DNA of 64,000 nucleotides, from contig NZ_CP127385.1 of the NCBI RefSeq assembly GCF_030378205.1, positions 4,876,001 through 4,940,000 of the forward strand. Direction: 5' to 3'. Source of the DNA: Bradyrhizobium sp. NP1. GTDB lineage: Bacteria > Pseudomonadota > Alphaproteobacteria > Rhizobiales > Xanthobacteraceae. Under the pieces are notes generated by a model. It was not told where the DNA came from and made no database searches. It saw nothing but the letters and a program-made list of their open reading frames with translations. Positions 1 through 64,000 of the stretch are shown in pieces (position 1 is the stretch's first letter; each line of letters starts with the position of its first letter). Position numbers and translations under genes: made by a program.

Positions 1-61
1 GATTCTAACATTCGCAAACGTGCCTCCCAAGTGGGGAGCGAATGTTAGAATCGGACCACTA
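1..61. repeat. Palindromic hairpin element, left end cut by window edge
   Basis: The arm at 1-15 (gattctaacattcgc) pairs exactly with 41-55, followed by the outer cap ggaccactag. The last bases overlap the stop codon of the DAHP synthase gene, so the element sits exactly at its 3' end and could act as its terminator. It belongs to the same family as the elements at 17535, 22633 and 43426-44003: cap ctagtg/cactag, then a long stem ending in ttcgc. Confidence 0.75.
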
Positions 62-1447
62 GAACCCCGCCGCCGCCGGCACCGGCTTGACCTTGTTGCC
101 GCGCTCCTGCTTGAGCAGCTCGGCGATCAGGAAAGCGAGGTCGATCGACTGCTCGGCGTTGAGCCGTGGATCGCAGACCGTGTGGTAGCGGTCGTTGAGA
201 TCCTCTTCGGTGATGGCGCGCGCGCCGCCGATGCATTCGGTGACGTCCTGGCCCGTCATCTCCAGATGGACGCCGCCGGCATGGCTGCCTTCGGCGGCGT
301 GGATCGCAAAGAACGCGCGCACTTCCGACAGGATGCGGTCGAACGGCCTTGTCTTGTAGCCGGAGCTCGAGGTGACGGTGTTGCCGTGCATCGGATCACA
401 CGACCACACGACGCTGCGGCCTTCGCGCGTCACCGCGCGGATCAGCCCCGGCAGGTGATCGCCGACCTTGTCGGCGCCGAAGCGGTTGATCAGCGTCAGC
501 CGTCCGGGCTCGTTGTCCGGATTGAGCACGTCGATCAGGCGCAAGAGCTCGTCCGGCTTCAACGAGGGTCCGCATTTCAGGCCGATCGGATTCTTGATGC
601 CGCGGAAATATTCGACATGGGCGTGATCGAGCTGGCGGGTGCGATCGCCGATCCAGATGAAATGGCCCGAGGTCGCATACCAGTCGCCGGTCGTGGAATC
701 GACGCGGGTGAAGGCCTGCTCGTAGCCGAGCAGCAGCGCCTCGTGGCTGGTGTAGAAGTCGGTCGCGCGCAGCTCGGGGTGGCTTTCCAGATCGAGCCCG
801 CAGGCGCGCATGAAGTTCAGCGCCTCGGAGATGCGATCCGCCAGCTCCTTGTAGCGGCGCGACTGCGCGGAGTCCTTGAGGAAGCCGAGCATCCACTGGT
901 GCACGCTGCCGAGATTGGCAAAGCCGCCGGTCGCGAACGCACGCAACAGATTGAGCGTCGCCGCCGACTGCCGGTAGGCCATCAACTGGCGCACCGGATC
1001 GGGGTTGCGCGCTTCCGCGGTGAAGGCGATGTCGTTGATGATGTCGCCGCGATAGCTCGGCAGCTCGACGCCATCGATCTTCTCGGTGGCCGACGAGCGC
1101 GGCTTGGCGAACTGGCCGGCGATGCGGCCGATCTTCACCACCGGCACCGCGCCGGCATAGGTGAGCACCACCGCCATCTGCAGGAAGATGCGGAAGAAGT
1201 CGCGGATGTTGTTGGCGCCGTGCTCGGCGAAGCTTTCGGCGCAATCGCCGCCCTGCAGGAGGAAGGCTTCGCCCGCGGCGACGCGCGCAAGCGCCTTCTT
1301 CAGATTGCGCGCCTCGCCGGCAAAGACCAGCGGCGGAAAGGTGGCGAGCTGCGCCTCGACATCGGCCAACGCGCGGGCGTCGGGATATTGGGGCATCTGC
1401 TGCACCGGCCGGGCGCGCCAGCTATCCGGTGTCCACCGCTCGGACAT
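59..1447 (-). CDS. 3-deoxy-7-phosphoheptulonate synthase, class II (DAHP synthase)
   Basis: Condenses phosphoenolpyruvate with erythrose 4-phosphate, the first step of the shikimate pathway; cytoplasmic. The 462-aa product has the plant/actinobacterial class II signatures: GGDCAESF with the metal-ligand Cys near the N terminus, [12 protein letters not shown], the [10 protein letters not shown] block with the metal His, [15 protein letters not shown] with the metal Glu, and CDPRLN with the metal Asp near the C terminus. Length is normal for the family. I start at MSERWTP rather than seven codons upstream because family members begin with this WTPDSWR segment. The stop codon lies inside a palindromic element. 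The reverse strand carries a long spurious frame. Confidence 0.95.
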
Positions 1448-1636
1448 GGGGGTCAACTCCTTGAGCAAAAACCGTCACTTACCGAGGCAAGCGCATGCGC
1501 CGCGTTATACACAGGCTGCTCCATAACCGCTAGCCGCAATTCCGCCCCAGCATCAGACGCTTACCACAAGCCCTTGCGGCCAAAGTCGAATTCGCATTTG
1601 CTTGAACCACGACCTGAGGCAGGCGGGGACCGGGCG

Positions 1637-2539
1637 GTGGATACGGCGGCGCTGGACGACGTTTTCAGTGATGACATCACGATCCCCGCGGCCGACGGCT
1701 ACCCGCTCGCCGCCACCCTGTTCCTGCCGCGGGGCGCCAAGCGGCATGCGGTGCTGATCAGCTCGGCGACCGCCGTGCCGCGCCGGATCTACCGCGGCTT
1801 TGCCGGCTACCTGGCGCATCGCGGCTGCGCCGTGCTCACCTACGACTATCGCGGCGTTGGCGGCTCGCGGCAGCGCGCGGTCGAAGGCTACAACCGGCCG
1901 CGATCGCTGGTCGGCTTCAAGGCCTCGATGGCCGACTGGGCCGCACTCGACATCACCGCCGCTGTCGCGTGGATGCGCGAGCGCTACCACAACCTGCCGC
2001 TCTCTTATGTCGGCCATTCCTTCGGCGGCCAGGCGCTTGGCCTGCTCAAGAACAACGGCGAGATATCGCGCGCGCTGCTCGTTGCCTCGCAGGCCGCCTA
2101 CTGGAGGCTGATGGCCTCGCCGGAGCGCTACCGCGTCTACGCGCTGCTCAACTTCGTCGGCGTCCCCCTCACCCGGCTGCGGGGCTATGCCCCGGGGCGG
2201 ATGGGGATCGGCGAGGACCTGCCCAAGGGCGTGTTCCTGCAATGGGTCAAATGGGTGATGAGCCCACGCTATCTGTTCGACGATTCCTCGCTCACGACGC
2301 TCGGCAATTTCGCCAACTACAAGGGCGCGATGCGCGCGCTGTGCTTCACCGACGATCCCTGGGCCACGCGGCCCGCGGTCGAGCTGCTCGCCGGCTTCTA
2401 TACCGGGACGGCGGCGGAGATCATCTCCATCAGGCCTGCCGAGCTCGCGGTCGAGAAAATCGGGCATCTCGGTTTCTTCCGCCCCGAGCATCGCGACACG
2501 TTGTGGCGTGGTGCGGCGGAGTGGCTGGAGGGGCAGTGA
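1637..2539 (+). CDS. Alpha/beta hydrolase, predicted
   Basis: A single-domain alpha/beta hydrolase of about 300 aa. The fold is visible as PAADGYPLAATLFLP at the N terminus, the YDYRGVGGS oxyanion region, the nucleophile elbow GHSFGG (Ser at about residue 130) and a C-terminal GHLGFF supplying the probable catalytic His. The start is the GTG at 1637, preceded by a purine-rich ggcgggga; the longer open frame upstream is antisense to DAHP synthase and not real. It resembles the COG4757-type predicted hydrolases of unknown substrate. It is divergent from the DAHP synthase gene, with 190 bp between start codons. Confidence 0.85.
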   Translation: MDTAALDDVFSDDITIPAADGYPLAATLFLPRGAKRHAVLISSATAVPRRIYRGFAGYLAHRGCAVLTYDYRGVGGSRQRAVEGYNRPRSLVGFKASMADWAALDITAAVAWMRERYHNLPLSYVGHSFGGQALGLLKNNGEISRALLVASQAAYWRLMASPERYRVYALLNFVGVPLTRLRGYAPGRMGIGEDLPKGVFLQWVKWVMSPRYLFDDSSLTTLGNFANYKGAMRALCFTDDPWATRPAVELLAGFYTGTAAEIISIRPAELAVEKIGHLGFFRPEHRDTLWRGAAEWLEGQ

Positions 2540-3206
2540 TCGGCGTACTGGATCGCAGCCGGAGCCTGTCATCGGGCGCGCATTCGCGCGACCCGTTGGC
2601 GGGCGATGACAATCGACAATCCTGGGGCAATGCTCGACACACGCCTTCGCCTTCTCGCGGCGGATTCCGCCCGAGGCCTTGATCAACATCTCCCTCCGAG
2701 AACAGAGGGCGCAGGGAAAGCCGGGCGCTTGACCGCACCCGCAGCCTCGTGCGCAAAGTAAAAAAGCACACGAGTTAGTCACCACAGGTTTGGCCACAAC
2801 ATCCGGCCTTCCCTGCGCAATGGTTTTAACGGTTTCCTTCGCGCTCTCCCCGGTGACCGGGCTTTTTTGCCACCGTCACTTGCGAAACGTCTCGCAAGCT
2901 TGATGCCAGCGTCGGGGCATCAGGACCACACGACTTCGCCGTCCGCGTTGGCACCGCTCGTCAATGGTGCCGCCGCGTCCATCGCATCCCGCGCCCAACG
3001 TTCGTGACGATCGCGAAACGCCCCTCTTGATCAGGACGGGACGCAGGAATTGAAGCCACTGATTTGCCCGACGGCGAAAGCGATTTATTTTTTGCGCGAG
3101 GACTGGACGACCCAAATCACGTTGACTTCGTTCAAGAATTTTTCCTGTCCGCGCAGGCGCTTTTTCAAGCGCCAAGCGCGCGATGACGCTCGCAAAACGC
3201 GGTGAT
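2540..3206. other. Intergenic, no gene seen; genus-type non-coding repeat
   Basis: No open frame here has convincing codon use. From about 2780 the sequence resembles, from memory, non-coding stretches found many times in Bradyrhizobium genomes, including a short GC hairpin with a T-run at 2849-2868. Not checked against any database. Confidence 0.45.
2849..2868 (+). terminator. Possible rho-independent terminator
   Basis: Stem cccgg/ccggg with a tga loop followed by c and six T. The stem is short, and the site lies 310 bp beyond the nearest upstream + strand gene, so it may instead be part of the surrounding repeat. Confidence 0.4.
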
Positions 3207-3319
3207 TTGTTCGACCCGGGCAAATCACCCGTGACAGGCCATGTGCTCATAGACTGATGATGTCCGCCTAGCCCCGAACAACGGCGCAAAAGCAGACATG
3301 CTCTTATCGGCCCTATGGG
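3207..3319. repeat. 113-bp direct repeat, module B copy 1
   Basis: Essentially identical to 5795-5907, from ttgttcgacccgggc to cggccctatggg. The two copies lie in direct orientation on either side of the binding-protein/CusF-TlpA gene pair. A degenerate start of the same module follows module A at 11106. Confidence 0.9.
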
Positions 3320-3468
3320 CCATGAACGGACTCAACGGTAGGGATTTGTCGCCAGCCGTGGCTCTCTTACCTTGCGTTCATGCGCAGCCAGCTTCGGCAC
3401 GTTGCAGTAAGTTCAAGCCCCAGCGAGCCGAGCCCTCGATCCACTTCGCTCCATCGGGCTATGCCTGC

Positions 3469-4506
3469 TCACTCGATCTTGCGGTAGTACAGGCGGACCA
3501 GCTCTTGCGGTGTCTTGTTGGTCTTGATGGCGCCGGATTCGATCCGCGTCTTGAACGCCTGCTCCAACGCCTGAGCGACGTCGAGCTGGTGATCAAAGCC
3601 GAGGCTTTTCGCGGCTTTGACCGACGCCTCAACCGGGACCGCCGCCCCATAGTAGCCGGCCGCCTGTGCGGCGAGGACCGCCTCGCGCGGGTGCTGGCCG
3701 GCCCACTCCCTTGCGTGCCTGAATGCCCGTGCGATCTTGGCCGCGGTCTCGGGGTCGTTATCGACGATCGCGCGCTTGATGACCGTGAGACAGCAAAACT
3801 CATTATTGTACGTTGTTTCGTTCTGGGTGACGAGCCGCCGGGCGACATGCTTGTCCTCCAGCAGCGATGTGCGGGGCTCTCCAATGGCGACCGCGTCGAA
3901 CTTCCCCGTCTTGAACCCCTCCGCCACGTAGTCGTTCAGACTCGGCAGTGCCTCCCAGGGCAAGGTCGTCAGTGTGATGTCTCTGGGAGCATCCAGCCCG
4001 GGTGCCTTCAGCCAATGGTGAAGCCACATATGACCGTGCAACAGGAACGGCTCGACGGCATATGGAAGGATCTCGATCGTCTTCCCCTTGAGGTCAGCGG
4101 CGGACTGGATCGGGGCGTCCGGCGCGACCATCACCGACCAGCAGCCGAAGTGGTTGCCGTCGACGATGTAGTAGTCGACATTCCCGGCCACCATGTGATG
4201 AAGCTGGTCCGTGTCGAAATAGCCGAAATCGGCCTCGGTGAGCCCCGCGTCGGTCTTCACCCAGAGCCGATGGGATCTGCCCTCGGAGACGGCAGTGCGA
4301 TTGTCGAGCGCGGCGATGCCCCGGACCCGCAGGCCTTCTTCGGCGAAGAAGCCTTTCACGAGAACCGCATACTGACCGAGGTGACAGGTCAGCCCCGTCG
4401 GGTCGTAGCCCATGATGAAAGTCTTCTGGTCCGCGGCGCCAGCCGGCACCCCTAACAAGCAGAGGACGATTCCCAAACTGATGATGAGTACGTTGAGGCG
4501 TTTCAT
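3469..4506 (-). CDS. Orphan ABC transporter substrate-binding protein, NMT1/THI5-like
   Basis: A 345-aa secreted protein. Signal peptide MKRLNVLIISLGIVLCLLGVPAGAA is followed by a periplasmic-binding-protein fold of the NitT/TauT type (GLTCHLGQYAVLVKGFFAEEGL, GYFDTDQLHHMVAGNVDY, KGKTIEILPYAVEPF, FDAVAIGEP). The start is supported by gaggagctgac just upstream. No permease or ATPase gene lies nearby. It follows the CusF-TlpA gene by 54 bp on the same strand, so the two are probably co-transcribed. His, Met and Cys cluster in places (QLHHM, NHFGCW, HGHMWLHHW, EFCC), which with the CusF partner suggests a metal or metal complex as ligand; that is inference. Confidence 0.8.
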   Translation of the reverse strand: MKRLNVLIISLGIVLCLLGVPAGAADQKTFIMGYDPTGLTCHLGQYAVLVKGFFAEEGLRVRGIAALDNRTAVSEGRSHRLWVKTDAGLTEADFGYFDTDQLHHMVAGNVDYYIVDGNHFGCWSVMVAPDAPIQSAADLKGKTIEILPYAVEPFLLHGHMWLHHWLKAPGLDAPRDITLTTLPWEALPSLNDYVAEGFKTGKFDAVAIGEPRTSLLEDKHVARRLVTQNETTYNNEFCCLTVIKRAIVDNDPETAAKIARAFRHAREWAGQHPREAVLAAQAAGYYGAAVPVEASVKAAKSLGFDHQLDVAQALEQAFKTRIESGAIKTNKTPQELVRLYYRKIE

Positions 4507-4560
4507 TGTCAGCTCCTCTCTGGTTCTGAGGATACGACCCCCTACTTTTGTCATCACCAC

Positions 4561-5346
4561 TCAGCGTCGTGCGGTGGCCTCGGGTTGTTGCAGGAGGCTC
4601 TCTACGGCCCGTTGGCTGACGCCATCGAGCCAATCTCGCCCTCCGACCTCGCGGACGATTACATTCCCCGCCCGATCGATAAGGTAGGTGGTGGGCAGGA
4701 CAAGCACCCGATAGCTCCGTGCGGTTGACGAGGACGGATCTAACCCAACGCGAAGCGATACTCCTGCCTTGCCCACGAATGCCTGGATCTTTGCGATGGG
4801 TGCGGTGTCGAGATTGACGGCCAGCACTTCCAGTCCGCGATCTTTATATCGCCGATATAGCCCATCGATGGTCGGCATTTCTGCCCGACACGACCCGCAC
4901 CACGTGGCCCAGAAGTTGAGGAGGACCACTTTGCCCCGTAGATCCGAGAAGCGGATCGGCGCCCCTGACAGCGTGGGCAAGGTGAAGTCAGGAGCCGGGA
5001 AGCTCGTCAAATTAGGCTGCGGGTGATCCTCGACCGGCTCGATAGCAGCAATCACCCATTCGAGATCGCGAGCCTGGAGGGAAAATCGGACCAGCGCACC
5101 CACCTGAAGTCCGAGAAGCTGTTCAGAGTGCTGTACCGGAAAGGCCATTCGCATGGCCGGCATGAGACCGGAAATGGGACCGTGGTCCAGCGTCACTGTC
5201 CCGTGGCTCTCGTCCACCGCTACCACGCGGCCCTCTCCATCGAAACGGGATTGGGCATGCCCCGGGACCACGGCCAAATGTAGATGCCAGCAGAGGGCGG
5301 ATGAGACCAGCAATCGAATCCAAGGATGCAGGCCAGGCTTGTTCAT
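4561..5346 (-). CDS. CusF-like copper-binding domain fused to TlpA/thioredoxin-like protein
   Basis: About 261 aa. A signal peptide (to about residue 32, ..VVPGHAQ) is followed by a CusF/YdeI-type domain (GEGRVVAVDESHGTVTLDHG, then GLMPAMRMAFPV with the two Met expected for Cu(I) binding) and a TlpA/ResA-like thioredoxin domain with active site WATWCGSC and the cis-Pro loop VLPTTYLIDR. Such an arrangement suits periplasmic copper delivery or disulfide reduction, for instance during cytochrome oxidase maturation. The start is MNKPG, with gaggtagg about 10 bp upstream. First gene of a pair with the downstream binding protein; the pair sits between 113-bp direct repeats. Confidence 0.85.
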   Translation of the reverse strand: MNKPGLHPWIRLLVSSALCWHLHLAVVPGHAQSRFDGEGRVVAVDESHGTVTLDHGPISGLMPAMRMAFPVQHSEQLLGLQVGALVRFSLQARDLEWVIAAIEPVEDHPQPNLTSFPAPDFTLPTLSGAPIRFSDLRGKVVLLNFWATWCGSCRAEMPTIDGLYRRYKDRGLEVLAVNLDTAPIAKIQAFVGKAGVSLRVGLDPSSSTARSYRVLVLPTTYLIDRAGNVIVREVGGRDWLDGVSQRAVESLLQQPEATARR

Positions 5347-5676
5347 GGTTGAACCTACCTCATGTGGCCGGCAGCGATGGCGCTTCCTCGTTGCCTCAAA
5401 GTAAGCATTTAGCAACAATCGTCGTGCGCCCGTGCGCACGATAAGTGCTCGGTGACAGACCGGCACGAAAGAGCTGTCGGTTTTATTGGAAGTGCGATGC
5501 CCGCCGACGGCATTCCCCGCTGCCCATCCACGTGGAACGGAGACATCGGCGCGTCCCGTCTCGAAGGGCAGCTCTAAAGAAGATTACACGATCCCAGGCT
5601 CATCCAAAAGACCTCATATTGGCCGAGGCGCGGCACAGACAATTCGGCCAAACTCACCGACCCTAGTGTCCGAGTC

Positions 5677-5792
5677 GGGTCAAAATCGGTAAATCTCACA
5701 TTGAGGACAACAATTCCGCTTCGCCTGCCAAAGCAGACCTGGGCTGGTCAAAACACTCCCGGCGAGCAACCTGGCGCAGCGAAATTCAACTG
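5677..5792. repeat. 116-bp repeat, module A copy 1
   Basis: Nearly identical to 10988-11105: both run from a caaaatcggtaaatctcac core through ggcgagcaacctggcgcagc. Here it is directly followed by module B, so A-B looks like the complete unit. Confidence 0.88.
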
Positions 5793-5794
5793 AG

Positions 5795-5907
5795 TTGTTC
5801 GACCCGGGCAAATCACCCGTGACAGGCCATGTGCTCATAGACTGATGATGTCCGCCTAGCCCCGAACAACGGCGCAAAAGCAGACATGCTCTTATCGGCC
5901 CTATGGG
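5795..5907. repeat. 113-bp direct repeat, module B copy 2
   Basis: Second copy of 3207-3319, adjoining module A on its left. It ends 220 bp before the SDR gene. Confidence 0.9.
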
Positions 5908-6127
5908 TCCAGAAGGCGACCTCGCGTACTCGGCCGCTTCTGACGCAAAGCGAATATTGGCACTCGTGCTGGCCAGTAGCGCTAGGCGGCCAGTCCATTT
6001 CTTCCCTCTTGTGGGGATGATCCGGGAGGGGATAGCCTTGGGTCCCATTCTTGCGGTACCCCGACTGCGCCCACCCGCAGGGGGATTAAGCGCAGTTGCT
6101 CGGTGCGTCCCTTACAGGAGTCCTCCG

Positions 6128-6997
6128 ATGTCATCCCTCAGAGGCAAGACGCTGTTTATCTCGGGCGCGAGCCGCGGGATTGGGCTTGCGATCGCGCTGC
6201 GGGCCGCACGCGACGGCGCCAATATCGCAATCGCCGCGAAGACGGCGGAACCGCATCCGAAGCTGAAGGGCACCATCTTTACGGCCGCCGACGAGGTGCG
6301 CGCGGCCGGCGGCAAGGCGCTGCCAGTCATCTGCGATATTCGCGATGAGGCCCAGGTGATCGCGGCGGTTGATAAGACCGTCGCCGAATTCGGTGGCATC
6401 AATATCTGCGTCAACAACGCCAGCGCCATCAGCCTGACCGACTCCCAGGCAACCGACATGAAGCGGTTCGACCTGATGATGGGCATCAACACCCGCGGCA
6501 CTTTTATGGTGTCGAAGTATTGTATCCCGCACCTGACGAAGGCCGAAAACCCGCACATCCTGATGCTGTCGCCGCCGCTCGACATGAAGGCGAAATGGTT
6601 CGAGCACTCCACCGCCTATACGATGGCGAAGTTCGGCATGAGCATGTGCGTGCTGGGACTATCGGCCGAACTGAAGAGTGCGGGCGTCGCGGTCAACGCG
6701 CTGTGGCCGCGCACTACGATCGCTACCGCCGCGGTCGGCAATCTTCTGGGGGGCGATGCCATGATGCGCGCGAGCCGCACGCCCGAGATCGTGGGAGATG
6801 CGGCTTATGTCATCCTCACAAAGCCGTCGCGCGAGTTCACCGGGCAGTTCTGTATCGATGACAAGCTGCTGTATGCCAGCGGAGTGCGTGATTTCGACCG
6901 CTATCGCGTCGATGCCTCGGTCCCGCTGGCGTCGGACTTCTTCGTGCCTGACGATGACGCGCCGCCGCCCGGCGTCACGGTAATGCCCCTGCGCTAA
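6128..6997 (+). CDS. SDR family NAD(P)-dependent oxidoreductase (HSDL2-like)
   Basis: A 289-aa short-chain dehydrogenase. It has the Rossmann glycine motif GASRGIG at residues 12-18, the NNAS motif, and the catalytic YTMAK. The HPKLKGTIFTAADEVRAAGG insertion and the LSPPLDMKAKWF segment are typical of hydroxysteroid-dehydrogenase-like protein 2 relatives, often annotated as acting on acyl or hydroxy-acyl substrates. The chosen start has aggagtcctccg immediately upstream; the longer frame begins inside repeat B and is not credible. No partner genes adjoin it. Confidence 0.9.
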   Translation: MSSLRGKTLFISGASRGIGLAIALRAARDGANIAIAAKTAEPHPKLKGTIFTAADEVRAAGGKALPVICDIRDEAQVIAAVDKTVAEFGGINICVNNASAISLTDSQATDMKRFDLMMGINTRGTFMVSKYCIPHLTKAENPHILMLSPPLDMKAKWFEHSTAYTMAKFGMSMCVLGLSAELKSAGVAVNALWPRTTIATAAVGNLLGGDAMMRASRTPEIVGDAAYVILTKPSREFTGQFCIDDKLLYASGVRDFDRYRVDASVPLASDFFVPDDDAPPPGVTVMPLR

Positions 6998-7381
6998 GCC
7001 GGCGCCTTTGCCACTGCGTCAACGTCGGCTTCGGGGCCAATGACAGACATCAGGCTGCGGGCCATGGTGCAGGAGCGGCCTGTCCGGGTCATCCGGACGA
7101 GGATCGATAGCCCGGGATCAACGAAGTCGACGCTTATGCACGGGGCACGATCCGCAAAAATCGGACTACCAACTTGTTGGCGCGCGCCAGATCCTCCAGT
7201 GCGTCGGCCAAATCAAGATCGGCTCATCGGCCCAAGCATTGTACCAAACCCCCAATTTTCGGCGGCATGGAAAACGCAGTGGCGCAACGCCAGTCTTATC
7301 GAGTTCGCCGACTTCTAAATCGCAATCTTCCGGCGCGAGTTGGATCGGTAGCCACGGCATGGCCCACACGAAATCTAGCGC
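6998..7381. other. Intergenic, nothing recognised
   Basis: I see no gene, RNA or clear repeat in this stretch between the SDR gene and the small protein gene at 7382. Confidence 0.4.
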
Positions 7382-7561
7382 CTAGAGGGTGCGTGTAACT
7401 AATGCCGCCACCCGCCTCTGGAAGCCACTGATCTGTCTGAACGCATCCCGCCGCTCTGACCCTTCAGGCAGCCGTTGTGCGGCTTCCCATAGGGTCACCA
7501 GCAACCGCGCCATATCTATCAGTTCATTAAATTCGAGCATTCCAACGATGCGTTGGCTCAA
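7382..7561 (-). CDS. Small hypothetical protein (59 aa), TTG start
   Basis: The frame starts at TTG with a strong caggagg 7 bp upstream and encodes LSQRIVGMLEFNELIDMARL and onwards, a helical, charged small protein ending GFQRRVAALVTRTL. No domain is recognised, though it resembles from memory small orphan proteins of Bradyrhizobium. The good ribosome-binding site is the main evidence for a real gene. Confidence 0.55.
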   Translation of the reverse strand: MSQRIVGMLEFNELIDMARLLVTLWEAAQRLPEGSERRDAFRQISGFQRRVAALVTRTL

Positions 7562-8120
7562 TGTTGAGTCCTCCTGGTAGGAACGGATCAATGTAAGGGA
7601 GGATCGCGGCTTGATGGCGCGGTCAGTAAGGGAAGAGAGTAAAGTGCAACTCGCCGTATCGATGCAGTTGCCGCGCGGAACTATTGGCGCAGCAAAAGGT
7701 GCTCTTCTCCACGCACGTCGCATAGCATCGATGTCCTTCTCCTACCCATGTCGAATACGAGGATCAGCCAGCATTTGCGGCATTCCGCGCGTCATGAAGT
7801 TGTCATACGCAGACTGGCGCATTCCACCCGGCCCTCTGGGTTTCGAAGTGGTAATCGGCGCGACCGGGGCTATTTAAAAAAGCAGTCCCCAAAATCTCCA
7901 AATCTTTGAGCGCTGCACCCGAATTGGCGCGGCCGCAGGTGAGCGAAAATTTGCCCAATGTGCGCTGGCAGGCACCGCCCCTTGGCCCCAGACAGCTGAA
8001 ACGACTGCATCCATCACGGAACCGCTGCTGTTGGGCCAACAACCGACCTTTCTATAATCAGTTCGACGCCCGAGCGTTGAGCATCCACAACGATCTCACC
8101 GTCGCGGTGCAAACACCAGT
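7562..8120. other. Intergenic, nothing recognised
   Basis: No supported gene in this 560 bp. It probably includes the decayed upstream part of the recombinase whose C terminus remains at 8121. Confidence 0.4.
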
Positions 8121-8360
8121 GTGACTACCCGCCAATATGCGCGCCTCGTTTCAGAGTGGATCGGCGGCGTGGGGCTGAACCCGAGGCTGTTTGGGACTCA
8201 TTCCCTGAGACGCACCAAAGCAACCCTGATCTATCGGCGTACCGGCAATCTCAGGGCCGTCCAGCGCTTGCTCGGGCATACCAAGATCGAAAGCACGGTC
8301 AAATATCTCGGCATCGAAGTAGATGACGCCCTCGCAATAGCGGAACAAGTTGATGTCTGA
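8121..8360 (+). pseudogene. Tyrosine recombinase/integrase, C-terminal remnant
   Basis: About 79 codons match the C-terminal catalytic half of small tyrosine recombinases: TTRQYARLVSEWIGG, then HSLRRT (the HxLR box), LGHTKIEST (LGH box) and VKYLGIEVDDAL with the nucleophilic Tyr. The N-terminal region with the first catalytic Arg is missing, as upstream frames are closed and unrelated. It is therefore a fragment, consistent with past integration events in this repeat-rich stretch. Confidence 0.75.
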
Positions 8361-8630
8361 AGTGCCCGGGCAGAGCGGACATGCTCTGCCCGTCCTCTAA
8401 CCGCCGGTTTGTGCCATGAACGGACTCATGCGCCGCAGCAAAGGGCATCTCTGTTCGATCACCTTGCTTCCAAGCAGTGAGGGCCGCAAGGCGAGACTGG
8501 GTACCTTGGCGGTCTTGAGGTTGACGATAAGCTCGGACTTCGTCGGGGCCTGCACCCATCTGGGTTTGCCTTACGAAAGCCACCGACTATAGGCTCCAGA
8601 TAGGAAAGGTTCCACGTCGGAGGTCCAGCA

Positions 8631-9761
8631 ATGATCCGCGCCATGGTACTCCGTGCACTTGTGCTGACGGCGGCTTTTGCCGCGGGCTTGACGCCAGTCA
8701 CGTGCCTTGGCGAAAACAACAATCGGTTGCCGACCAAGGCAACAAAGGAGCTACCGCCCGAGCTGCTCTCGCTGCTCCGACAAAAGAAGATGCCAAAATA
8801 TTCACCTATCGTTGTGCGCCTTTTCAAGGAAGAGGCGGAACTCGAAGTCTGGAAACAGGACACCGCCGGCCGTTTCCAGATCCTCAAGATCTATCCGATC
8901 TGTCGGTGGTCGGGCGATCTTGGGCCGAAGTTGCAGGAGGGCGACCGTCAGGCTCCAGAGGGATTCTATACAGTTACACCCGAGTTGATGAATCCCAACT
9001 CCAACTTCTATCTTGCGATCAACGTTGGCTACCCCAACAGCTTCGACAAAGCGAACAACCGCGACGGCAGCTTGCTCATGATCCACGGCGACTGCTCGTC
9101 GAGTGGTTGCTATGCCATGACCGACGCGCAGATAAGCGAGATCTATTCGCTGGCGCGCGACTCATTCCTCGGCGGCAGGCCGTCATTCCAGGTCCAGGCC
9201 TATCCGTTCCGCTTGACGCCGGCGAACCTGGCGCGGCATCGAAATAATCCGAACTTGGCCTTCTGGAAAATGCTCAAGATCGGCAACGATCACTTCGTGA
9301 CGACGCATCTCGAACCTAAGGTAGATGTGTGCAATCGCCTCTATGTATTCGATGCGCAACCTCCCCCAAATTCGCCCAATCCACTTGTGTTCAATCCCAC
9401 CGATAAATGCCCCGCCTTTGTCGTGAATCCGAAAATCGCGCGGCGGGCGCTGGAGAAAAAACGCACCGACGAGCTCGAATACGCGCAATTGCTCAAAGAC
9501 GACGTGCCAGCCGCCCCAATCTACAGCGGACTGGACGGCGGAATGAACAAGGCTTTCCTCGCACAGTATCCGGGCAGAGTGACGCTTGCGAAAGTGATGC
9601 CGTATGCATCTTACCTGCCGCAACTGCCACCGATCCCTTGGGTCGACAACGATGCTTCGTTGACGAGTAAATGGTTTGGCACCTTGTTCTCTAAACCGAT
9701 TGTATGTGACCTGGCTGGTGCCAGCTTCCTATCGACCGTCGTGGAAGGAGACGGGTGCTAA
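8631..9761 (+). CDS. L,D-transpeptidase family protein (YafK-like)
   Basis: A 376-aa exported protein with a signal peptide (residues 1-26, ..GLTPVTCLG) and a YkuD/YafK-type domain. The catalytic block MIHGDCSSSGCYAMTD carries the expected His and Cys (HGxxxSxGCxAM). Members form or cleave 3-3 peptidoglycan crosslinks or cleave lipoprotein links in the periplasm; which of these applies here is not visible. The C-terminal region (about residues 240-376) has three further Cys and no recognised domain. Start supported by cggaggtccagca. It stands alone between intergenic repeats. Confidence 0.88.
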   Translation: MIRAMVLRALVLTAAFAAGLTPVTCLGENNNRLPTKATKELPPELLSLLRQKKMPKYSPIVVRLFKEEAELEVWKQDTAGRFQILKIYPICRWSGDLGPKLQEGDRQAPEGFYTVTPELMNPNSNFYLAINVGYPNSFDKANNRDGSLLMIHGDCSSSGCYAMTDAQISEIYSLARDSFLGGRPSFQVQAYPFRLTPANLARHRNNPNLAFWKMLKIGNDHFVTTHLEPKVDVCNRLYVFDAQPPPNSPNPLVFNPTDKCPAFVVNPKIARRALEKKRTDELEYAQLLKDDVPAAPIYSGLDGGMNKAFLAQYPGRVTLAKVMPYASYLPQLPPIPWVDNDASLTSKWFGTLFSKPIVCDLAGASFLSTVVEGDGC

Positions 9762-9854
9762 AGCAAGCGCTGGGAGACGGAGTAGTGATGCCCTTCCGAC
9801 CGTAAGTCTCAGCGGAGCTAAGCGACATTGTATGCTTCTCTCGGTCGCATTTGA

Positions 9855-10280
9855 TCAGATTGTGACTAGCCACCGGTGTACCGTGAATTCATTCTCAATG
9901 AACCCCGCCTTGTATAAGGGGTCTTCCTCCAAAACGCGCCGGGCCTCGCGCTCGTTCGTGGCGTTACAGAGATACATCCCTTCCTTGAGGCCCTCGAAGG
10001 GTCCGGCCGCACGCAAGACGCCAGCTTGCCGCAACCCCACTAGGTAACTGAGCCGCTCGGAAAACAATCTCGCAAATTCTTCTGTTTGCCCCAAGGACAC
10101 TAGTTCCCGAACGGTCGGGGCGTGGCCCGCGCCGGCTGCCTTCGCCACGGCGCCTCTCACGCCGGGACGAGCAATTTGCGCGGTGAACTCAGGCGAGAGC
10201 TTGAGGATGATGGCATAGACCGAGGCTCTTGGCTGCTGTTGTGTATCCATAGCTGGGCATCCCATCGCTTGACCCGTCAC
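9855..10280 (-). CDS. YCII-domain-like protein
   Basis: The C-terminal half reads EGMYLCNATNEREARRVLEEDPLYKAGFIENEF, which matches the ferredoxin-like YCII/muconolactone-isomerase fold. The N-terminal half (SLGQTEEFARLFSERLSYLVGL) is helical and unassigned. I start at GTG 10280 because gggggag sits 7 bp upstream; ATGs at 10265 and 10250 are alternatives. Function unknown. It is convergent with the L,D-transpeptidase gene and divergent from the DHp gene. Confidence 0.65.
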   Translation of the reverse strand: MTGQAMGCPAMDTQQQPRASVYAIILKLSPEFTAQIARPGVRGAVAKAAGAGHAPTVRELVSLGQTEEFARLFSERLSYLVGLRQAGVLRAAGPFEGLKEGMYLCNATNEREARRVLEEDPLYKAGFIENEFTVHRWLVTI

Positions 10281-10548
10281 TTCCGATCTCCCCCGATGAT
10301 TCGACGGCTTCGGTATCGGTCGCCACTTCGCGAAAGGGCCAAAAGGCGACGTCGCTTTGGCCACCTTGGAGCTATCAGCTCGTCCTTGACACCAGCTACG
10401 AGATTTCGCCCGCGCCCCTCGCGCATCGCTTTTGCTCGCCTGCGAATTGATCGGTGCAATCGGTCAGAACGAGCTTAACAATCGGTTGGACCGTTGCACC
10501 CTTGGCGTTGCACGTTCTTAACCGGCGTATTGATAAGGAGAGGGTCAA

Positions 10549-10776
10549 GTGACATTGCAGACTTCGGCGGAATTCGTGCGCACCTATAATGCGCAAGCCC
10601 ACGAGATCGTCGACGCGATCACGGCGGCGGTCCATGGTGCACAGGCCGGATTAAACTGGCTGCGCACTGAACCGCCGGATGTAGAAGAAGTGCGGCGCAT
10701 GCTCGACGGTATCATTAACGATGGTAAGCGAGCAGCCGAAATCGTCGTTCGACTTCGAGCGCTGGCGGATACATAG
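10549..10776 (+). CDS. Stand-alone histidine-kinase DHp-like domain protein (75 aa)
   Basis: The GTG start has a clear aaggagaggg 4 bp upstream. The product aligns along its length with the dimerisation/phosphoacceptor helices of FixL-type kinases: AHEIVDAITAAVHGAQAGL corresponds to the H-box helix, and EPPDVEEVRRMLDGIINDGK to the second helix, ending RLRALADT. The same pattern occurs in the full-length kinase at 26289 (AHEVKQPIAATVV..., KPADLDQVRRVLDEI..., RIRALIKK). The candidate His is kept, but the following N/K-Q-P is replaced by V-D-A, and there is no ATPase domain. It could be a phosphotransfer or dimerisation-interference protein, or simply a degenerate remnant. Confidence 0.65.
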   Translation: MTLQTSAEFVRTYNAQAHEIVDAITAAVHGAQAGLNWLRTEPPDVEEVRRMLDGIINDGKRAAEIVVRLRALADT

Positions 10777-10830
10777 GCACTTCAAGTAGCCGATGTCTCT
10801 TGTGGTTCACGAGCGACAAAAACTCCCATT

Positions 10831-10970
10831 GAGCACAACGAGTCCGCCCTTACCCTGATCGCCGACATATCGACGGACACGGATTTTCGTCGCTACGGGT
10901 CACACCCGGAATAGCTCGCGCCGAGCATAACGAGTCAGCCTTACTCCGAGCAGCCGACATAGAGCTGACA
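10831..10970. repeat. Imperfect direct repeat pair (about 48 bp units)
   Basis: The unit at 10831-10879 (gagcacaacgagtccgccc...gccgacatatcg...) recurs imperfectly at 10923-10970 (gagcataacgagtcagcc...gccgacatagag...). It is non-coding and lies directly before module A copy 2. Confidence 0.6.
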
Positions 10971-10987
10971 TTACGCAAGGTCTGCGT

Positions 10988-11105
10988 CGGGCCAAAATCG
11001 GTAAATCTCACATTGAGGACAACAATTCCGCTTCGCCTGCCAAAGCAGACCTGGGCTGGTCAAAACACTCCGGCGAGCAACCTGGCGCAGCGAAAATTCA
11101 ACTGC
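10988..11105. repeat. Module A copy 2
   Basis: Second copy of the repeat at 5677-5792 with only small differences (one base lost in cactcccgg, one A gained in gcgaaaattc). It is followed by about 20 bp resembling the start of module B, which then breaks off before the TSUP gene. Confidence 0.88.
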
Positions 11106-11149
11106 TTTGTTCGACGACCGAGCAAATCAGGGCGATCGTTGAAAGCCGC

Positions 11150-11878
11150 TCACACGACGAGCAGCAGGCCTGACACCAGCAATAGGCCAAGGATGACGCG
11201 CCGAAACATCGCCTCGTTGACGCGCCGGAAAGCGAGGATGCCGAGCGCCGACCCGGCCGCCAAGGCCGGAATGCTCAAGGCCAGATCGACCAGCATCCTG
11301 GACGACAGGTCATGCCGCAGCATCATCATGACAAGCGCAAAGATCTGCATGGCGGCGATGAACGGCTGAACCACGCCGCGCTGCTCGCTTTTCGGCAGGC
11401 CGTGCAGATCGCACCAGATCGTCGGCAATGCCCCCGGCATCGCCGTCAGCCCGCCGACCAGGCCGCCGCCGAATCCGATCAGGGCATTGCGGCTTCGGTT
11501 CATGAGCCGGAGGTAGTTCAGGCTGGGCTTGAACAGCATGTAGCCGGCGTAGACTGCGACGGTCAGCCCGAACACCTGCTGGAACACGCGGCTGTCCGCG
11601 TTGTGCAACAGCCAGAGCGCCACCGGCACGCCAAGCAGCCCTCCCAGGATCAGAACGAGGCTCTGCTTCCACAGGATATCCTTGCGCAGCGCCCACAGAT
11701 TGGCGGCCTGCACGCCGACGCTGCAGGCCATCATCAGGGGTACCGCCTCCAGCGGCTCGAACATGTGGAGCAGGATTGCGCCGGCCACGGCCGAGAAGGC
11801 GAAGCCGGCAAGGCCGGAGACGAATGCGCCGAGAAAAACGGCCGCGCTGAGCCATGCGAACGATCCGAGCCCGATCAT
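11150..11878 (-). CDS. TSUP family transporter (TauE/SafE-like)
   Basis: A 242-aa polytopic inner-membrane protein with about eight hydrophobic segments in the two-repeat TSUP arrangement: FLGAFVSGLAGFAFSAVAGAIL near the N terminus, and GFGGGLVGGLTAMPGALP near residue 140 as the second half-repeat signature. The family exports sulfite, sulfoacetate and other small organosulfur or carboxylic anions; the substrate cannot be read here. It lies 33 bp downstream of a small membrane protein gene on the same strand and is probably co-transcribed with it. Confidence 0.88.
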   Translation of the reverse strand: MIGLGSFAWLSAAVFLGAFVSGLAGFAFSAVAGAILLHMFEPLEAVPLMMACSVGVQAANLWALRKDILWKQSLVLILGGLLGVPVALWLLHNADSRVFQQVFGLTVAVYAGYMLFKPSLNYLRLMNRSRNALIGFGGGLVGGLTAMPGALPTIWCDLHGLPKSEQRGVVQPFIAAMQIFALVMMMLRHDLSSRMLVDLALSIPALAAGSALGILAFRRVNEAMFRRVILGLLLVSGLLLVV

Positions 11879-11911
11879 CAGCGATCTCCAACCGTTCGAA
11901 GCGAAGCACGC

Positions 11912-12316
11912 TCAATCATAGAGCTGCGATTGCATGTCCGCGTCGCGGGGCGGATCGCGGGGCGCGCCATCGCGCAGCAGAATCACGCCCGCGAGAATGT
12001 GGAGGAGCAGGAATGCGGCCAGCACGGCTGCCAGCAGCAGCCTTTCGGTCAAAACCGGCGCTGGCGCCGACGATTTGGGCTCAAGCCGTTCACCGACGGG
12101 GCGTTCGGAACGCGCGGTCAGCTCGCCAAGAACGCCGTTGCCCTCGGCCGTGTCCATCAGATGACGGTATTGCCGGAGAGTGCGTGTTGCCTGCAGGCGC
12201 CGCGAGCGATGCAGCGCCTCAACGATGGCAGCGAAAATGCTTGTCCTGATTGGCCGGCGGCCCAGCGAAGAATTCCTGGAAGTAATTTCTGCTGTAATGG
12301 ATTGAGCGTGTCTCAT
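11912..12316 (-). CDS. Hypothetical single-pass membrane protein
   Basis: About 134 aa with one strong membrane helix near residues 92-113 (LLLAAVLAAFLLLHILAGVILL). The basic N-terminal part (ALHRSRRLQATRTLRQYRHLM) recalls DUF1127-like short helices. The start follows a purine-rich stretch (ggag, aagg). No family assigned. Its position directly before the TSUP gene suggests a joint transcript. Confidence 0.5.
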   Translation of the reverse strand: MRHAQSITAEITSRNSSLGRRPIRTSIFAAIVEALHRSRRLQATRTLRQYRHLMDTAEGNGVLGELTARSERPVGERLEPKSSAPAPVLTERLLLAAVLAAFLLLHILAGVILLRDGAPRDPPRDADMQSQLYD

Positions 12317-13047
12317 CCTTGAAAAACTCCGGCTCTCGAAAAAATGGCGCGGACCTTATCTGATGCGCTCTACGACACCTGTGAACCAGATCACGTGGAG
12401 TGCGCCATTCCCGGTCACACACGCGCACGTTGAAAAACTCCCGTGCTTTGACGATGGACCGTCGACGGCTCAAGATCCTTGCTAAAATCCTAAAGGGAAG
12501 CAGCGAACACGATCGATGGCGTGCGCACCTGCTTTGGCAAATTCCGGCGCGCATGTCGTCATCCCAACAGATGACGATGTGCCCGCCCGTCAGCGAGCAT
12601 CGGCCAAGCCTTCGCGTCGGAGTTGTTCTGCCCGCTTGATTGCCTGGTGTGACCCCTGCCCGCGGCGCCCCGCCATGGGGGTCAGGCATCGCGCTTCAGA
12701 TGCGGACATATTTTTGCGTGAGAGCCGGACATGGCCTTTTAGCGATCTTGCTCGGTCGGCCAATCGGCGTCGAGGCATTGATCCCGCACCACGGACTTGC
12801 GCAATCCGGTTACCATGGGCGAAGATGACAGCTCAGGGCCAGGCCATGGTCCGCCGGTTATGCCAGGAGCTGCAACGTCCGCATCGCATATCAGGTCGCC
12901 GATGACGGGCCTTCCGACCTCGCGTTGTCCGTGGCCGGGTCTCTCACCTCGAACATCAGTCGGAGGAGTCCGCACCAGCTCGATTTTCTCGCCAAGAAAA
13001 GATCGTTTCTCAAGCTGCGCTCGCATCATGCTGAACAGGAGAACGTC
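12317..13047. other. Intergenic with one gene remnant, otherwise nothing recognised
   Basis: Apart from the short cyclase/hydrolase-like remnant at 12874-12993 I find no supported gene in these 730 bp. The promoter of the downstream decarboxylase presumably lies in the right part. Confidence 0.4.
12874..12993 (+). pseudogene. Remnant of adenylate cyclase/alpha-beta hydrolase-type N terminus
   Basis: The frame reads NVRIAYQVADDGPSDLALSV and continues ..SNISRRSPHQLDFLAK. This resembles the start of proteins that begin with (V/S)IAYQVxGDGPxDLxxVPG, such as class III adenylate cyclases with an N-terminal hydrolase domain. Nothing of the rest remains; after about 40 codons the frame runs into the leader of the decarboxylase gene. 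Short and diverged, so tentative. Confidence 0.35.
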
Positions 13048-14742
13048 ATGGCTAGACAAGTTCAAGAGACCGAGACGTCGGGAATGGTGAAGGCGGCCAG
13101 CGTGGCCGATTACATCGTCGAGCGCCTTGCCGCGGAGGGAATCAATCACTGCTTTGGCGTTGCCGGCGATTACGCATTTCCGATCTGCGATGCGGTCGAC
13201 AGCAGCGCGAAAGTGAAGTGGATCGGCTGCGCCAACGAGTTGAATGCGGCCTACGCGGCGGACGGCTATGCCCGCGTCCGGGGCGCGGCGATGCTGGTGA
13301 CGACCTATGGTGTCGGCGAGCTATCGGCCTTAAATGGCGTGATGGGCGCCAAGGCGGAACGGTCGCTGGTCTTCCACGTCGTCGGCATGCCTTCCTATCA
13401 GAACCAGCGCCTGCGCAAGATTGCCCATCACACACTCGGCGACGGCGTCTTCGGCAATTTCGTCGACCTCTCCGCTGGTGCCGCGTGCTGTCATGCCATC
13501 ATCAATCCGGAGAATTGCATCGTCGAGATGGAGCGCGTCATCGGCGAAGCGCGCCGCAACAATCAGCCCGCCTATATCGCCGTGCCGTCAGACTACGCCC
13601 TGTCCCCGGTCATGCCGGCCGACGTGAAGCCGATGGTGTCCCGGTCGAATGAGGTGGCGCTAAAGAAGGCCATGGCGATCATCGCAGAGCGCATCAGCAA
13701 GGCAAAATCCGTCGTCGCGTTTCCGGCCTTCACGATTTCACGGCTCGGCTTGCAGAAGCAGGCACAGAAGGCGATCGAAGCGCTCGGCTGTCCTTTCGTC
13801 ACGACGCTCATGGAGAAATGCATCATCGACGAGGGTCATCCGCAGTTTGCCGGCCTTTATGCCGGCGCCATGTCCAATCCGAAAACGCGTGAGATCATCG
13901 AAGGCGCCGATCTCGTCCTTGACCTGGGCGGCGTCAATCTGAACGACATCACCACGGCGGCCTATTCCGCCCAGCTCGATCTGTCCCGGTTTATCACCGT
14001 GGGTCTCGACGATGTCAGGATCGGAGACAAGGTCATCACCGGCGTCCGGCTTGCCGACGTTCTGTCCGAGCTCGCCAGGCTCAAACCCTCATCGGCGCCA
14101 TACCGGGGAACACCGCAAGGTGTTGCGCCGGTGAACGGGAGCCGTTCCGACAAGATCACGATGGCCGCGCTGTATCCTCGTTATGCAGCGTTCCTCCGCC
14201 CGGGAGACACGGTCGTTCTCGAGACCGGCAGCACGAGCCTCGGCGTGACGCCAACGACCCTTCCTGACGGCGTCCGGGTGGAAGGACAGGTTCTGTGGGG
14301 ATCGATCGGCTGGGCGACACCGGCCGCGTTCGGCATCGCGCTTGCCGATCCGGCCAGGCGCACCGTTCTGATTACGGGCGAAGGCTCCCATCAGCTGACC
14401 GCGAACGACATCGGCAGCATGGGGCGGTTTGGAGCAAACGTCATCGTCTTCGTTCTCAACAATAGCGGTTATCTGATTGAGCGCGCGCTGGAAGAGAACC
14501 CGGACTGGACCTACAACGACCTCGCACCGTGGAACTACGCCGAATTGCCGAAGGCGCTCGGGTGCGCAGATTGGCATACGGCGCGCGTGACCACGCTCGG
14601 GGAGCTCGACGATGCGATGAAGGCCGCGCGCGCCAGCAAGACCGGCGCGTATATCGAGATCATCGGCGGAAAAATGGACATGCCGCCGATCCTCGCGTTC
14701 GCGAACAGCCGCCTCAAGGAAATGTACGGCGCCGCGCCATAA
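13048..14742 (+). CDS. Pyruvate/indolepyruvate decarboxylase-like ThDP enzyme
   Basis: A 564-aa ThDP-dependent 2-oxo acid decarboxylase. Visible are GVAGDY (Asp equivalent to D27 of Zymomonas PDC), CANELNAAYAADGYAR with the cofactor-activating Glu, the His pair KIAHHT at about residues 127-128, the ThDP loop GEGSHQLTAND at about 444-454, NNSGYLIE with the active-site Glu at about 478. The HH pair and late Glu distinguish PDC/IPDC from acetolactate synthase. The ThDP motif has Glu where GDG is usual. Start supported by aacaggaga. Probable role is 2-oxo acid to aldehyde conversion; the substrate (pyruvate, phenylpyruvate or indolepyruvate) is open. Convergent with gor. Confidence 0.85.
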   Translation: MARQVQETETSGMVKAASVADYIVERLAAEGINHCFGVAGDYAFPICDAVDSSAKVKWIGCANELNAAYAADGYARVRGAAMLVTTYGVGELSALNGVMGAKAERSLVFHVVGMPSYQNQRLRKIAHHTLGDGVFGNFVDLSAGAACCHAIINPENCIVEMERVIGEARRNNQPAYIAVPSDYALSPVMPADVKPMVSRSNEVALKKAMAIIAERISKAKSVVAFPAFTISRLGLQKQAQKAIEALGCPFVTTLMEKCIIDEGHPQFAGLYAGAMSNPKTREIIEGADLVLDLGGVNLNDITTAAYSAQLDLSRFITVGLDDVRIGDKVITGVRLADVLSELARLKPSSAPYRGTPQGVAPVNGSRSDKITMAALYPRYAAFLRPGDTVVLETGSTSLGVTPTTLPDGVRVEGQVLWGSIGWATPAAFGIALADPARRTVLITGEGSHQLTANDIGSMGRFGANVIVFVLNNSGYLIERALEENPDWTYNDLAPWNYAELPKALGCADWHTARVTTLGELDDAMKAARASKTGAYIEIIGGKMDMPPILAFANSRLKEMYGAAP

Positions 14743-14789
14743 GCCGCACGCGCGGCTACAGCGAATGGCGAGCGCGGTTCGCCCGAATG

Positions 14790-16175
14790 CTATTCCGCCG
14801 CCTGCCGCACGTGGCGCGCGGTCGGCGTGCGCATGGTCACGAGCTCCTCGGCCGCGGTCGGATGCAGCGCGACGGTCGCGTCGAAGTCGGCCTTCGTCGC
14901 CTTCATCTTCACGGCGATCGCCACCGCCTGGATCGTTTCCGCGGCGGCCTCGCCGACGATATGGCAACCGAGCACGCGATCGCTCACGCCATCGACCACG
15001 AGCTTCATCAGGATACGGGTGTCGCGCCCCGACATCGTCGCCTTGATGGGGCGGAACGTGGTCTTGTAGATGTCGACATGGCTGAATTGCGCGCGGGCTT
15101 CGGCCTCGGTCAGCCCGACCGTGCCGACTTCCGGCTGCGAGAACACCGCGGTCGGAATCGTCGCGTGGTCGACCTGCACCGGGCGGTTGCCGAACACGGT
15201 ATCGGCGAAGGCGTGGCCCTCGCGGATCGCGACCGGCGTCAGGTTGATGCGGTGGGTGACGTCGCCGATCGCGTAGATGTGCGGCACCGAGGTTTTCGAC
15301 CAGGCGTCGACCGCGACGCCGTTGTTGGTCGGGCTGATCGCGACGCCGGTCTTTTCCAGGCCTAGATTGGCGACATTGGGATGGCGGCCGATCGCGAACA
15401 TCACCTTGTCGGAGGCAATGCTCGATCCGCTCGACAGATGGCTGGTGAAGCCCTCGCCGTGCTTGTCGACGGAGGTGATCGTGCAGCCGGTGAGGATGGT
15501 GATGCCGCGCTTCTCCATCTCGGCCCGCACGTGCGTGCGCACATCCTCGTCGAAGCCGCGCAGGATATTGTCGCCGCGATAGACCACCGTGACGTCGCTG
15601 CCGTAGCCGGCAAAGATGCCGGCGAACTCCAGCGCGATATAGCCGCCGCCCTGGATCACGATGCGCCTGGGCAGCTCCGGCAGATGGAATGCCTCGTTCG
15701 AGGAGATCACGTGCTCGATGCCGGGAATGACGGGCCCGTGGTTGGGTGCGCCGCCGGTGGCGATCAGCACGTGTTTCGCCGTGATGGTCTCGCCATTGGA
15801 AAGGCGCAGCGCATGCGCGTCTTCCAGCACCGCACGCGCCTTGATGACGCGGGCGCCCGACTTCTCGACATTGCTGGTGTAGGCGGCCTCGAGCCGGGCG
15901 ATCTCCTTGTCCTTGTTGGCGACAAGCTTCCGCCAGTCGAACGCGACCTGCCCGATGGTCCAGCCGAACCCGCCCGCATCCTCGATCTCGTCATGGACAT
16001 GGGAGCCGATCACGAACAGCTTTTTCGGCACGCAGCCGCGGATCACGCAGGTGCCGCCCATGCGGTACTCTTCCGCGATCACGACCTTCGCACCATGGCC
16101 GGCCGCGATCCGGGCGGCGCGTACCCCGCCGGAACCTCCGCCAATCACGAACAGGTCGACGTCGAAACCGGCCAT
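14790..16175 (-). CDS. gor: Glutathione-disulfide reductase
   Basis: FAD/NADPH-dependent reduction of GSSG to GSH in the cytoplasm. The 461-aa product has the N-terminal FAD motif GGGSGGVRAAR, the redox disulfide GTCVIRGCVPKK, the NAD(P) motif IQGGGYIALEFAGIFAG, the second FAD motif YAIGDVTHRINLTPVAIREG and the dimer-interface HPTAAEE with the catalytic His. Length and order are standard. It is the last gene of a likely rpiA - DUF2059 - gor transcript, 27 bp after the DUF2059 gene. Confidence 0.96.
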   Translation of the reverse strand: MAGFDVDLFVIGGGSGGVRAARIAAGHGAKVVIAEEYRMGGTCVIRGCVPKKLFVIGSHVHDEIEDAGGFGWTIGQVAFDWRKLVANKDKEIARLEAAYTSNVEKSGARVIKARAVLEDAHALRLSNGETITAKHVLIATGGAPNHGPVIPGIEHVISSNEAFHLPELPRRIVIQGGGYIALEFAGIFAGYGSDVTVVYRGDNILRGFDEDVRTHVRAEMEKRGITILTGCTITSVDKHGEGFTSHLSSGSSIASDKVMFAIGRHPNVANLGLEKTGVAISPTNNGVAVDAWSKTSVPHIYAIGDVTHRINLTPVAIREGHAFADTVFGNRPVQVDHATIPTAVFSQPEVGTVGLTEAEARAQFSHVDIYKTTFRPIKATMSGRDTRILMKLVVDGVSDRVLGCHIVGEAAAETIQAVAIAVKMKATKADFDATVALHPTAAEELVTMRTPTARHVRQAAE

Positions 16176-16202
16176 GTCGCGCCTCTCCCGACCGCTGCCC
16201 GG

Positions 16203-16730
16203 TCAGATCTGCTTGCCGCGCTTGCGCATCTCGGCGCGGAATTGCGCGTTGACGGTTTCGGCGAAGGTCTGCGCCCACTGGTTCATGAAGCTCATGCTGA
16301 GCTGGATCGCCTTGGGCTCGTTGGTAAGCAGCTTCTGGCCCAGCGGCGACTTGTAGAACGTCAGCAGATCCTTCAGCTCCTGCTCGGTGAACTCGCTGGC
16401 ATAGACCTGCGCCATGCCTTCGCCGATCTCCTTCTCGCGGCCCGCCAGTTGCTGGGCCACGATCACGGCGACCTCGTTGAGGTCCTTCTGGTAGTTGAGA
16501 TTCTGCTGCAGCAGCGAATCCTTGGTCTGGGCGACGAGGTTGGGAACGGCGTTGGCGTACATCGCGCTCGCGTTCTTCATCGCGAGGATTTCCTTGGCCG
16601 CGGCGATCGCGGCCGGCGAGGCCGGCTTCTGGGCCGGCGCGGCAGGCTGCTGGGCGAAGCTGGGGACGCTGGCGAGCGCCAGTCCCAGCGCGAGGCCCAC
16701 GGCCGGCAAAATCCTGAAAACGCTTTTCAT
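16203..16730 (-). CDS. DUF2059 domain-containing secreted protein
   Basis: A 175-aa protein with a signal peptide (MKSVFRILPAVGLALGLALASVPSFAQ), an Ala/Pro-rich linker, and a DUF2059 domain (QDLNEVAVIVAQQLAGREKEI-like helices, then EFTEQELKDLLTFYKSPLGQKLL, the signature motif). Periplasmic, function unknown. Start chosen at MKSVF with caggaga upstream; the longer frame upstream is not supported. Located between rpiA and gor on the same strand. Confidence 0.9.
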   Translation of the reverse strand: MKSVFRILPAVGLALGLALASVPSFAQQPAAPAQKPASPAAIAAAKEILAMKNASAMYANAVPNLVAQTKDSLLQQNLNYQKDLNEVAVIVAQQLAGREKEIGEGMAQVYASEFTEQELKDLLTFYKSPLGQKLLTNEPKAIQLSMSFMNQWAQTFAETVNAQFRAEMRKRGKQI

Positions 16731-16767
16731 TCCGTTTCTCCTGAGGTTGCGCGAGTGGGAAGTACCA

Positions 16768-17466
16768 CTAGCGCGCTTCGATAACGCGAATTCCCTGCTT
16801 GCCTGCCAGAATGGCCGTGCTGGCGAGCCCGACGAACAACCCGTGCTCGACGACCCCCGGAATCGCGGCCAGCAGGCGTGCCAGACGCGGGGGGTCCGCG
16901 ATGCATCCGAGGTGGGCATCGACGATCCAGTGGCCGCCATCGGTGACAAAAACGTGGCCGTCCTTGGCCCTGCGGAGGTCCATTTGCCCGGAAACGCCGG
17001 CTTCCGCAAATGCCCCGTTGAGCGCGCGCCGGGTCGCCGCCAGGCCGAACGGGATGACCTCGATCGGCAGCGGAAAACGACCGAGCGTATCGACCCATTT
17101 GGTGTCGTCGGCGATCACGATCATGCGATCGGAGGCGGCCGCCACGATCTTCTCCCGCAGCAGCGCCCCGCCGCCGCCCTTGATCAGATTGAGCTTCGGA
17201 TCGATCTCGTCGGCGCCGTCGACGGTCAGGTCGAGGCGGTCGATCTCGTCGAGCGAGGTGAGGCTGATGCCGCAGCGCAGCGCATCGGCACGGGTGGCTT
17301 CCGATGTGGGAACGCCGACCACGTCGAGGCCCGCGCGCACCTTTTCGCCGAGCAGCTCGACAAAGTGCTTGGCGGTCGAGCCGGTGCCGAGACCAAGCTT
17401 CATGCCGTCGCGCACCGCTTCCAGCGCGCGCGCCGCCGCCTGGCGCTTCAGTTGATCCATCGTCAC
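16768..17466 (-). CDS. rpiA: Ribose-5-phosphate isomerase A
   Basis: Interconverts ribose 5-phosphate and ribulose 5-phosphate in the pentose phosphate and Calvin pathways. 232 aa with [11 protein letters not shown] (phosphate loop), [12 protein letters not shown] (catalytic Asp pair) and [13 protein letters not shown] with the catalytic Glu/Lys. Start is GTG 17466 or the ATG six bases downstream; neither has a strong ribosome-binding site. Divergent from gph, with two palindromic elements in the shared upstream region. Confidence 0.96.
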
Positions 17467-17534
17467 GTGCCGGTCACCCCTGTTGCCCCTTTGGGCGCGC
17501 CTATGTAGCCCCGTTTGGGGCGCAGGAACAGCGG

Positions 17535-17614
17535 CTAGTGGTCCTTTGATTCGGACATTCGCATACCCGCTTGAGGAGGCACGTTTGCGAATGTCCGAAC
17601 CAAAGGACCCCTGG
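17535..17614. repeat. Palindromic hairpin element, complete
   Basis: Left arm 17535-17563 (ctagtggtcctttgattcgg then acattcgca) pairs with 17586-17612 (tgcgaatgtccgaaccaaag then gacccct), with only a few mismatches and a loop of about 22 bases. Unlike most other copies the TTT/AAA trinucleotide is present in both arms. It lies between the divergent genes rpiA and gph, so a terminator role is not obvious here. Confidence 0.85.
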
Positions 17615-17627
17615 CAAGATATTGATG

Positions 17628-17693
17628 CCAGTGGGGCGTTCGCTCAAGGCAATCGCGGCGGACGGGTAGCGAACGTCAAATCCGCTCCACTAA
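17628..17693. repeat. Palindromic hairpin element, left arm shortened
   Basis: The right arm (gcgaacgtcaaatccgctcc, then acta) and the loop (caatcgcggcgg..gggtag) match the element at 43835-43912. The left arm keeps only agtgggg and cgttcgc, so most of the stem has been deleted. Confidence 0.7.
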
Positions 17694-17770
17694 AGCTACC
17701 GATATCGGGACTTTTTGCGGGTCCGGCCGCCTTGCCAGATCGCATCAAGGCGGCTAGCGCTTGCCTGCCC

Positions 17771-18457
17771 ATGAATCCGCCCCGCACCATCGTGTTCGAC
17801 CTCGACGGCACCCTGGTCGACACCGCCCCCGACCTGATCAATGCGCTCAATTTCGTGCTTGATCGCGAGGGCCTGCCGCCGGTCCCGCCCGCTTCCGCCC
17901 GCAACATGATCGGCGCCGGCGCGCGCAAGCTGATCGAGCGCGGGCTGGAGGTGGACGGCCGCGCCGTCACGGTCGATGAGCTCGAGCGGATGACGCGCGA
18001 CTTCATCGACCACTATGCCGAGCATATCGCCGACCAGTCGCGCCCGTTCGACGGGCTGGAGGACGCGCTCGACGACCTCGGCGCGCGCGGCTACCGCTTC
18101 GCCGTCTGCACCAACAAGCTCGAATGGCTGTCAAAACGCCTGCTCGACCGGCTGGGCTTGAGCGCGCGCTTTGCCGCCATCTGCGGCGCCGACACGTTCG
18201 GCATTTCCAAGCCCGATCCGGCCTTCCTGCGCGAGACCGTCGCGCGCGCCGGCGGGCAGTTGTCGTCCAGCGTCATGGTCGGCGATGCCGGGACCGATAT
18301 CGGGGTGGCGCGCCGCGCCCGGGTTCCCGTCGTCGGCGTCAGCTTCGGCTATACCGACGTACCGATGGAAGACCTCAAGCCGGACCGCCTGATCAGCCAT
18401 ATGGAAGAGCTCGCGAGCGCCGTCGAAGGATTGATGCAAACGCATGATCAAAGTTAA
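17771..18457 (+). CDS. gph: Phosphoglycolate phosphatase (HAD family)
   Basis: A 228-aa HAD phosphatase that dephosphorylates 2-phosphoglycolate. Motif I FDLDGTLVDTAPDL with the nucleophile Asp, motif II CTNK, motif III Lys in SKPDPAFL, motif IV VGDAGTDI. The helical cap insertion sits between motif I and II as in Gph. I start at MNPPRTIVFDLDGT; the longer upstream frame runs through palindromic elements. The alternative is a close HAD relative such as a pyrophosphatase, less likely given the sequence pattern. Confidence 0.88.
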   Translation: MNPPRTIVFDLDGTLVDTAPDLINALNFVLDREGLPPVPPASARNMIGAGARKLIERGLEVDGRAVTVDELERMTRDFIDHYAEHIADQSRPFDGLEDALDDLGARGYRFAVCTNKLEWLSKRLLDRLGLSARFAAICGADTFGISKPDPAFLRETVARAGGQLSSSVMVGDAGTDIGVARRARVPVVGVSFGYTDVPMEDLKPDRLISHMEELASAVEGLMQTHDQS

Positions 18458-18494
18458 GGAACTGATATTACTTTACTTTATTTCATCGCGCACG

Positions 18495-18510
18495 TTAACC
18501 AATTATTAAC
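18495..18510 (+). promoter_or_regulatory. Candidate CtrA-binding site
   Basis: TTAA-N7-TTAAC, exactly matching the alphaproteobacterial CtrA consensus, 94 bp upstream of the lipoprotein start at 18604 and in an AT-rich patch in otherwise GC-rich DNA. Confidence 0.6.
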
Positions 18511-18603
18511 GATAAGGTTGCGCTGACCTGCCGAGGCTCCTATGGTCGCGGCCGGGGACTGCGGCGGCTCGCCGCAGCAAGTGGCGATTTAAGCGGATTC
18601 ACC

Positions 18604-19083
18604 ATGCGTCGTGTCATCGCGATTGCGGTAGCGGGGGCAAGCCTCGGCGGCTGCTCATCGATGCCGTCACTGTCCTGGGATTATTTCAAGGCGACGCCGC
18701 CGACCATCCAGGTGCAGCTGGAATCGACGCCCTCCGGCGCCGACGCCAAGACCTCGCTCGGGCCCGGCTGCAAGACGCCCTGCTCGGTGAGCATTGCCCC
18801 GCCCGACGCCGGCTTTTCCGTCACCTACAGCCTGAACAAGTTCCAGCCGGCGACCGTGCCGGTGACGGTGGTCCGCACCCCCGGCGACGTCACCACCCCG
18901 GCCTCGACCGCGACCGATCCCAATCCGGTGTTTGCGGAACTGCAGCCGGCGGCCCCGCCGCCGAAGGCCGCGCATACCGCGCATCGGGTGAAGAAGCCGA
19001 AGACCGCCGCCGCGCCGGCGCAAGCGGGCGGTACGGCCTTCCCCGATCCCAACACGCCGCCACCGCCCGGCACCTCGCGCTGA
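18604..19083 (+). CDS. Putative lipoprotein, Pro/Ala-rich
   Basis: A 159-aa protein with a lipoprotein signal: hydrophobic IAIAVAGASLGGC, lipobox L-G-G-C with Cys at residue 17. The mature part begins with a PEGA-like beta segment (IQVQLESTPSGADAKTSLGPGCKTPCSVSI; residues about 35-65) and ends in a low-complexity Pro/Ala/Lys tail (residues about 115-159) that could span periplasm or bind peptidoglycan. Function unknown. A perfect CtrA box lies upstream, suggesting cell-cycle-linked expression. Confidence 0.8.
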   Translation: MRRVIAIAVAGASLGGCSSMPSLSWDYFKATPPTIQVQLESTPSGADAKTSLGPGCKTPCSVSIAPPDAGFSVTYSLNKFQPATVPVTVVRTPGDVTTPASTATDPNPVFAELQPAAPPPKAAHTAHRVKKPKTAAAPAQAGGTAFPDPNTPPPPGTSR

Positions 19084-19175
19084 ATCGTGGACGTTGTCCG
19101 CGGATGGCATAACGCCTACATGGTAAGGACGGAACGCGCGGCACAGGCTACGCACCGCAGCGACAAGGCTTTTGA

Positions 19176-20210
19176 ATGAGCGACGGACTGCCCGGTCCCC
19201 TGCCAGTCGTCTCCCGGCCGATGGTCGACCCGTTCGGCCGGACCATCACCTATTTGCGGGTGTCGGTCACCGACCGCTGCGACCTGCGCTGCTTCTATTG
19301 CATGTCCGAAGACATGACGTTCCTGCCGAAGAAGGACCTGCTGACGCTGGAAGAACTCGACCGGCTCTGCTCCGCCTTCATCGCCAAGGGCGTGCGCAAG
19401 CTCAGGCTGACCGGCGGCGAGCCGCTGGTCCGGCGCAACGTGATGTCGCTGGTCTCCTCGCTCTCGCGCCACCTTCGCAGCGGCGCGCTCAACGAGCTGA
19501 CGCTGACGACCAACGGCTCGCAGCTTGCGCGTTTTGCCCAGGAGCTTGCCGACTGCGGCGTCCGCCGCGTGAATGTCTCGCTCGATACGCTCAATGCCGA
19601 CAAGTTCCGCGCCATCACGCGCTGGGGCGAGCTCGACAAGGTGCTTGCCGGCATCGAGGCGGCGCGCGCCGCGGGCCTCGCCGTGAAGATTAACGCGGTG
19701 GCGCTGAAGAACCTCAACGAGGACGAGATCCCCTCCCTGATGCAGTGGGCGCACGGCCTGGACATGGCGCTGACCCTGATCGAGGTGATGCCGATGGGCG
19801 AGATCGGCGAAGGCCGCATCGATCAGTATGTGCCGCTGTCGCTGGTGCGGGCGCGGCTCGCCAAGCAGTTCACCCTGACCGACATCGACGACAACACCGG
19901 CGGCCCGGCGCGTTATGTCCGCGTCGCGGAAACCGGCGGCAAGCTCGGCTTCATCACGCCGATGACCCACAATTTCTGCGAATCCTGCAACCGGGTGCGC
20001 ATCACCTGCACCGGCACGCTGCATACCTGCCTCGGCCAGGAGGACGCCGCCGACCTGCGCAAGCCGCTGCGGGCCTCCGCCGACGACGAGCTCTTGAGCA
20101 GCGCGATCGACCGCGCCATCGGGCTGAAGCCGAAGGGCCACGATTTCATCATCGACCGCCGCCACAACCGCCCGAGCGTCAGCCGCCACATGAGCGTGAC
20201 CGGCGGCTAA
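19176..20210 (+). CDS. moaA: GTP 3',8-cyclase (molybdenum cofactor biosynthesis)
   Basis: Radical-SAM enzyme converting GTP to 3',8-cyclo-GTP, the first Moco step. The 344-aa product has the radical-SAM cluster CDLRCFYC (residues about 35-42), LTGGEPL, and the C-terminal second [4Fe-4S] cluster [13 protein letters not shown]. It ends with a Gly-Gly tail (SVTGG), as required for activity in this family. Normal length. Start at MSDGLPG; no other moa gene adjoins it. Confidence 0.95.
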
Positions 20211-20485
20211 CTGTCCCCGGCTCACCTTCCCGGCTCCCCGCGTCAATATGCCCATTTTCCGATTGACGGCGTGAAATCGCGCTGAAATGGTGCGGCTTGC
20301 TTTTCGCCTTCGGCGGGACAAGCCGCTGCGCCTTGTGGGCGCAGCCAATATGGCAAAAGCGACACAGGGGGAGGACTTTCGTTGCAATCGCTCCAGCAGA
20401 GCCGTGGCTTCGCGCGACCGCCGCGTTGTGATGCAGCGCTGTCCCTCGAGCCAGCCGGCGCCCTTTAGGCGCGGCCGCGGAGAAG

Positions 20486-21028
20486 ATGATGCGCCCATTG
20501 TTGGCAGTCAGTAGTGCCATCGATCTGCTCAACGAGAAGATCGGAAATTTCTGCAACCTGCTGGTCCTGATCTCGTGCCTGGTGAGCGCCGGCAACGCCA
20601 TGATCCGCTACGCCTTCGGCTACTCGTCGAACGGCTGGCTGGAGGCGCAATGGTACATGTTCGCGATCCTGGTGATGTTCGGCGCCTCCTACACGTTCAA
20701 GCGCAACGAGCATGTCCGGGTCGAGATCTTCTATCTGTTCCTGTCCGAGCGCGGCCAGCTCCGGCTTGACCTGATCGGCACGCTGTTCTTCCTGATCCCG
20801 TCCTGCCTGCTGCTCGCCTACCTGTCCTGGCCGTTCTTCATGCAGGCCTACAATGTCGGTGAGATGTCCGGCAATGCCGGCGGCCTGATCCGCTGGCCGA
20901 TCAAGTTCGTGATCCCGGCCGGATTCGTGCTGCTGGCGCTGCAGGGCGTCTCCGAGGTGATCAAGCGGATCGCAGCACTACAGGGCTACGTCACGATCGA
21001 CGCCAAATACGAGAGACCGACCCAATGA
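20486..21028 (+). CDS. TRAP transporter small permease (DctQ)
   Basis: 180 aa with four membrane helices (about residues 20-40, 53-73, 94-115, 140-160). The pattern NAMIRYAF...LEAQWYMFAILVMFGASYTF with HVRVEIFY is diagnostic of DctQ. It overlaps the large permease gene by 4 bp (ATGA), giving translational coupling. Two Tat-exported TRAP binding proteins occur 20 kb away (40942, 42226), and no binding-protein gene adjoins this pair. Confidence 0.92.
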   Translation: MMRPLLAVSSAIDLLNEKIGNFCNLLVLISCLVSAGNAMIRYAFGYSSNGWLEAQWYMFAILVMFGASYTFKRNEHVRVEIFYLFLSERGQLRLDLIGTLFFLIPSCLLLAYLSWPFFMQAYNVGEMSGNAGGLIRWPIKFVIPAGFVLLALQGVSEVIKRIAALQGYVTIDAKYERPTQ

Positions 21029-22626
21029 TTACGCTGGAGATGATGCCGCCGCTGATGTTCGGCGGCCTGGTTCTGGCGATGCTGATCGGGTTCCCGGTCG
21101 CCTTCACGCTCGCGGCCGTCGGCCTGTCGTTCGGCTTCCTCGCCATCCATCTCGGCTTCTTCGACCTGAATTTCCTGCAGGCAATTCCCGGCCGCGTGTT
21201 CGGCAGCGTGCTGTCCAACGAACTGCTGCTCGCGATCCCCTTCTTCACCTTCATGGGCGCGATCCTGGAACGCTGCGGGCTCGCCGAGGACATGCTGGAT
21301 TCGATGGGCCAGCTGTTCGGCCCGATCCGCGGCGGGCTCGGCTATTCCGTCATCATCGTCGGCTTCATCCTCGGCGCCATCACCGGCACGGTGGCGGCCC
21401 AGGTCATCGCCATGGCGCTGATCTCGATGCCGGTGATGATCCGCTACGGCTACAACATGCGCTACATCACCGGCGTGCTGGCGGCCTCCGGGACGATCAC
21501 CCAGCTCGTGCCGCCGTCGCTGGTGCTGATCGTGCTCGCCGACCAGCTCGGCAAGTCGGTCGGCGACATGTACCTCGGCGCCTGGGGCCCCTCGGTGTTC
21601 CAGATCATGCTGTTTGCCGGCTACACCTTCCTGCTCGGTATCTTCAAGCCCGACCATGTGCCGCCGGTGCCGAAGGAAGCGCGCACGCTGACCGGCTGGG
21701 CGCTGTGGAAGAAGTGCCTGATGGGCATCATTCCCTCGGCGGTGCTGATCTTCGTGGTGCTCGGCACCATGATGATGGGGCTTGCGACGCCGACCGAAGC
21801 CGGCGCCATGGGCGCGGTCGGCGCCATCGTGCTCGCCGCCATCCACCACAAGGATTTCAGCGCAGCCGGCCACAAGCTCCTGATCATCGGCACGATCGCT
21901 GCGGGCGTCGGCACCATCATCGCGATGCTCTACAGCGAAAACATCTATTTCAAGCTCGCCTACGCCGTCACCTATTTCGCGGTGGTCTGGATCGGGCTCG
22001 AGGCGGTGCGCATTCCCGACCTGCGCGCCCTGATCAAGCAGGGCTACGAGACCACCATGCGCATCACCTGCATGGTCACCTTCATCCTGATCGGCTCGAC
22101 CTGCTTCTCGGTGGTGTTCCTCGGCGTTTCCGGTGGCGTCTGGCTGGAGCACCTGCTCACCTCGCTGCCCGGCGGCGTGTGGGGCTTCCTGATCTTCATC
22201 AACCTCTTCATCTTCTTCCTGGCGTTCTTCCTCGACTTCTTCGAGATCGCCTTCATCATCCTGCCGATGATCGCGCCGATCGCGCAGAAGATCCTGGCGC
22301 CGTCGGTCGGCGCAGATGCCGCGCTGATCTGGTTCGGCGTCATGCTCTGCGTCAACATGCAGACCTCGTTCCTGCATCCGCCGTTCGGATTTGCGCTGTT
22401 CTACCTGCGCGGCGTCGCGCCGAAGGAGGTCAAGAGCTCCGACATCTATTGGGGCGCGATGCCCTGGATCGGGCTGCAGGCGATCATGGTCGCCATCGTG
22501 ATCGCGTTCCCGGTCACGGTGACCGGCCTGCTCGACAAGCCGCTCAACGTCGACCTCAACAAGGTCAAGATCGAGGTGCCGCAGATCGACCTGCCGCCGC
22601 TCGATTTCGGGCCGCCGAAGCAGTAG
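21025..22626 (+). CDS. TRAP transporter large permease (DctM), long form
   Basis: 533 aa, about 100 longer than a typical DctM. The core is clear: GGLVLAMLIGFPVAFTLAAVG, NELLLAIPFFTFMGAILERCGLAEDM, GAITGTVAAQVIAMALISMPVM, ASGTITQLVPPSLVLIVLADQLGKSVGDMYLGA and the C-terminal MLCVNMQTSFLHPPFGFALFYLRG. An extra segment at residues about 285-345 contains two added helices, as in the subgroup linked to TakP-like alpha-keto-acid binding proteins. The 3' end is partly duplicated at 24466-24499. Confidence 0.93.
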   Translation: MITLEMMPPLMFGGLVLAMLIGFPVAFTLAAVGLSFGFLAIHLGFFDLNFLQAIPGRVFGSVLSNELLLAIPFFTFMGAILERCGLAEDMLDSMGQLFGPIRGGLGYSVIIVGFILGAITGTVAAQVIAMALISMPVMIRYGYNMRYITGVLAASGTITQLVPPSLVLIVLADQLGKSVGDMYLGAWGPSVFQIMLFAGYTFLLGIFKPDHVPPVPKEARTLTGWALWKKCLMGIIPSAVLIFVVLGTMMMGLATPTEAGAMGAVGAIVLAAIHHKDFSAAGHKLLIIGTIAAGVGTIIAMLYSENIYFKLAYAVTYFAVVWIGLEAVRIPDLRALIKQGYETTMRITCMVTFILIGSTCFSVVFLGVSGGVWLEHLLTSLPGGVWGFLIFINLFIFFLAFFLDFFEIAFIILPMIAPIAQKILAPSVGADAALIWFGVMLCVNMQTSFLHPPFGFALFYLRGVAPKEVKSSDIYWGAMPWIGLQAIMVAIVIAFPVTVTGLLDKPLNVDLNKVKIEVPQIDLPPLDFGPPKQ

Positions 22627-22632
22627 CGGCTC

Positions 22633-22695
22633 GTAGAGCGGATTTGACGTTCGCCCGCCGAAAGCGTGGGGCGAATGTCAGGATCGGACCGCTAC
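22633..22695. repeat. Palindromic hairpin element after dctM
   Basis: Left arm 22633-22655 (gtagagcggatttgacgttc...) and right arm ending ggcgaatgtcaggatcggac cgctac at 22695. Outer caps and the ttcgcc/ggcgaa inner stem pair; the middle is imperfect. It begins 6 bp after the dctM stop codon and may serve as its terminator. Confidence 0.65.
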
Positions 22696-22796
22696 CCGAG
22701 ATTGCGGAGCCTCCTCCGCCGCCGTGCGAATTGGACATTGCGACGTAACCCGCTCCCATAGGTTCCCGTCGACCTGCAAAGATTGCTGGAGGTCGA

Positions 22797-23897
22797 ATGT
22801 CTGACGAAGAGAATCTCACGCGGCCCCCTCCACTCTCGCCCGCTGCGGCGGCCGGCCGGCTTGCCGTCATTGGTGGGGTCGTCTTCGCATCGGCGCTTGC
22901 GTTTGCCTATGCGGGCGGATGGCTCACCCAGGACCGTCTGACCCCGACGCGCATGGTTGAAGCGTTGGGCGACCGTGGCGGGAACCCTCTCGGTCATCGT
23001 CGCAACCATTCCAAGGGAATCTGCTTCACCGGCTTCTTCGAGGCCAACGGGGCGGCTTCACAATATTCAGTCGCGCCCATGCTGGTCACGGGCAGATATC
23101 CCGTGGTCGGCCGGTTCGCCATCGCAGTCGGGAACCCTGACGCTTCCGATATGATGGGACGAGTCAAAAGCATGGCCGTCCGCATCGTCTCGCCCGACGG
23201 CCAGGAATGGCGGAGCGGGATGAACAATTCTCCGGTTTTCGTCGTCTCCAATCCGCGCGACTTCTACGAACTGACGCTCGCTCAGGACATCGATCCGACG
23301 TTCGGCAAGCCGGACCCGAGCGCCATGAAACGCTTCTCCGCGACCCATCCGGATTCCGCGCCCTTTATGGAATGGAGCCAAACCGCGCCCTGGACGACAA
23401 GTTGGGCGGACCAGGCCTATAACAGCCTCAACGCTTTCCGCTTTATCGACGCCGGCGGCGCGAGCCATCTCGTGCGCTGGTCGATGGAGCCGACGGTTTC
23501 GCCGACACCTGTCCCGCACGAGGCTTTGACCTCCATGGGACCGGATTTTCTCGAGCACGATCTGGTCCGCCGCCTCACCGACGGTCCCTTGACGTGGCAT
23601 CTCATGGTGACCTTCGCCGAACAGGGAGATCCTTCGAGTGATGCCACGAAAGCCTGGCCGTCGGACAGGATGCGCGCGGATGTCGGAACGCTGGTCGTGC
23701 AGAAGGCCGAGGCCGAAGCTGATGGTCCGTGCCGCGATTTCAACTACGATCCAACGATCCTGCCAACCGGCATCGCTGTTTCCGATGATCCGCTGCTCGC
23801 CGCGCGGTCTGCGGCCTATGCGAAATCGTTCGATCTCCGGACGGCAGAGACCGCAGACTATCCATACTCTCCTCGCCCCGCAGGAGGCCGGCCATGA
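22797..23897 (+). CDS. Catalase family peroxidase, membrane-anchored
   Basis: A 366-aa minimal catalase-fold protein. An N-terminal membrane helix (about residues 21-45) exports or anchors the haem domain. The distal His lies in NHSKGICFTGFF, the FAIAVGNPDASD and MAVRIVSPDGQEWRSG blocks are characteristic, and the proximal haem Tyr is in RSAAYAKSF near the C terminus. These small catalase-like enzymes act as peroxidases and are often paired with cytochrome b561, which here overlaps by 4 bp. Start supported by ctggagg. The pair lies between two copies of the dctM 3' end, a sign of insertion. Confidence 0.9.
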   Translation: MSDEENLTRPPPLSPAAAAGRLAVIGGVVFASALAFAYAGGWLTQDRLTPTRMVEALGDRGGNPLGHRRNHSKGICFTGFFEANGAASQYSVAPMLVTGRYPVVGRFAIAVGNPDASDMMGRVKSMAVRIVSPDGQEWRSGMNNSPVFVVSNPRDFYELTLAQDIDPTFGKPDPSAMKRFSATHPDSAPFMEWSQTAPWTTSWADQAYNSLNAFRFIDAGGASHLVRWSMEPTVSPTPVPHEALTSMGPDFLEHDLVRRLTDGPLTWHLMVTFAEQGDPSSDATKAWPSDRMRADVGTLVVQKAEAEADGPCRDFNYDPTILPTGIAVSDDPLLAARSAAYAKSFDLRTAETADYPYSPRPAGGRP

Positions 23898-24442
23898 GAC
23901 CCGAGCGGGACGGTTTCTCGGGCACGCAACGGGTGCTGCACTGGCTGATGGCGATCATGGTGCTCGCCATGCTTTTCATCGGCGTGTCGATGGTATCGAC
24001 GCTCAAGCCTCGCTTCCTCATATTGATCTCGATCCACAAGCCGCTCGGGATCGCGATCCTGGTCCTGGCCTTGCTTCGTCTCGGCGTCCGCTTGCGGCTT
24101 GGCGCACCCAAATTGCCTGACGATCTGCCGCGGACCCAAGCGCTGGCAGCACAGCTCTCGCACCTTGTCCTCTATGCGCTCTTGATAGCGATGCCACTGG
24201 TCGGCTGGGGGATGCTGTCCGCAGGCGGCTATCCCGTCGTGCTCTATGGCTCTTTCCACCTGCCTGCAATTCTGCCGCACGACGACCAGTTGCACGCGAT
24301 CCTGCGAACGACGCATACAGTGCTCGCCTACATGTTTTTCGCCACCATCCTGCTGCACGTCGCAGCCGCGCTCTTCCACGCCTTGATTCGTCGGGACGGA
24401 GTATTTCGAGCCATGGCGGGGGTCGGGCCTCGAAGCCAGTAA
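23894..24442 (+). CDS. Cytochrome b561 family protein
   Basis: 182 aa, four membrane helices with haem-ligand His in RVLHWLMA, SIHKPLGI, QLSHLVLY and RTTHTVLAYMFFATILLHVA. It is likely the quinol-side electron donor to the peroxidase encoded just upstream (ATGA overlap), giving a quinol-driven periplasmic peroxide reductase. It is also related to the yodJ/CybB family of superoxide:ubiquinone oxidoreductases, so that role is an alternative. Confidence 0.9.
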   Translation: MRPERDGFSGTQRVLHWLMAIMVLAMLFIGVSMVSTLKPRFLILISIHKPLGIAILVLALLRLGVRLRLGAPKLPDDLPRTQALAAQLSHLVLYALLIAMPLVGWGMLSAGGYPVVLYGSFHLPAILPHDDQLHAILRTTHTVLAYMFFATILLHVAAALFHALIRRDGVFRAMAGVGPRSQ

Positions 24443-24465
24443 CGCCTGGGCGTCAAACCTTGGCG

Positions 24466-24499
24466 GCCACAGATCGACCTGCCACCGCTCGATTTCGGG
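24466..24499 (+). repeat. Duplicate of the dctM 3' end
   Basis: 34 bases match 22578-22611 within dctM (gccRcagatcgacctgccRc... gatttcggg) with two mismatches. It stands in intergenic DNA with no frame around it, 24 bp after the b561 stop codon, and is followed by half a palindromic element. Confidence 0.85.
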
Positions 24500-24513
24500 A
24501 GCCTGCTGCAACG

Positions 24514-24542
24514 GGATGCGAATGTTAGAATTGGACCACCAG
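24514..24542. repeat. Half palindromic element
   Basis: Reads gatgcgaatgttagaattgg accaccag, the right arm of the element at 1-61 with few changes. No left arm is present. It follows the dctM-tail duplicate just as the full element follows the real dctM. Confidence 0.7.
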
Positions 24543-24722
24543 GGCGTGTACCTGTAAGCGCCTGACGTCCGCTTTGCCGATCGTTGTCGGGATAGAAGCG
24601 GACGTCGTAGGGACATCACAAACTGATGCTTCCGACTCCCGTTTCGGAAGTATGCCCTAGTCCAGCAGCGGCCCGATATGCTTTGATGCGCGGGGCTGTA
24701 ACTGCGACGCATGGGTGGCCCG

Positions 24723-25019
24723 ATGTACATGTTCATTCGAAAGTACACCAAGGTTCGTTCGGTTGCGGACGCTGCCCGCCGCTCCAAGAGCGGTGTCGGT
24801 CAGATACTGAGGGAATCTCACGGATTCAGATCTTATCATGTATTGGATGGGGGCGGCGGCGTCGGCGTCGCGGTGATGATCTTCGAGGACCGCGAAAGCG
24901 CTAATGCGGCGAACACCAAAGTACTGGAGTTTGTTCAAGCAAGCCTGCACGATCTTGATCTTGGCGACCCCGAAATCATCGCCGGGGAAGTTTTGGTGAA
25001 TATAGAATCCGGTGCGTAG
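24723..25019 (+). CDS. Conserved hypothetical protein, monooxygenase-fold-like
   Basis: 98 aa from MYMFIRKYTKVRS. The pattern of a beta strand, then VADAARRSKSGVGQILRESHGFRSYHVLDGG, then a strand VAVMIFEDRESANAANTKVLEFV fits a dimeric alpha/beta-barrel (antibiotic-biosynthesis-monooxygenase-like) fold. From memory similar orphans are common in Bradyrhizobium. The ribosome-binding site is weak; an ATG 12 bp upstream is possible. Confidence 0.7.
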   Translation: MYMFIRKYTKVRSVADAARRSKSGVGQILRESHGFRSYHVLDGGGGVGVAVMIFEDRESANAANTKVLEFVQASLHDLDLGDPEIIAGEVLVNIESGA

Positions 25020-25127
25020 CTGTTAGCAGGCTACTCATCCGCTACGTACGCAAGCACGGCGTCGAGAGGCGGCTGTAGCGTTTGCCAACAAGAATACAAC
25101 AAGAATAGTTGTGTTCACTTTGGCCTC

Positions 25128-25295
25128 TGCGCGTGAACGCGAAGCCTTCACCCAAATAATTGGCCAGAGGATGCACGCGATGTCGCGTGTTGGCCCATCG
25201 CGACAAATTTGGCGGGTCTCGCTTAAGTCTCCTTCCGGAGGCGGAGCTGACGTGATTTGCTGGCCGCGAGTATTACGGCTCGTGACCCGGAGCGG
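25128..25295. repeat. Module C copy 1 (about 168 bp)
   Basis: Matches 30011-30179 at roughly nine bases in ten, from gcgcgtgaacgcgaagYctt through gttggcccatcgcgacaaat to gctcgtgacccgRagcgga. It is non-coding, with several stops in all frames between the copies, and is typical of dispersed intergenic repeats. Confidence 0.85.
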
Positions 25296-25589
25296 ACCTC
25301 CCCGAGTGGGGTCACGGTTGGCGCTGCCATGCGGCGGGAATGACCACGTCGGGCGAAGCTCTCGGCAATTCCACCGGCAGCTCGGGCGTGAAAGCGTTGG
25401 AGCAAGCGCCTCGGTGCCCAATCTCCGTTGGAGCAGCCAAAACGTGGAACAACGGAACCATTTGAAAATTCGGCCTTGAAAGAATGACTTATGCTCTATG
25501 TCGCTGCTGCCGTTAGAGCGTTGGACAAGGTGTCGACAACGACCCGCACCATGTCCGCGCCCGCGGTTCTCACGTCTTGACCGACGGCA

Positions 25590-25603
25590 TTGCGTGGGTG
25601 CAA
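25590..25603 (+). promoter_or_regulatory. Weak FixK2-type box
   Basis: TTGC-N6-GCAA fits the Bradyrhizobium FixK2 consensus TTG(A/C)-N6-(T/G)CAA and lies 49 bp before the MEDS start codon. With only eight fixed bases, chance occurrence is quite possible. Confidence 0.35.
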
Positions 25604-25651
25604 GGTTTGGCATGGGCAGTGGGCACTGGATCATCCTCAGGGAGCGGTGCC

Positions 25652-26286
25652 ATGTCAGGATTGAGATCGGTCCAGCTTGGACAGTCAATATTTAACTGTC
25701 CGTGTCACGCCTGCGCGTTTTTCCATAGCCAGGACGAAGAATACGAGCTCCTGCTGCCATTTTCGAAATCCGGAGAGGCAGCCCACGACCGGCTTTTCCA
25801 GGTGGTCGATCACGCGCACCTGGCGGAACGGCGCCGAAGGCTTGCCGAAGGCTTGCCGAAGCGGGCGTCGACGTCGAGCAGGCCGAGCGCAATGGGCAGC
25901 TTGAGTTGCGGGCATGGGAAAACATCTATTTGCGCGAGAGCCGCTTTGATCAGAATGCGATGCTGACGCTGATTCAAGACGTCCTCAAGGAGGGCCGCTC
26001 CAGAGGCTTCGGCATGACCAGGCTTTGGGCCGACATGGAGTGGGCGCTCGAAGACCTGCCAGGGGTTCACGACCTCGTCGAATATGAGACCAGGCTCAAC
26101 AAATTCCTGCCTGATTACGATGACGTCGTCGTATGCACCTACGACCTCAACAAATTCAGCGCGCCCATCGTTATGGACATCATGCGCACGCACCCGCAAG
26201 TGATTATCGGCGGAGTGCTGCAGGAGAATCCGTTTTATGTTCCACCGGAAGAACTTCTCGATGAATTACGACGTCGAAATCATTAG
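25652..26286 (+). pseudogene. MEDS-domain (DcmR-like) sensor protein, frameshifted
   Basis: The N-terminal part (SVQLGQSIFNCPCHACAFFH, then EEYELLLPF and HAHLAERRRRLAEG) and the C-terminal part (AWENIYLRESRFDQNAML, GMTRLWADMEWALEDLPGVHDLVEYE, VVVCTYDLNKFSAPIVMDIMRTHP) belong to one MEDS protein but are in different frames. They meet at a perfect 11-bp tandem duplication (gaaggcttgcc twice, 25836-25857). Removing one unit restores RRRLAEAGVDVEQAERNGQL as one frame. Full proteins of this type sense small molecules in signalling operons; here the kinase follows 2 bp downstream. Confidence 0.85.
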
Positions 26287-26288
26287 CG

Positions 26289-27572
26289 GTGCAGGAGATA
26301 GTGGCAGCACAGGCTCCGCCAACGCGGGAATCATCGGAAAGACCTGAAGCGGAGCTGCGGCGATGCTTGCGGGACGTGGTGGCATTATCCACCCTTCCGA
26401 TGATTTGGATCGGGGCAAACCCCGAGCAGATCGCGAACAGCCTCGCCCAATTGATCGTAAGCGTCGTCGATGTCGAGTTCGCGTGGGTCACCATGGGTGA
26501 GCCTGCGGTCAACGTGCTTCAAGCCCATAAACGAGCAGACGCGCAATTCGCGCCGCGGACACCCAAGTCAGACTGGGCTAAGCCAAACGCTAGGTTTGCG
26601 ACGGAGGTCCAGCCTCAACGTAAGATGTATGGAGTCTCGGTGCCGATCGGACGCGAGCCCGGCTCAGTTCTGGTAGCGCTTTGCGGCCGATCCGAGTTTC
26701 CAACCGAACTTGAGCATCTCCTCTTGCGCGTGGCGGTCAATCAGGCGGCGGTCGCAGTCCAGCAGTGGCGAACCGAGCAATCACTGAGATCGGAAATGGA
26801 GCGGCGGGAAGCACTCGAAGCGCGCGAAAGAGAGCAGCGACAGCGGGAAATGCAGCGGGAGCTTGCGCACGCGAACCGGGTGGCAACCATGGGGCAGCTC
26901 ACGGCCTCGATCGCCCATGAAGTCAAACAGCCAATCGCCGCGACCGTCGTCGGAGCCATGGCGGCACAGCGCATCGTGAGCGCCAAGCCCGCGGACCTGG
27001 ACCAAGTACGACGGGTTCTCGATGAAATCGAGAAAGCTGGGAGGCGAGCGGGCGATGTCATCGACCGGATTCGCGCCCTTATCAAGAAGGAACCGCTACG
27101 GAAGGATCAACTGGAGATCAACGGTGCAATCCGCGAGGTGCTTGAGCTCACTCGTGGCAAAGCGGCAACGAACGACGTTTCGGTGCAGGCGAAGTTAGCG
27201 GACGAGTTACCGCTCGTTGAAGGCGATCGGGTCGAGCTGCAGCAAGTGATGCTTAACTTGATCATCAATGCCATCGAAGCGCTGAGTGAAACGAGCGAAG
27301 GGTCACGAGAATTGCTGATCGGCACCGCGAAAACAGAGTCAGGCGACGTGTTCGTGGCGGTGCAAGATTCGGGCCCGGGGCTCAGCCCGGTGACTCTCGA
27401 GCACGTCTTCGATGCGTTCTACACGACCAAGCCGAGCGGCATGGGCATGGGATTGTCGATCTGTCGTTCAATCATTGAAGCGCATGGTGGACGATTGTGG
27501 GCGAGCGCAAACGTGCCCAACGGCGCTACCTTTCAATTCACGCTTCCTGGCCTCCCATACATTACATCATGA
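26289..27572 (+). CDS. Sensor histidine kinase, cytoplasmic (GAF-like + HisKA + HATPase)
   Basis: 427 aa without membrane helices. Residues about 25-165 look like a GAF-type sensor. A Glu/Arg-rich coiled coil (about 165-205) leads to the H-box ASIAHEVKQPIAATVV, then N-box LQQVMLNLIINAIEAL, G1 VQDSGPGLSP and G2 GMGMGLSICRSIIEAHGG. It is of the FixL-like HWE-less type. GTG start 2 bp after the MEDS stop, so the two were translated together before the MEDS gene was frameshifted. No response-regulator gene is adjacent. Confidence 0.88.
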   Translation: MQEIVAAQAPPTRESSERPEAELRRCLRDVVALSTLPMIWIGANPEQIANSLAQLIVSVVDVEFAWVTMGEPAVNVLQAHKRADAQFAPRTPKSDWAKPNARFATEVQPQRKMYGVSVPIGREPGSVLVALCGRSEFPTELEHLLLRVAVNQAAVAVQQWRTEQSLRSEMERREALEAREREQRQREMQRELAHANRVATMGQLTASIAHEVKQPIAATVVGAMAAQRIVSAKPADLDQVRRVLDEIEKAGRRAGDVIDRIRALIKKEPLRKDQLEINGAIREVLELTRGKAATNDVSVQAKLADELPLVEGDRVELQQVMLNLIINAIEALSETSEGSRELLIGTAKTESGDVFVAVQDSGPGLSPVTLEHVFDAFYTTKPSGMGMGLSICRSIIEAHGGRLWASANVPNGATFQFTLPGLPYITS

Positions 27573-27685
27573 TCGGTGGTGGTTTGGCCAACGACCCCAA
27601 TTTCTGAGCCGGTCACGATCCACGATGGGCCGGAATTGCTGAAGCAACCTTGCTTTCGCCGGCCTCGCACAGGTCATGACCGGTT

Positions 27686-27766
27686 GTGCCCTTCTCGGAC
27701 CTCGCGCAATGTCCGCTTCCGCGCCGTTGTTGGAAGCCAGGCGGACATCTCCGATTTATGAGTATG
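27686..27766. repeat. Module D copy 1
   Basis: Non-coding sequence (ccttctcggacctcg...ccaggcggacatctccgatt) that also precedes the histidine-kinase 3' end at 31163-31252. The first 35 bp recur at 29488-29527. Confidence 0.8.
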
Positions 27767-28050
27767 TTACTCCGCAAGCCGGAAGCCGAGCGTGAACTGC
27801 GCGCCGCCGCTCGGCAGGTTGGCAACCGACACCGTCGCCGAATGGTCCTCGGCGACGCGCTGCACGATCGATAGTCCCAATCCCGCACCGTCGGTGCGTC
27901 TTCGGTCGCCGCGCCAGAAGCGCTGGAAGATCGGGCCGCGCTCATCGGCAGGAATGCCGGGGCCGCAGTCGCGCACGCGAAGGCGCGCACCATCAACCGC
28001 GCGCGCACCTTCCTGAAGCGGCATCAGACGGCATAGCGAAACCTGAATCA
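27767..28050 (-). pseudogene. Histidine kinase C-terminal fragment, duplicate of the kinase at 31253
   Basis: Codes for RVRDCGPGIPADERGPIFQR and onward to the identical C terminus FTLGFRLAE. Over about 215 bp it differs from the kinase gene at 31253 at only three positions. No H-box or N-box precedes it; upstream it runs into a cupin-like fragment on the other strand. This is a recent partial duplication that includes the non-coding flank (module D). Confidence 0.88.
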
Positions 28051-28188
28051 CCAGGATTGTTGCGCTCTGGCGATGTTTGCCGGCATCCCAAAGGGGTTCT
28101 CCACGGATTGGAGGCTATCGAAAACTCTGTTGTGGTCGAGATCAAGTCGCCGGCGCCCGAGATCGGCGCCTCCAGAGCCGACTTCAAG
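28036..28188 (+). pseudogene. Cupin C-terminal fragment
   Basis: The frame AKPESPGLLRSGDVCRHPKG, then VLHGLEAIENSVVVEIKSPAPEIG, matches the second cupin motif region (GDVxxxPPGVxHxxEAxEDSVVVEVxSP). The first motif is absent and no start is visible. It abuts the kinase fragment on one side and the 3' end of an intact cupin gene on the other strand. Confidence 0.6.
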
Positions 28189-28609
28189 CCCGGCGGTAGC
28201 CTGCGAGCGAGGAGTCCTCGACATCGGGCAGGTTCACCACGATGTTCTCCGGTGTCCGGCAGGCCAGCCACCAAAGTTCTTCGGTCGTGCTCATGTTGAC
28301 TTCGAGGTGTGGGATGTAGGGTGGCACGAACATGAAATCGCCTTCCGATAGATCGACGTACTCTTGGAAGTCCTTGCCGAAATAGACACGGGCGCAACCC
28401 GACAGCACATAGGCGCCAGTCTCGGCTTCGCCATGATGGTGCGGCAAGGAACGAAAGCCAGGCGGGTTGCTGGCCTTGCCAAACCAGATTTTGGTCGCCG
28501 CTGTATGCTGCGGTCCGACCCCGGTCATGAGCTTCAAACCGCCCGATTGACCCGTGTTGCCGTGCTCGTAACCTTTCTTGGTCACTTGCGGTCGATCATT
28601 CGCCGTCAT
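28184..28609 (-). CDS. Cupin domain-containing protein
   Basis: A 141-aa single-domain cupin. Motif 1 is LPHHHGEAETGAYVLSG (three His plus Glu for metal), motif 2 EGDFMFVPPYIPHLEVN with the last His ligand. Such stand-alone cupins can be enzymes or small-molecule sensors, and none of the flanking genes indicates which. The start at MTANDRP is the most upstream in-frame ATG. Confidence 0.85.
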   Translation of the reverse strand: MTANDRPQVTKKGYEHGNTGQSGGLKLMTGVGPQHTAATKIWFGKASNPPGFRSLPHHHGEAETGAYVLSGCARVYFGKDFQEYVDLSEGDFMFVPPYIPHLEVNMSTTEELWWLACRTPENIVVNLPDVEDSSLAGYRRA

Positions 28610-28898
28610 TCACGCTCTCCGACTATGCGGTGTGCAGCTGGTGGACTGATTTTCGAGCGCAGAGTGCAATCGAACTGTTGCGCATGCAAGCGCGGCTTTC
28701 GGCCGTGTCCGGCATGGTGAAGGTTTGGCATAATGCCCGCTTCTGGCGCATTCCGGTGTCCGCTCGTGACGGTCGAAGGGCATGCTGTTTGCGCTGGCCA
28801 GCTTCCGTTTTTGACCCTCAGCGGGCGTCACGACCGTACGGCACTATCATTGTGAAAATCATGCTATGCCTAAACCCCGCTGGCTGACGGAGCCGACG

Positions 28899-29381
28899 AT
28901 GCCTTTGAAAAAGGAATTTTCCGATCTGCGCCTGTCGTTCGAGCCGCTGACGCTCTACCAGAAATTCGAGCAAGTTTGCGTCCTGATGCTGACCACGCTG
29001 ATCGCCATCATCATTGCCCTCGCGCTGTGGAATCTGACGCTGAAAATCCTGCTCAGCGTCTGGGCAACCAATTTCGATCCGACCGAGTATGGTGTGTTCC
29101 AGACGGTGTTCGGCATGATCTTTACCGTCATCATTGCACTCGAGTTCAAGCGCTCCCTGCTGGTGGTGGCGGAGCGGCGCGACAGTGTTGTGCAAGTACG
29201 CTCTGTCATCCTGATTGCGTTGCTGGCGGTGGTACGCAAATTGATCATTCTCGATCTGTCGAGCACGGATGCCTTCCATCTGCTGGCGCTCGCCGCAGCC
29301 ATCCTCGCGCTGGGCGCCGTCTATTGGCTGGTGCGCGACCAAGGGCAGCCGCGCGAAATCATCGCGGCGGGAGACGGATGA
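28899..29381 (+). CDS. PsiE family inner-membrane protein
   Basis: About 160 aa with four membrane helices (LMLTTLIAIIIALALW, VFQTVFGMIFTVIIALEF, VRSVILIALLAVVRKLIIL, LLALAAAILALGAVYWLV). The order and the FKRSLLVVAERRDSVVQVRSVI loop match PsiE, the phosphate-starvation-inducible family of unknown function. Start at MPLKKEF is preferred because cggag lies 6 bp upstream; an ATG 33 bp earlier is possible. Confidence 0.82.
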   Translation: MPLKKEFSDLRLSFEPLTLYQKFEQVCVLMLTTLIAIIIALALWNLTLKILLSVWATNFDPTEYGVFQTVFGMIFTVIIALEFKRSLLVVAERRDSVVQVRSVILIALLAVVRKLIILDLSSTDAFHLLALAAAILALGAVYWLVRDQGQPREIIAAGDG

Positions 29382-29487
29382 GGTTGCATTGCGGGGCGGT
29401 CGCTACAAAAGCTGACAAAACGAGTTCAAATTCGAAGTTCCTAGCCTGACGCGAGGAAACAGGTTGCCAGCAAACCGACCTGCACTT

Positions 29488-29527
29488 CTGTCGTTGGCCC
29501 TTCTCGGACCTCGTGCGAGGTCCGCTT
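29488..29527. repeat. Module D short copy
   Basis: ttggcccttctcggacctcg tgcgaggtccgcttcc: the head of module D. It contains the hairpin ggacctc-gtgc-gaggtcc. Confidence 0.7.
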
Positions 29528-29709
29528 CCCGTGCGCCCGGCTCGGACAGGCGCGATCGCGATGGGCGCGTCTGCATCCCAAATTCCCACATTGGAGCGTC
29601 TGTCACTTTTCGAACAGACAGGTCAAATCCGAAACCGCGTTGATATCGACGTCGGCCACGCCATCATTCGAGGTTGATGTGGACAAATTTCCTGCGCAGT
29701 CCTAGAGCT

Positions 29710-29723
29710 TGATCCCTATCAAA
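29710..29723 (+). promoter_or_regulatory. FixK/FNR-type box, perfect palindrome
   Basis: TTGAT-CCCT-ATCAA, the exact FNR/FixK palindrome, 60 bp before the start codon at 29784, a spacing that allows activation from about -40. Confidence 0.75.
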
Positions 29724-29783
29724 AATGCTCATGTCGGATGAGCTTAGAAGAGGGGGCGCTCACAGAAGTCGCAGGAGGCCCCG

Positions 29784-29996
29784 ATGTCGCACTTCGTCGT
29801 CAGTTTCATGAAAGATGTGCTCGGCGAAAACGGTCGGCAGGCCGAGATCTGCCAGAGGATCCTGGAGATCGACGCTCCGACTGAGGGCGAGGCCAAGGAG
29901 ATCGCCAAGCAGAGCTTCTGCAAAGCCGAAAGGCTTTGCGAATGGTCGCTGCATGCCGACCGCATCCAGGTCACGTCTGCTGACTTTCCGTTGTAG
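29784..29996 (+). CDS. Small conserved hypothetical protein (70 aa)
   Basis: Begins MSHFVVSFMKDVLGENGRQA with a strong aggagg 5 bp upstream. The sequence is soluble, mixed charge, with two Cys (QSFCKAERLCEW) and no recognised domain. The perfect FixK-type box upstream suggests induction under low oxygen. Immediately followed by repeat module C. Confidence 0.78.
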   Translation: MSHFVVSFMKDVLGENGRQAEICQRILEIDAPTEGEAKEIAKQSFCKAERLCEWSLHADRIQVTSADFPL

Positions 29997-30010
29997 AGAC
30001 CAGGCAGGTT

Positions 30011-30179
30011 TGCGCGTGAACGCGAAGTCTTCACCCAAATAATGGCCAGAGGATGCGCGCGATGTCGCCTGTTGGCCCATCGCGACAAATTTGGCAGGTC
30101 TCGCTTAAGTCTCCTTTCGGAGGCAGAGCCGACGTGATTTGCTCGCCGCAAGTATTAGGGCTCGTGACCCGAAGCGGAC
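30011..30179. repeat. Module C copy 2
   Basis: Second copy of 25128-25295, same orientation. It begins 15 bp after the stop codon of the 70-aa protein gene and ends 38 bp before a FixK-type box. Confidence 0.85.
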
Positions 30180-30216
30180 GCACGGTCTCGTGGCCTGGCG
30201 CTAGGCAAATCCTCCG

Positions 30217-30230
30217 TTGATCTAGGTCAA
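30217..30230 (+). promoter_or_regulatory. FixK2-type box
   Basis: TTGA-TCTAGG-TCAA fits TTG(A/C)-N6-(T/G)CAA and differs from the FNR palindrome by one base. It lies 98 bp before the start of the secreted small protein gene. Confidence 0.65.
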
Positions 30231-30327
30231 ACGTCAGCGATCCTTTGGCGCTCACGCTATGTTCAGCCGCATCTGAGGCGGCTCCCGTCACCTTTCAGTT
30301 CCGCAAACACGAAGAGGGAGGTTCGCC

Positions 30328-30591
30328 ATGCATCCGAGGAAGCGTCTTTCGATCAAGTCAGCGACAGTTGCCGGGATTGCGGCTAGCGTCCTGTTGGGGC
30401 TTGCAGGTCTCACTCTCAATCCAGCGCCAGCCAGGGCGGTCGTGTACTGCCAGTACGTCAGCTATCCTGCCGGTTGCGTGGCGAGGGCCGGCGTCGTGCT
30501 CAGGCCTCGTCCGGTGGCGCGCGCTGCGGTCCGTCATAACGCCGGTGGCAATTTAAATGGCGGCGTCAATCGCGTTGGGGTGCGGCGGTAA
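30328..30591 (+). CDS. Small secreted protein (87 aa), function unknown
   Basis: gagggagg lies 6 bp upstream of the ATG. A signal peptide (residues 1-37, ..GLTLNPAPARA) precedes a short mature region with two Cys (YCQYVSYPAGC) and an Arg/Asn-rich basic tail. From memory, similar small basic secreted proteins occur in Bradyrhizobium and relatives. A FixK2-type box upstream suggests low-oxygen control. Confidence 0.72.
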   Translation: MHPRKRLSIKSATVAGIAASVLLGLAGLTLNPAPARAVVYCQYVSYPAGCVARAGVVLRPRPVARAAVRHNAGGNLNGGVNRVGVRR

Positions 30592-31162
30592 AGCACTTGT
30601 TTGCGGGTCACGACCTTGGCGCGGCAGACGGCAAGCCAGGTTTGTGACCCGTTAACATTTTTGTCATCAGCTATTCTTCTCGGAGGACGGAAGCCTGTTT
30701 ATGGCACCTTTGAGACATGCCTGCCTATCCTGAGAATGTCCGTTCACCGGGGTAGACCGGAAGTCGCCGTGATCCGGTCAAACCGACGCGAATGACCCAA
30801 GAGCCGACCTCAGTACAGCCCGAGCGCTCAATCCCTATGTCGCTGACAAGCGTCATTGAGGGCGCTGGAGAACTTCGCCGAATTAACTCGCGACAAGAGT
30901 GACTATCAAGAGACTCAGCGTTAGCCCAATAGACGACATCATAAGCACCGGCGCAAAGGATTCGAAACCGATTTCTGGATTTGCGCCAACTGTTTCGCGC
31001 CCATGAACTCGATGTACGCTTGTCTGCATCGTCATTGTGATTTTCTGTCCCAAGACTCGTCGAATTTGCCGCCGCTTGAAAAACGGTGGAGAGACGCCTT
31101 AGCTGGAGCGAATTAGGTGAGACTTAGAGAGGGCTTGCCTCCCTAAGGCATCACTTCCGCAC
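30592..31162. other. Intergenic, nothing recognised
   Basis: No gene with credible start and codon use in these 570 bp; probably decayed sequence between two accessory modules. Confidence 0.4.
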
Positions 31163-31252
31163 ATGGCCCTTCTCGGACCTCGTGCAAGGTCCGCTTCCGC
31201 GCCCTTGTCGGGAGCCAGGCGGACATCTCCGAATTATGAGTATACGTCCCAG
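31163..31252. repeat. Module D copy 2
   Basis: Non-coding head of the duplicated block, directly 3' of the kinase gene. Contains ggacct-cgtgca-aggtcc, a possible weak terminator for the kinase transcript. Copy 1 at 27686 is 3' of the kinase fragment in the same arrangement. Confidence 0.8.
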
Positions 31253-32575
31253 TTACTCCGCAAGCCGGAAGCCGAGCGTGAACTGCGCGCCGCCGCTCGG
31301 CAGGTTGGCAACCGACACCGTCGCCGAATGGTCCTCGGCGACGCGCTGCACGATCGATAGTCCCAATCCCGCACCGTCGGTGCGTCTTCGGTCGCCGCGC
31401 CAGAAGCGTTGGAAGATCAGGCCGCGCTCATCGGCGGGAATGCCGGGGCCGCAGTCGCGCACGCGCACCGAACCATCGTCAAGCACCTCGACGTCCACGG
31501 AGGTGTCGCGCGGGGTGTATTTGATGGCGTTCTCGGCGAGGTTGAAGATTGCCCGCTGCAGCATCTCCGCATTGCCCCGCACCCGCACCGGCTCCTCGGT
31601 GCCCTTGAGCGCGATCTCCTTGTGCTGGGCCAGCGCGTAAGGCGCGATCGAGCCCACCACCTCGGCGCAGACCGCGCGCAGATCGGCAACCTCCGACGGG
31701 TTGACCTCGAGCGTGTCGAGCTCGGCGATGTCGAGCAACTGGCCGACCAGCCGGCTCATGCTTTCGATGTCGGCATGCAGCGCCCGCATCTCGTTGCGGT
31801 CGCCGAGCGTCTCGATGCGCGTGCGCAGGATCGCAAGCGGCGTGCGGAGCTGGTGCGCGGCATCCGCGGTGAACTGCCGCTGCACCCGGAAGCCGTCCTC
31901 GAGCCGGTCGAGCGCCTGGTTGACGGCGGTGACCAGCGGGATGATTTCGCTCGGAATCCGCTCGGTCGGCAGGCGGATGTCGGTCCGCGCCGGGCCGATG
32001 TTCCGGGCCGCCTCCGACGCCCTGATCAGCGGCGCCACCGCGCGGCGGAAAATGACGATGTCGATCGCAAGCAACAGCAGCAGGATCGGAAAGGTGATCC
32101 ACCCCACCCGGCGGAAGAAATTGGCCACGATGTCGTCGATGATGACGTCGCGATGCGACAGGTCCTCGGCGACCTGGATGCGCACCGTCTGCCCGTTGAT
32201 GGTCTTGCTGACGCCTCCTGCCGACACCGTGCCGGGCGCGGCGTTGCTCGGACGCACGATCGCCGACCCGTTCTTGTGCGACGAGAACAGCACCCGCCCC
32301 GAGGCATCGACGACCTCGTATTGGTAGCGGCCGTAGGCCTCCGAATAGAGGTCCTTCAGGCTCTCGGGCAGCGCAAGGGTGATGGAGCCGTCCGGCGCGA
32401 CGCCGAGATGGTCGCCGAGCGCGTCAGCCTGGTCGCGCATCGCGTCGCTCTGCAGCTGGTTGACCTCCGAGCTGAGCAGCCAGAGCAGGACCAGCGGCAG
32501 GAAGATCGCCGCGGTCGCGACCGCCACGATGTGCAGCAGCACGATCCGCGACATCAGCGACTTGATGCGCAGCAC
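31253..32575 (-). CDS. Sensor histidine kinase, TctE/EnvZ-like
   Basis: 440 aa. N-terminal membrane helix (about residues 8-34), periplasmic sensor of about 130 aa, second helix (VGWITFPILLLLLAIDIVIF, about 170-192), HAMP-like linker, H-box FTADAAHQLRTPLAILRTRIE, N-box FNLAENAIKYTP, G1 RDCGPGIP, G2 GAGLGLSIVQRVAEDHSA. Pairs with the response regulator 1 bp upstream. Start taken at GTG 32575 with a possible ATG 21 bp inside. The pair is divergent from an RND efflux operon and probably controls it. Its 3' end is duplicated at 27767. Confidence 0.93.
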   Translation of the reverse strand: MLRIKSLMSRIVLLHIVAVATAAIFLPLVLLWLLSSEVNQLQSDAMRDQADALGDHLGVAPDGSITLALPESLKDLYSEAYGRYQYEVVDASGRVLFSSHKNGSAIVRPSNAAPGTVSAGGVSKTINGQTVRIQVAEDLSHRDVIIDDIVANFFRRVGWITFPILLLLLAIDIVIFRRAVAPLIRASEAARNIGPARTDIRLPTERIPSEIIPLVTAVNQALDRLEDGFRVQRQFTADAAHQLRTPLAILRTRIETLGDRNEMRALHADIESMSRLVGQLLDIAELDTLEVNPSEVADLRAVCAEVVGSIAPYALAQHKEIALKGTEEPVRVRGNAEMLQRAIFNLAENAIKYTPRDTSVDVEVLDDGSVRVRDCGPGIPADERGLIFQRFWRGDRRRTDGAGLGLSIVQRVAEDHSATVSVANLPSGGAQFTLGFRLAE

Positions 32576-32576
32576 G

Positions 32577-33251
32577 CTATTTTTCCCCGGCCATCATGTA
32601 ACCGACCCCGCGGATCGTATGGATGACGATTTTTGCGCCGTGCTCGGCGAGCTGCTTGCGCAGCCGCGACACGTAGACCTCGACCGCGTTCGAGGCGACG
32701 TCGCCGGCGAGCCCGAAAATGTGGTCTTCGACGTTCTTCTTCGGCACCACGCGGCCGTGCCTGCGCAGCAGGATCTCCAGTACCGAGGTTTCGCGCGCCG
32801 AGAAGATCTTCGGCTCGCCCTCGATGAAGATCTGACGGCTTTCGGTGTCGTAGACGAGGTTGGCAAGGCTCAGCGAGGTGCCGAGCAGCTGGCCGGGACG
32901 GCGCAGGATCGCTTCGAGCCGCGCCACCAGCTCTTCGAGCGCGAACGGCTTTGCCAAATAGTCATCGGCACCGCTGCGCAGGCCCGTGACGCGGTCCTGC
33001 AGGCCATCGCGCGCGGTCAGGACCAGCACCGGCAGCGGGTTGCTGCGCTGCCTCAAGGCGCGCAGGAGCGTCAGGCCGTCGCCGTCAGGCAGGCCGAGGT
33101 CGAGGATCATCGCGGCATAGGAGGTGCTGCGCAGCGCGTGCGTTGCCTCCTCGACGCTGGACAGGCAATCGGCCTGGTAGCCGGCGGCATCCAGCCCCTT
33201 TGCCAGCAACTCGGCCAGCTCTTCATTGTCCTCGACGATCAACAGCCGCAT
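32577..33251 (-). CDS. Response regulator, OmpR/PhoB family
   Basis: 224 aa. Receiver with acidic pair VEDNEEL, phospho-acceptor Asp in MILDLGLPDGDG (about residue 51), Thr in VLTARD, Lys in YLAKPF. The winged helix-turn-helix follows (ARETSVLEILLRRHGRVVPKK, NAVEVYVSRLRKQL, IRGVGYMM). I start at MRLLIVEDNEEL; the 36 codons upstream are not conserved in the family. TctD/QseB-like. The tandem 11-bp repeat at 33424 is its likely binding site. Confidence 0.94.
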   Translation of the reverse strand: MRLLIVEDNEELAELLAKGLDAAGYQADCLSSVEEATHALRSTSYAAMILDLGLPDGDGLTLLRALRQRSNPLPVLVLTARDGLQDRVTGLRSGADDYLAKPFALEELVARLEAILRRPGQLLGTSLSLANLVYDTESRQIFIEGEPKIFSARETSVLEILLRRHGRVVPKKNVEDHIFGLAGDVASNAVEVYVSRLRKQLAEHGAKIVIHTIRGVGYMMAGEK

Positions 33252-33423
33252 CTTCCAACCAACGGTCCCGCGACGATTTCGGCGCGCGGCGCAAGCACCG
33301 AAATCGCGCTGCGATCCGGCTCGCCGCGGGCAGTGTAGACCCACGGCAAAACGGGGCAAGAAATTCGGCCCGCGCCGTGCCGGGCGCTGCTGTTTCGCGT
33401 GGCCGAGCGAGTCGGCGCGCGTC

Positions 33424-33445
33424 TGTAAGCTTCATGTAAGCTTCA
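33424..33445. promoter_or_regulatory. Tandem 11-bp direct repeat, likely response-regulator operator
   Basis: TGTAAGCTTCA twice with no gap, one DNA turn apart, as expected for a head-to-tail OmpR-family dimer. It is 173 bp before the regulator start and 343 bp before the RND adaptor start in the 536-bp divergent intergenic region, which otherwise shows no gene. Confidence 0.65.
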
Positions 33446-33787
33446 CGACATTCCGCGCATTTCGAGCACGGATTGTGTTGATCGAACGAGCGAAATTGTC
33501 GCGCCGGAGCGGCCGCCGCCGACTCAGCGCTTGCCCGCCCCTGGAGGAGGAACTATGGAGGTTCTGCCCTGCCCGGAGGGGCCCCGGCGGGCCTTCCGGG
33601 CTGAGGCGAATCAGTGGAGCCGCCACGGGGAAAGGTGGGCCCGAATCAAAATGACTGAGATACTTCATGGGCGTGCCAGCGGCGTCTTTCGCAGGGGCCG
33701 CTGCCGGGCAGGCCAATCCAGGGGTATGAAGGTGACGCGGCTTGAGCCAATCGTCCGATCGATGGCGGCCGCCTCGGGATATTCGCA

Positions 33788-35017
33788 ATGACGTTCTTCA
33801 AGCGGTCTCTGCCAGCCAAGATCGTTGTGACGATCCTGGCAACGATCGTCGTCGTTGTGCTGTTCCTGGCGAAGATATTCGTGCTGCCCTCCTCCTCCGA
33901 GGTTACCGACAGGTCGCGCAACGGGGCGCGCCAGCAGGCGCAACGGGCTCCCGCCGCCGACGCTGTCGCATCCATCGACCTGTCGGAAAAGCAGGTCGCC
34001 GCGGTCAAGTTCGCGCCGGTTGTGACGCGCGAGTTCACCCTGTTCAAGTCCGCGGTCGGCACCATCGGATTCAACGAGAACATGCTGGTCCAGGTGTTCT
34101 CGCAGTATCCGGGCAAGATCATCAAGGCGTCGTTCAATGTCGGCGACGACGTCAAGAAGGGCGACACCCTCTTCACCATCGACAGCCCCGATCTCCTGCA
34201 GGCGGAATCGGCGCTGCTGGCAAGCGCCGGCGTGCTCGAGCTGCAGAAGCGGACGCTGGCGCGGGTGTCGGGCCTGCTGAAGGCCGGCGGCAGCGCGCAA
34301 AAGGACGTCGACCAGGCGACATCCGACCAGCAGACCGCCGAGGGCAACTTCAAGGCTGCGCGAAACGCGGTGCGCATCTTCGGCAAGACCGACGAGGAAA
34401 TCGACGATATCCTGAGCCAGCGCCGGGTCGATTCCACGCTGCTGGTGCCGAGCCCGATCTCGGGCCGGATCGTGACCCGCAGCGCCGCGCCGGGCTTCCT
34501 GACCCAGCCCGGCAATGCGCCGGCGCCCTACTCCATCGCGGACATCTCCACGATGTGGATGGTGGCGAACGTCATCGAGACCGACGCCCCCGCCTACCGG
34601 CTCGGCCAGGAGGTCGAAGTGCGCGTGCCGGCCTACCCGGGCCGCACCTTCAAGGGACATGTGACGGCACTGGGCTCGACGATCGATCCCAACACCCATC
34701 GGCAACTGGTGCGTTCGGAGGTCGCCGATCCCGATCACCTGCTGCGCTCGGGCATGTATGCGAGCTTCGTCATTCGCGTCGGAACGCCGGCGCGTTCGCT
34801 TGCCGTGCCCGTGAACGGGGTCGTGCGGGAAGGCGACGGCACCATGACGGTCTGGGTCACCAGCGACGGCCGGCGCTTCACGCAGCGCACCGTCAAGGTC
34901 GGGCTTCAGCAGGACGGATGGAGCCAGATTCTGGAGGGTCTTCACGGTGACGAAGCGGTCGTTACCGACGGCGCGGTGTTTCTGAGCAACAAGCTCGCCC
35001 TGGGCGAAGCCGGCTAG
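33788..35017 (+). CDS. RND efflux periplasmic adaptor (HlyD/CusB family)
   Basis: 409 aa. N-terminal membrane anchor (about residues 9-31), barrel-sandwich hybrid halves (VFSQYPGKIIKASFNVGDDVKKGDTLF and LVPSPISGRIV), alpha-hairpin between them, beta-barrel (STMWMVANVIETDAPAYRLGQEVEV), and membrane-proximal domain to the C terminus. It bridges the inner-membrane pump encoded next and the outer-membrane channel. First gene of the adaptor - pump - channel operon. Confidence 0.92.
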   Translation: MTFFKRSLPAKIVVTILATIVVVVLFLAKIFVLPSSSEVTDRSRNGARQQAQRAPAADAVASIDLSEKQVAAVKFAPVVTREFTLFKSAVGTIGFNENMLVQVFSQYPGKIIKASFNVGDDVKKGDTLFTIDSPDLLQAESALLASAGVLELQKRTLARVSGLLKAGGSAQKDVDQATSDQQTAEGNFKAARNAVRIFGKTDEEIDDILSQRRVDSTLLVPSPISGRIVTRSAAPGFLTQPGNAPAPYSIADISTMWMVANVIETDAPAYRLGQEVEVRVPAYPGRTFKGHVTALGSTIDPNTHRQLVRSEVADPDHLLRSGMYASFVIRVGTPARSLAVPVNGVVREGDGTMTVWVTSDGRRFTQRTVKVGLQQDGWSQILEGLHGDEAVVTDGAVFLSNKLALGEAG

Positions 35018-35057
35018 GCTTCAGTCGGGAGCCATCACCAAATGCACGCGGGGTCGC

Positions 35058-38000
35058 TTGATTAAGTCGCTACTAGCCTTCGGACTGACGCGCAGCGCCA
35101 TCGTGGTGCTTGGCATTGTCGTATTCTGCGCGGCCGGGCTTGTCGCCTTTTCGAAGCTCAACATCGAGGCCTATCCGAATCCGGCGCCCGTGATCCTCGA
35201 GATCACCGCGCAGGCGCCCGGCCTTTCCGCCGAGGAGATGGAGAAGTACTACACCATCCCGATGGAGGTCGGCCTCTATCCGACGCCCGGCGTTGTGAGC
35301 GTCAGTTCGAAGTCGTTCTATGGCCTGTCGTTCGTCCGCGTCACCTTCAAATACGGCACCGACTACTACTTCGCCCTGTCCCAGGCGTCGATCAGCCTGC
35401 AGCAGAACGTCACGCTGCCGGGCAATCTGGTGCCGACGATCCAGTCGTCGAGCCTGGTCGGCGAGATCTACCGCTACCAGATCGTCGGTCCGCCGCATTT
35501 CGGCCTGACCAATCTGCGGACGGTGCAGGACTATATCGTCACCCGCCGCCTGCTCACGATTCCCGGCGTGGCCCAGATCAACTCCTGGGGCGGCACCACC
35601 AAGCAGTTCAACGTCGATGCCGACCTCGAGAAGCTCGAGGCCTACAACATCACGGTGCCTCAGCTCATCAGCGCGCTCGGCAACGCCAACATCAATGTCG
35701 GCGGCCGCGAGATTTCGATCGGCCAGCAGTCGGTCAACATCCGCGGCATCGGCCTCGTCGACTCCGGCGGCGCCGACGACATCACCAAGGGATACCGGGT
35801 CGAGGACGTCGAGAACGTCGTCCTCACGCAGTCGAACGGCCTTCCGGTCCAGGTCAAGGACGTCGCGACCGTCTCGGTCGGCTATGTGCCGCGGCTCGGC
35901 ATTGCCGGCCGGGATCACGAGGACGATATCGTGGCCGCCATCGTCGTGATGCGGCGCACCGAGCACACCAACGACATCATCCCGCGTGTCGAGGCCGAGG
36001 TTGAAAAGCTCAACAACGACGGCAGCCTGCCTCCCGGGGTCAAGGTCGTGCCGTATTACGACCGCAGCTCGCTGGTCGGTGTGACCACGCACACCGTTCT
36101 CCACAACATGATCTTCGGCTGTCTCCTCGTCTTTCTGATTCAATGGGTCTTTCTCGGCGACCTGCGCAGCGCCATCATCGTCAGCGTAAACATCCCGTTC
36201 GCGCTGTTCTTCGCAATCATCATTCTCGTCCTGCAGGGAGAGGACGCCAACCTGCTGTCGCTCGGCGCGGTCGATTTCGGCATCATCGTCGATTCCGCCG
36301 TGATCATGATGGAGAACATCTACCGCAACTTCCAATCCTCGCCCGAGCAGCGGCGAACCCTGCTCAGGCAGCTCACCGAGGGCTATTGGGGATCGGATCC
36401 GACGGCGCCCACCGGGCCGGGAGCAGGCCAGCGATGGCCCGAGCGGCTGCGGATGATTTTTGCCAGCGCGTTGCAGGTCGACAAGGCGATCTTCTTCAAG
36501 ACCGCGATCACCGTAGCCGCCTTCGTCCCATTGTTCACAATGCAGGGCGTGGAAGGCCAGATTTTCGGTCCGATGGCGCTCACCTACGGCTATGCGCTCG
36601 CCGGTTCGCTGCTCGCGACCTTTACGGTGACGCCCGTTCTGGCGGCATTGTTGTTGCCGAGGGACATCGCGGAGGTCGAGACAGTCATCGTGCGCGCCTT
36701 GCGCGCGGCGTACACCCCGGTGCTGCGATGGGCGCTCACCAATCTCCGGGCTGCCGTCATATTGGGGGTGGCATTCCTCGGGTTGAGCGCACTGGCAGCT
36801 TCGCGGCTTGGCAGCGAGTTTCTTCCCGCGCTGGAGGAAGGCAATTTCTGGATCAGGGCGTCGCTTCCGCCGACCGTCTCGCTGGAAGCGGGCACGGCTG
36901 CGACCCACAAGATGCGGGAGATCCTGCTGCGGCATCCCGAGGTCATCACCGTGGTGTCGCAGCACGGCCGTCCCGACAATGGCAGCGACGCCTCGCCCTT
37001 CTCCAATGTCGAGCTGTTCGCACCGCTGAAGCCGTTCGACGAATGGCCCGCCAACCTGACGAAGGACCAGCTCACCGACGAATTGCAGAAGGAGTTTGCC
37101 GAGGCGCTCCCCGGGGTGAGCTTCAATTTCTCGCAGTACATCCAGGACAACGTCGAGGAGGCGCTGTCGGGGGTCAAGGGCGCCAATTCGATCAAGATCG
37201 TCGGTCCGAACCTCGAGGTGCTGGAGCAGCTGGCGACCCAGGTGATGGCCGAGATGAGCGGCGTCCGCGGCGTCGCCGACCTCGGCATCTTCCATCTGCA
37301 GGGCCAGCCCAACCTCAACATCAAGATCAATCGCGAGAAGGCGGCGCGCTACGGCCTCAACACCGGCGACGTCAACACGGTGGTGCAGGCGGCGCTGGGC
37401 GGCACCAACGCCACCACCATTCTCGAAGGCGACCGGCAGTTCGCGCTGGCAGTTCGTCTCGATTCCAAATACCGCAGCAGCATCGACGCGATCCGCACCG
37501 TCAAGGTCGCCTACCAGACGCCGTCGGGCATCAATGCCTACATTCCCTTGAGCGAGCTCGCCGACATCTCGCTCGATACCGGCACCGCCTTCATCTACCG
37601 CGAGCGCAGCGCGCGTTATATCCCGATCAAGTTCAGCGTCCGCGGCCGCGACCTCGGCAGCACGGTCGCCGAGGCACAGGAGCGCGTCACCAGGACCATC
37701 AAGCTGCCCAACGGCTACCAGATCATCTGGGCCGGCGAGTTCGATAATCTGCAGAACGCGAAGAAGCGCCTGCTGGTCGTGGTGCCGATCACGCTGCTCT
37801 TGATCCTGGCGCTGCTGTACGGCCTGTTCAACTCCTGGCGCGACAGCCTGCTCTCGCTCGCCGGCATTCCCTTTGCGATCGGCGGCGGCCTGATCGCGCT
37901 CTATTTCGCCGCGCTCGACTTCAGCGTCTCCGCCGCGATCGGCTTCATCTCGCTGTTCGGCGTCGCCGTCATGGACGGCATCCTCAACATCACCTATTTC

Positions 38001-38300
38001 CGCGAGCTCAGGGCGCAGGGCATGACGGTTGCCGAGGCGGTGTTTCGCGGCGCCGAGCAGCGCATGCGGCCGATGCTGATGACGGCGTTGTCCGCAGGCG
38101 TGGGCCTTGTTCCGGCGGCGATCTCGCACGGCATCGGCAGCCAGGTGCAGCGGCCGCTGGCGACGGTGGTGGTAGGCGGCATGTTCATCGGCCCCCTGCT
38201 CCTGCTCGTGGTCGCGCCTGCACTGCGCAGGATCTTCCTCACGGGAGAACTCGCGAGTTTGCCTGACGAGGAGGAGACGACGGATGCTGAACAGATCTAG
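35058..38300 (+). CDS. RND efflux pump, CusA/CzcA (heavy-metal-type) family
   Basis: 1080 aa with the standard twelve helices and two large periplasmic loops. Landmarks: N-terminal helix IVVLGIVVFCAAGLVAF, TM4 region LGAVDFGIIVDSAVIMMENIYR with charged residues of the proton relay, AFVPLFTMQGVEGQIFGPMALTYG, LPALEEGNFWIRASLPPTVSLEAG of the CzcA type, and a C-terminal set ending GGMFIGPLLLLVVAPALR. The start is TTG 35058 (nearby ATG is out of frame). The substrate may be a metal cation, but the family also includes members for organic compounds. The reverse strand carries a long spurious frame. Confidence 0.92.
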   Translation: MIKSLLAFGLTRSAIVVLGIVVFCAAGLVAFSKLNIEAYPNPAPVILEITAQAPGLSAEEMEKYYTIPMEVGLYPTPGVVSVSSKSFYGLSFVRVTFKYGTDYYFALSQASISLQQNVTLPGNLVPTIQSSSLVGEIYRYQIVGPPHFGLTNLRTVQDYIVTRRLLTIPGVAQINSWGGTTKQFNVDADLEKLEAYNITVPQLISALGNANINVGGREISIGQQSVNIRGIGLVDSGGADDITKGYRVEDVENVVLTQSNGLPVQVKDVATVSVGYVPRLGIAGRDHEDDIVAAIVVMRRTEHTNDIIPRVEAEVEKLNNDGSLPPGVKVVPYYDRSSLVGVTTHTVLHNMIFGCLLVFLIQWVFLGDLRSAIIVSVNIPFALFFAIIILVLQGEDANLLSLGAVDFGIIVDSAVIMMENIYRNFQSSPEQRRTLLRQLTEGYWGSDPTAPTGPGAGQRWPERLRMIFASALQVDKAIFFKTAITVAAFVPLFTMQGVEGQIFGPMALTYGYALAGSLLATFTVTPVLAALLLPRDIAEVETVIVRALRAAYTPVLRWALTNLRAAVILGVAFLGLSALAASRLGSEFLPALEEGNFWIRASLPPTVSLEAGTAATHKMREILLRHPEVITVVSQHGRPDNGSDASPFSNVELFAPLKPFDEWPANLTKDQLTDELQKEFAEALPGVSFNFSQYIQDNVEEALSGVKGANSIKIVGPNLEVLEQLATQVMAEMSGVRGVADLGIFHLQGQPNLNIKINREKAARYGLNTGDVNTVVQAALGGTNATTILEGDRQFALAVRLDSKYRSSIDAIRTVKVAYQTPSGINAYIPLSELADISLDTGTAFIYRERSARYIPIKFSVRGRDLGSTVAEAQERVTRTIKLPNGYQIIWAGEFDNLQNAKKRLLVVVPITLLLILALLYGLFNSWRDSLLSLAGIPFAIGGGLIALYFAALDFSVSAAIGFISLFGVAVMDGILNITYFRELRAQGMTVAEAVFRGAEQRMRPMLMTALSAGVGLVPAAISHGIGSQVQRPLATVVVGGMFIGPLLLLVVAPALRRIFLTGELASLPDEEETTDAEQI

Positions 38301-38308
38301 CCGGAGCA

Positions 38309-39889
38309 ATGGACGGTTTCGATGACGATGACGAGCATTTGGGGCGGACAAGTCTGATGTTCGGCATGGGCCATCACCGGCGACGGATGGCCTGCGGCGT
38401 GCTGCTCGGCACGCTGGCCGTTTCCGGCTGCGCGGTCGGCCCGAACTTCAACCCGCCGCCGGCGCCGGACACCACCGGCTATGTGCCGGGCAAGCTCGCA
38501 TCCCCCGATCCCGGAAAGGGCCCGCCAAAGGTTGCCGGCCAGCACTTCGTTACCGGTGCAGAGGTTTCTGCCAAATGGTGGGCCGCCTTCCGCTCCCAGC
38601 CGCTCAACGATTTGATCCGCCAGGCCGTCGATCACAATCCGAGCCTGCAATCGGCAGAGGCCGCGATCAAGGTCGCCTACCACAATGCGCTGGCCCAGCG
38701 CGGCGTGTGGTTTCCACAGGTTGGCGCAAACTACGCGGGCGCCCAGCAGCAGATTTCCGGCGCCTCGCCCGGGGGGCCAGGCAGCCAGACGCCGTCGGTA
38801 TTCATGCTCCATACCGCGCAAGTGACCGTCGGCTTCGTGCCTGACGTCTGGGGCGCCAACTTCCGCGCCGTCGAGAACCTCGATGCGGTCACCGAGCAGC
38901 AGCTGTTCCAGCTCGAGGCCGCCTACCTGACGCTGACCAGCAACGTCGTGGCCGGCGCGATCCAGGAGGCTTCGCTGCGCGGCCAGATCGCGGCGACCGA
39001 GCGCATCATCGCGATCGAGCGCCGCCTGCTCGATATCCTCAAGCGCCAGCAGAATCTCGGCCAGGCCGCGCTGGCCGACGTGCTGGCGCAGGAGGCAGCG
39101 CTCGCCCAGGCCGAGCAGCTGCTGCCGCCGCTGCAAAAGCAGCTCGCCCTGCAGCGCGACCTCTTGACCGCGCTCGCCGGCCGCCTGTCGGCCGACGAGG
39201 TGGCCCAGAAATTCGACCTCACCCATTTCAGGCTGCCGGCCAACCTGCCGATCAGCCTGCCGTCAAAGCTCGTCGATCAGCGGCCCGACGTGCGGGCGGC
39301 GGAAGCCAACATGCATTCCGCAAGTGCGCTCGTCGGGGTTTCGATCGCGGCGCGGCTGCCGAACATCACGATTTCCGGGAATGCCGGGTCTGCCGCGTTC
39401 ACCCTTGCCGAGCTGTTCACGCCGGGAACCAACTTCTACACCATCGCGGCGAGCGCAACGCAGCCGATCTTCGACGGCTTCACGCTCTACAACAAACAGA
39501 AGGCAGCCGAAGCTGCGCTCGAGCAGGCCGAGGCGCAGTACCGCTCGACCGTGATCACCGCGTTCCAGAACGTCGCCGATGCGCTGCGGGCGCTGCAGGC
39601 GGACGCGCGCTCGATAAAGGCCGCAGTGCATGCGGAGGAGACGGCGAAAGCAAGCCTCGACATCGTCGAGAAGCAGCTCAATGCCGGCCAGGTCAACCAG
39701 CTCGCGGTGCTCAACGCCCAGCAGACCTACCTCACCGCCTCGGTGATCCGGGTGCAGACCGAGGCCAACCGGCTCGCCGACACCGCGGCGCTGTTCATGG
39801 CGCTCGGCGGCGGCTGGCCAGTGACCTGCACCAGCCGGGTCTGGCGCGAATGCGCAATGGGAGATGAAGCCGTTGCAACAGGCAATTGA
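38309..39889 (+). CDS. Outer-membrane efflux lipoprotein, NodT/OprM family
   Basis: 526 aa as drawn. A lipoprotein signal (RRRMACGVLLGTLAVSGC; lipidated Cys) is followed by CAVGPNFNPPPAP, the family start, and two outer-membrane efflux repeats: KWWAAFRSQPLNDLIRQAVDHNPSLQSA and QRPDVRAAEANMHSAS, with long coiled-coil helices. The start at 38309 follows cggagca after the pump stop codon; MFGMGHHRRR at 38357 gives a more usual signal length and may be the true start. Confidence 0.9.
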   Translation: MDGFDDDDEHLGRTSLMFGMGHHRRRMACGVLLGTLAVSGCAVGPNFNPPPAPDTTGYVPGKLASPDPGKGPPKVAGQHFVTGAEVSAKWWAAFRSQPLNDLIRQAVDHNPSLQSAEAAIKVAYHNALAQRGVWFPQVGANYAGAQQQISGASPGGPGSQTPSVFMLHTAQVTVGFVPDVWGANFRAVENLDAVTEQQLFQLEAAYLTLTSNVVAGAIQEASLRGQIAATERIIAIERRLLDILKRQQNLGQAALADVLAQEAALAQAEQLLPPLQKQLALQRDLLTALAGRLSADEVAQKFDLTHFRLPANLPISLPSKLVDQRPDVRAAEANMHSASALVGVSIAARLPNITISGNAGSAAFTLAELFTPGTNFYTIAASATQPIFDGFTLYNKQKAAEAALEQAEAQYRSTVITAFQNVADALRALQADARSIKAAVHAEETAKASLDIVEKQLNAGQVNQLAVLNAQQTYLTASVIRVQTEANRLADTAALFMALGGGWPVTCTSRVWRECAMGDEAVATGN

Positions 39890-40241
39890 GCGCGTGACCG
39901 ACCGGGCGAGGCCAAATGCCGTGAAGCGCGCGATCCTGGCAGGCGCCCTGCTGCTCGGCGCTGCGCCGTTCGCCTGCGCCGCCGAGCCGGGCCGGCCCGA
40001 CGCAGGCGCCGACCGCCGCGTCCCCTGCACGATCGAGGTGCTGCAGTCCGAGGAATTGCCGGGGGCGCCGATCTTCAATCACCACCTCAGGGCGGTCCTG
40101 CGGGTCACGCTGCCGGATCGGGCGCCGTTCGAGACCACGGTCGAAAGGATCATGCCCTGGCAGGTGCCGCCGCCGCGCCGCGGACAGCGGCTGCAGATGC
40201 TCTGCGACCCCGCGACGATGGGCTGGCCAGCCTTCTACTGA
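39864..40241 (+). CDS. Hypothetical secreted protein at the end of the RND operon
   Basis: About 125 aa (or 106 from GTG 39921), overlapping the channel gene by 26 bp. A hydrophobic export segment (AILAGALLLGAAPFACA) is followed by a mature domain of about 85 residues with two Cys (RVPCTIEVLQSEELPG, RLQMLCDPATMGWPAFY). No family recognised. Overlap and strand argue for translation from the efflux-operon mRNA. Confidence 0.65.
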   Translation: MKPLQQAIERVTDRARPNAVKRAILAGALLLGAAPFACAAEPGRPDAGADRRVPCTIEVLQSEELPGAPIFNHHLRAVLRVTLPDRAPFETTVERIMPWQVPPPRRGQRLQMLCDPATMGWPAFY

Positions 40242-40293
40242 TTGCCATGAGAAACGTGATCGAGAGCGGCAGCGTTGCGAGGCCGCCGTCGAC

Positions 40294-40620
40294 CTACCAG
40301 ATCACGAAGGCGCAAAGCAGCGACAGCGGCAACAGCGCCACGCCGAGATAGAGCCAGGTGCGAAACCCGCCCGGATCCTTCGGCAGGATGAAGAGGTGGA
40401 CGGCCAGCCATACGCACACCACAAGGCCCAGAAGGACGCGAACAAGGTCGCTCGGGGTTTCGTGCAGCGAAGACAGGTGCTCGAGCTGCGGGCTGGCGAC
40501 GCGGATCGTGATGACGATCAGGATGCTGATGAAAAGCGTTCGAAGCACCAGCCCGCCGAGCCACACGGAGGTGGGCAGCTTGGCCTGAGGCAACTTCTGG
40601 TTCGCCGTATTCACTGGCAA
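40294..40620 (-). CDS. Hypothetical membrane protein, three helices
   Basis: 108 aa with hydrophobic segments at about residues 21-42, 57-79 and 87-107. No family recognised. Starts at TTG 40620 or GTG 40614. Convergent with the efflux operon. Confidence 0.6.
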   Translation of the reverse strand: MPVNTANQKLPQAKLPTSVWLGGLVLRTLFISILIVITIRVASPQLEHLSSLHETPSDLVRVLLGLVVCVWLAVHLFILPKDPGGFRTWLYLGVALLPLSLLCAFVIW

Positions 40621-40886
40621 CTCACTTTGAGCAAATTGCGCGCTTTTCGACGCTTACCCAGAATAGATATAGCTCGCTCCCACCCGCGGCAAGGTCGGCC
40701 CCCTTTGCGCCCCCGGAAATACGCCGCCTGGCTCACGGAATCGGCCGCGGCGGCCCAAACAGCAGGCCGATTGCCTCCGGAACGTGCGCCATGCGCCGCA
40801 AAAAGCGGCGCCCGGCCGCCCTTCCCGGGCCCAGGCGCCGTGCGATTCCGCGGCGGCCTCGGGGCTGATTCGCCCGGCCACAGCGA

Positions 40887-40914
40887 AAACCCCGGCGCGC
40901 AAGCGCCGGGGTTT
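40887..40914 (-). terminator. Rho-independent terminator of the first TRAP binding-protein gene
   Basis: Perfect 12-bp stem aaaccccggcgc with loop gcaa, flanked by A/T, 28 bp after the stop codon of the gene at 40942. Confidence 0.85.
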
Positions 40915-40941
40915 CATCTGCCTGTCAGGTCTCGGTGGCAG

Positions 40942-42030
40942 CTAGCTCTGCGAGTGGCGCGCCATGAAGTTGTCGTAGCCGACCTCGGCGACCTGGAACC
41001 ACGAATAGCTGTTGTTCGAGTAGTTGGTCAGCGATTCATAGACCTTCTTGAAATTCGCGTTGGTCGCGGCGACCTCGTTGTGCAGCTCCTTCGCCGCCTT
41101 GAAGGAAGCTTCCATGATCGGCGGCGAGAACGGATGCAGCTTGGTGCCGTTGGCGAGCAATTTGCGCAGCGCCATCGGATTGACGCTGTCGTACTTCGCC
41201 ATCATCCAGTTGTTGGCGAGGTGGCCGGCCTGCTCGAGAACGCTTTGATAGGATTTCGGCAGCGCGTTCCATTTGTCGAGATTGACCATGGCGAGCAGCA
41301 TCGGACCGCCCTCCCACCATCCGGGATAGTAATAGTGCGGCGCGACCTTGTAGAGACCGAGCTTTTCGTCGTCATACGGACCGACCCATTCGGCCGCGTC
41401 GATCGTGCCTTTTTCCAGCGCGGGATAGATGTCGCCGCCGGCGAGTTGCTGCGGCACGCAGCCGAGCTTCTGCATCACGCGCCCGGCGAAACCGCCAATG
41501 CGGAATTTGAGGCCGTTCAGGTCGGCGACGGTATTGATCTCCTTGCGGAAGAAGCCGCCCATCTGGCAGCCGGTGTTGCCGGCGAGCAGCGAGATCACAT
41601 TGTAGTTCTTGTAGAACTCGTTGAGGATTTCCCGCCCCCCGCCGAGCAGGTACCAGGCCTGGTTGATGCGCATGTCGGGACCGAACGGCACCGACGAGCC
41701 GAAGGTGAAGGTCGGGTCCTTGCCGAAATAGTAATACGAGGCCGTATGCCCAATTTCGACGGTGGCGCTCTGCACCGCGTCAAGCACCTGCAGGCCCGGC
41801 ACGATCTCGCCGGCGGCAAAGGTCTGGATCTGGAATTTGTTGTCGGTGGCCTCGCCGACTACCTTCGCCATCATCTCGGCGCCGCCATGCAGCGTGTCGA
41901 GAGATTTGGGCCAGCTCGTCGTCATGCGCCATTTGATCTCCGGCATCGATTGGGCGATCGCCGGCGCCGCCATGCTCGCCGCGCCCGCCGCCGCCAGTCC
42001 GGTGACCTTGATGAAATCTCGTCGCTTCAT
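40942..42030 (-). CDS. TRAP transporter substrate-binding protein, TakP-like (paralogue 1)
   Basis: 362 aa with a Tat signal (MKRRDFIKVTGLAAAGAASM, twin Arg). The DctP-type fold is clear: [50 protein letters not shown] with the carboxylate-binding Arg, and [12 protein letters not shown]. The start has aggagggg upstream; the longer frame is not supported. It belongs to the group binding alpha-keto or aromatic acids. The next gene upstream is a close paralogue, yet a terminator separates them, so they are independent units. The nearest TRAP permeases are at 20486-22626. Confidence 0.93.
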   Translation of the reverse strand: MKRRDFIKVTGLAAAGAASMAAPAIAQSMPEIKWRMTTSWPKSLDTLHGGAEMMAKVVGEATDNKFQIQTFAAGEIVPGLQVLDAVQSATVEIGHTASYYYFGKDPTFTFGSSVPFGPDMRINQAWYLLGGGREILNEFYKNYNVISLLAGNTGCQMGGFFRKEINTVADLNGLKFRIGGFAGRVMQKLGCVPQQLAGGDIYPALEKGTIDAAEWVGPYDDEKLGLYKVAPHYYYPGWWEGGPMLLAMVNLDKWNALPKSYQSVLEQAGHLANNWMMAKYDSVNPMALRKLLANGTKLHPFSPPIMEASFKAAKELHNEVAATNANFKKVYESLTNYSNNSYSWFQVAEVGYDNFMARHSQS

Positions 42031-42135
42031 ACGCTTCCCCTCCTGATATGTTCCTGACGGCCTTCTTCGAGGCCTGCCCTCAGCATGGAACATCCGCCGG
42101 CCGATTTCTATTCCCATCTTCAAAAGCGAACGCGA

Positions 42136-42166
42136 AAAAGCCCGGCCTCTGCGAGGCCGGGCTTTT
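42136..42166 (-). terminator. Rho-independent terminator of the second TRAP binding-protein gene
   Basis: Perfect 14-bp stem aaaagcccggcctc, loop tgc, followed by T on the transcribed strand, 60 bp after the stop codon at 42226. Confidence 0.88.
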
Positions 42167-42225
42167 CCCGTCTACGACTTAAGGCTTAGAAGCCGGCGCG
42201 GCCGGCCGCCCTGCCCGCCTCCGGA

Positions 42226-43350
<1,125 letters not shown>

Positions 43351-43425
43351 TTATGGGCATTCTTGATGGGCATTGACGGGCCTTCTTCCGGCAAACGAGC
43401 TTTCGTCTCAAACCGGAGGGCGCCC

Positions 43426-43500
43426 AGTGTGGCGGTTCAGAAGTCCGCATCATTCTAACCAGCGAGTTCGTCATGCGGACTTCTGAACCAAAGCCACACT
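43426..43500. repeat. Palindrome array, element 1
   Basis: Left arm 43426-43450 (agtgtggcggttcagaagtc cgcat), right arm 43473-43500. The arms are exact except for AAA present only in the right arm. Loop about 22 bases. Confidence 0.9.
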
Positions 43501-43514
43501 AGATTGGTGAGTTG

Positions 43515-43590
43515 CCAGTGTCCTTCGATTCCGAAGTTCGCAAACGAGCATGCCGGACAATCATGCGAACTTCGGAACCGGGACACCAGG
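43515..43590. repeat. Palindrome array, element 2
   Basis: Left arm 43515-43542 (ccagtgtccttcgattccga agttcgca), right arm 43564-43590 (tgcgaacttcggaaccggga caccagg). Imperfect near the cap. Confidence 0.88.
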
Positions 43591-43672
43591 CCGGGCTTTA
43601 ACATGAACGGGCCGGCACGAAAACGCGACAAAGGCATGACAGGCCCCAACAAAAGTCGCATATGGGACCGGC

Positions 43673-43748
43673 CTAGTGCCCGCTTTCCGAAGTTCGTGAT
43701 ACATCGCTGCGACCCCTTTCACGAACTTCGGAAAGCAAAGGGCACTGG
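43673..43748. repeat. Palindrome array, element 3
   Basis: Left arm 43673-43699 (ctagtgcccgctttccgaag ttcgtga), right arm 43719-43748; exact apart from one cap base and AAA found only in the right arm. Confidence 0.9.
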
Positions 43749-43822
43749 TGGTCCGACGCCAACATTCGCATCCTCTTTGTAGCAGACACGTTTGCGAATG
43801 TTGGCGTCAAAGGACCACTAGC
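43743..43822. repeat. Palindrome array, element 4
   Basis: Left arm ctggtggtccgacgccaaca ttcgca, right arm tgcgaatgttggcgtcaaag gaccactag. Exact apart from one cap base and AAA only in the right arm. Its cap overlaps that of element 3. Confidence 0.9.
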
Positions 43823-43834
43823 AAATTATTGATT

Positions 43835-43912
43835 CTAGTGGAGCTTTGGATTTGACGTTCGCATAAGGGAATCGCGGCAAATGGGTAGCGAACGTCAAAT
43901 CCGCTCCACTAG
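43835..43912. repeat. Palindrome array, element 5
   Basis: Left arm 43835-43862 (ctagtggagctttggatttg acgttcgc), right arm 43888-43912 (gcgaacgtcaaatccgctcc actag). Exact apart from TTT present only in the left arm. Confidence 0.92.
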
Positions 43913-43925
43913 CAAACTTATGATT

Positions 43926-44003
43926 CCAGTGCCGCTTTCGATCTGAAGTTCCTAAGAGATGATCGCAGCGGGTGGTGTAGGAACTTCAGATCGGCGGCAC
44001 TAG
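43926..44003. repeat. Palindrome array, element 6
   Basis: Left arm 43926-43954 (ccagtgccgctttcgatctg aagttccta), right arm ending cactag at 44003, directly against the mrp stop codon. Exact apart from one cap base and TTT only in the left arm. Confidence 0.92.
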
Positions 44004-45128
44004 TCAGGCCGCGGCGATGGCGCCCTTCAGGCGGTCGCGGACTTGCCCGGCGATGGCGCGGTAGATCGCCGCATGCGGCCCGTCCGGCTCGCTCGCGACC
44101 ACCGGCGTCCCCGAATCGGAGGTCGCGCGAATAGCCATATGCAGCGGGACTTCGCCCAGGAACGGCACGCCGAGCCGCTCCGCCTCGTGGCGCGCGCCGC
44201 CATGGCCGAAAATGTCCGACCGGGTGCCGCAATGCGGGCACTGGAAATAGCTCATGTTCTCGACGATGCCGAGCACGGGCACGTTGACCTTCTTGAACAT
44301 CGCAAGCCCCCGCCGCGCATCGATCAGCGACAGGTCCTGCGGGGTCGAGACGATCACCGCGCCCTTCAGCGGCACGTTCTGCGCCAGCGTGAGCTGGGCA
44401 TCACCGGTGCCCGGCGGCATGTCGACCACGAGCACGTCGAGCGTGCCCCAGGCGACGTCGCGCAGCATCTGGGTGATCGCAGACATCACCATCGGGCCGC
44501 GCCAGATCATCGCGGTGTCTTCCTCGACCAGGAAGCCGATCGACATGATCGCAAGCCCGAAGCGCTCAATCGGGATCATCTTCTTGGCGTCGTTGAGCTC
44601 GGGCTTTTCGCGGATGCCGGTCAGCCGCGGCACCGAGGGGCCATAGATATCTGCATCGAGCAGGCCGACCTTCAGCCCGAGGTCGCGCAGGCCCAAAGCG
44701 AGATTGAGCGCGGTGGTGGATTTGCCGACGCCGCCCTTGCCGGAGGCGACCGCGATCACCGCGGAGACGCCGGGGATTTCCGCCTGACGCGCCATCGGCG
44801 AGGGTCCGCCCTGCGGCGGGCGATGCGATGCGGCGGGCGGCACGCCCGTGCCCGGCCGGCGCGGCGCAGGCGCGCTGCCTGGCTTGCGCTCCGCGGTCAA
44901 GGCGATCATTGCGGCGGTCACACCCGGAATGGCGCGCACGACGCTTTCTGCCTGCGCGCGCACGCTCTCCCAGGCGCGCGCTTCCGCTGCGTCGACGTTG
45001 ATCGAGAAGAACACCTTGCCGTCGCTGACCGATATCTCCGACAGGACATTGGCATGGGTCACGGCGACGCCGCGGGGCGACATCACCCTGGAAAGCTGAT
45101 CCAGAACCTGCTGCTGCGTAACGCCCAA
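44004..45128 (-). CDS. mrp: Mrp/NBP35 family ATP-binding Fe-S carrier protein
   Basis: 374 aa. An N-terminal DUF59/MIP18 domain (VLDQLSRVMSPRGVAVTHANVLSEI) is joined by a Pro/Arg linker to the P-loop ATPase with deviant Walker A GKGGVGKST (about residue 130), switch segments DADIYGPSVPRL and VDMPPGTGDAQL, and the CxxC motif FQCPHCGTR that holds a bridging Fe-S cluster. It delivers Fe-S clusters in the cytosol. The stop codon abuts palindromic element 6. Downstream of a VOC gene on the same strand. Confidence 0.95.
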   Translation of the reverse strand: MGVTQQQVLDQLSRVMSPRGVAVTHANVLSEISVSDGKVFFSINVDAAEARAWESVRAQAESVVRAIPGVTAAMIALTAERKPGSAPAPRRPGTGVPPAASHRPPQGGPSPMARQAEIPGVSAVIAVASGKGGVGKSTTALNLALGLRDLGLKVGLLDADIYGPSVPRLTGIREKPELNDAKKMIPIERFGLAIMSIGFLVEEDTAMIWRGPMVMSAITQMLRDVAWGTLDVLVVDMPPGTGDAQLTLAQNVPLKGAVIVSTPQDLSLIDARRGLAMFKKVNVPVLGIVENMSYFQCPHCGTRSDIFGHGGARHEAERLGVPFLGEVPLHMAIRATSDSGTPVVASEPDGPHAAIYRAIAGQVRDRLKGAIAAA

Positions 45129-45200
45129 AAGCGCATCTCCTTGAGGCCTTGCGGATGCGTCCTATAGAGCGGTCCCGCGCGAAAGGCTACCGCGCCAAGG

Positions 45201-45632
45201 CTATCTGGCACCCACGTCATCGTGGCGCTCGGCCGGCGCGCCGCCGCCCTGCTCCTTGGCGGCCTCGTAGTTCAGCTCGATCATGACCCCGTTGGGGTCG
45301 TTGACGAAGATCTGCCAGAGGTCGCCGCCCGGAACCTGCCGCGCATCGAACGGCATGCCTTTGGACTTGAGCCGCTGCTTCATGCCGTCAAAGCCCTGGC
45401 TGACGAAGGCCACGTGGTGGACAACGCCGGAATCGGGCTTTTGCGGCTCGTCGGTGGCGGAAATATCGACCAGATGCACGACAGCCTTGCCCTCGCTGTA
45501 CATCCAGGCGCCGGGAAAGGCGAAGTTCGGCCGGGCCCCCTTTTCGAGGCCCAAGACATCCTCATAGAACCGGACCGTGTCGGCGAGTTTCCGGGTCCGG
45601 ATGTTGAAATGATCGAGCACGCCTACGCTCAT
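45201..45632 (-). CDS. VOC family protein (glyoxalase/dioxygenase fold)
   Basis: About 143 aa with paired beta-alpha-beta-beta-beta modules. LDHFNIRTRKLADTVRFYEDVLGL gives the first metal His, VVHHVAFVSQGFDGMKQRLKSKG the second half, and VNDPNGVMIELNYE the final Glu ligand. Substrate unknown. I start at MSVGVLDHF; two ATGs within 21 bp upstream are possible. Same strand as mrp, 72 bp apart. Confidence 0.88.
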   Translation of the reverse strand: MSVGVLDHFNIRTRKLADTVRFYEDVLGLEKGARPNFAFPGAWMYSEGKAVVHLVDISATDEPQKPDSGVVHHVAFVSQGFDGMKQRLKSKGMPFDARQVPGGDLWQIFVNDPNGVMIELNYEAAKEQGGGAPAERHDDVGAR

Positions 45633-45835
45633 GCCCATCCGCTGCGCTCCCATTTTTGTGAAGTTTGTTCAGGCTCTTGGTGAAGATTGTCGAGGCCTCA
45701 TCCTAGCACAAAACCCGCCGCCGAACGAAGCCGTTGCCCTTCGCCCGCGAGGGTTTATGGTGCACTCCCTGCCCGCACAAGGCCAGCCGCCCGGCGCCGG
45801 CCGAACCCCAAGGTTGCAAAAACAAGGTAGCAGAC

Positions 45836-46705
45836 ATGGCCAAAGTCGCTTTTCTCGGTCTCGGCGTGATGGGTTTTCCCATGGCAGGACACCTCGTCAA
45901 GAAGGGTGGCCATGAGGTGACGGTCTATAACCGCACCGCCGCCAAGGCCAAGCAATGGGCCGACAAGTTCGGCGGCCGCACCGCGCCGACGCCGAAGGCT
46001 GCCGCCGAAGGCCAGGACTTCGTGATGTGCTGCGTCGGCAACGACAACGACCTGCGCGCCGTCACCATCGGCGCCGACGGCGCGTTTTCCGGCATGAAGA
46101 AGGGCGCGACCTTCGTCGACCACACCACCGCTTCCGCCGAGGTCGCGCGCGAGCTCGATGCGGCCGCGACCAAGGCCGGCTTCAAATTCGTCGACGCGCC
46201 GGTCTCCGGCGGACAGGCCGGCGCCGAGAACGGCGCGCTCACCGTGATGTGCGGCGGCACCGCGGACGCCTACAAGGGTGCCGAGCCTGTCATCGCGGCC
46301 TATGCGCGGATGTGCAAATTGCTGGGACCGGCGGGCAGCGGCCAGCTCACCAAGATGGTCAACCAGATCTGCATCGCGGGCCTCGTGCAGGGCCTTTCCG
46401 AAGGCATCCACTTCGCCAAGCAGTCGGGGCTCGACGTCGCCGCCGTGGTCGACACCATTTCCAAGGGCGCGGCGCAGTCCTGGCAGATGGAGAACCGCTA
46501 CAAGACCATGAACGAGGGCAAGTATGATTTCGGCTTTGCCGTCGAATGGATGCGCAAGGACCTCTCGATCTGCATCGCGGAAGCCCGCCGCAACGGCGCG
46601 AGGCTCCCGGTGACGGCGCTGGTCGATCAGTTCTACGCCGAGGTCGAGAAGATGGGCGGCAAGCGCTGGGACACTTCCAGCCTCCTGGCGCGGCTGGAGC
46701 GGTAG
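45836..46705 (+). CDS. Beta-hydroxyacid dehydrogenase (3-hydroxyisobutyrate dehydrogenase-like)
   Basis: 289 aa. N-terminal NAD(P) motif VAFLGLGVMGFPMAGHL, substrate motif FVDAPVSGGQAGAENGALTVM, and catalytic Lys in GQLTKMVNQICIAGLVQG, followed by the all-helical domain. Family members oxidise 3-hydroxyisobutyrate or reduce tartronate/succinic semialdehyde; the exact substrate is not determined. Start at MAKVAFLG; upstream frame not conserved. Divergent from the VOC gene. Confidence 0.9.
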   Translation: MAKVAFLGLGVMGFPMAGHLVKKGGHEVTVYNRTAAKAKQWADKFGGRTAPTPKAAAEGQDFVMCCVGNDNDLRAVTIGADGAFSGMKKGATFVDHTTASAEVARELDAAATKAGFKFVDAPVSGGQAGAENGALTVMCGGTADAYKGAEPVIAAYARMCKLLGPAGSGQLTKMVNQICIAGLVQGLSEGIHFAKQSGLDVAAVVDTISKGAAQSWQMENRYKTMNEGKYDFGFAVEWMRKDLSICIAEARRNGARLPVTALVDQFYAEVEKMGGKRWDTSSLLARLER

Positions 46706-46722
46706 CCCCGCCGGCGCCGAAC

Positions 46723-46738
46723 TTAACCTCCCGTTAAC
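46723..46738 (+). promoter_or_regulatory. Candidate CtrA-binding site
   Basis: TTAA-N7-TTAAC, exact consensus, 100 bp upstream of the membrane histidine kinase start and just after the dehydrogenase stop codon. Confidence 0.62.
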
Positions 46739-46837
46739 GAGATTTCTTAGCCATCTAAGGCAGCTCTTAAGGATTTCGGGCCAGAGATAGACAATGCAGT
46801 AAGTCCGCGCGTTCGCGGGCAGGATTTGTGTTGTTTG

Positions 46838-48436
<1,599 letters not shown>

Positions 48437-48499
48437 GAGAAGAAAAATCATCGCTTGCGATGCCTTGCGCAGGCGGACGAACGGGCCTCACTATCAGGA

Positions 48500-48697
48500 A
48501 TGAGCAAAGAAACGCCGTGCATCGCAGTCTGTATGATCGATCCCAAGACCGGCCTGTGCTTTGGTTGCGGGCGCACCCTTCCCGAGATCGCGCGCTGGCA
48601 TCGCATGGACAGCGCCGAGCGGCTCGCGGTGATGGCGCTATTGCCTGCGCGCATGGCGGAGGCCGGGCTCACATGCCCGGCCGCGAAGCCGGCCTGA
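48500..48697 (+). CDS. DUF1289 domain-containing protein
   Basis: 65 aa with the family's Cys pattern: [29 protein letters not shown] (four Cys, likely Fe-S or zinc). Start at MSKETPC. Located between the kinase and the protease gene, same strand. Confidence 0.9.
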
Positions 48698-48725
48698 ACT
48701 TCGCTCTCGACCGCGGAGGCGCCGC

Positions 48726-49298
48726 ATGAGCCGTCTGCTCCTTGTGCTGCTGCTGCTCGCGGCCACGGCCGGCGCCGTCGTCGCCTATCGCGACCCCGAG
48801 CAGGTGGCGCGCGCCAGCGACAGCGTCTCGGACCTGTTGCGCCGGCGCGCCAAGGCGCCCACGCATGCGGTGCAGGTCGCCCGCGGCCCGGGCGGCGAAT
48901 TCGCCGTGCAGGCCAAGATCAACGGCGTCGCCACGGCAATGGTGGTGGATACGGGCGCCACCTCCGTCGTGCTGACCTACGAGACGGCCAAGGCCGCCGG
49001 CCTGCCGCTCGAGCTTCTGGAATATGACGTCGACGTGCAGACCGCGGGCGGCCACACCAAGGCGGCGCGGCTGACGCTCGACCGCCTGTCGATCGGCAAG
49101 CTCGTGGAGCGCTCGGTGCCGGCGCTGGTGGTGGCGCACGGGCAGATGAAGACCAACCTGCTCGGCATGAGCTTCCTGGATCGCCTGGAGAGCTGGGAGG
49201 TGCGGTCCGACACGCTGGTGCTGCGCGGCTTTCCGGAGCCCAAGATGCCGCGCAGGCTGTCACGCAGCGACCGCAGCCGCGGCACCGTGGCCAACTAG
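48726..49298 (+). CDS. TIGR02281-type clan AA aspartic protease, membrane-anchored
   Basis: 190 aa. N-terminal membrane segment (LLLVLLLLAATAGAVVAY), then a retropepsin fold with active site MVVDTGATSVVLT (about residues 78-90) and the flap/second strand NLLGMSFLDRLESWEV. Like retroviral proteases it must dimerise. Periplasmic; substrate unknown. Confidence 0.9.
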   Translation: MSRLLLVLLLLAATAGAVVAYRDPEQVARASDSVSDLLRRRAKAPTHAVQVARGPGGEFAVQAKINGVATAMVVDTGATSVVLTYETAKAAGLPLELLEYDVDVQTAGGHTKAARLTLDRLSIGKLVERSVPALVVAHGQMKTNLLGMSFLDRLESWEVRSDTLVLRGFPEPKMPRRLSRSDRSRGTVAN

Positions 49299-49317
49299 GG
49301 GACCCGCCTGCACCGCC

Positions 49318-50088
49318 CTAGCCGCGCAGCGCCGCCGCCTGCCGCCAGTGGGAAAACCGCCTCTCCATCTGCCGCACGCATTCGGTCAGCAGGACGCCGA
49401 GGGCCGCCAGCGCGATCACCACGACGAAGACATAGTTGGTGGCGAACTGGTTGCCGTAGTTCACCAGCATGAAGCCCATGCCCGAGATGCCCAGGAACAT
49501 CTGCGCGACGATCATGCCGATGATCGCCTGCCCGATACCGAGCCGCAGGCCGGACATGATGAAGGGGACGCTCGCCGGCAGGATGATCTTGCGCACCAGC
49601 TCGGACTCGCTCGCCCCGAACGAGCGAGCGGTCTCGATCAGGTCGTTGCTGACGTTCCTCACGCCGGTGTGGGTGCTGATCAGGATCGGGAAAACGCTGG
49701 TTCCGAACACGACCGCGATCTGCGCGGGAATGCCGAGGCCGAGCCAGACGATGATCAGCGGAATGAGCGCGATGCGCGGCACCACGTAAAGGGCGTTCAC
49801 GTAGATATCGAGCATGTATTCGACGGTGCGCGAGCGGCCCATCGCCAGGCCCAAGGGAACACCGACGAGGATCGCGGCCAGAAAGCCCGAGAACACCACG
49901 CCGAGGCTGACCAGCATCGCATAGGGCAGTTCGCCGTTTCCGATCACGACGAAGGCCGCCTGCGCGACCGCCAGCGGGGTCGACAGGAAGATCGGATTGA
50001 GCCGGCTTCCGACGACCTGCCAGATCGCGATGACCGCGATCAGCGACAGCGCCCGCAGCACCCAGCGGTTTGCGAAAAAAGCCTTCAT
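49318..50088 (-). CDS. ABC transporter permease, NitT/TauT type
   Basis: 256 aa, about six helices, with the EAA loop IETARSFGASESELVRKIILPASVPFIMSGLRLG. Inner-membrane part of an importer, overlapping the ATPase gene by 4 bp. Last gene of the five-gene IclR - amidohydrolase - ABC operon. Confidence 0.92.
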   Translation of the reverse strand: MKAFFANRWVLRALSLIAVIAIWQVVGSRLNPIFLSTPLAVAQAAFVVIGNGELPYAMLVSLGVVFSGFLAAILVGVPLGLAMGRSRTVEYMLDIYVNALYVVPRIALIPLIIVWLGLGIPAQIAVVFGTSVFPILISTHTGVRNVSNDLIETARSFGASESELVRKIILPASVPFIMSGLRLGIGQAIIGMIVAQMFLGISGMGFMLVNYGNQFATNYVFVVVIALAALGVLLTECVRQMERRFSHWRQAAALRG

Positions 50089-50879
50089 CGCGATCCAGCC
50101 CTGCCCTCGGCGGTATTGAAGATGTGCGCGCGAAGCCTGCGCCGCAGCTCGGAGAACCCCGGCTCGGCGCGCACGTCATAGGTCCAGCGCGGCCTCGGGA
50201 AGTCGACCTTGATGATTTCGCGCACGCCGGCGGGCTGGCCGCCCATCACGACGATGCGGTCGGAAAGATAGATCGCCTCGTCGATGTGATGGGTCACGAA
50301 CAGGACCGTCTTGCGGGTTTCCGCCACGATCTTCGACAGCTCGTCCCAGAGGAATTCGGCGGTCTGCGCATCGAGGCTGCCGAACGGCTCGTCCATCAGC
50401 AGGATGGCCGGATCGGTGGTCAGGGCGCGCGCGATGCCGACGCGCTGCTGCATGCCGCCGGACAGCTCATGCGGAAAGGCATGGCGATGCCTGCCGAGGC
50501 CGACCAGATTGACGAAGTGCTCGGCGCGCGCGCGGCGCGCGGCCTGCGGGACCTTGCGCATCTCGAGGCCGAACTCGACATTGCCGAGCACGTCCCGCCA
50601 CGGCAGCAGGTTGATCGCCTGGAACACCATGGCGCGCTCAGGCCCCGGCCCGCAGACCGCGGCGCCGTCGATCTCGATCGTGCCCGCATCGGCCTTGGTC
50701 AGGCCGGCGACGATGCGCAGGAACGTGGTCTTGCCCGAGCCGCTGGCGCCGACAATGGAGACAAATTCATTGTCGGCGATATCAAGGTCGACGCCCTTGA
50801 GGATGTCGACGCTGCGCGCGCCGTCCCGGTCCCTCACCAGGAAGCGCTTGCCGATGTCTTTTGCGACAAGTTGAACCAT
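50085..50879 (-). CDS. ABC transporter ATP-binding protein, NitT/TauT type
   Basis: 264 aa. Walker A GASGSGKTT, signature LSGGMQQRV, Walker B ILLMDEPFGSLD, H-loop FVTHHIDEA. The DSLG..QTAEFLWDELSKI region is typical of nitrate/sulfonate/taurine importers. Ten bp after the binding-protein gene. Confidence 0.94.
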   Translation of the reverse strand: MVQLVAKDIGKRFLVRDRDGARSVDILKGVDLDIADNEFVSIVGASGSGKTTFLRIVAGLTKADAGTIEIDGAAVCGPGPERAMVFQAINLLPWRDVLGNVEFGLEMRKVPQAARRARAEHFVNLVGLGRHRHAFPHELSGGMQQRVGIARALTTDPAILLMDEPFGSLDAQTAEFLWDELSKIVAETRKTVLFVTHHIDEAIYLSDRIVVMGGQPAGVREIIKVDFPRPRWTYDVRAEPGFSELRRRLRAHIFNTAEGRAGSR

Positions 50880-50889
50880 TATCTTCCGG

Positions 50890-51876
50890 TCACTTCCGTC
50901 CGAGCGCGGCCACGGCTTCCTTGACGAAGCGGTCGGTCGCCCATTTCTCGAAGGGAGCCTCGCGCTCGATCACCTTGAAGCGGACCATCTCCGTCACGGT
51001 ATGGTCGCCGGCCGTCTTGTTGAGCAGGTCGTCGTTCGGATCCCACACGCCCATGTTGCGCAGGATGTCGTAGGCGCTGCCGATGGTGGCTTCCGTCATC
51101 GGCTTGAGCCGTTCGGCCGCCAGCTTGACGAAGGCCTGCTTGTCGAGCGCCTCGCGCGTCGCCTGGAGATGCGCCTTGACGATCTCGGTCGCGAGCTTCG
51201 GATTGGCCTCGAGGAACGAGCGCCTGGCCCAGAACGCCTTGAAGATGAAGTCCTCGTTCTTGGCCGGGGGATCGATGATGTGGAATCCCTTATCCGCAAG
51301 CTCGAGCGCCTGCCCGACCTGGAAGGCGGCGGCCTGAATGCCGCCGGATATCAGCGCATTGCCGCGCCCTGCCCCACCGCCGACCGGCTGCCAGCGCACC
51401 TTGCCGGTGTCGACATTCGCCGCGCGCATCTGCATGACCGGCAGATAGTAGGTGGAATCCACCAGCGCGATCACGCCGACGGTCCTGCCTTCGAGCTCCT
51501 TCAGGCCCTTCACGTCGCCCGTCGCGGTCAGCACCAGATATGGACGGGCACCGGAGGCGAGCGCGAACACGACGATATCCTGCCCCTGCAGCACGGCAGC
51601 AAGCCCGGCGTTCAGCGTCGCGATTCCGACATCCGCCTGATCGGCAATGACGGCCTGAATGGCACGCACCGCGCCCGGCAGATAGGACACCTCGCTCGCA
51701 ATGCCGGTGTTCTGCTTCAGGAAATGATCGAAGGCGCGCACATCCGGCACGGTGAGGATGTCGGGTGTCGTGCCGTTGGCGACCCGAACCTTGTCGGGTC
51801 CGGCGGATGCCGGGCCCGACAAGACGGCAAGCGACATGACAGCCAGAACGGCTGTCCGGATCAGTCCACGGATCAT
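50890..51876 (-). CDS. ABC transporter substrate-binding protein, NitT/TauT type
   Basis: 328 aa with signal peptide (MIRGLIRTAVLAVMSLAVLSGPASA). Features DHFLKQNTGIASEVSYLPGAVRAIQAVIADQADVGIATLNA and LEGRTVGVIALVDSTYYLP of the NMT1 fold. Between the amidohydrolase and ATPase genes, so it probably captures the amidohydrolase substrate. Confidence 0.9.
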   Translation of the reverse strand: MIRGLIRTAVLAVMSLAVLSGPASAGPDKVRVANGTTPDILTVPDVRAFDHFLKQNTGIASEVSYLPGAVRAIQAVIADQADVGIATLNAGLAAVLQGQDIVVFALASGARPYLVLTATGDVKGLKELEGRTVGVIALVDSTYYLPVMQMRAANVDTGKVRWQPVGGGAGRGNALISGGIQAAAFQVGQALELADKGFHIIDPPAKNEDFIFKAFWARRSFLEANPKLATEIVKAHLQATREALDKQAFVKLAAERLKPMTEATIGSAYDILRNMGVWDPNDDLLNKTAGDHTVTEMVRFKVIEREAPFEKWATDRFVKEAVAALGRK

Positions 51877-51899
51877 CAGGGTCCCCCGTCCAACGTCTT

Positions 51900-53288
51900 T
51901 CACTGCGCGCGCAACGCCGCGCCGTCGATGTACTGCCCCCAGCCGGGCTCCCCGACCACGGCACCGTCACGCATGACGATGCGGCCGCGCGAGATGGTCA
52001 TCACCGGCCGCCCGGTAAAGGCGCGCCCGGCATAGGGCGACCAGCCGACCTTGGTCTGAATGCCGTCGTTGGAGAACGTGCCTTTGGCGCCGAGATCGAG
52101 CACCGCGAAGTCCGCGTCCGATCCGACCTGGATCGCCCCCTTCTTCGGATAGACGCCGATCAGCCGGGCGGGATTCTCGGCGAGCGTCCGCACCAGCGTT
52201 TGCAGGCTCAGGATTCCCTGGTCGACATAGGTGAGCAGCGCGGAGACGAAATGATCGAGCTGCGGGTTGCCGAACGGAATCCGCCAGGCGTCCTTCCAGC
52301 CCGGCTCGAGCTCTTCGCGCGTATGGGGCGCGTGGTCGCTGCCGAGAACATCGACAAAGCCGCGCTCGATATCGCGCAGGATGTTCATCCGCACCGCGTC
52401 GGGAAGGCCATACGGCGTGCACAGCGGCCCCATCCGCTTCATGTCCTCGGAGGTGTGCAGGACATATTTCGGATTGACCTCCATGGTGATCGGCAGGCCG
52501 TCCTGCTTGGCGCGCTGGATCAGCATGACGCCGGTCTCCGAGCGCAGGTGCAGGACGTGCAGGCGCGCGCGCGAGGCGCGGACCATCTCGATCAGCGTCG
52601 CCATCGCGGTGTGGTCGGAAACGCAGTTCTCGCCGAAATAGGCCTCGACGAAATCATCGGGCGTCGTGGTGCCCGCGTCCCATTTCTTCTTCGATTCGTG
52701 CGTGAAGATCTCCTGATTGGTCGGATGCACCGCGCAGAACGTGCCCTCCGAATTCGCGACCTTGAGCGTGTCGTAGAGCACGCCGTCGTCGCCGGTGAAC
52801 AGCTCCGGATCGTGCGGATAGCCGGACTTCGGATCGGTCACCATGAAGATCTTCACGCCGATCGCGCCGGCCTTCAGCATGCCGGGAATCTGGTCGAGCT
52901 TGGTCGCACCCGCATAGAGCGCATAGTCCACCATCGCCTTGGCACGGACGTCGTCGCGCTTCTGGATGTAGGCATCGGTGCGGTTGATCGCCGGCTTGTT
53001 GTTCGGCATGTCGACCACGGTGGTGATGCCGCCGGCGGCTGCAGCCCGCGTGCCGGTCGCGAAATCCTCCTTGTAGGTCAGACCGGGATCGCGGAAATGG
53101 ACGTGGGTGTCGATGAAGCCGGGCACCACGACCTTGCCGGAGACGTCGACCGTCTGGCGCGCCTTCGGCGTCCACTGCCCTGTCGAGATGAAAACGATCC
53201 GCCCGTCCTGCACGCCGACGGAGGCGTCGCAGAGCCCTTGCGGGGTCGCAACCTTCCCCCCTGCCAGAACGAGATCCAGATCAGCCAT
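51900..53288 (-). CDS. Cyclic amidohydrolase (dihydroorotase/allantoinase type)
   Basis: 462 aa. Metal-binding HVHFRDPG (about residue 61), the Lys in IGVKIFMV expected to be carboxylated, His in ..LHVLHLRS and CAVHP, and GSDHAPH with the catalytic Asp. The sequence is of the allantoinase/type I dihydroorotase group. With its own importer and IclR regulator, a catabolic ring-opening role (allantoin, hydantoin or related) is likelier than pyrimidine synthesis. Confidence 0.88.
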   Translation of the reverse strand: MADLDLVLAGGKVATPQGLCDASVGVQDGRIVFISTGQWTPKARQTVDVSGKVVVPGFIDTHVHFRDPGLTYKEDFATGTRAAAAGGITTVVDMPNNKPAINRTDAYIQKRDDVRAKAMVDYALYAGATKLDQIPGMLKAGAIGVKIFMVTDPKSGYPHDPELFTGDDGVLYDTLKVANSEGTFCAVHPTNQEIFTHESKKKWDAGTTTPDDFVEAYFGENCVSDHTAMATLIEMVRASRARLHVLHLRSETGVMLIQRAKQDGLPITMEVNPKYVLHTSEDMKRMGPLCTPYGLPDAVRMNILRDIERGFVDVLGSDHAPHTREELEPGWKDAWRIPFGNPQLDHFVSALLTYVDQGILSLQTLVRTLAENPARLIGVYPKKGAIQVGSDADFAVLDLGAKGTFSNDGIQTKVGWSPYAGRAFTGRPVMTISRGRIVMRDGAVVGEPGWGQYIDGAALRAQ

Positions 53289-53304
53289 GACTTACCCTTT
53301 CCTG

Positions 53305-54102
53305 CTACTTGTCTTGTTTGCTTGTCTTGTTGGGACGTGACGGCTGCACTGGCGCTTCAGGCGCCGAACGCCGGCCAAATTCCGCCGAGATTTTCTCGGC
53401 GCAGACCACCACCGCCGCGCCGAGCTGCGGCAGCTTCTTCGCCAGCCGCTGATCCGGTCCCCAGACGCCGACCCCGGCGATGACGCCGCCCACGCTGTTG
53501 AGGATCGGCGCGGCGACGCCCGCCACCTGATCGCGGAATTCGCCGCGATTGATCGCGTAGCCGCGCTTGCGGATCGCCTCGAACTCGCGACGAAGCGCAG
53601 CTTCCTCGTGAATGGTCGCCGATGTTCTCGGCCCGACGCGCCGCGCGATCTCCGCCTCGATGCCTGCCGGCTGGAAAGCCAGCATCGCCTTCCCGGTGCC
53701 GACGCAATGCGCCGGAACCCGGCTGCCCACGCGCGTCATCGCCTGGATCGCCTGATCGGACTCGATCTTGTCGACATAGACGACGTCCAGACCGTCGAGG
53801 ATCGCGAGGATCGCCGACTCACCGGTCGCATCGACCAGCGCCCGCATGTGCGGCGACGCGACCTGCCTGATGTCGACCCTCGACATCACGGCAGTGCCAA
53901 GCTCCCAGAGCTTGAGCGTCACCGCGTAGCTGCCCTCAGCGGTCTTGCGCACATAGCCGAGCGCTTCGAGCGTCGTGACCACACGATGCACGTTGCTCTT
54001 GGGCAGGCCGGTTTCGCGCGCGAGGTCGGAAACCCCGCGCGGCGCGCCGGCGGCGACCAGCGTCTCCAGGAGACGGAAGGCCTTGACTGAGGTCTGGTCC
54101 AT
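53305..54102 (-). CDS. IclR family transcriptional regulator
   Basis: 265 aa. N-terminal winged helix-turn-helix (RGVSDLARETGLPKSNVHRVVTTLEALGYV) and C-terminal ligand domain (SAILAILDGLDVVYVDKIES, VPAHCVGTGKAMLAF, GYAINRGEFRDQVAGVAAPI). First gene of the operon, 16 bp before the amidohydrolase, and probably autoregulated by the palindromes immediately upstream. Confidence 0.93.
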   Translation of the reverse strand: MDQTSVKAFRLLETLVAAGAPRGVSDLARETGLPKSNVHRVVTTLEALGYVRKTAEGSYAVTLKLWELGTAVMSRVDIRQVASPHMRALVDATGESAILAILDGLDVVYVDKIESDQAIQAMTRVGSRVPAHCVGTGKAMLAFQPAGIEAEIARRVGPRTSATIHEEAALRREFEAIRKRGYAINRGEFRDQVAGVAAPILNSVGGVIAGVGVWGPDQRLAKKLPQLGAAVVVCAEKISAEFGRRSAPEAPVQPSRPNKTSKQDK

Positions 54103-54103
54103 T

Positions 54104-54141
54104 GTTCCAATATTTAGAACGACTGTTCCAATATCTAATTC
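54104..54141 (-). promoter_or_regulatory. Two GTTCCAATAT half-operators upstream of the IclR gene
   Basis: Site 1, 54104-54120, gttccaatatttagaac, is a near-perfect palindrome; site 2, 54125-54141, gttccaatatctaattc, repeats its left half 21 bp on. The AT-rich spacing may also hold the -10. Position directly against the start codon suggests autorepression. Confidence 0.65.
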
Positions 54142-54415
54142 CGCAATCGCCTTCCGATGTCAACGCGCCGCGCCCGCCCGCCCGCGCTAGCGCGGATGCG
54201 TGCGCGCCTCGTCGCGGCTTCAGCCGCGCCGCGCAATCGATTGAAGTTGTTGGGCTGTTTCGGCGCGACCGCGATCAGGATGATGCGGAGGATCGACAGG
54301 CGATTTGCATCCGGCTGCGCCGATTGGTCACACGCGCCGGCGCGGCCGCGGGACGCAAAGCGGCAGATGCGGCCGTGCGGCGCGCAGACCGCCCGCGATC
54401 GCGTCGGACGACGGA
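54142..54415. other. Intergenic, nothing recognised
   Basis: Between the IclR promoter and the 3' end of dusA. No gene or repeat identified. Confidence 0.4.
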
Positions 54416-55465
54416 CTAGATTTCGAAATTGGCGAGCGGCTCTTCGATTCCGGCATGCGCAAGATCGCCCGCCGAAACCGGCGGCGAGTGCTGCACTCGG
54501 TCCACGAGCGCGATGGCATCCCGCAACACCTCGATGCCGGCGCCGGCCTTGACGCCGTACACGGAAAGATGGCGGCGAAAGGCGCGCGCACCGGGCACGC
54601 CGTGGAATGCGCCGACAAAATGCCGCGTGATCGTGTGCAGCCGCATGCCGCGCGCGAGCTCGCGCTCGATATAGGGCATCATGGCCTCGAACGCGCCGCC
54701 CACGTCGTCATGCGGCGCGTCTTCGCCGAAGATCTCGGGATCGACCGCAAGCAGCCGCCACGGTTCCTGATAGGCGGCACGCCCGAGCATGACGCCGTCG
54801 ACATGTGCGAGATGGCGCTTCGCCTCGTCGAGGCTCGCGATCCCGCCATTAATGATGACGGGCACGTCGCGAAGCGACTGCTTCAGCCGGTAGACCCGCG
54901 CGTAATCGAGCGGCGGGATGTCGCGGTTCTCCTTCGGCGACAGCCCGTTCAGCCACGCCTTTCGGGCATGCACGATCAGCGCGTCGCTGCCGGCGGCGAC
55001 CACCGCGCGCGCCAGCACATCGAGCGCCAATTCCGGATCCTGGTCGTCGATGCCGATCCGGCATTTCACCGTGACCGGAATTTTCACCGCGCGCTTCATC
55101 GCCGCGACGCAGGCCGCGACCAGATCCGGCTCGGCCATCAGGCAGGCGCCGAAGCGCCCATCCTTCACGCGATCCGAGGGGCAGCCGACATTGAGGTTGA
55201 TCTCGTCATAGCCGAAATCCTCGCCGATCGCGGCCGCGGCCGCGAGCTCACGCGGATCCGAGCCGCCGAGCTGAAGCGCGACCGGATGCTCGCTTTCGTC
55301 GAAGCCAAGCAGGCGCTTGCGGTCGCCATGGATGATGGCGCCGCTCGTCAGCATCTCCGTGTAGAGGCGCGCGCGCCGGGTCAAATGGCGGTGGAAGGCG
55401 CGGCAGCGCGTATCCGTCCAATCCATCATGGGCGCCACGGAAAAGCGATAGTCTTGATATTCCAA
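54416..55465 (-). CDS. dusA: tRNA dihydrouridine synthase A
   Basis: FMN enzyme reducing U20/U20a in tRNA. 349 aa with SVAPMMDWTDTRCR (the conserved N-terminal motif), catalytic Cys in NVGCPSDRV, VKCRIGIDD, HARKAWLNGLSPKENR and INGGIAS. The 5' end (near 55407-55440) is a well-known integration site for genomic islands, and an integrase gene starts 148 bp upstream on the other strand. Confidence 0.95.
   Translation of the reverse strand: MEYQDYRFSVAPMMDWTDTRCRAFHRHLTRRARLYTEMLTSGAIIHGDRKRLLGFDESEHPVALQLGGSDPRELAAAAAIGEDFGYDEINLNVGCPSDRVKDGRFGACLMAEPDLVAACVAAMKRAVKIPVTVKCRIGIDDQDPELALDVLARAVVAAGSDALIVHARKAWLNGLSPKENRDIPPLDYARVYRLKQSLRDVPVIINGGIASLDEAKRHLAHVDGVMLGRAAYQEPWRLLAVDPEIFGEDAPHDDVGGAFEAMMPYIERELARGMRLHTITRHFVGAFHGVPGARAFRRHLSVYGVKAGAGIEVLRDAIALVDRVQHSPPVSAGDLAHAGIEEPLANFEI
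55407..55440 (-). other. Probable attachment site region within the dusA 5' end
   Basis: The codons for MMDWTDTRCR form the stretch reported as core target of dusA-specific integrases. No second copy was found in the window, so the other end of the island would lie beyond 64000. Confidence 0.4.
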
Positions 55466-55613
55466 GCACTTACCCTATCATTACAATGGACTAGAGCGGG
55501 AACAAGTGCACACGTGTGCACTCCAAACTAGCCAAAATTGCACACGTTTGTACCGCATTTGATCTCCCGGTGCACACGTAGCGCACACGAAATCGGGGTG
55601 GAGTGCACACGCA

Positions 55614-56425
55614 ATGCCGACCTTTACGAAGCTGAAATCGGGGCGCTGGCGCGTTCAGGTCAGGAGGAAGAACGAGTACGTCGCGAACACCTTCATTCGG
55701 CGGCGTGACGCCGAGGAGTGGGCAATTGACGCGGAGCGTTCAATCGATCGCGGCGCTCCAATCCGGCGCTCGCGACCTCACGAGCGGCCGCGCATCTTTG
55801 CCGACTTGATCGCACTGCACCTCGATGATCTGGCTCAGGTTGGCAAGCCTATGCGACGATCGAAGTCCATGGTGCTCAAAGCGCTCAAGACCTCCCTCGG
55901 GCGCGTAAGTCTCAAAGACATAACCCGTGAGAAATTGATCGAGTTCGGAAGAAAGAGAGCCGCGCAAGGCGCCGGCCCGGCTACCCTTGCCATCGATTTT
56001 TCTTTCATTCGAGCAGTGCTGCTGCACGCGGCAGCCGTGCACGGCATCACGGTGTCTGTCGAGAGCGTTCAGTTAGCTCGAGCGCCGCTTAAGCATCTCG
56101 ACCTCGTTGGAAAATCAAACGAGCGCGACCGTCGCCCCACCCAAGACGAACTGAATCGGTTGATCGAGTATGCTGAATCCAATCCCCATCAATTCATCCC
56201 ACTCGGAAGAATTATTCGCTTCGCGGTAGCGACCGCAATGCGCCAGGCTGAGATCTGCCGAATAGAATGGTCTGATGTCGACATGACGAAGCGAATGGTC
56301 ACGATCCGCGATCGCAAAGACCCACGACGAAAGGACGGAAATCATCAGATAGTCCCCCTCCTCAATTCGACGGGCTACGATGCGTGGCAAATCATGATCG
56401 AGCAACGCATCCTCACGCGCGGCCT
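55614..56425 (+). pseudogene. Phage-type tyrosine integrase, C-terminally truncated
   Basis: About 270 codons match a dusA-type integrase: MPTFTKLKSGRWRVQVRRKN N-terminal arm, SAM-like core-binding domain, then the catalytic start FAVATAMRQAEICRIEWSDV (first Arg) and DPRRKDGNHQIVPL (Lys). After about 56425 the protein loses similarity; HxLR, LGH and the nucleophile Tyr are missing. The sequence there joins a different gene fragment. The product would be inactive. Confidence 0.8.
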
Positions 56426-56429
56426 CTGG

Positions 56430-57087
56430 CCATCAGGCGTGTGGCACCAACGTGGAAGGCATCACCACGCCGAACACCACCAGGGTGATCGCCGAGCGGA
56501 TCAGAAAAAGCGGCGGAGAGCTGCGTTACGTCGCCATGGATGAACCTCTCTGGTACGGGTATCATTTCAACGGCGCGAATGCGTGCCACTTCACGCTGAA
56601 CGAGCTGGCGGGCGCCATCGCCCCAAATGTCGCCGCGTTGCGCGAGCTATTCCCCGCGGTTGAAATCGGCGACGTTGAGCCTATTGGCGCGGCGAAGAAT
56701 GTACCGCCTGACTGGGTTGACGAAATCGCCCAATGGACTCAGGTCTATCAGCAGGTTGTTGGGCAGAAGCTGAGCTTCTTCCACGCCGACATTGTATGGA
56801 CCAGCCCGTGGCAACAGCAGCTCGGCGCCATCAAGCGCGTTGCACACGAGCACGGACTGAAATTCGGCGTCATCTACGACGGCGGCGGCGCCGGAAAGCA
56901 GGAGAGCGACGCGTTGTGGACGCAGGAAGCCGTCGAACGCTTTCAGATGGTTGAATCGAATCCGGCAACACTCCCCGATCACGCCATCTTCCAGAGCTGG
57001 GCACGGTGGCCCCACAACATGCTACCGGAAGACCAGCCGGGCACGATGACGTGGCTGGTCAATCAGTATGTCGGTTCGAAACACTGA
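56430..57087 (+). pseudogene. C-terminal fragment of a TIM-barrel, glycosidase-like protein
   Basis: Open from about 56430; reads NVEGITTPNTTRVIAERIRK, MDEPLWYGYHFNGANACHFT, FFHADIVWTSPWQQQLGAIK, GVIYDGGGAGKQESDALWTQ and ends WLVNQYVGSKH. Repeated strand-helix units with acidic strand ends suggest the second half of a TIM barrel. The N-terminal half is absent and replaced by the integrase. Family uncertain. Confidence 0.55.
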
Positions 57088-57744
57088 ATAGATATCCGGG
57101 GGACCACGTATCACAGTTCTGCCCACCACTGGCGATGCTGGGTAAGATGCAGCCCAATGTGAGGACGAGATTTTCCATCGCCGCGGGCCGCGACCGATGG
57201 GTAGCCGACCCCCGCCGCGATATTGGCGGTCGGATGGCCCAGCAAACATAGTGCAACATCGTGGGCTGCCGCAGCCTTGCCGAGTGGAGCGATTAGCCGC
57301 CCATAGCCTCATAGTGCCACGGCGAAAGAGTAGCGCCCGTCTTCATCTGCCGTGGCGCGCCAGTTTCTCTTATTCCACAATGTGATATGCGCGCCCGAAG
57401 CGAAACGCCGCTTCGCTTTTATTCGAACGAGTAAGCAGTCTGAAAGTCATGGGGGACACGCAATTTGTGAGGCAGACGGGGAACTTGGTCAGCAAGTTGA
57501 AGTTTGCGGACGATAATGCGACTTCACGCACGCTCGTCTGTCGGCGTAAGAATCCGCGATTCCGAGCGAGCCGCCGATCAAGAGGCATCCAATTCGCATT
57601 GATCTCTCAAGCAGATTTTTCCAACCAAGCCAAAACGCAATTCTTCATACGGGTCAACGGCCCGTAGCGAAAAAAACCCAATTGCGAGAGCGCGTTGGCG
57701 ACCGACCAAAGGAAGCGCGAGGTTCGAGTACTGTAACTGCTCCT
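57088..57744. other. Intergenic, nothing recognised
   Basis: No supported gene. Lower GC than the core regions, consistent with the foreign nature of this stretch. Confidence 0.4.
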
Positions 57745-57965
57745 TTATCCAACCTTCATTTGTGCAGCCGGAGACTGGTCAAACTTGGAAACGACTTCAG
57801 TTGCTATCTCGCGCAACCGCGCCAGTGCGGGATCCTTGTGAAACGATGCCGGCCATTGAAGGGCCTCCCGAAATGCAGGGATGCGAATCGGCGCGCGCAG
57901 CAGCTTCAACGAAAAGTTTCGCGCAATGATTGCAGCGAGTCGATGATGCATGGTTGCGATTCGGT
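57745..57965 (-). pseudogene. LysR-family regulator, C-terminal remnant
   Basis: RIATMHHRLAAIIARNFSLK, then LLRAPIRIPAFREALQWPASFHKDPALARLREI, matches the last 60 residues of NodD-like LysR effector domains (G-T-x-R-I-A-T-x-H, then P..L.WH...DP..WLR). An in-frame stop precedes it and the rest is missing. Confidence 0.6.
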
Positions 57966-58344
57966 CTGCCGATCACGATGGCAGCCGTCGCGGTAAAGTT
58001 TGGGGAAGCGGTCTGAGGCGACCACGTAACAGCCTGCGCAGTTGCCCCGCAGCGAGGAGTCACCGAACTATCAAAACCTATCCAACGCGAGTGGTAGATG
58101 GCGCTATAGAAATTAACATTCCGGAGCATGATTAGTTCACTTGGGACACTGCGAACATGCAGGCTAAGCGGCGGTCCTTCCAGGCGAAACCTCACACGCA
58201 CCCGGATGCCGAAGTCGTCCGACCTGGTCGGGGTATCCCATCGTCACGCAACACCGTGTAGTGCGCTGCCGTCGGCGTACCGAACATGTACGAACCTTCG
58301 CCTACGAGCGCGGCTCCTGAAGAGGTGCCCACCGGGAACGAGTG
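57966..58344. other. Intergenic, nothing recognised
   Basis: Possibly further decayed LysR sequence; no intact gene seen. Confidence 0.35.
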
Positions 58345-59208
58345 TTACTTCTCCCCTTCCCTGTTCAAGTCGTCATGCAGCTCGATTGACTGTCCAACTC
58401 GCTCGACAACAAGCTTTGACGCAACAAGCGCTCTCTCGGCCCACGACTTAGGACCCAGTTCAGCAAGCCGAATACTGTTCGGCACCTCTACCCCAATACG
58501 AAGACCGTTGGGCAATCGCGATAGTATTCCTGGGATATCGACGTCGCCCTCGCCCGGCAACAATCGTCCATACCGTGCCGATTGCATCATCGCTTCGGGA
58601 GACATGACTCCACAATTATTACCGTCGCAAATCTGCACCGATTTAATCATGTCCGCCGGGATTGCACTCAAATCATCAAGCGTGGTCTGTGACCTCGCGA
58701 CATGCAAGGTGTCGACTAGTATTTTTGCGTTCGATTTCCCGATGCTACTAACAATTCTGAGCGCAGTACGTGCGTCTGGCACGGCGGTCCATGGCATGAA
58801 CTCGAGCTGGACGTCGAGATGGTAAGGAGCCGCAAGTTCGCATAACTCACCGAAGCGATCCCTCAGCCGCAATTCGTCTGGATCGTCGCCAATTGCGAGA
58901 ACCACGGCAGCACCGAGCATGGCAGCGACCTCAAAAAGTCGCTTGTGCTCTTTCACCTCGAAGTCTGGATCAATCCTGAGGACCTCTACATCCAAAATGC
59001 CAACGCCCGTCGCTTTGATGCAAGAGATGGTTGCTCTTTGTAGAGAGGCATCTTCAAGCAGAGCGCTGGGTTCATTCGGCGCTGTCGACGTCAGACGCGC
59101 GCCGATTGTTTCAAACCCAACATCTCGCGCCAGTTGTATCATCTCTGGAGCTTGCATAGGGGCAGTCGTTAGATACGCCAATGAGTATTTTTCTACCCTA
59201 TTCCTCAC
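58345..59208 (-). CDS. Sugar phosphate isomerase/epimerase-like TIM-barrel protein
   Basis: About 287 aa. AP-endonuclease-2/xylose-isomerase-like pattern: VEKYSLAYLTTAPMQAPEMIQLARDVGFETIG, VLAIGDDPDEL, VQLEFMPWTAVP (Glu), NAKILVDTLHVARS (Asp, His), VQICDGN and GEGDVDIPGILSRL, with metal-ligand residues in place. Start GTG 59208 with aaaggag upstream. Substrate unknown; it is divergent from the deacetylase-like gene. Confidence 0.8.
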   Translation of the reverse strand: MRNRVEKYSLAYLTTAPMQAPEMIQLARDVGFETIGARLTSTAPNEPSALLEDASLQRATISCIKATGVGILDVEVLRIDPDFEVKEHKRLFEVAAMLGAAVVLAIGDDPDELRLRDRFGELCELAAPYHLDVQLEFMPWTAVPDARTALRIVSSIGKSNAKILVDTLHVARSQTTLDDLSAIPADMIKSVQICDGNNCGVMSPEAMMQSARYGRLLPGEGDVDIPGILSRLPNGLRIGVEVPNSIRLAELGPKSWAERALVASKLVVERVGQSIELHDDLNREGEK

Positions 59209-59482
59209 CGATTTTCGGGCTCCTTTGAACACGATATTCTCGACAGACTTTGGCGCGCTTCTCGAATAGCCTCGACGACACTTTAAGAGAGCTTCCGTTA
59301 CGCCGTCAGGTCTTTGTCTCAAAACGCGCCCTCAGACTGAGGTCTGCCCGCTGTTGGCACCGAGGCCCCGCGCGACTTTCAGCGGACTTCCACGTCACGC
59401 TGGGAGCCAAATGGCGTTGCCGTTTTGACAAAAGCGCGATTGTTTGTTATTTGCAACTAAAATATTAGCGTGGGGAAACCGG

Positions 59483-60388
59483 ATGGACACGCACGATTCC
59501 GTTTTTTACGAAAACACCACTGTAATTTCTCGCCGTCCCCTGATCTGGCCGAATGGGTACCGAGTTGCGTTCGCAGCAGTGGTCAGTGTCGAGTATTACG
59601 AACTCCGGCCACCCTCGAACGCTTTCATCCCTGCAAACGTCCCGGGCGGGTTCGGCCGCGCGCCGTATCCGGACGTTCGCGCGTTTTCCCAAAGGGAATA
59701 CGGCAACCGCGTTGGCGTTTTCAGAGTGATCGAAGCGTTTGACAAATCCGGTTTGTCGGCGACAGCTGCTGTCGACGCCGCGGTGGCCCAGAGCTATCCG
59801 TACCTGGTACGTCAATTTCGTGAACGGCGTTGGCCTATCGTTGGCCATGGATACAGCCTTACCCGCGTCATATCGAACAAGATGTCAATCGACGAGGAGC
59901 GCGAATACCTCAATGTTTCGCTCACGGAGGTCCAGAAGCAATCCGGCGCGCGCCCAACAGGCTGGCACGGCCCGGAGTATGGAGAATCTGAGCGCACGCC
60001 TGCCCTTCTCGCGGAACTCGGGATTGACTATCTGCTCGATTGGCCCAACGACGAGCAGCCCTATGTCATGCGGACGCCGTCTGGTACGATTCTTTCTTTG
60101 CCGATGGCGCTCGAGCTCGATGATGTCGTCGCCCATTACCATCGCCGTATTAGCATGAAGCGGTGGAAGCAGGCAGTTCTCGATGCGCTCGACCAGCTAA
60201 CAGGGGACGGCAGACAAAGTGGTCGTCTTCTTATTTTGAACTTGCATCCGTGGCTGATTGGACATCCGCACCGGATCGGTTATCTTGAAGAGTTGCTGGC
60301 GGAAATTGCTAGCCGCAATGACGTCTGGAAAACGACGACACAGCAATTGGCCGATCACCACCGCACCCTCAACAGCCACGCAATCTAA
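59483..60388 (+). CDS. Polysaccharide deacetylase family protein (PuuE allantoinase-like)
   Basis: 301 aa. NodB-like barrel lacking the usual first Asp-Asp motif (VAFAAVVSVEYYEL), with EYGNRVGVFRVIEAFDKSGL, WPIVGHGYSLTRVISN, GWHGPEYGESERTPALLAELG and LLILNLHPWLIGHPHRIGYL, a layout shared with PuuE-type allantoinases and imide hydrolases. Purine/amide ring hydrolysis is plausible beside the amidase. Start at MDTHDSV, with gtgggga upstream. Confidence 0.82.
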   Translation: MDTHDSVFYENTTVISRRPLIWPNGYRVAFAAVVSVEYYELRPPSNAFIPANVPGGFGRAPYPDVRAFSQREYGNRVGVFRVIEAFDKSGLSATAAVDAAVAQSYPYLVRQFRERRWPIVGHGYSLTRVISNKMSIDEEREYLNVSLTEVQKQSGARPTGWHGPEYGESERTPALLAELGIDYLLDWPNDEQPYVMRTPSGTILSLPMALELDDVVAHYHRRISMKRWKQAVLDALDQLTGDGRQSGRLLILNLHPWLIGHPHRIGYLEELLAEIASRNDVWKTTTQQLADHHRTLNSHAI

Positions 60389-60529
60389 TGTGCGAGCCTC
60401 GCGACCCATGGCGCATCACAGCCGCTGGTTAAGCAGCGCGAGCCGTCGCCAAGCTTCTTGACGCTGGCGTAAGCTCTCCAGGCGTCCGCAAGGGGGAAGC
60501 AAGTTTGATCGCTTTCGCCTTCAATCCGG

Positions 60530-61969
60530 TTAGATTGCTGCGCGTATCCGTTCTCCGACGATGGAGAACACCGTTAAGCCGACTTGAAGGAGCTGGGCGT
60601 CCTTTCCGCGCGGCGCATACAAAGTTATACCGAAGGGAGCGCCATCCGGACCTTTTCCGACCGGGATCGCCAAGACCGGAGCTCCAGCCTTGCCAGTGCA
60701 TTTGGCCGCAGCAGCCATGGGAGCCATAAGGACGTCCACATCGCCCAGCTTGGTCGCGGCATCGATGCCGGCATCTCTTGCGAGGTAGATGTCACGACGC
60801 CGATCAAGCCGATATTGGCTATCATCAAGCCCCCTCGTGGCTTGTGCGGCCAGCAGCAATGATTGTCCATACGGAATGGCTTCCGGACGCGCTTCGTTCC
60901 AATTGATCAGGCTCTGCAGGGAGTCGATTCCAGATGGGGACCCGTTCTCGGCTAAGAAGGAATTAATAGCCGCCTTGAACTCGGTCGGGAATACTGATGA
61001 CCGCACGTCTTGCAACTGCTCTGCAGCTGGCAAGTCACAGGGATCGACGATCGAGACACCCGATTTGCGGAGCTCGTCGAGCACGGCCTGAAAGGTCGGC
61101 ATTAGACCCGCGAAATCGGAGCGATCGGCCATTGCTCGACGGGGAACGCCGATGCGTATTTGACGTGGAGCCCTCGGTTGCAACGCGCTCGGAATGTCGT
61201 GCAAACATTCCAATCCCAGAGTGTCAGCAGCGTCCGGTCCCGCCAAGGCCGTCATAACGAGAACAATGTCTTCGACGGTGCGCACGAGTGGGCCCGGGGA
61301 ATCCTGGCTCGGTACCAAGGGTATAATCCCGGCCCGGCTGACGACCCCTGTGCTCGGCTTGTATCCGACCACCGACGAGGCCAGCGCTGGCGACTGGATC
61401 GAATTCTGCGTCTCACTCCCTATAGCGAAGGGTGCTAGCGAAGCCGCCACAGATGCCGCAGAACCGACGCTTGAGCCGAGGCCTCGACCGTATTCGTCCC
61501 CGCTTTGAGGATTCTTCACGCGACCGCCCGCGCCGCTAAAGCCGGATGGCATGACGTCAGACACGTAATCCGCGAATTCTGTCAGATTGGCTTTCCCCAG
61601 CACAAGGGCACCTGCCGCCCGGAGCCGTCTCACGATCGTGGCCTCACGGCCTGGTTTGAAATTCGCCAACGCTGCAGCTCCTCCGGCGGCTCCCAAACCA
61701 TCCGACGTCAGAATATTGTCCTTCAACAACACGGGGATGCCGTGAAGAGGTCCGCGAGACTTTCCTGTGGCGAGTTCTTCGTCGAGATGGGCGGCTTCGC
61801 GCTCGACATCAGGCACGAGCTCACGAACGGCATTGAAAGCCGCTCCGGCGCGATCCACGGAGGCGATTCGCCGAACGTACCAACTCGCAACCTCCCGGAT
61901 ACTCATTTTACGTGCCTGGATGGCATCCGAGAGGTTACTGATCGTTCCGTGCAGCAGCAGATCGTTCAT
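60530..61969 (-). CDS. Amidase, amidase-signature family
   Basis: 479 aa. Catalytic Lys in GIPVLLKDNI, cis-Ser in the Gly/Ser loop GLGSSVGSAASVAASLAPFA, nucleophile Ser in GSETQNSIQSPA (usual consensus G-T-D-x-G-G-S-I). Hydrolyses an amide of unknown identity. The Gln-Asn before the nucleophile replaces the common Gly-Gly or Asp-Gly and occurs in one branch of the family. Next to an oligopeptide-type ABC importer on the same strand. Confidence 0.88.
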   Translation of the reverse strand: MNDLLLHGTISNLSDAIQARKMSIREVASWYVRRIASVDRAGAAFNAVRELVPDVEREAAHLDEELATGKSRGPLHGIPVLLKDNILTSDGLGAAGGAAALANFKPGREATIVRRLRAAGALVLGKANLTEFADYVSDVMPSGFSGAGGRVKNPQSGDEYGRGLGSSVGSAASVAASLAPFAIGSETQNSIQSPALASSVVGYKPSTGVVSRAGIIPLVPSQDSPGPLVRTVEDIVLVMTALAGPDAADTLGLECLHDIPSALQPRAPRQIRIGVPRRAMADRSDFAGLMPTFQAVLDELRKSGVSIVDPCDLPAAEQLQDVRSSVFPTEFKAAINSFLAENGSPSGIDSLQSLINWNEARPEAIPYGQSLLLAAQATRGLDDSQYRLDRRRDIYLARDAGIDAATKLGDVDVLMAPMAAAAKCTGKAGAPVLAIPVGKGPDGAPFGITLYAPRGKDAQLLQVGLTVFSIVGERIRAAI

Positions 61970-62153
61970 GTCGCTTGTCTCCGGAGTAGCCCCTGACTCT
62001 GTAAGGATGTCGATTATGAACTCGAATTCGAGGGCTAGTCCCTCCTCGAGGGCATCAACCGCTCCCTGTCTAAGGATTTATCAGCGACATGCGCATCTTC
62101 AAAAGCTACGGCGACGGCTACCGCCCTACTTTCGATCGCCTCTCGCTGTTGTC

Positions 62154-63023
62154 TCACCGCAAGACGGCAGCGACCGCAGAAGTCTGCGAAATACTGGTCT
62201 CGTAAGCGCGTCCGCATGATTCACCCAACCAGTCCTTCTCCACCACGGGCAATGGGACGGCGCGCAACAACTTCTTCGTATAGTCGTTGCGCGGGTCATT
62301 AAATACGCTCGTGCACTCTCCTGCCTCCACGACCCGCCCGTGCTGCATCACAATGACATGGTCGCAGAGCGTCCGAACGACCGAGAGATCGTGACTTATG
62401 AAGACCATCCCGAGAGAACTCTCGGCCCGCAACTCCCGAAGCAGCGCTAGAACCTGCGCCTGTACCGATACGTCCAGTCCGGACACGATTTCGTCAGCCA
62501 CGATGTAACTCGGTTCGAGCGCGATCGCTCGTGCAATCCCCACTCGTTGGCGCTGACCGCCGGAGAGCTGATGCGGGTAGCGATCGCCGTGGGTCGATCG
62601 CATCCCTACGCGTTCTAGCAAAGCGAGAGCCCGCTTCCGTGCTTCACTTCGGCTCGCTCGACGATTGGCTACAAACGGATCTGAAAGAATGTCGATTATC
62701 TTTCGTCGCGGGTTCAGCGAAGACTGGGAGTCCTGGAAAATCATCTGGACCTTTAAGCGAGCTTCTCGAAGTTGCTCCTTTGAGAGCGACGAGAAATCCT
62801 TGCGCTCGAGCATCACTTTTCCCGCGACCGGGCGGTGGAGGCCGAGCAGCGAACGACCCAAGGTGCTTTTGCCAGAGCCAGACTCGCCGACAACGCCAAC
62901 CACCTTTCCTCGATCAATTGTCAGATCGACGTCCTGGATAATTTGCAGTAGTGGCGCGCGTCCAAGCAGCGGCCTTCGGCTACGATCGGGCAGCGCGATC
63001 GAAACATTGATCGCTTCAAGCAC
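62154..63023 (-). CDS. Oligopeptide/dipeptide ABC transporter ATP-binding protein (DppF/OppF-like)
   Basis: 289 aa from GTG 63023, which overlaps the preceding gene's stop by 8 bp and has ggag upstream. Walker A GESGSGKST, Q-loop MIFQDSQSSLNPR, signature LSGGQRQRV, Walker B YIVADEIVSGLD (Glu followed by I where P is usual), H-loop ISHDLS. C-terminal oligopeptide-type extension shortened. Confidence 0.88.
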   Translation of the reverse strand: MLEAINVSIALPDRSRRPLLGRAPLLQIIQDVDLTIDRGKVVGVVGESGSGKSTLGRSLLGLHRPVAGKVMLERKDFSSLSKEQLREARLKVQMIFQDSQSSLNPRRKIIDILSDPFVANRRASRSEARKRALALLERVGMRSTHGDRYPHQLSGGQRQRVGIARAIALEPSYIVADEIVSGLDVSVQAQVLALLRELRAESSLGMVFISHDLSVVRTLCDHVIVMQHGRVVEAGECTSVFNDPRNDYTKKLLRAVPLPVVEKDWLGESCGRAYETSISQTSAVAAVLR

Positions 63024-63900
63024 GGCTATGCTCCAGATCAGACGCCATCGCATCGTTCCAAAGACTAGTAGTAAGTTCGCCAGGCACCGGATGTAGCCCG
63101 GCGTCCGGCCGATCAAGGCGAGGGGACGCCGCTATTAGCGCTTGAGTGTAGGGATGACACGGACGTCCAATAACGTCTTCCGTTCGACCTTGCTCAAGAA
63201 TGCGTCCGGCAAATATGACGGACACCTCGTCGCAAATCTTGGCGACCACGCCCAGGTCATGCGTGACGAATAGGACCGCAGTTCCTGTCTTGGTTTGCAG
63301 CTCTTTGATGAGCTTTAGAATCTCAAATTGAACCGTGACATCCAGCGCCGTTGTCGGCTCATCTGCCACAATCAGGGACGGCTTCCCGGCGAACGCAATT
63401 GCAATCACCACGCGCTGACACATTCCACCCGACAGCTCGTGCGGATATTGGCGAAGGACCCGTTCGGGAGCGCGGATGTGGACCATGCTCAGGAGTTCGA
63501 GGGCGTAGTCGCGCGCTCCTTTCTTATCGTAACCTAAACGTCGTGTAAGCACGTCGGTAATTTGGTTCTCAATGCGGAGAACCGGATTAAGGGCTGAGCT
63601 GGGCTGCTGCAAGATCATTGCGATTTGCTTTCCGAGCAACGCACGGCGGTTCTTCGCCGAAAGCTCGAGCAACTTCTGCCCTTGGAAAACTATATGCCCT
63701 GACGATACAACCGCGCTGCTTGGAAGTAGCCCGGTGATGGCTTTACCGACCATTGTCTTTCCGCCGCCGGATTCGCCCACCAACCCTCTGATTTCACCGG
63801 GTTTGATCTCGATATTCACACCACGCAAGATCGGCGTGGCGTGTCCTCCCGTTCCAATCTGGACCCGGAGGTCTGAAACTTGAAGAAGCGCTCCACTCAT
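63016..63900 (-). CDS. Oligopeptide/dipeptide ABC transporter ATP-binding protein (DppD/OppD-like)
   Basis: 294 aa. Walker A GESGGGKTM (Thr, then Met instead of a second Thr/Ser), Q-loop MILQQPSSALNPV, signature LSGGMCQRV, Walker B LIVADEPTTALD, H-loop VTHDLG, and the C-terminal HPYTQALIAASP of the DppD group. Overlaps the permease gene by 4 bp. Confidence 0.92.
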   Translation of the reverse strand: MSGALLQVSDLRVQIGTGGHATPILRGVNIEIKPGEIRGLVGESGGGKTMVGKAITGLLPSSAVVSSGHIVFQGQKLLELSAKNRRALLGKQIAMILQQPSSALNPVLRIENQITDVLTRRLGYDKKGARDYALELLSMVHIRAPERVLRQYPHELSGGMCQRVVIAIAFAGKPSLIVADEPTTALDVTVQFEILKLIKELQTKTGTAVLFVTHDLGVVAKICDEVSVIFAGRILEQGRTEDVIGRPCHPYTQALIAASPRLDRPDAGLHPVPGELTTSLWNDAMASDLEHSRA

Positions 63901-64000
63901 CGTCGGATAACCGGATCGAGTGCCAACCGAAGCCCATCGGCGAGCAGACTGAGCGTTAGAACGGACAGCGTGATTGCGACGATGGGTAGCGTCATGATCC
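63897..64000 (-). CDS. Oligopeptide ABC transporter permease (DppC-like), 3' end only
   Basis: The last 33 codons read LPIVAITLSVLTLSLLADGL RLALDPVIRR and stop, typical of the C terminus of DppC (ADGLRDALDP). The gene runs off the window. Confidence 0.82.
   Translation of the reverse strand, partial: IMTLPIVAITLSVLTLSLLADGLRLALDPVIRR

Follow-up and report, generated by a model that had tools for sequence, protein, structure and literature searches.

Six hairpins of a Bradyrhizobium array form three paired units, probably copies of a small mobile element with an IS630-family parent

In the 64,000 nt of Bradyrhizobium sp. NP1 analysed here (the window; contig NZ_CP127385.1, positions 4,876,001 to 4,940,000), a window scan places six long hairpins with CTAG-like caps at 43424-44003. 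This array is made up of three units, not six elements: a C-D unit, an E-F unit, and an A-B unit that sits within the E-F unit, at the inner CTAG of hairpin 3 (Table 1). We consider it likely that the three are copies of a non-autonomous element (MITE) of about 165 bp with palindromic ends, and that the parent is an IS630-family (Tc1/mariner-type) transposon. A previous sequence-only reading saw the six palindromes, and missed that the hairpins stand in fixed pairs and that the six are three units, one nested within another.

With a minimum arm length of 12 bp, the window scan gave eight hairpins. Six are those of the array; a seventh, further upstream, is related to them (last line of Table 1), and no partner hairpin was detected for it; the eighth, at 42136, is unrelated. 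Three order-1 Markov shuffles of the window gave 0, 1 and 0 hairpins, and DNA folding of the six gave z-scores of -5.7 to -9.7, with 0 of 200 shuffles equally good for each. The scan, the shuffles and the folding substantiate the six palindromes of the sequence-only reading. The AAA/TTT insertion which it described in one arm of four or five elements is also found, being exactly TTT/AAA and one-armed in five of the six hairpins; hairpin 2 has instead a TT bulge and a mismatch. Pfam identifies the genes on the two sides of the array: at 42226-43314, on the minus strand, one for a DctP-family solute-binding protein, and at 44004-45128, on the same strand, one for a P-loop NTPase like ApbC/Mrp. 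The stop codon of the latter immediately adjoins the outer CTAG of hairpin 6. The inner CTAG of hairpin 3 reads CTGG and is common to hairpin 4. An intact E-F unit was found at 393212-393378 of the window's genome. Nesting is likewise seen in another genome (L110); tandem units with one CTAG in common occur at 6749-7082.

Table 1. Hairpins and spacers of the array, and a lone related hairpin, in positions of the window
Feature	Position	Strand	Description
Hairpin 1, type C	43424..43502	-	Cap TGTGGC, TTT bulge, stem GGTTCAGAAGTCCGCAT
C-D unit spacer, 12 nt	43503..43514	-	
Hairpin 2, type D	43515..43589	+	Cap TGTCC, stem TTCCGAAGTTCGCA; forms the C-D unit together with hairpin 1
Hairpin 3, type E	43673..43748	-	Left part of the E-F unit, which the A-B unit splits
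Hairpin 4, type A variant	43745..43821	-	First half of the nested A-B unit
Nested A-B unit spacer, 13 nt	43822..43834	+	caaattattgatt
Hairpin 5, type B	43835..43912	+	Closes the nested A-B unit
Original spacer of the E-F unit	43913..43925	+	caaacttatgatt, displaced by the nested A-B unit
Hairpin 6, type F	43926..44003	+	Right half of the E-F unit
Lone dispersed hairpin akin to type A	17535..17614	+	CTAGTGGTCC TTTG ... CCAAAGGACCCCTGG; ends set by eye

A unit of about 165 bp consists of two hairpins of about 76 nt in opposite orientation, on either side of an AT-rich spacer of about 13 nt, and each hairpin has a one-armed bulge of 2-4 nt turned towards the spacer. Our full-geometry detector scored 43 hairpins at 26 or more in 464 kb of the window's genome and none in one shuffled copy; a reversed-sequence control was uninformative because palindromes survive reversal. 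Neighbours at most 30 nt apart (n = 64) were spaced in 59 cases, by 13 nt in 38 of them, and had one CTAG in common in five; both bulges were turned to the spacer in 56 of the 59 spaced pairs. A partner was found on the bulge side of 175 of 188 hairpins, on the opposite side of 5 of 206, and at 2 of 400 random places. Complete units (n = 74) have a mean length of 167 bp, and the ORFs of at least 80 aa inside units, judged by reading, include no transposase. Genome-wide the stems fall into discrete subfamilies; each has its constant partner, which is oppositely oriented and stands about 13 nt away.

The spacer consensus is about CAANTNTATGATT in one orientation. GANTC sites are enriched to 1.95 per unit against 0.31 expected, and such a site lies within the spacer in 28 of the 74 units against 6.6% when shuffled; one may speculate that movement could be coupled to methylation. 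An exact IHF site occurs in only 3 of 68 spacers, yet the spacers are closer to it than shuffled spacers. Two chimeric hairpins (L217:3853-3927 and L235:6012-6082), each with two caps from different subfamilies, suggest recombination between units.

The mobile entity is the 165-bp pair, which goes into a CTAG site and has CTAG on either side afterwards. Genome G010 holds seven complete units, and the five copies inspected show 0-3 differences in 165 bases and unrelated flanks, while three copies from other genomes show 5-6 differences from them. One G010 unit lies between convergent reading frames, the stop codons of both being inside its two CTAGs. The flanks of this unit joined at a single CTAG gave an unbroken match over 1-704 in 25 of 257 genomes among the matches listed, with 81-91% identity and CTAG at the junction in 21 and TTAG in 4 of these; further genomes among the matches listed cover most of the query at lower identity. 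As relatives have an unbroken site with a single CTAG, insertion doubled the target CTAG; this is based on one G010 copy, in which duplication of a 2-bp TA and of a 4-bp CTAG look the same. Genome G514, which is 94-95% identical at this locus, has this unit too, interrupted by another insertion that is unrelated. The insertion is a small repeat starting with AAGCGCGATGAGATTAGG in the inner CTA of the unit (L361, G514:C52), and it has relatives elsewhere in these genomes, e.g. at L052:4676. The flanks of one G480 unit are present in the window's genome (G000) without the unit. The sequence-only reading argued from the differing stems that the array is no simple transposon copy series, a view which we do not share, as the stems belong to subfamilies, and it is whole 165-bp pairs that move.

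Congener loci that correspond to that of the array (n = 29) have no such hairpin between the two flanking genes, and the gap there measures 155-189 bp in 23 and 710-790 bp in six of them. The longer gaps (L025, L045, L047 and three more) hold unrelated sequence, which in the three inspected is apparently a small conserved reading frame. In older copies we reject the outer CTAG as a plain duplication: among spaced pairs with a non-CTAG outer tetramer, 0 of 19 had equal outer tetramers. The hairpins' own tetramers (169 hairpins) were both changed complementarily in 10 cases, changed on one side in 31, and both changed non-complementarily in 9; the window's C-D unit, with CCAG on both sides, falls below the score cut of this count. 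Gene-end targeting was also rejected, there being no excess over other CTAG sites.

The target preference of IS630 is TA in 5'-CTAG-3', according to a title cited in PMC2170065. A search of G010, G514 and G042 with outer-arm sequence at up to three mismatches led to a G514 element whose inverted ends, each with CTAG on its outer side, stand 1213 bp apart. The frames which they enclose are broken and have matches to DDE_3 and to the IS630 transposase model (E 9e-29 and 5e-14). Since this element was found through its arms, its arm match is not independent. Across 16 genomes the transposase model itself had matches in 15, over cut-off in eight; CTAG-flanked ends could be fixed at 11 of 18 IS630-search loci and at none of the other seven. 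The 11 represent six kinds, each bounded by CTAG on its two sides. The outer arms are matched by three kinds, with 18 and 17 of 20 bases at the two ends (G514), 15 and 18 (G010 C1 8407k) and 16 and 15 (G010 C2 305k), the maxima for permuted arms being 13-15. The non-matching kinds gave 14 and 11 (G197), 11 and 10 (G602 C153) and 7 and 8 (G449 C6). Inner arms read without a gap reached only 8-11 of 20 against the three matching kinds, so the counterpart of the IS end is the arm on the outside, which has no bulge. This outer arm corresponds gaplessly to the terminal inverted repeats found in some IS630-family elements, and the inner arm is an inverted copy offset by 2-4 nt.

In the window the outer arm of type D has 16 of 20 bases in common with both ends of the G514 element, while the other arms (A, B, C, E, F) reach 6-13 of 20 against the IS630 ends found. 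As only D is near an IS630 end, the IS630 parentage of A, B, C, E and F rests on shared architecture. The window's genome has no IS630 match over cut-off, and its two weak matches are its own IS481-type copies. Of the two richer congeners, G480 gave none over cut-off and G602 two; the ends of one of these do not match, and those of the other were not found.

It could be argued that the paired-hairpin element is moved by another enzyme, either of IS481 type or some transposase or recombinase for which the hairpin fold with its bulge is the signal, the likeness to IS630 being then a matter of the CTAG target and some end bases. We regard this as unlikely, even if no matching IS630 was found in the three richest congeners (G000, G480, G602) and the conserved bulge and perfect arms suggest that structure is read. 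The IS481 copies of G000 are also at CTAG, and IS481 ends agree with the arms at 14 and 13 of 20 bases where the permutation mean is about 10. However, these copies are flanked by six-base NCTAGN repeats, unlike the CTAG of the units, and IS630 ends located by the protein model reach 18 of 20; IS481 is accordingly not favoured as mobiliser. The LZ_Tnp_IS481 model matches in 8 of 25 genomes, some of them rich and some poor in elements. Two IS481-type copies of G000 are identical (L137 and L144; G000:C1:739202 and 7077560) and have TCTAGG and TCTAGA repeats at their flanks. In G449 (L125) a hairpin lies about 100 bp from an IS200-type TnpA; this candidate was discarded, the hairpin being on one side only. 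The short G449 contigs show no transposase between hairpins.

To follow the arms we used 69 elements of the window's genome, chosen by 12 cap bases only and not by palindrome; they derive from 70 among the matches listed of 158 places, one incomplete element being left out. All 69 form the hairpin. At 20 unselected arm positions pairing was 19.16 of 20 between an element's own arms against 12.45 of 20 with arms swapped between elements, and up to four Watson-Crick pair types occur per arm position. A bulge of 2-4 nt is present in 68 of the 69 and is TTT in 40. Five subfamilies have at least four copies; their changes involve both arms in 26 cells (11 distinct changes) and one arm only in 19, against 0.04 both-arm cells expected under independent change. 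These figures confirm that both arms changed together, as the sequence-only reading put it. They also place the stems in a real dispersed element class, as opposed to one-off repeats or arms that vary independently.

In the three largest subfamilies the conservation of outer and inner arms is equal (0.943/0.945, 0.955/0.955 and 0.882/0.893), and that of the loops is 0.652, 0.719 and 0.647. Likeness between copies is 0.88-1.00 in the arms and lower, 0.65-0.89, in the loops. Neither this contrast nor the lasting one-armed bulge is explained by arm-to-arm conversion alone, another suggestion of the sequence-only reading; it possibly contributes.

Strong covariation of the arms is also what one would expect from paired host signals under selection as RNA or DNA, such as terminators, RNA-stabilising hairpins or protein-binding palindromes, and a gene 3' end lies at most 12 nt from 15 of 49 merged units, of which at least three look unrelated. 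We nevertheless find such signals very improbable. Near-identical copies occupy unrelated sites, the orthologous gap is without the hairpin in all 29 congener loci mentioned above, and the unit CTAG falls on a TAG stop codon in 10 of 49 cases, the same share as for other CTAG sites (53 of 267). No Rfam match reached the gathering threshold within the window, which disfavours also the structured-RNA class proposed by the sequence-only reading. Non-Watson-Crick cells at arm positions 6-24 comprise 16 A.C and 6 G.T on the TTT strand, hence no wobble excess on that strand. On the opposite strand the counts reverse to 16 G.T and 6 A.C, so the wobble test is silent on RNA from there. It should be noted that strong base-pair covariation, the usual sign of structured RNA, here comes from mobile DNA, and that covariation screens can be misled.

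Under the preferred reading of a MITE with an IS630-family parent, an IS630-family transposase would act in trans, bind the outer arms, cut at the TA of CTAG and insert the unit at another CTAG. Because units carry CTAG inside, they would insert into one another and build arrays; the CTAG sites within units would thus attract further insertions and explain arrays such as that of the window. Stem subfamilies may exist because the ends track different transposases, and the co-varying arms would then be a record of joint change of transposases and binding sites. The conservation of the inner arms, equal to that of the outer arms with caps included, is a puzzle, as a plain end-repeat model does not need it. 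Our first choice is that the inner arms stay matched because the same transposase binds them uncut, cutting being prevented because the offset spoils the spacing. Hairpin-templated copying between arms perhaps helps to keep them matched, and alternatives to uncut binding would be that the hairpin is recognised in its folded form or that one arm serves as template for the other. Tentatively, and with more doubt than belief, we speculate that the palindrome is part of the mechanism: in transposition or its control, each end would be recognised either in its hairpin fold or as a double site with an offset, and the bulge of 2-4 nt would mark the inner arm as uncuttable. If so, structure and not sequence would be inherited, and IS630-type ends would diverge freely while the arms stay matched across Alphaproteobacteria.

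The units resemble IS630-family insertion sequences (Tc1/mariner type) in their CTAG/TA target and in outer arms that match the ends of three of the six kinds. They differ in being gene-less and in having as ends palindromes with an inverted, offset second arm, unseen by eye in the IS630 copies inspected. RUP of Streptococcus pneumoniae and Correia/NEMIS of Neisseria are IS630-type MITEs. The units are likewise small, gene-less and intergenic with a TA-type target, whereas two full hairpins per unit and subfamilies with co-varying arms set them apart, in a comparison of descriptions and not of sequence. RUP measures about 108 bp according to PMC2267715.

REP/BIME repeats, as described in PMC3733652, have in common with the units paired inverted palindromes, complementary stem variants and patchy copy numbers; their tags are GTAG or CGTC and their stems 5-13 bp. 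Unlike these, the units have CTAG on both sides and arms of about 25 bp, and lack a link to the REP-associated tyrosine transposase (RAYT). That the units are REP/BIME repeats moved by RAYT is extremely improbable in spite of the paired inverted palindromes, the arrays and the RAYT genes in the window's genome, since the repeat beside both RAYT loci is another one, with GTAG, and such hairpins are lacking there. RAYT matches over cut-off occur, moreover, in none of 15 element-rich genomes from outside the genus but in 5 of 6 element-poor congeners. The two genes (L020 and L021; G000:C1:1466708 and 5441865) are each flanked by ordinary GTAG-tagged REP (GTAGGGTGGGCAAAGC...GTGCCCACC), apart from the CTAG hairpins. 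Palindromic or long intergenic repeats of Alphaproteobacteria include RIME of rhizobia, Bru-RS of Brucella (103-106 bp) and the Caulobacter repeats. The units are like these by description, in being palindromic or long and intergenic in Alphaproteobacteria and in their GANTC enrichment, and part of the class may already have been described under one of these names. Caulobacter intergenic repeats with methylation sites are named in the title of Chen and Shapiro 2003. Our literature search, made mostly without subscription papers, found no description of such paired-hairpin units.

The units are spread patchily across Alphaproteobacteria. An exact-cap pattern gave matches in 96 of 397 genomes order-wide, with at least 10 in 19, and within the genus in 139 of 265, with at least 10 in seven; low counts are partly chance matches without a hairpin. 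The seven richest congeners have 495, 212, 158 (the window's genome), 18, 17, 14 and 13 matches. The reversed pattern gave 58 in the window's genome against the 158, a control which is hard to interpret because the pattern contains GATC. With hundreds of units in single genomes and almost none in most relatives, bursts of tiny transposons become testable. Eighty loci of named genomes among the matches listed contained a hairpin in 41 and a detected pair in 29. Hairpin loci among the matches listed belong to Hyphomicrobium, Afipia, Mesorhizobium, Caulobacter, Chelatococcus, Devosia, Paramagnetospirillum and other Alphaproteobacteria, and one is labelled as an Acidobacteria MAG (L177). The plasmid collection gave three records, two of whose places were inspected, and the phage collection none. 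Many G449 contigs (L155-L164, L286-L305) start or stop at these hairpins, and hence the units seem to break short-read assemblies. A different long-palindrome family, with CTAG near its ends (TTGTCATTTCGA...TCGAAATGACAA), was seen in Flavobacterium panacis (L243:5778-6473).
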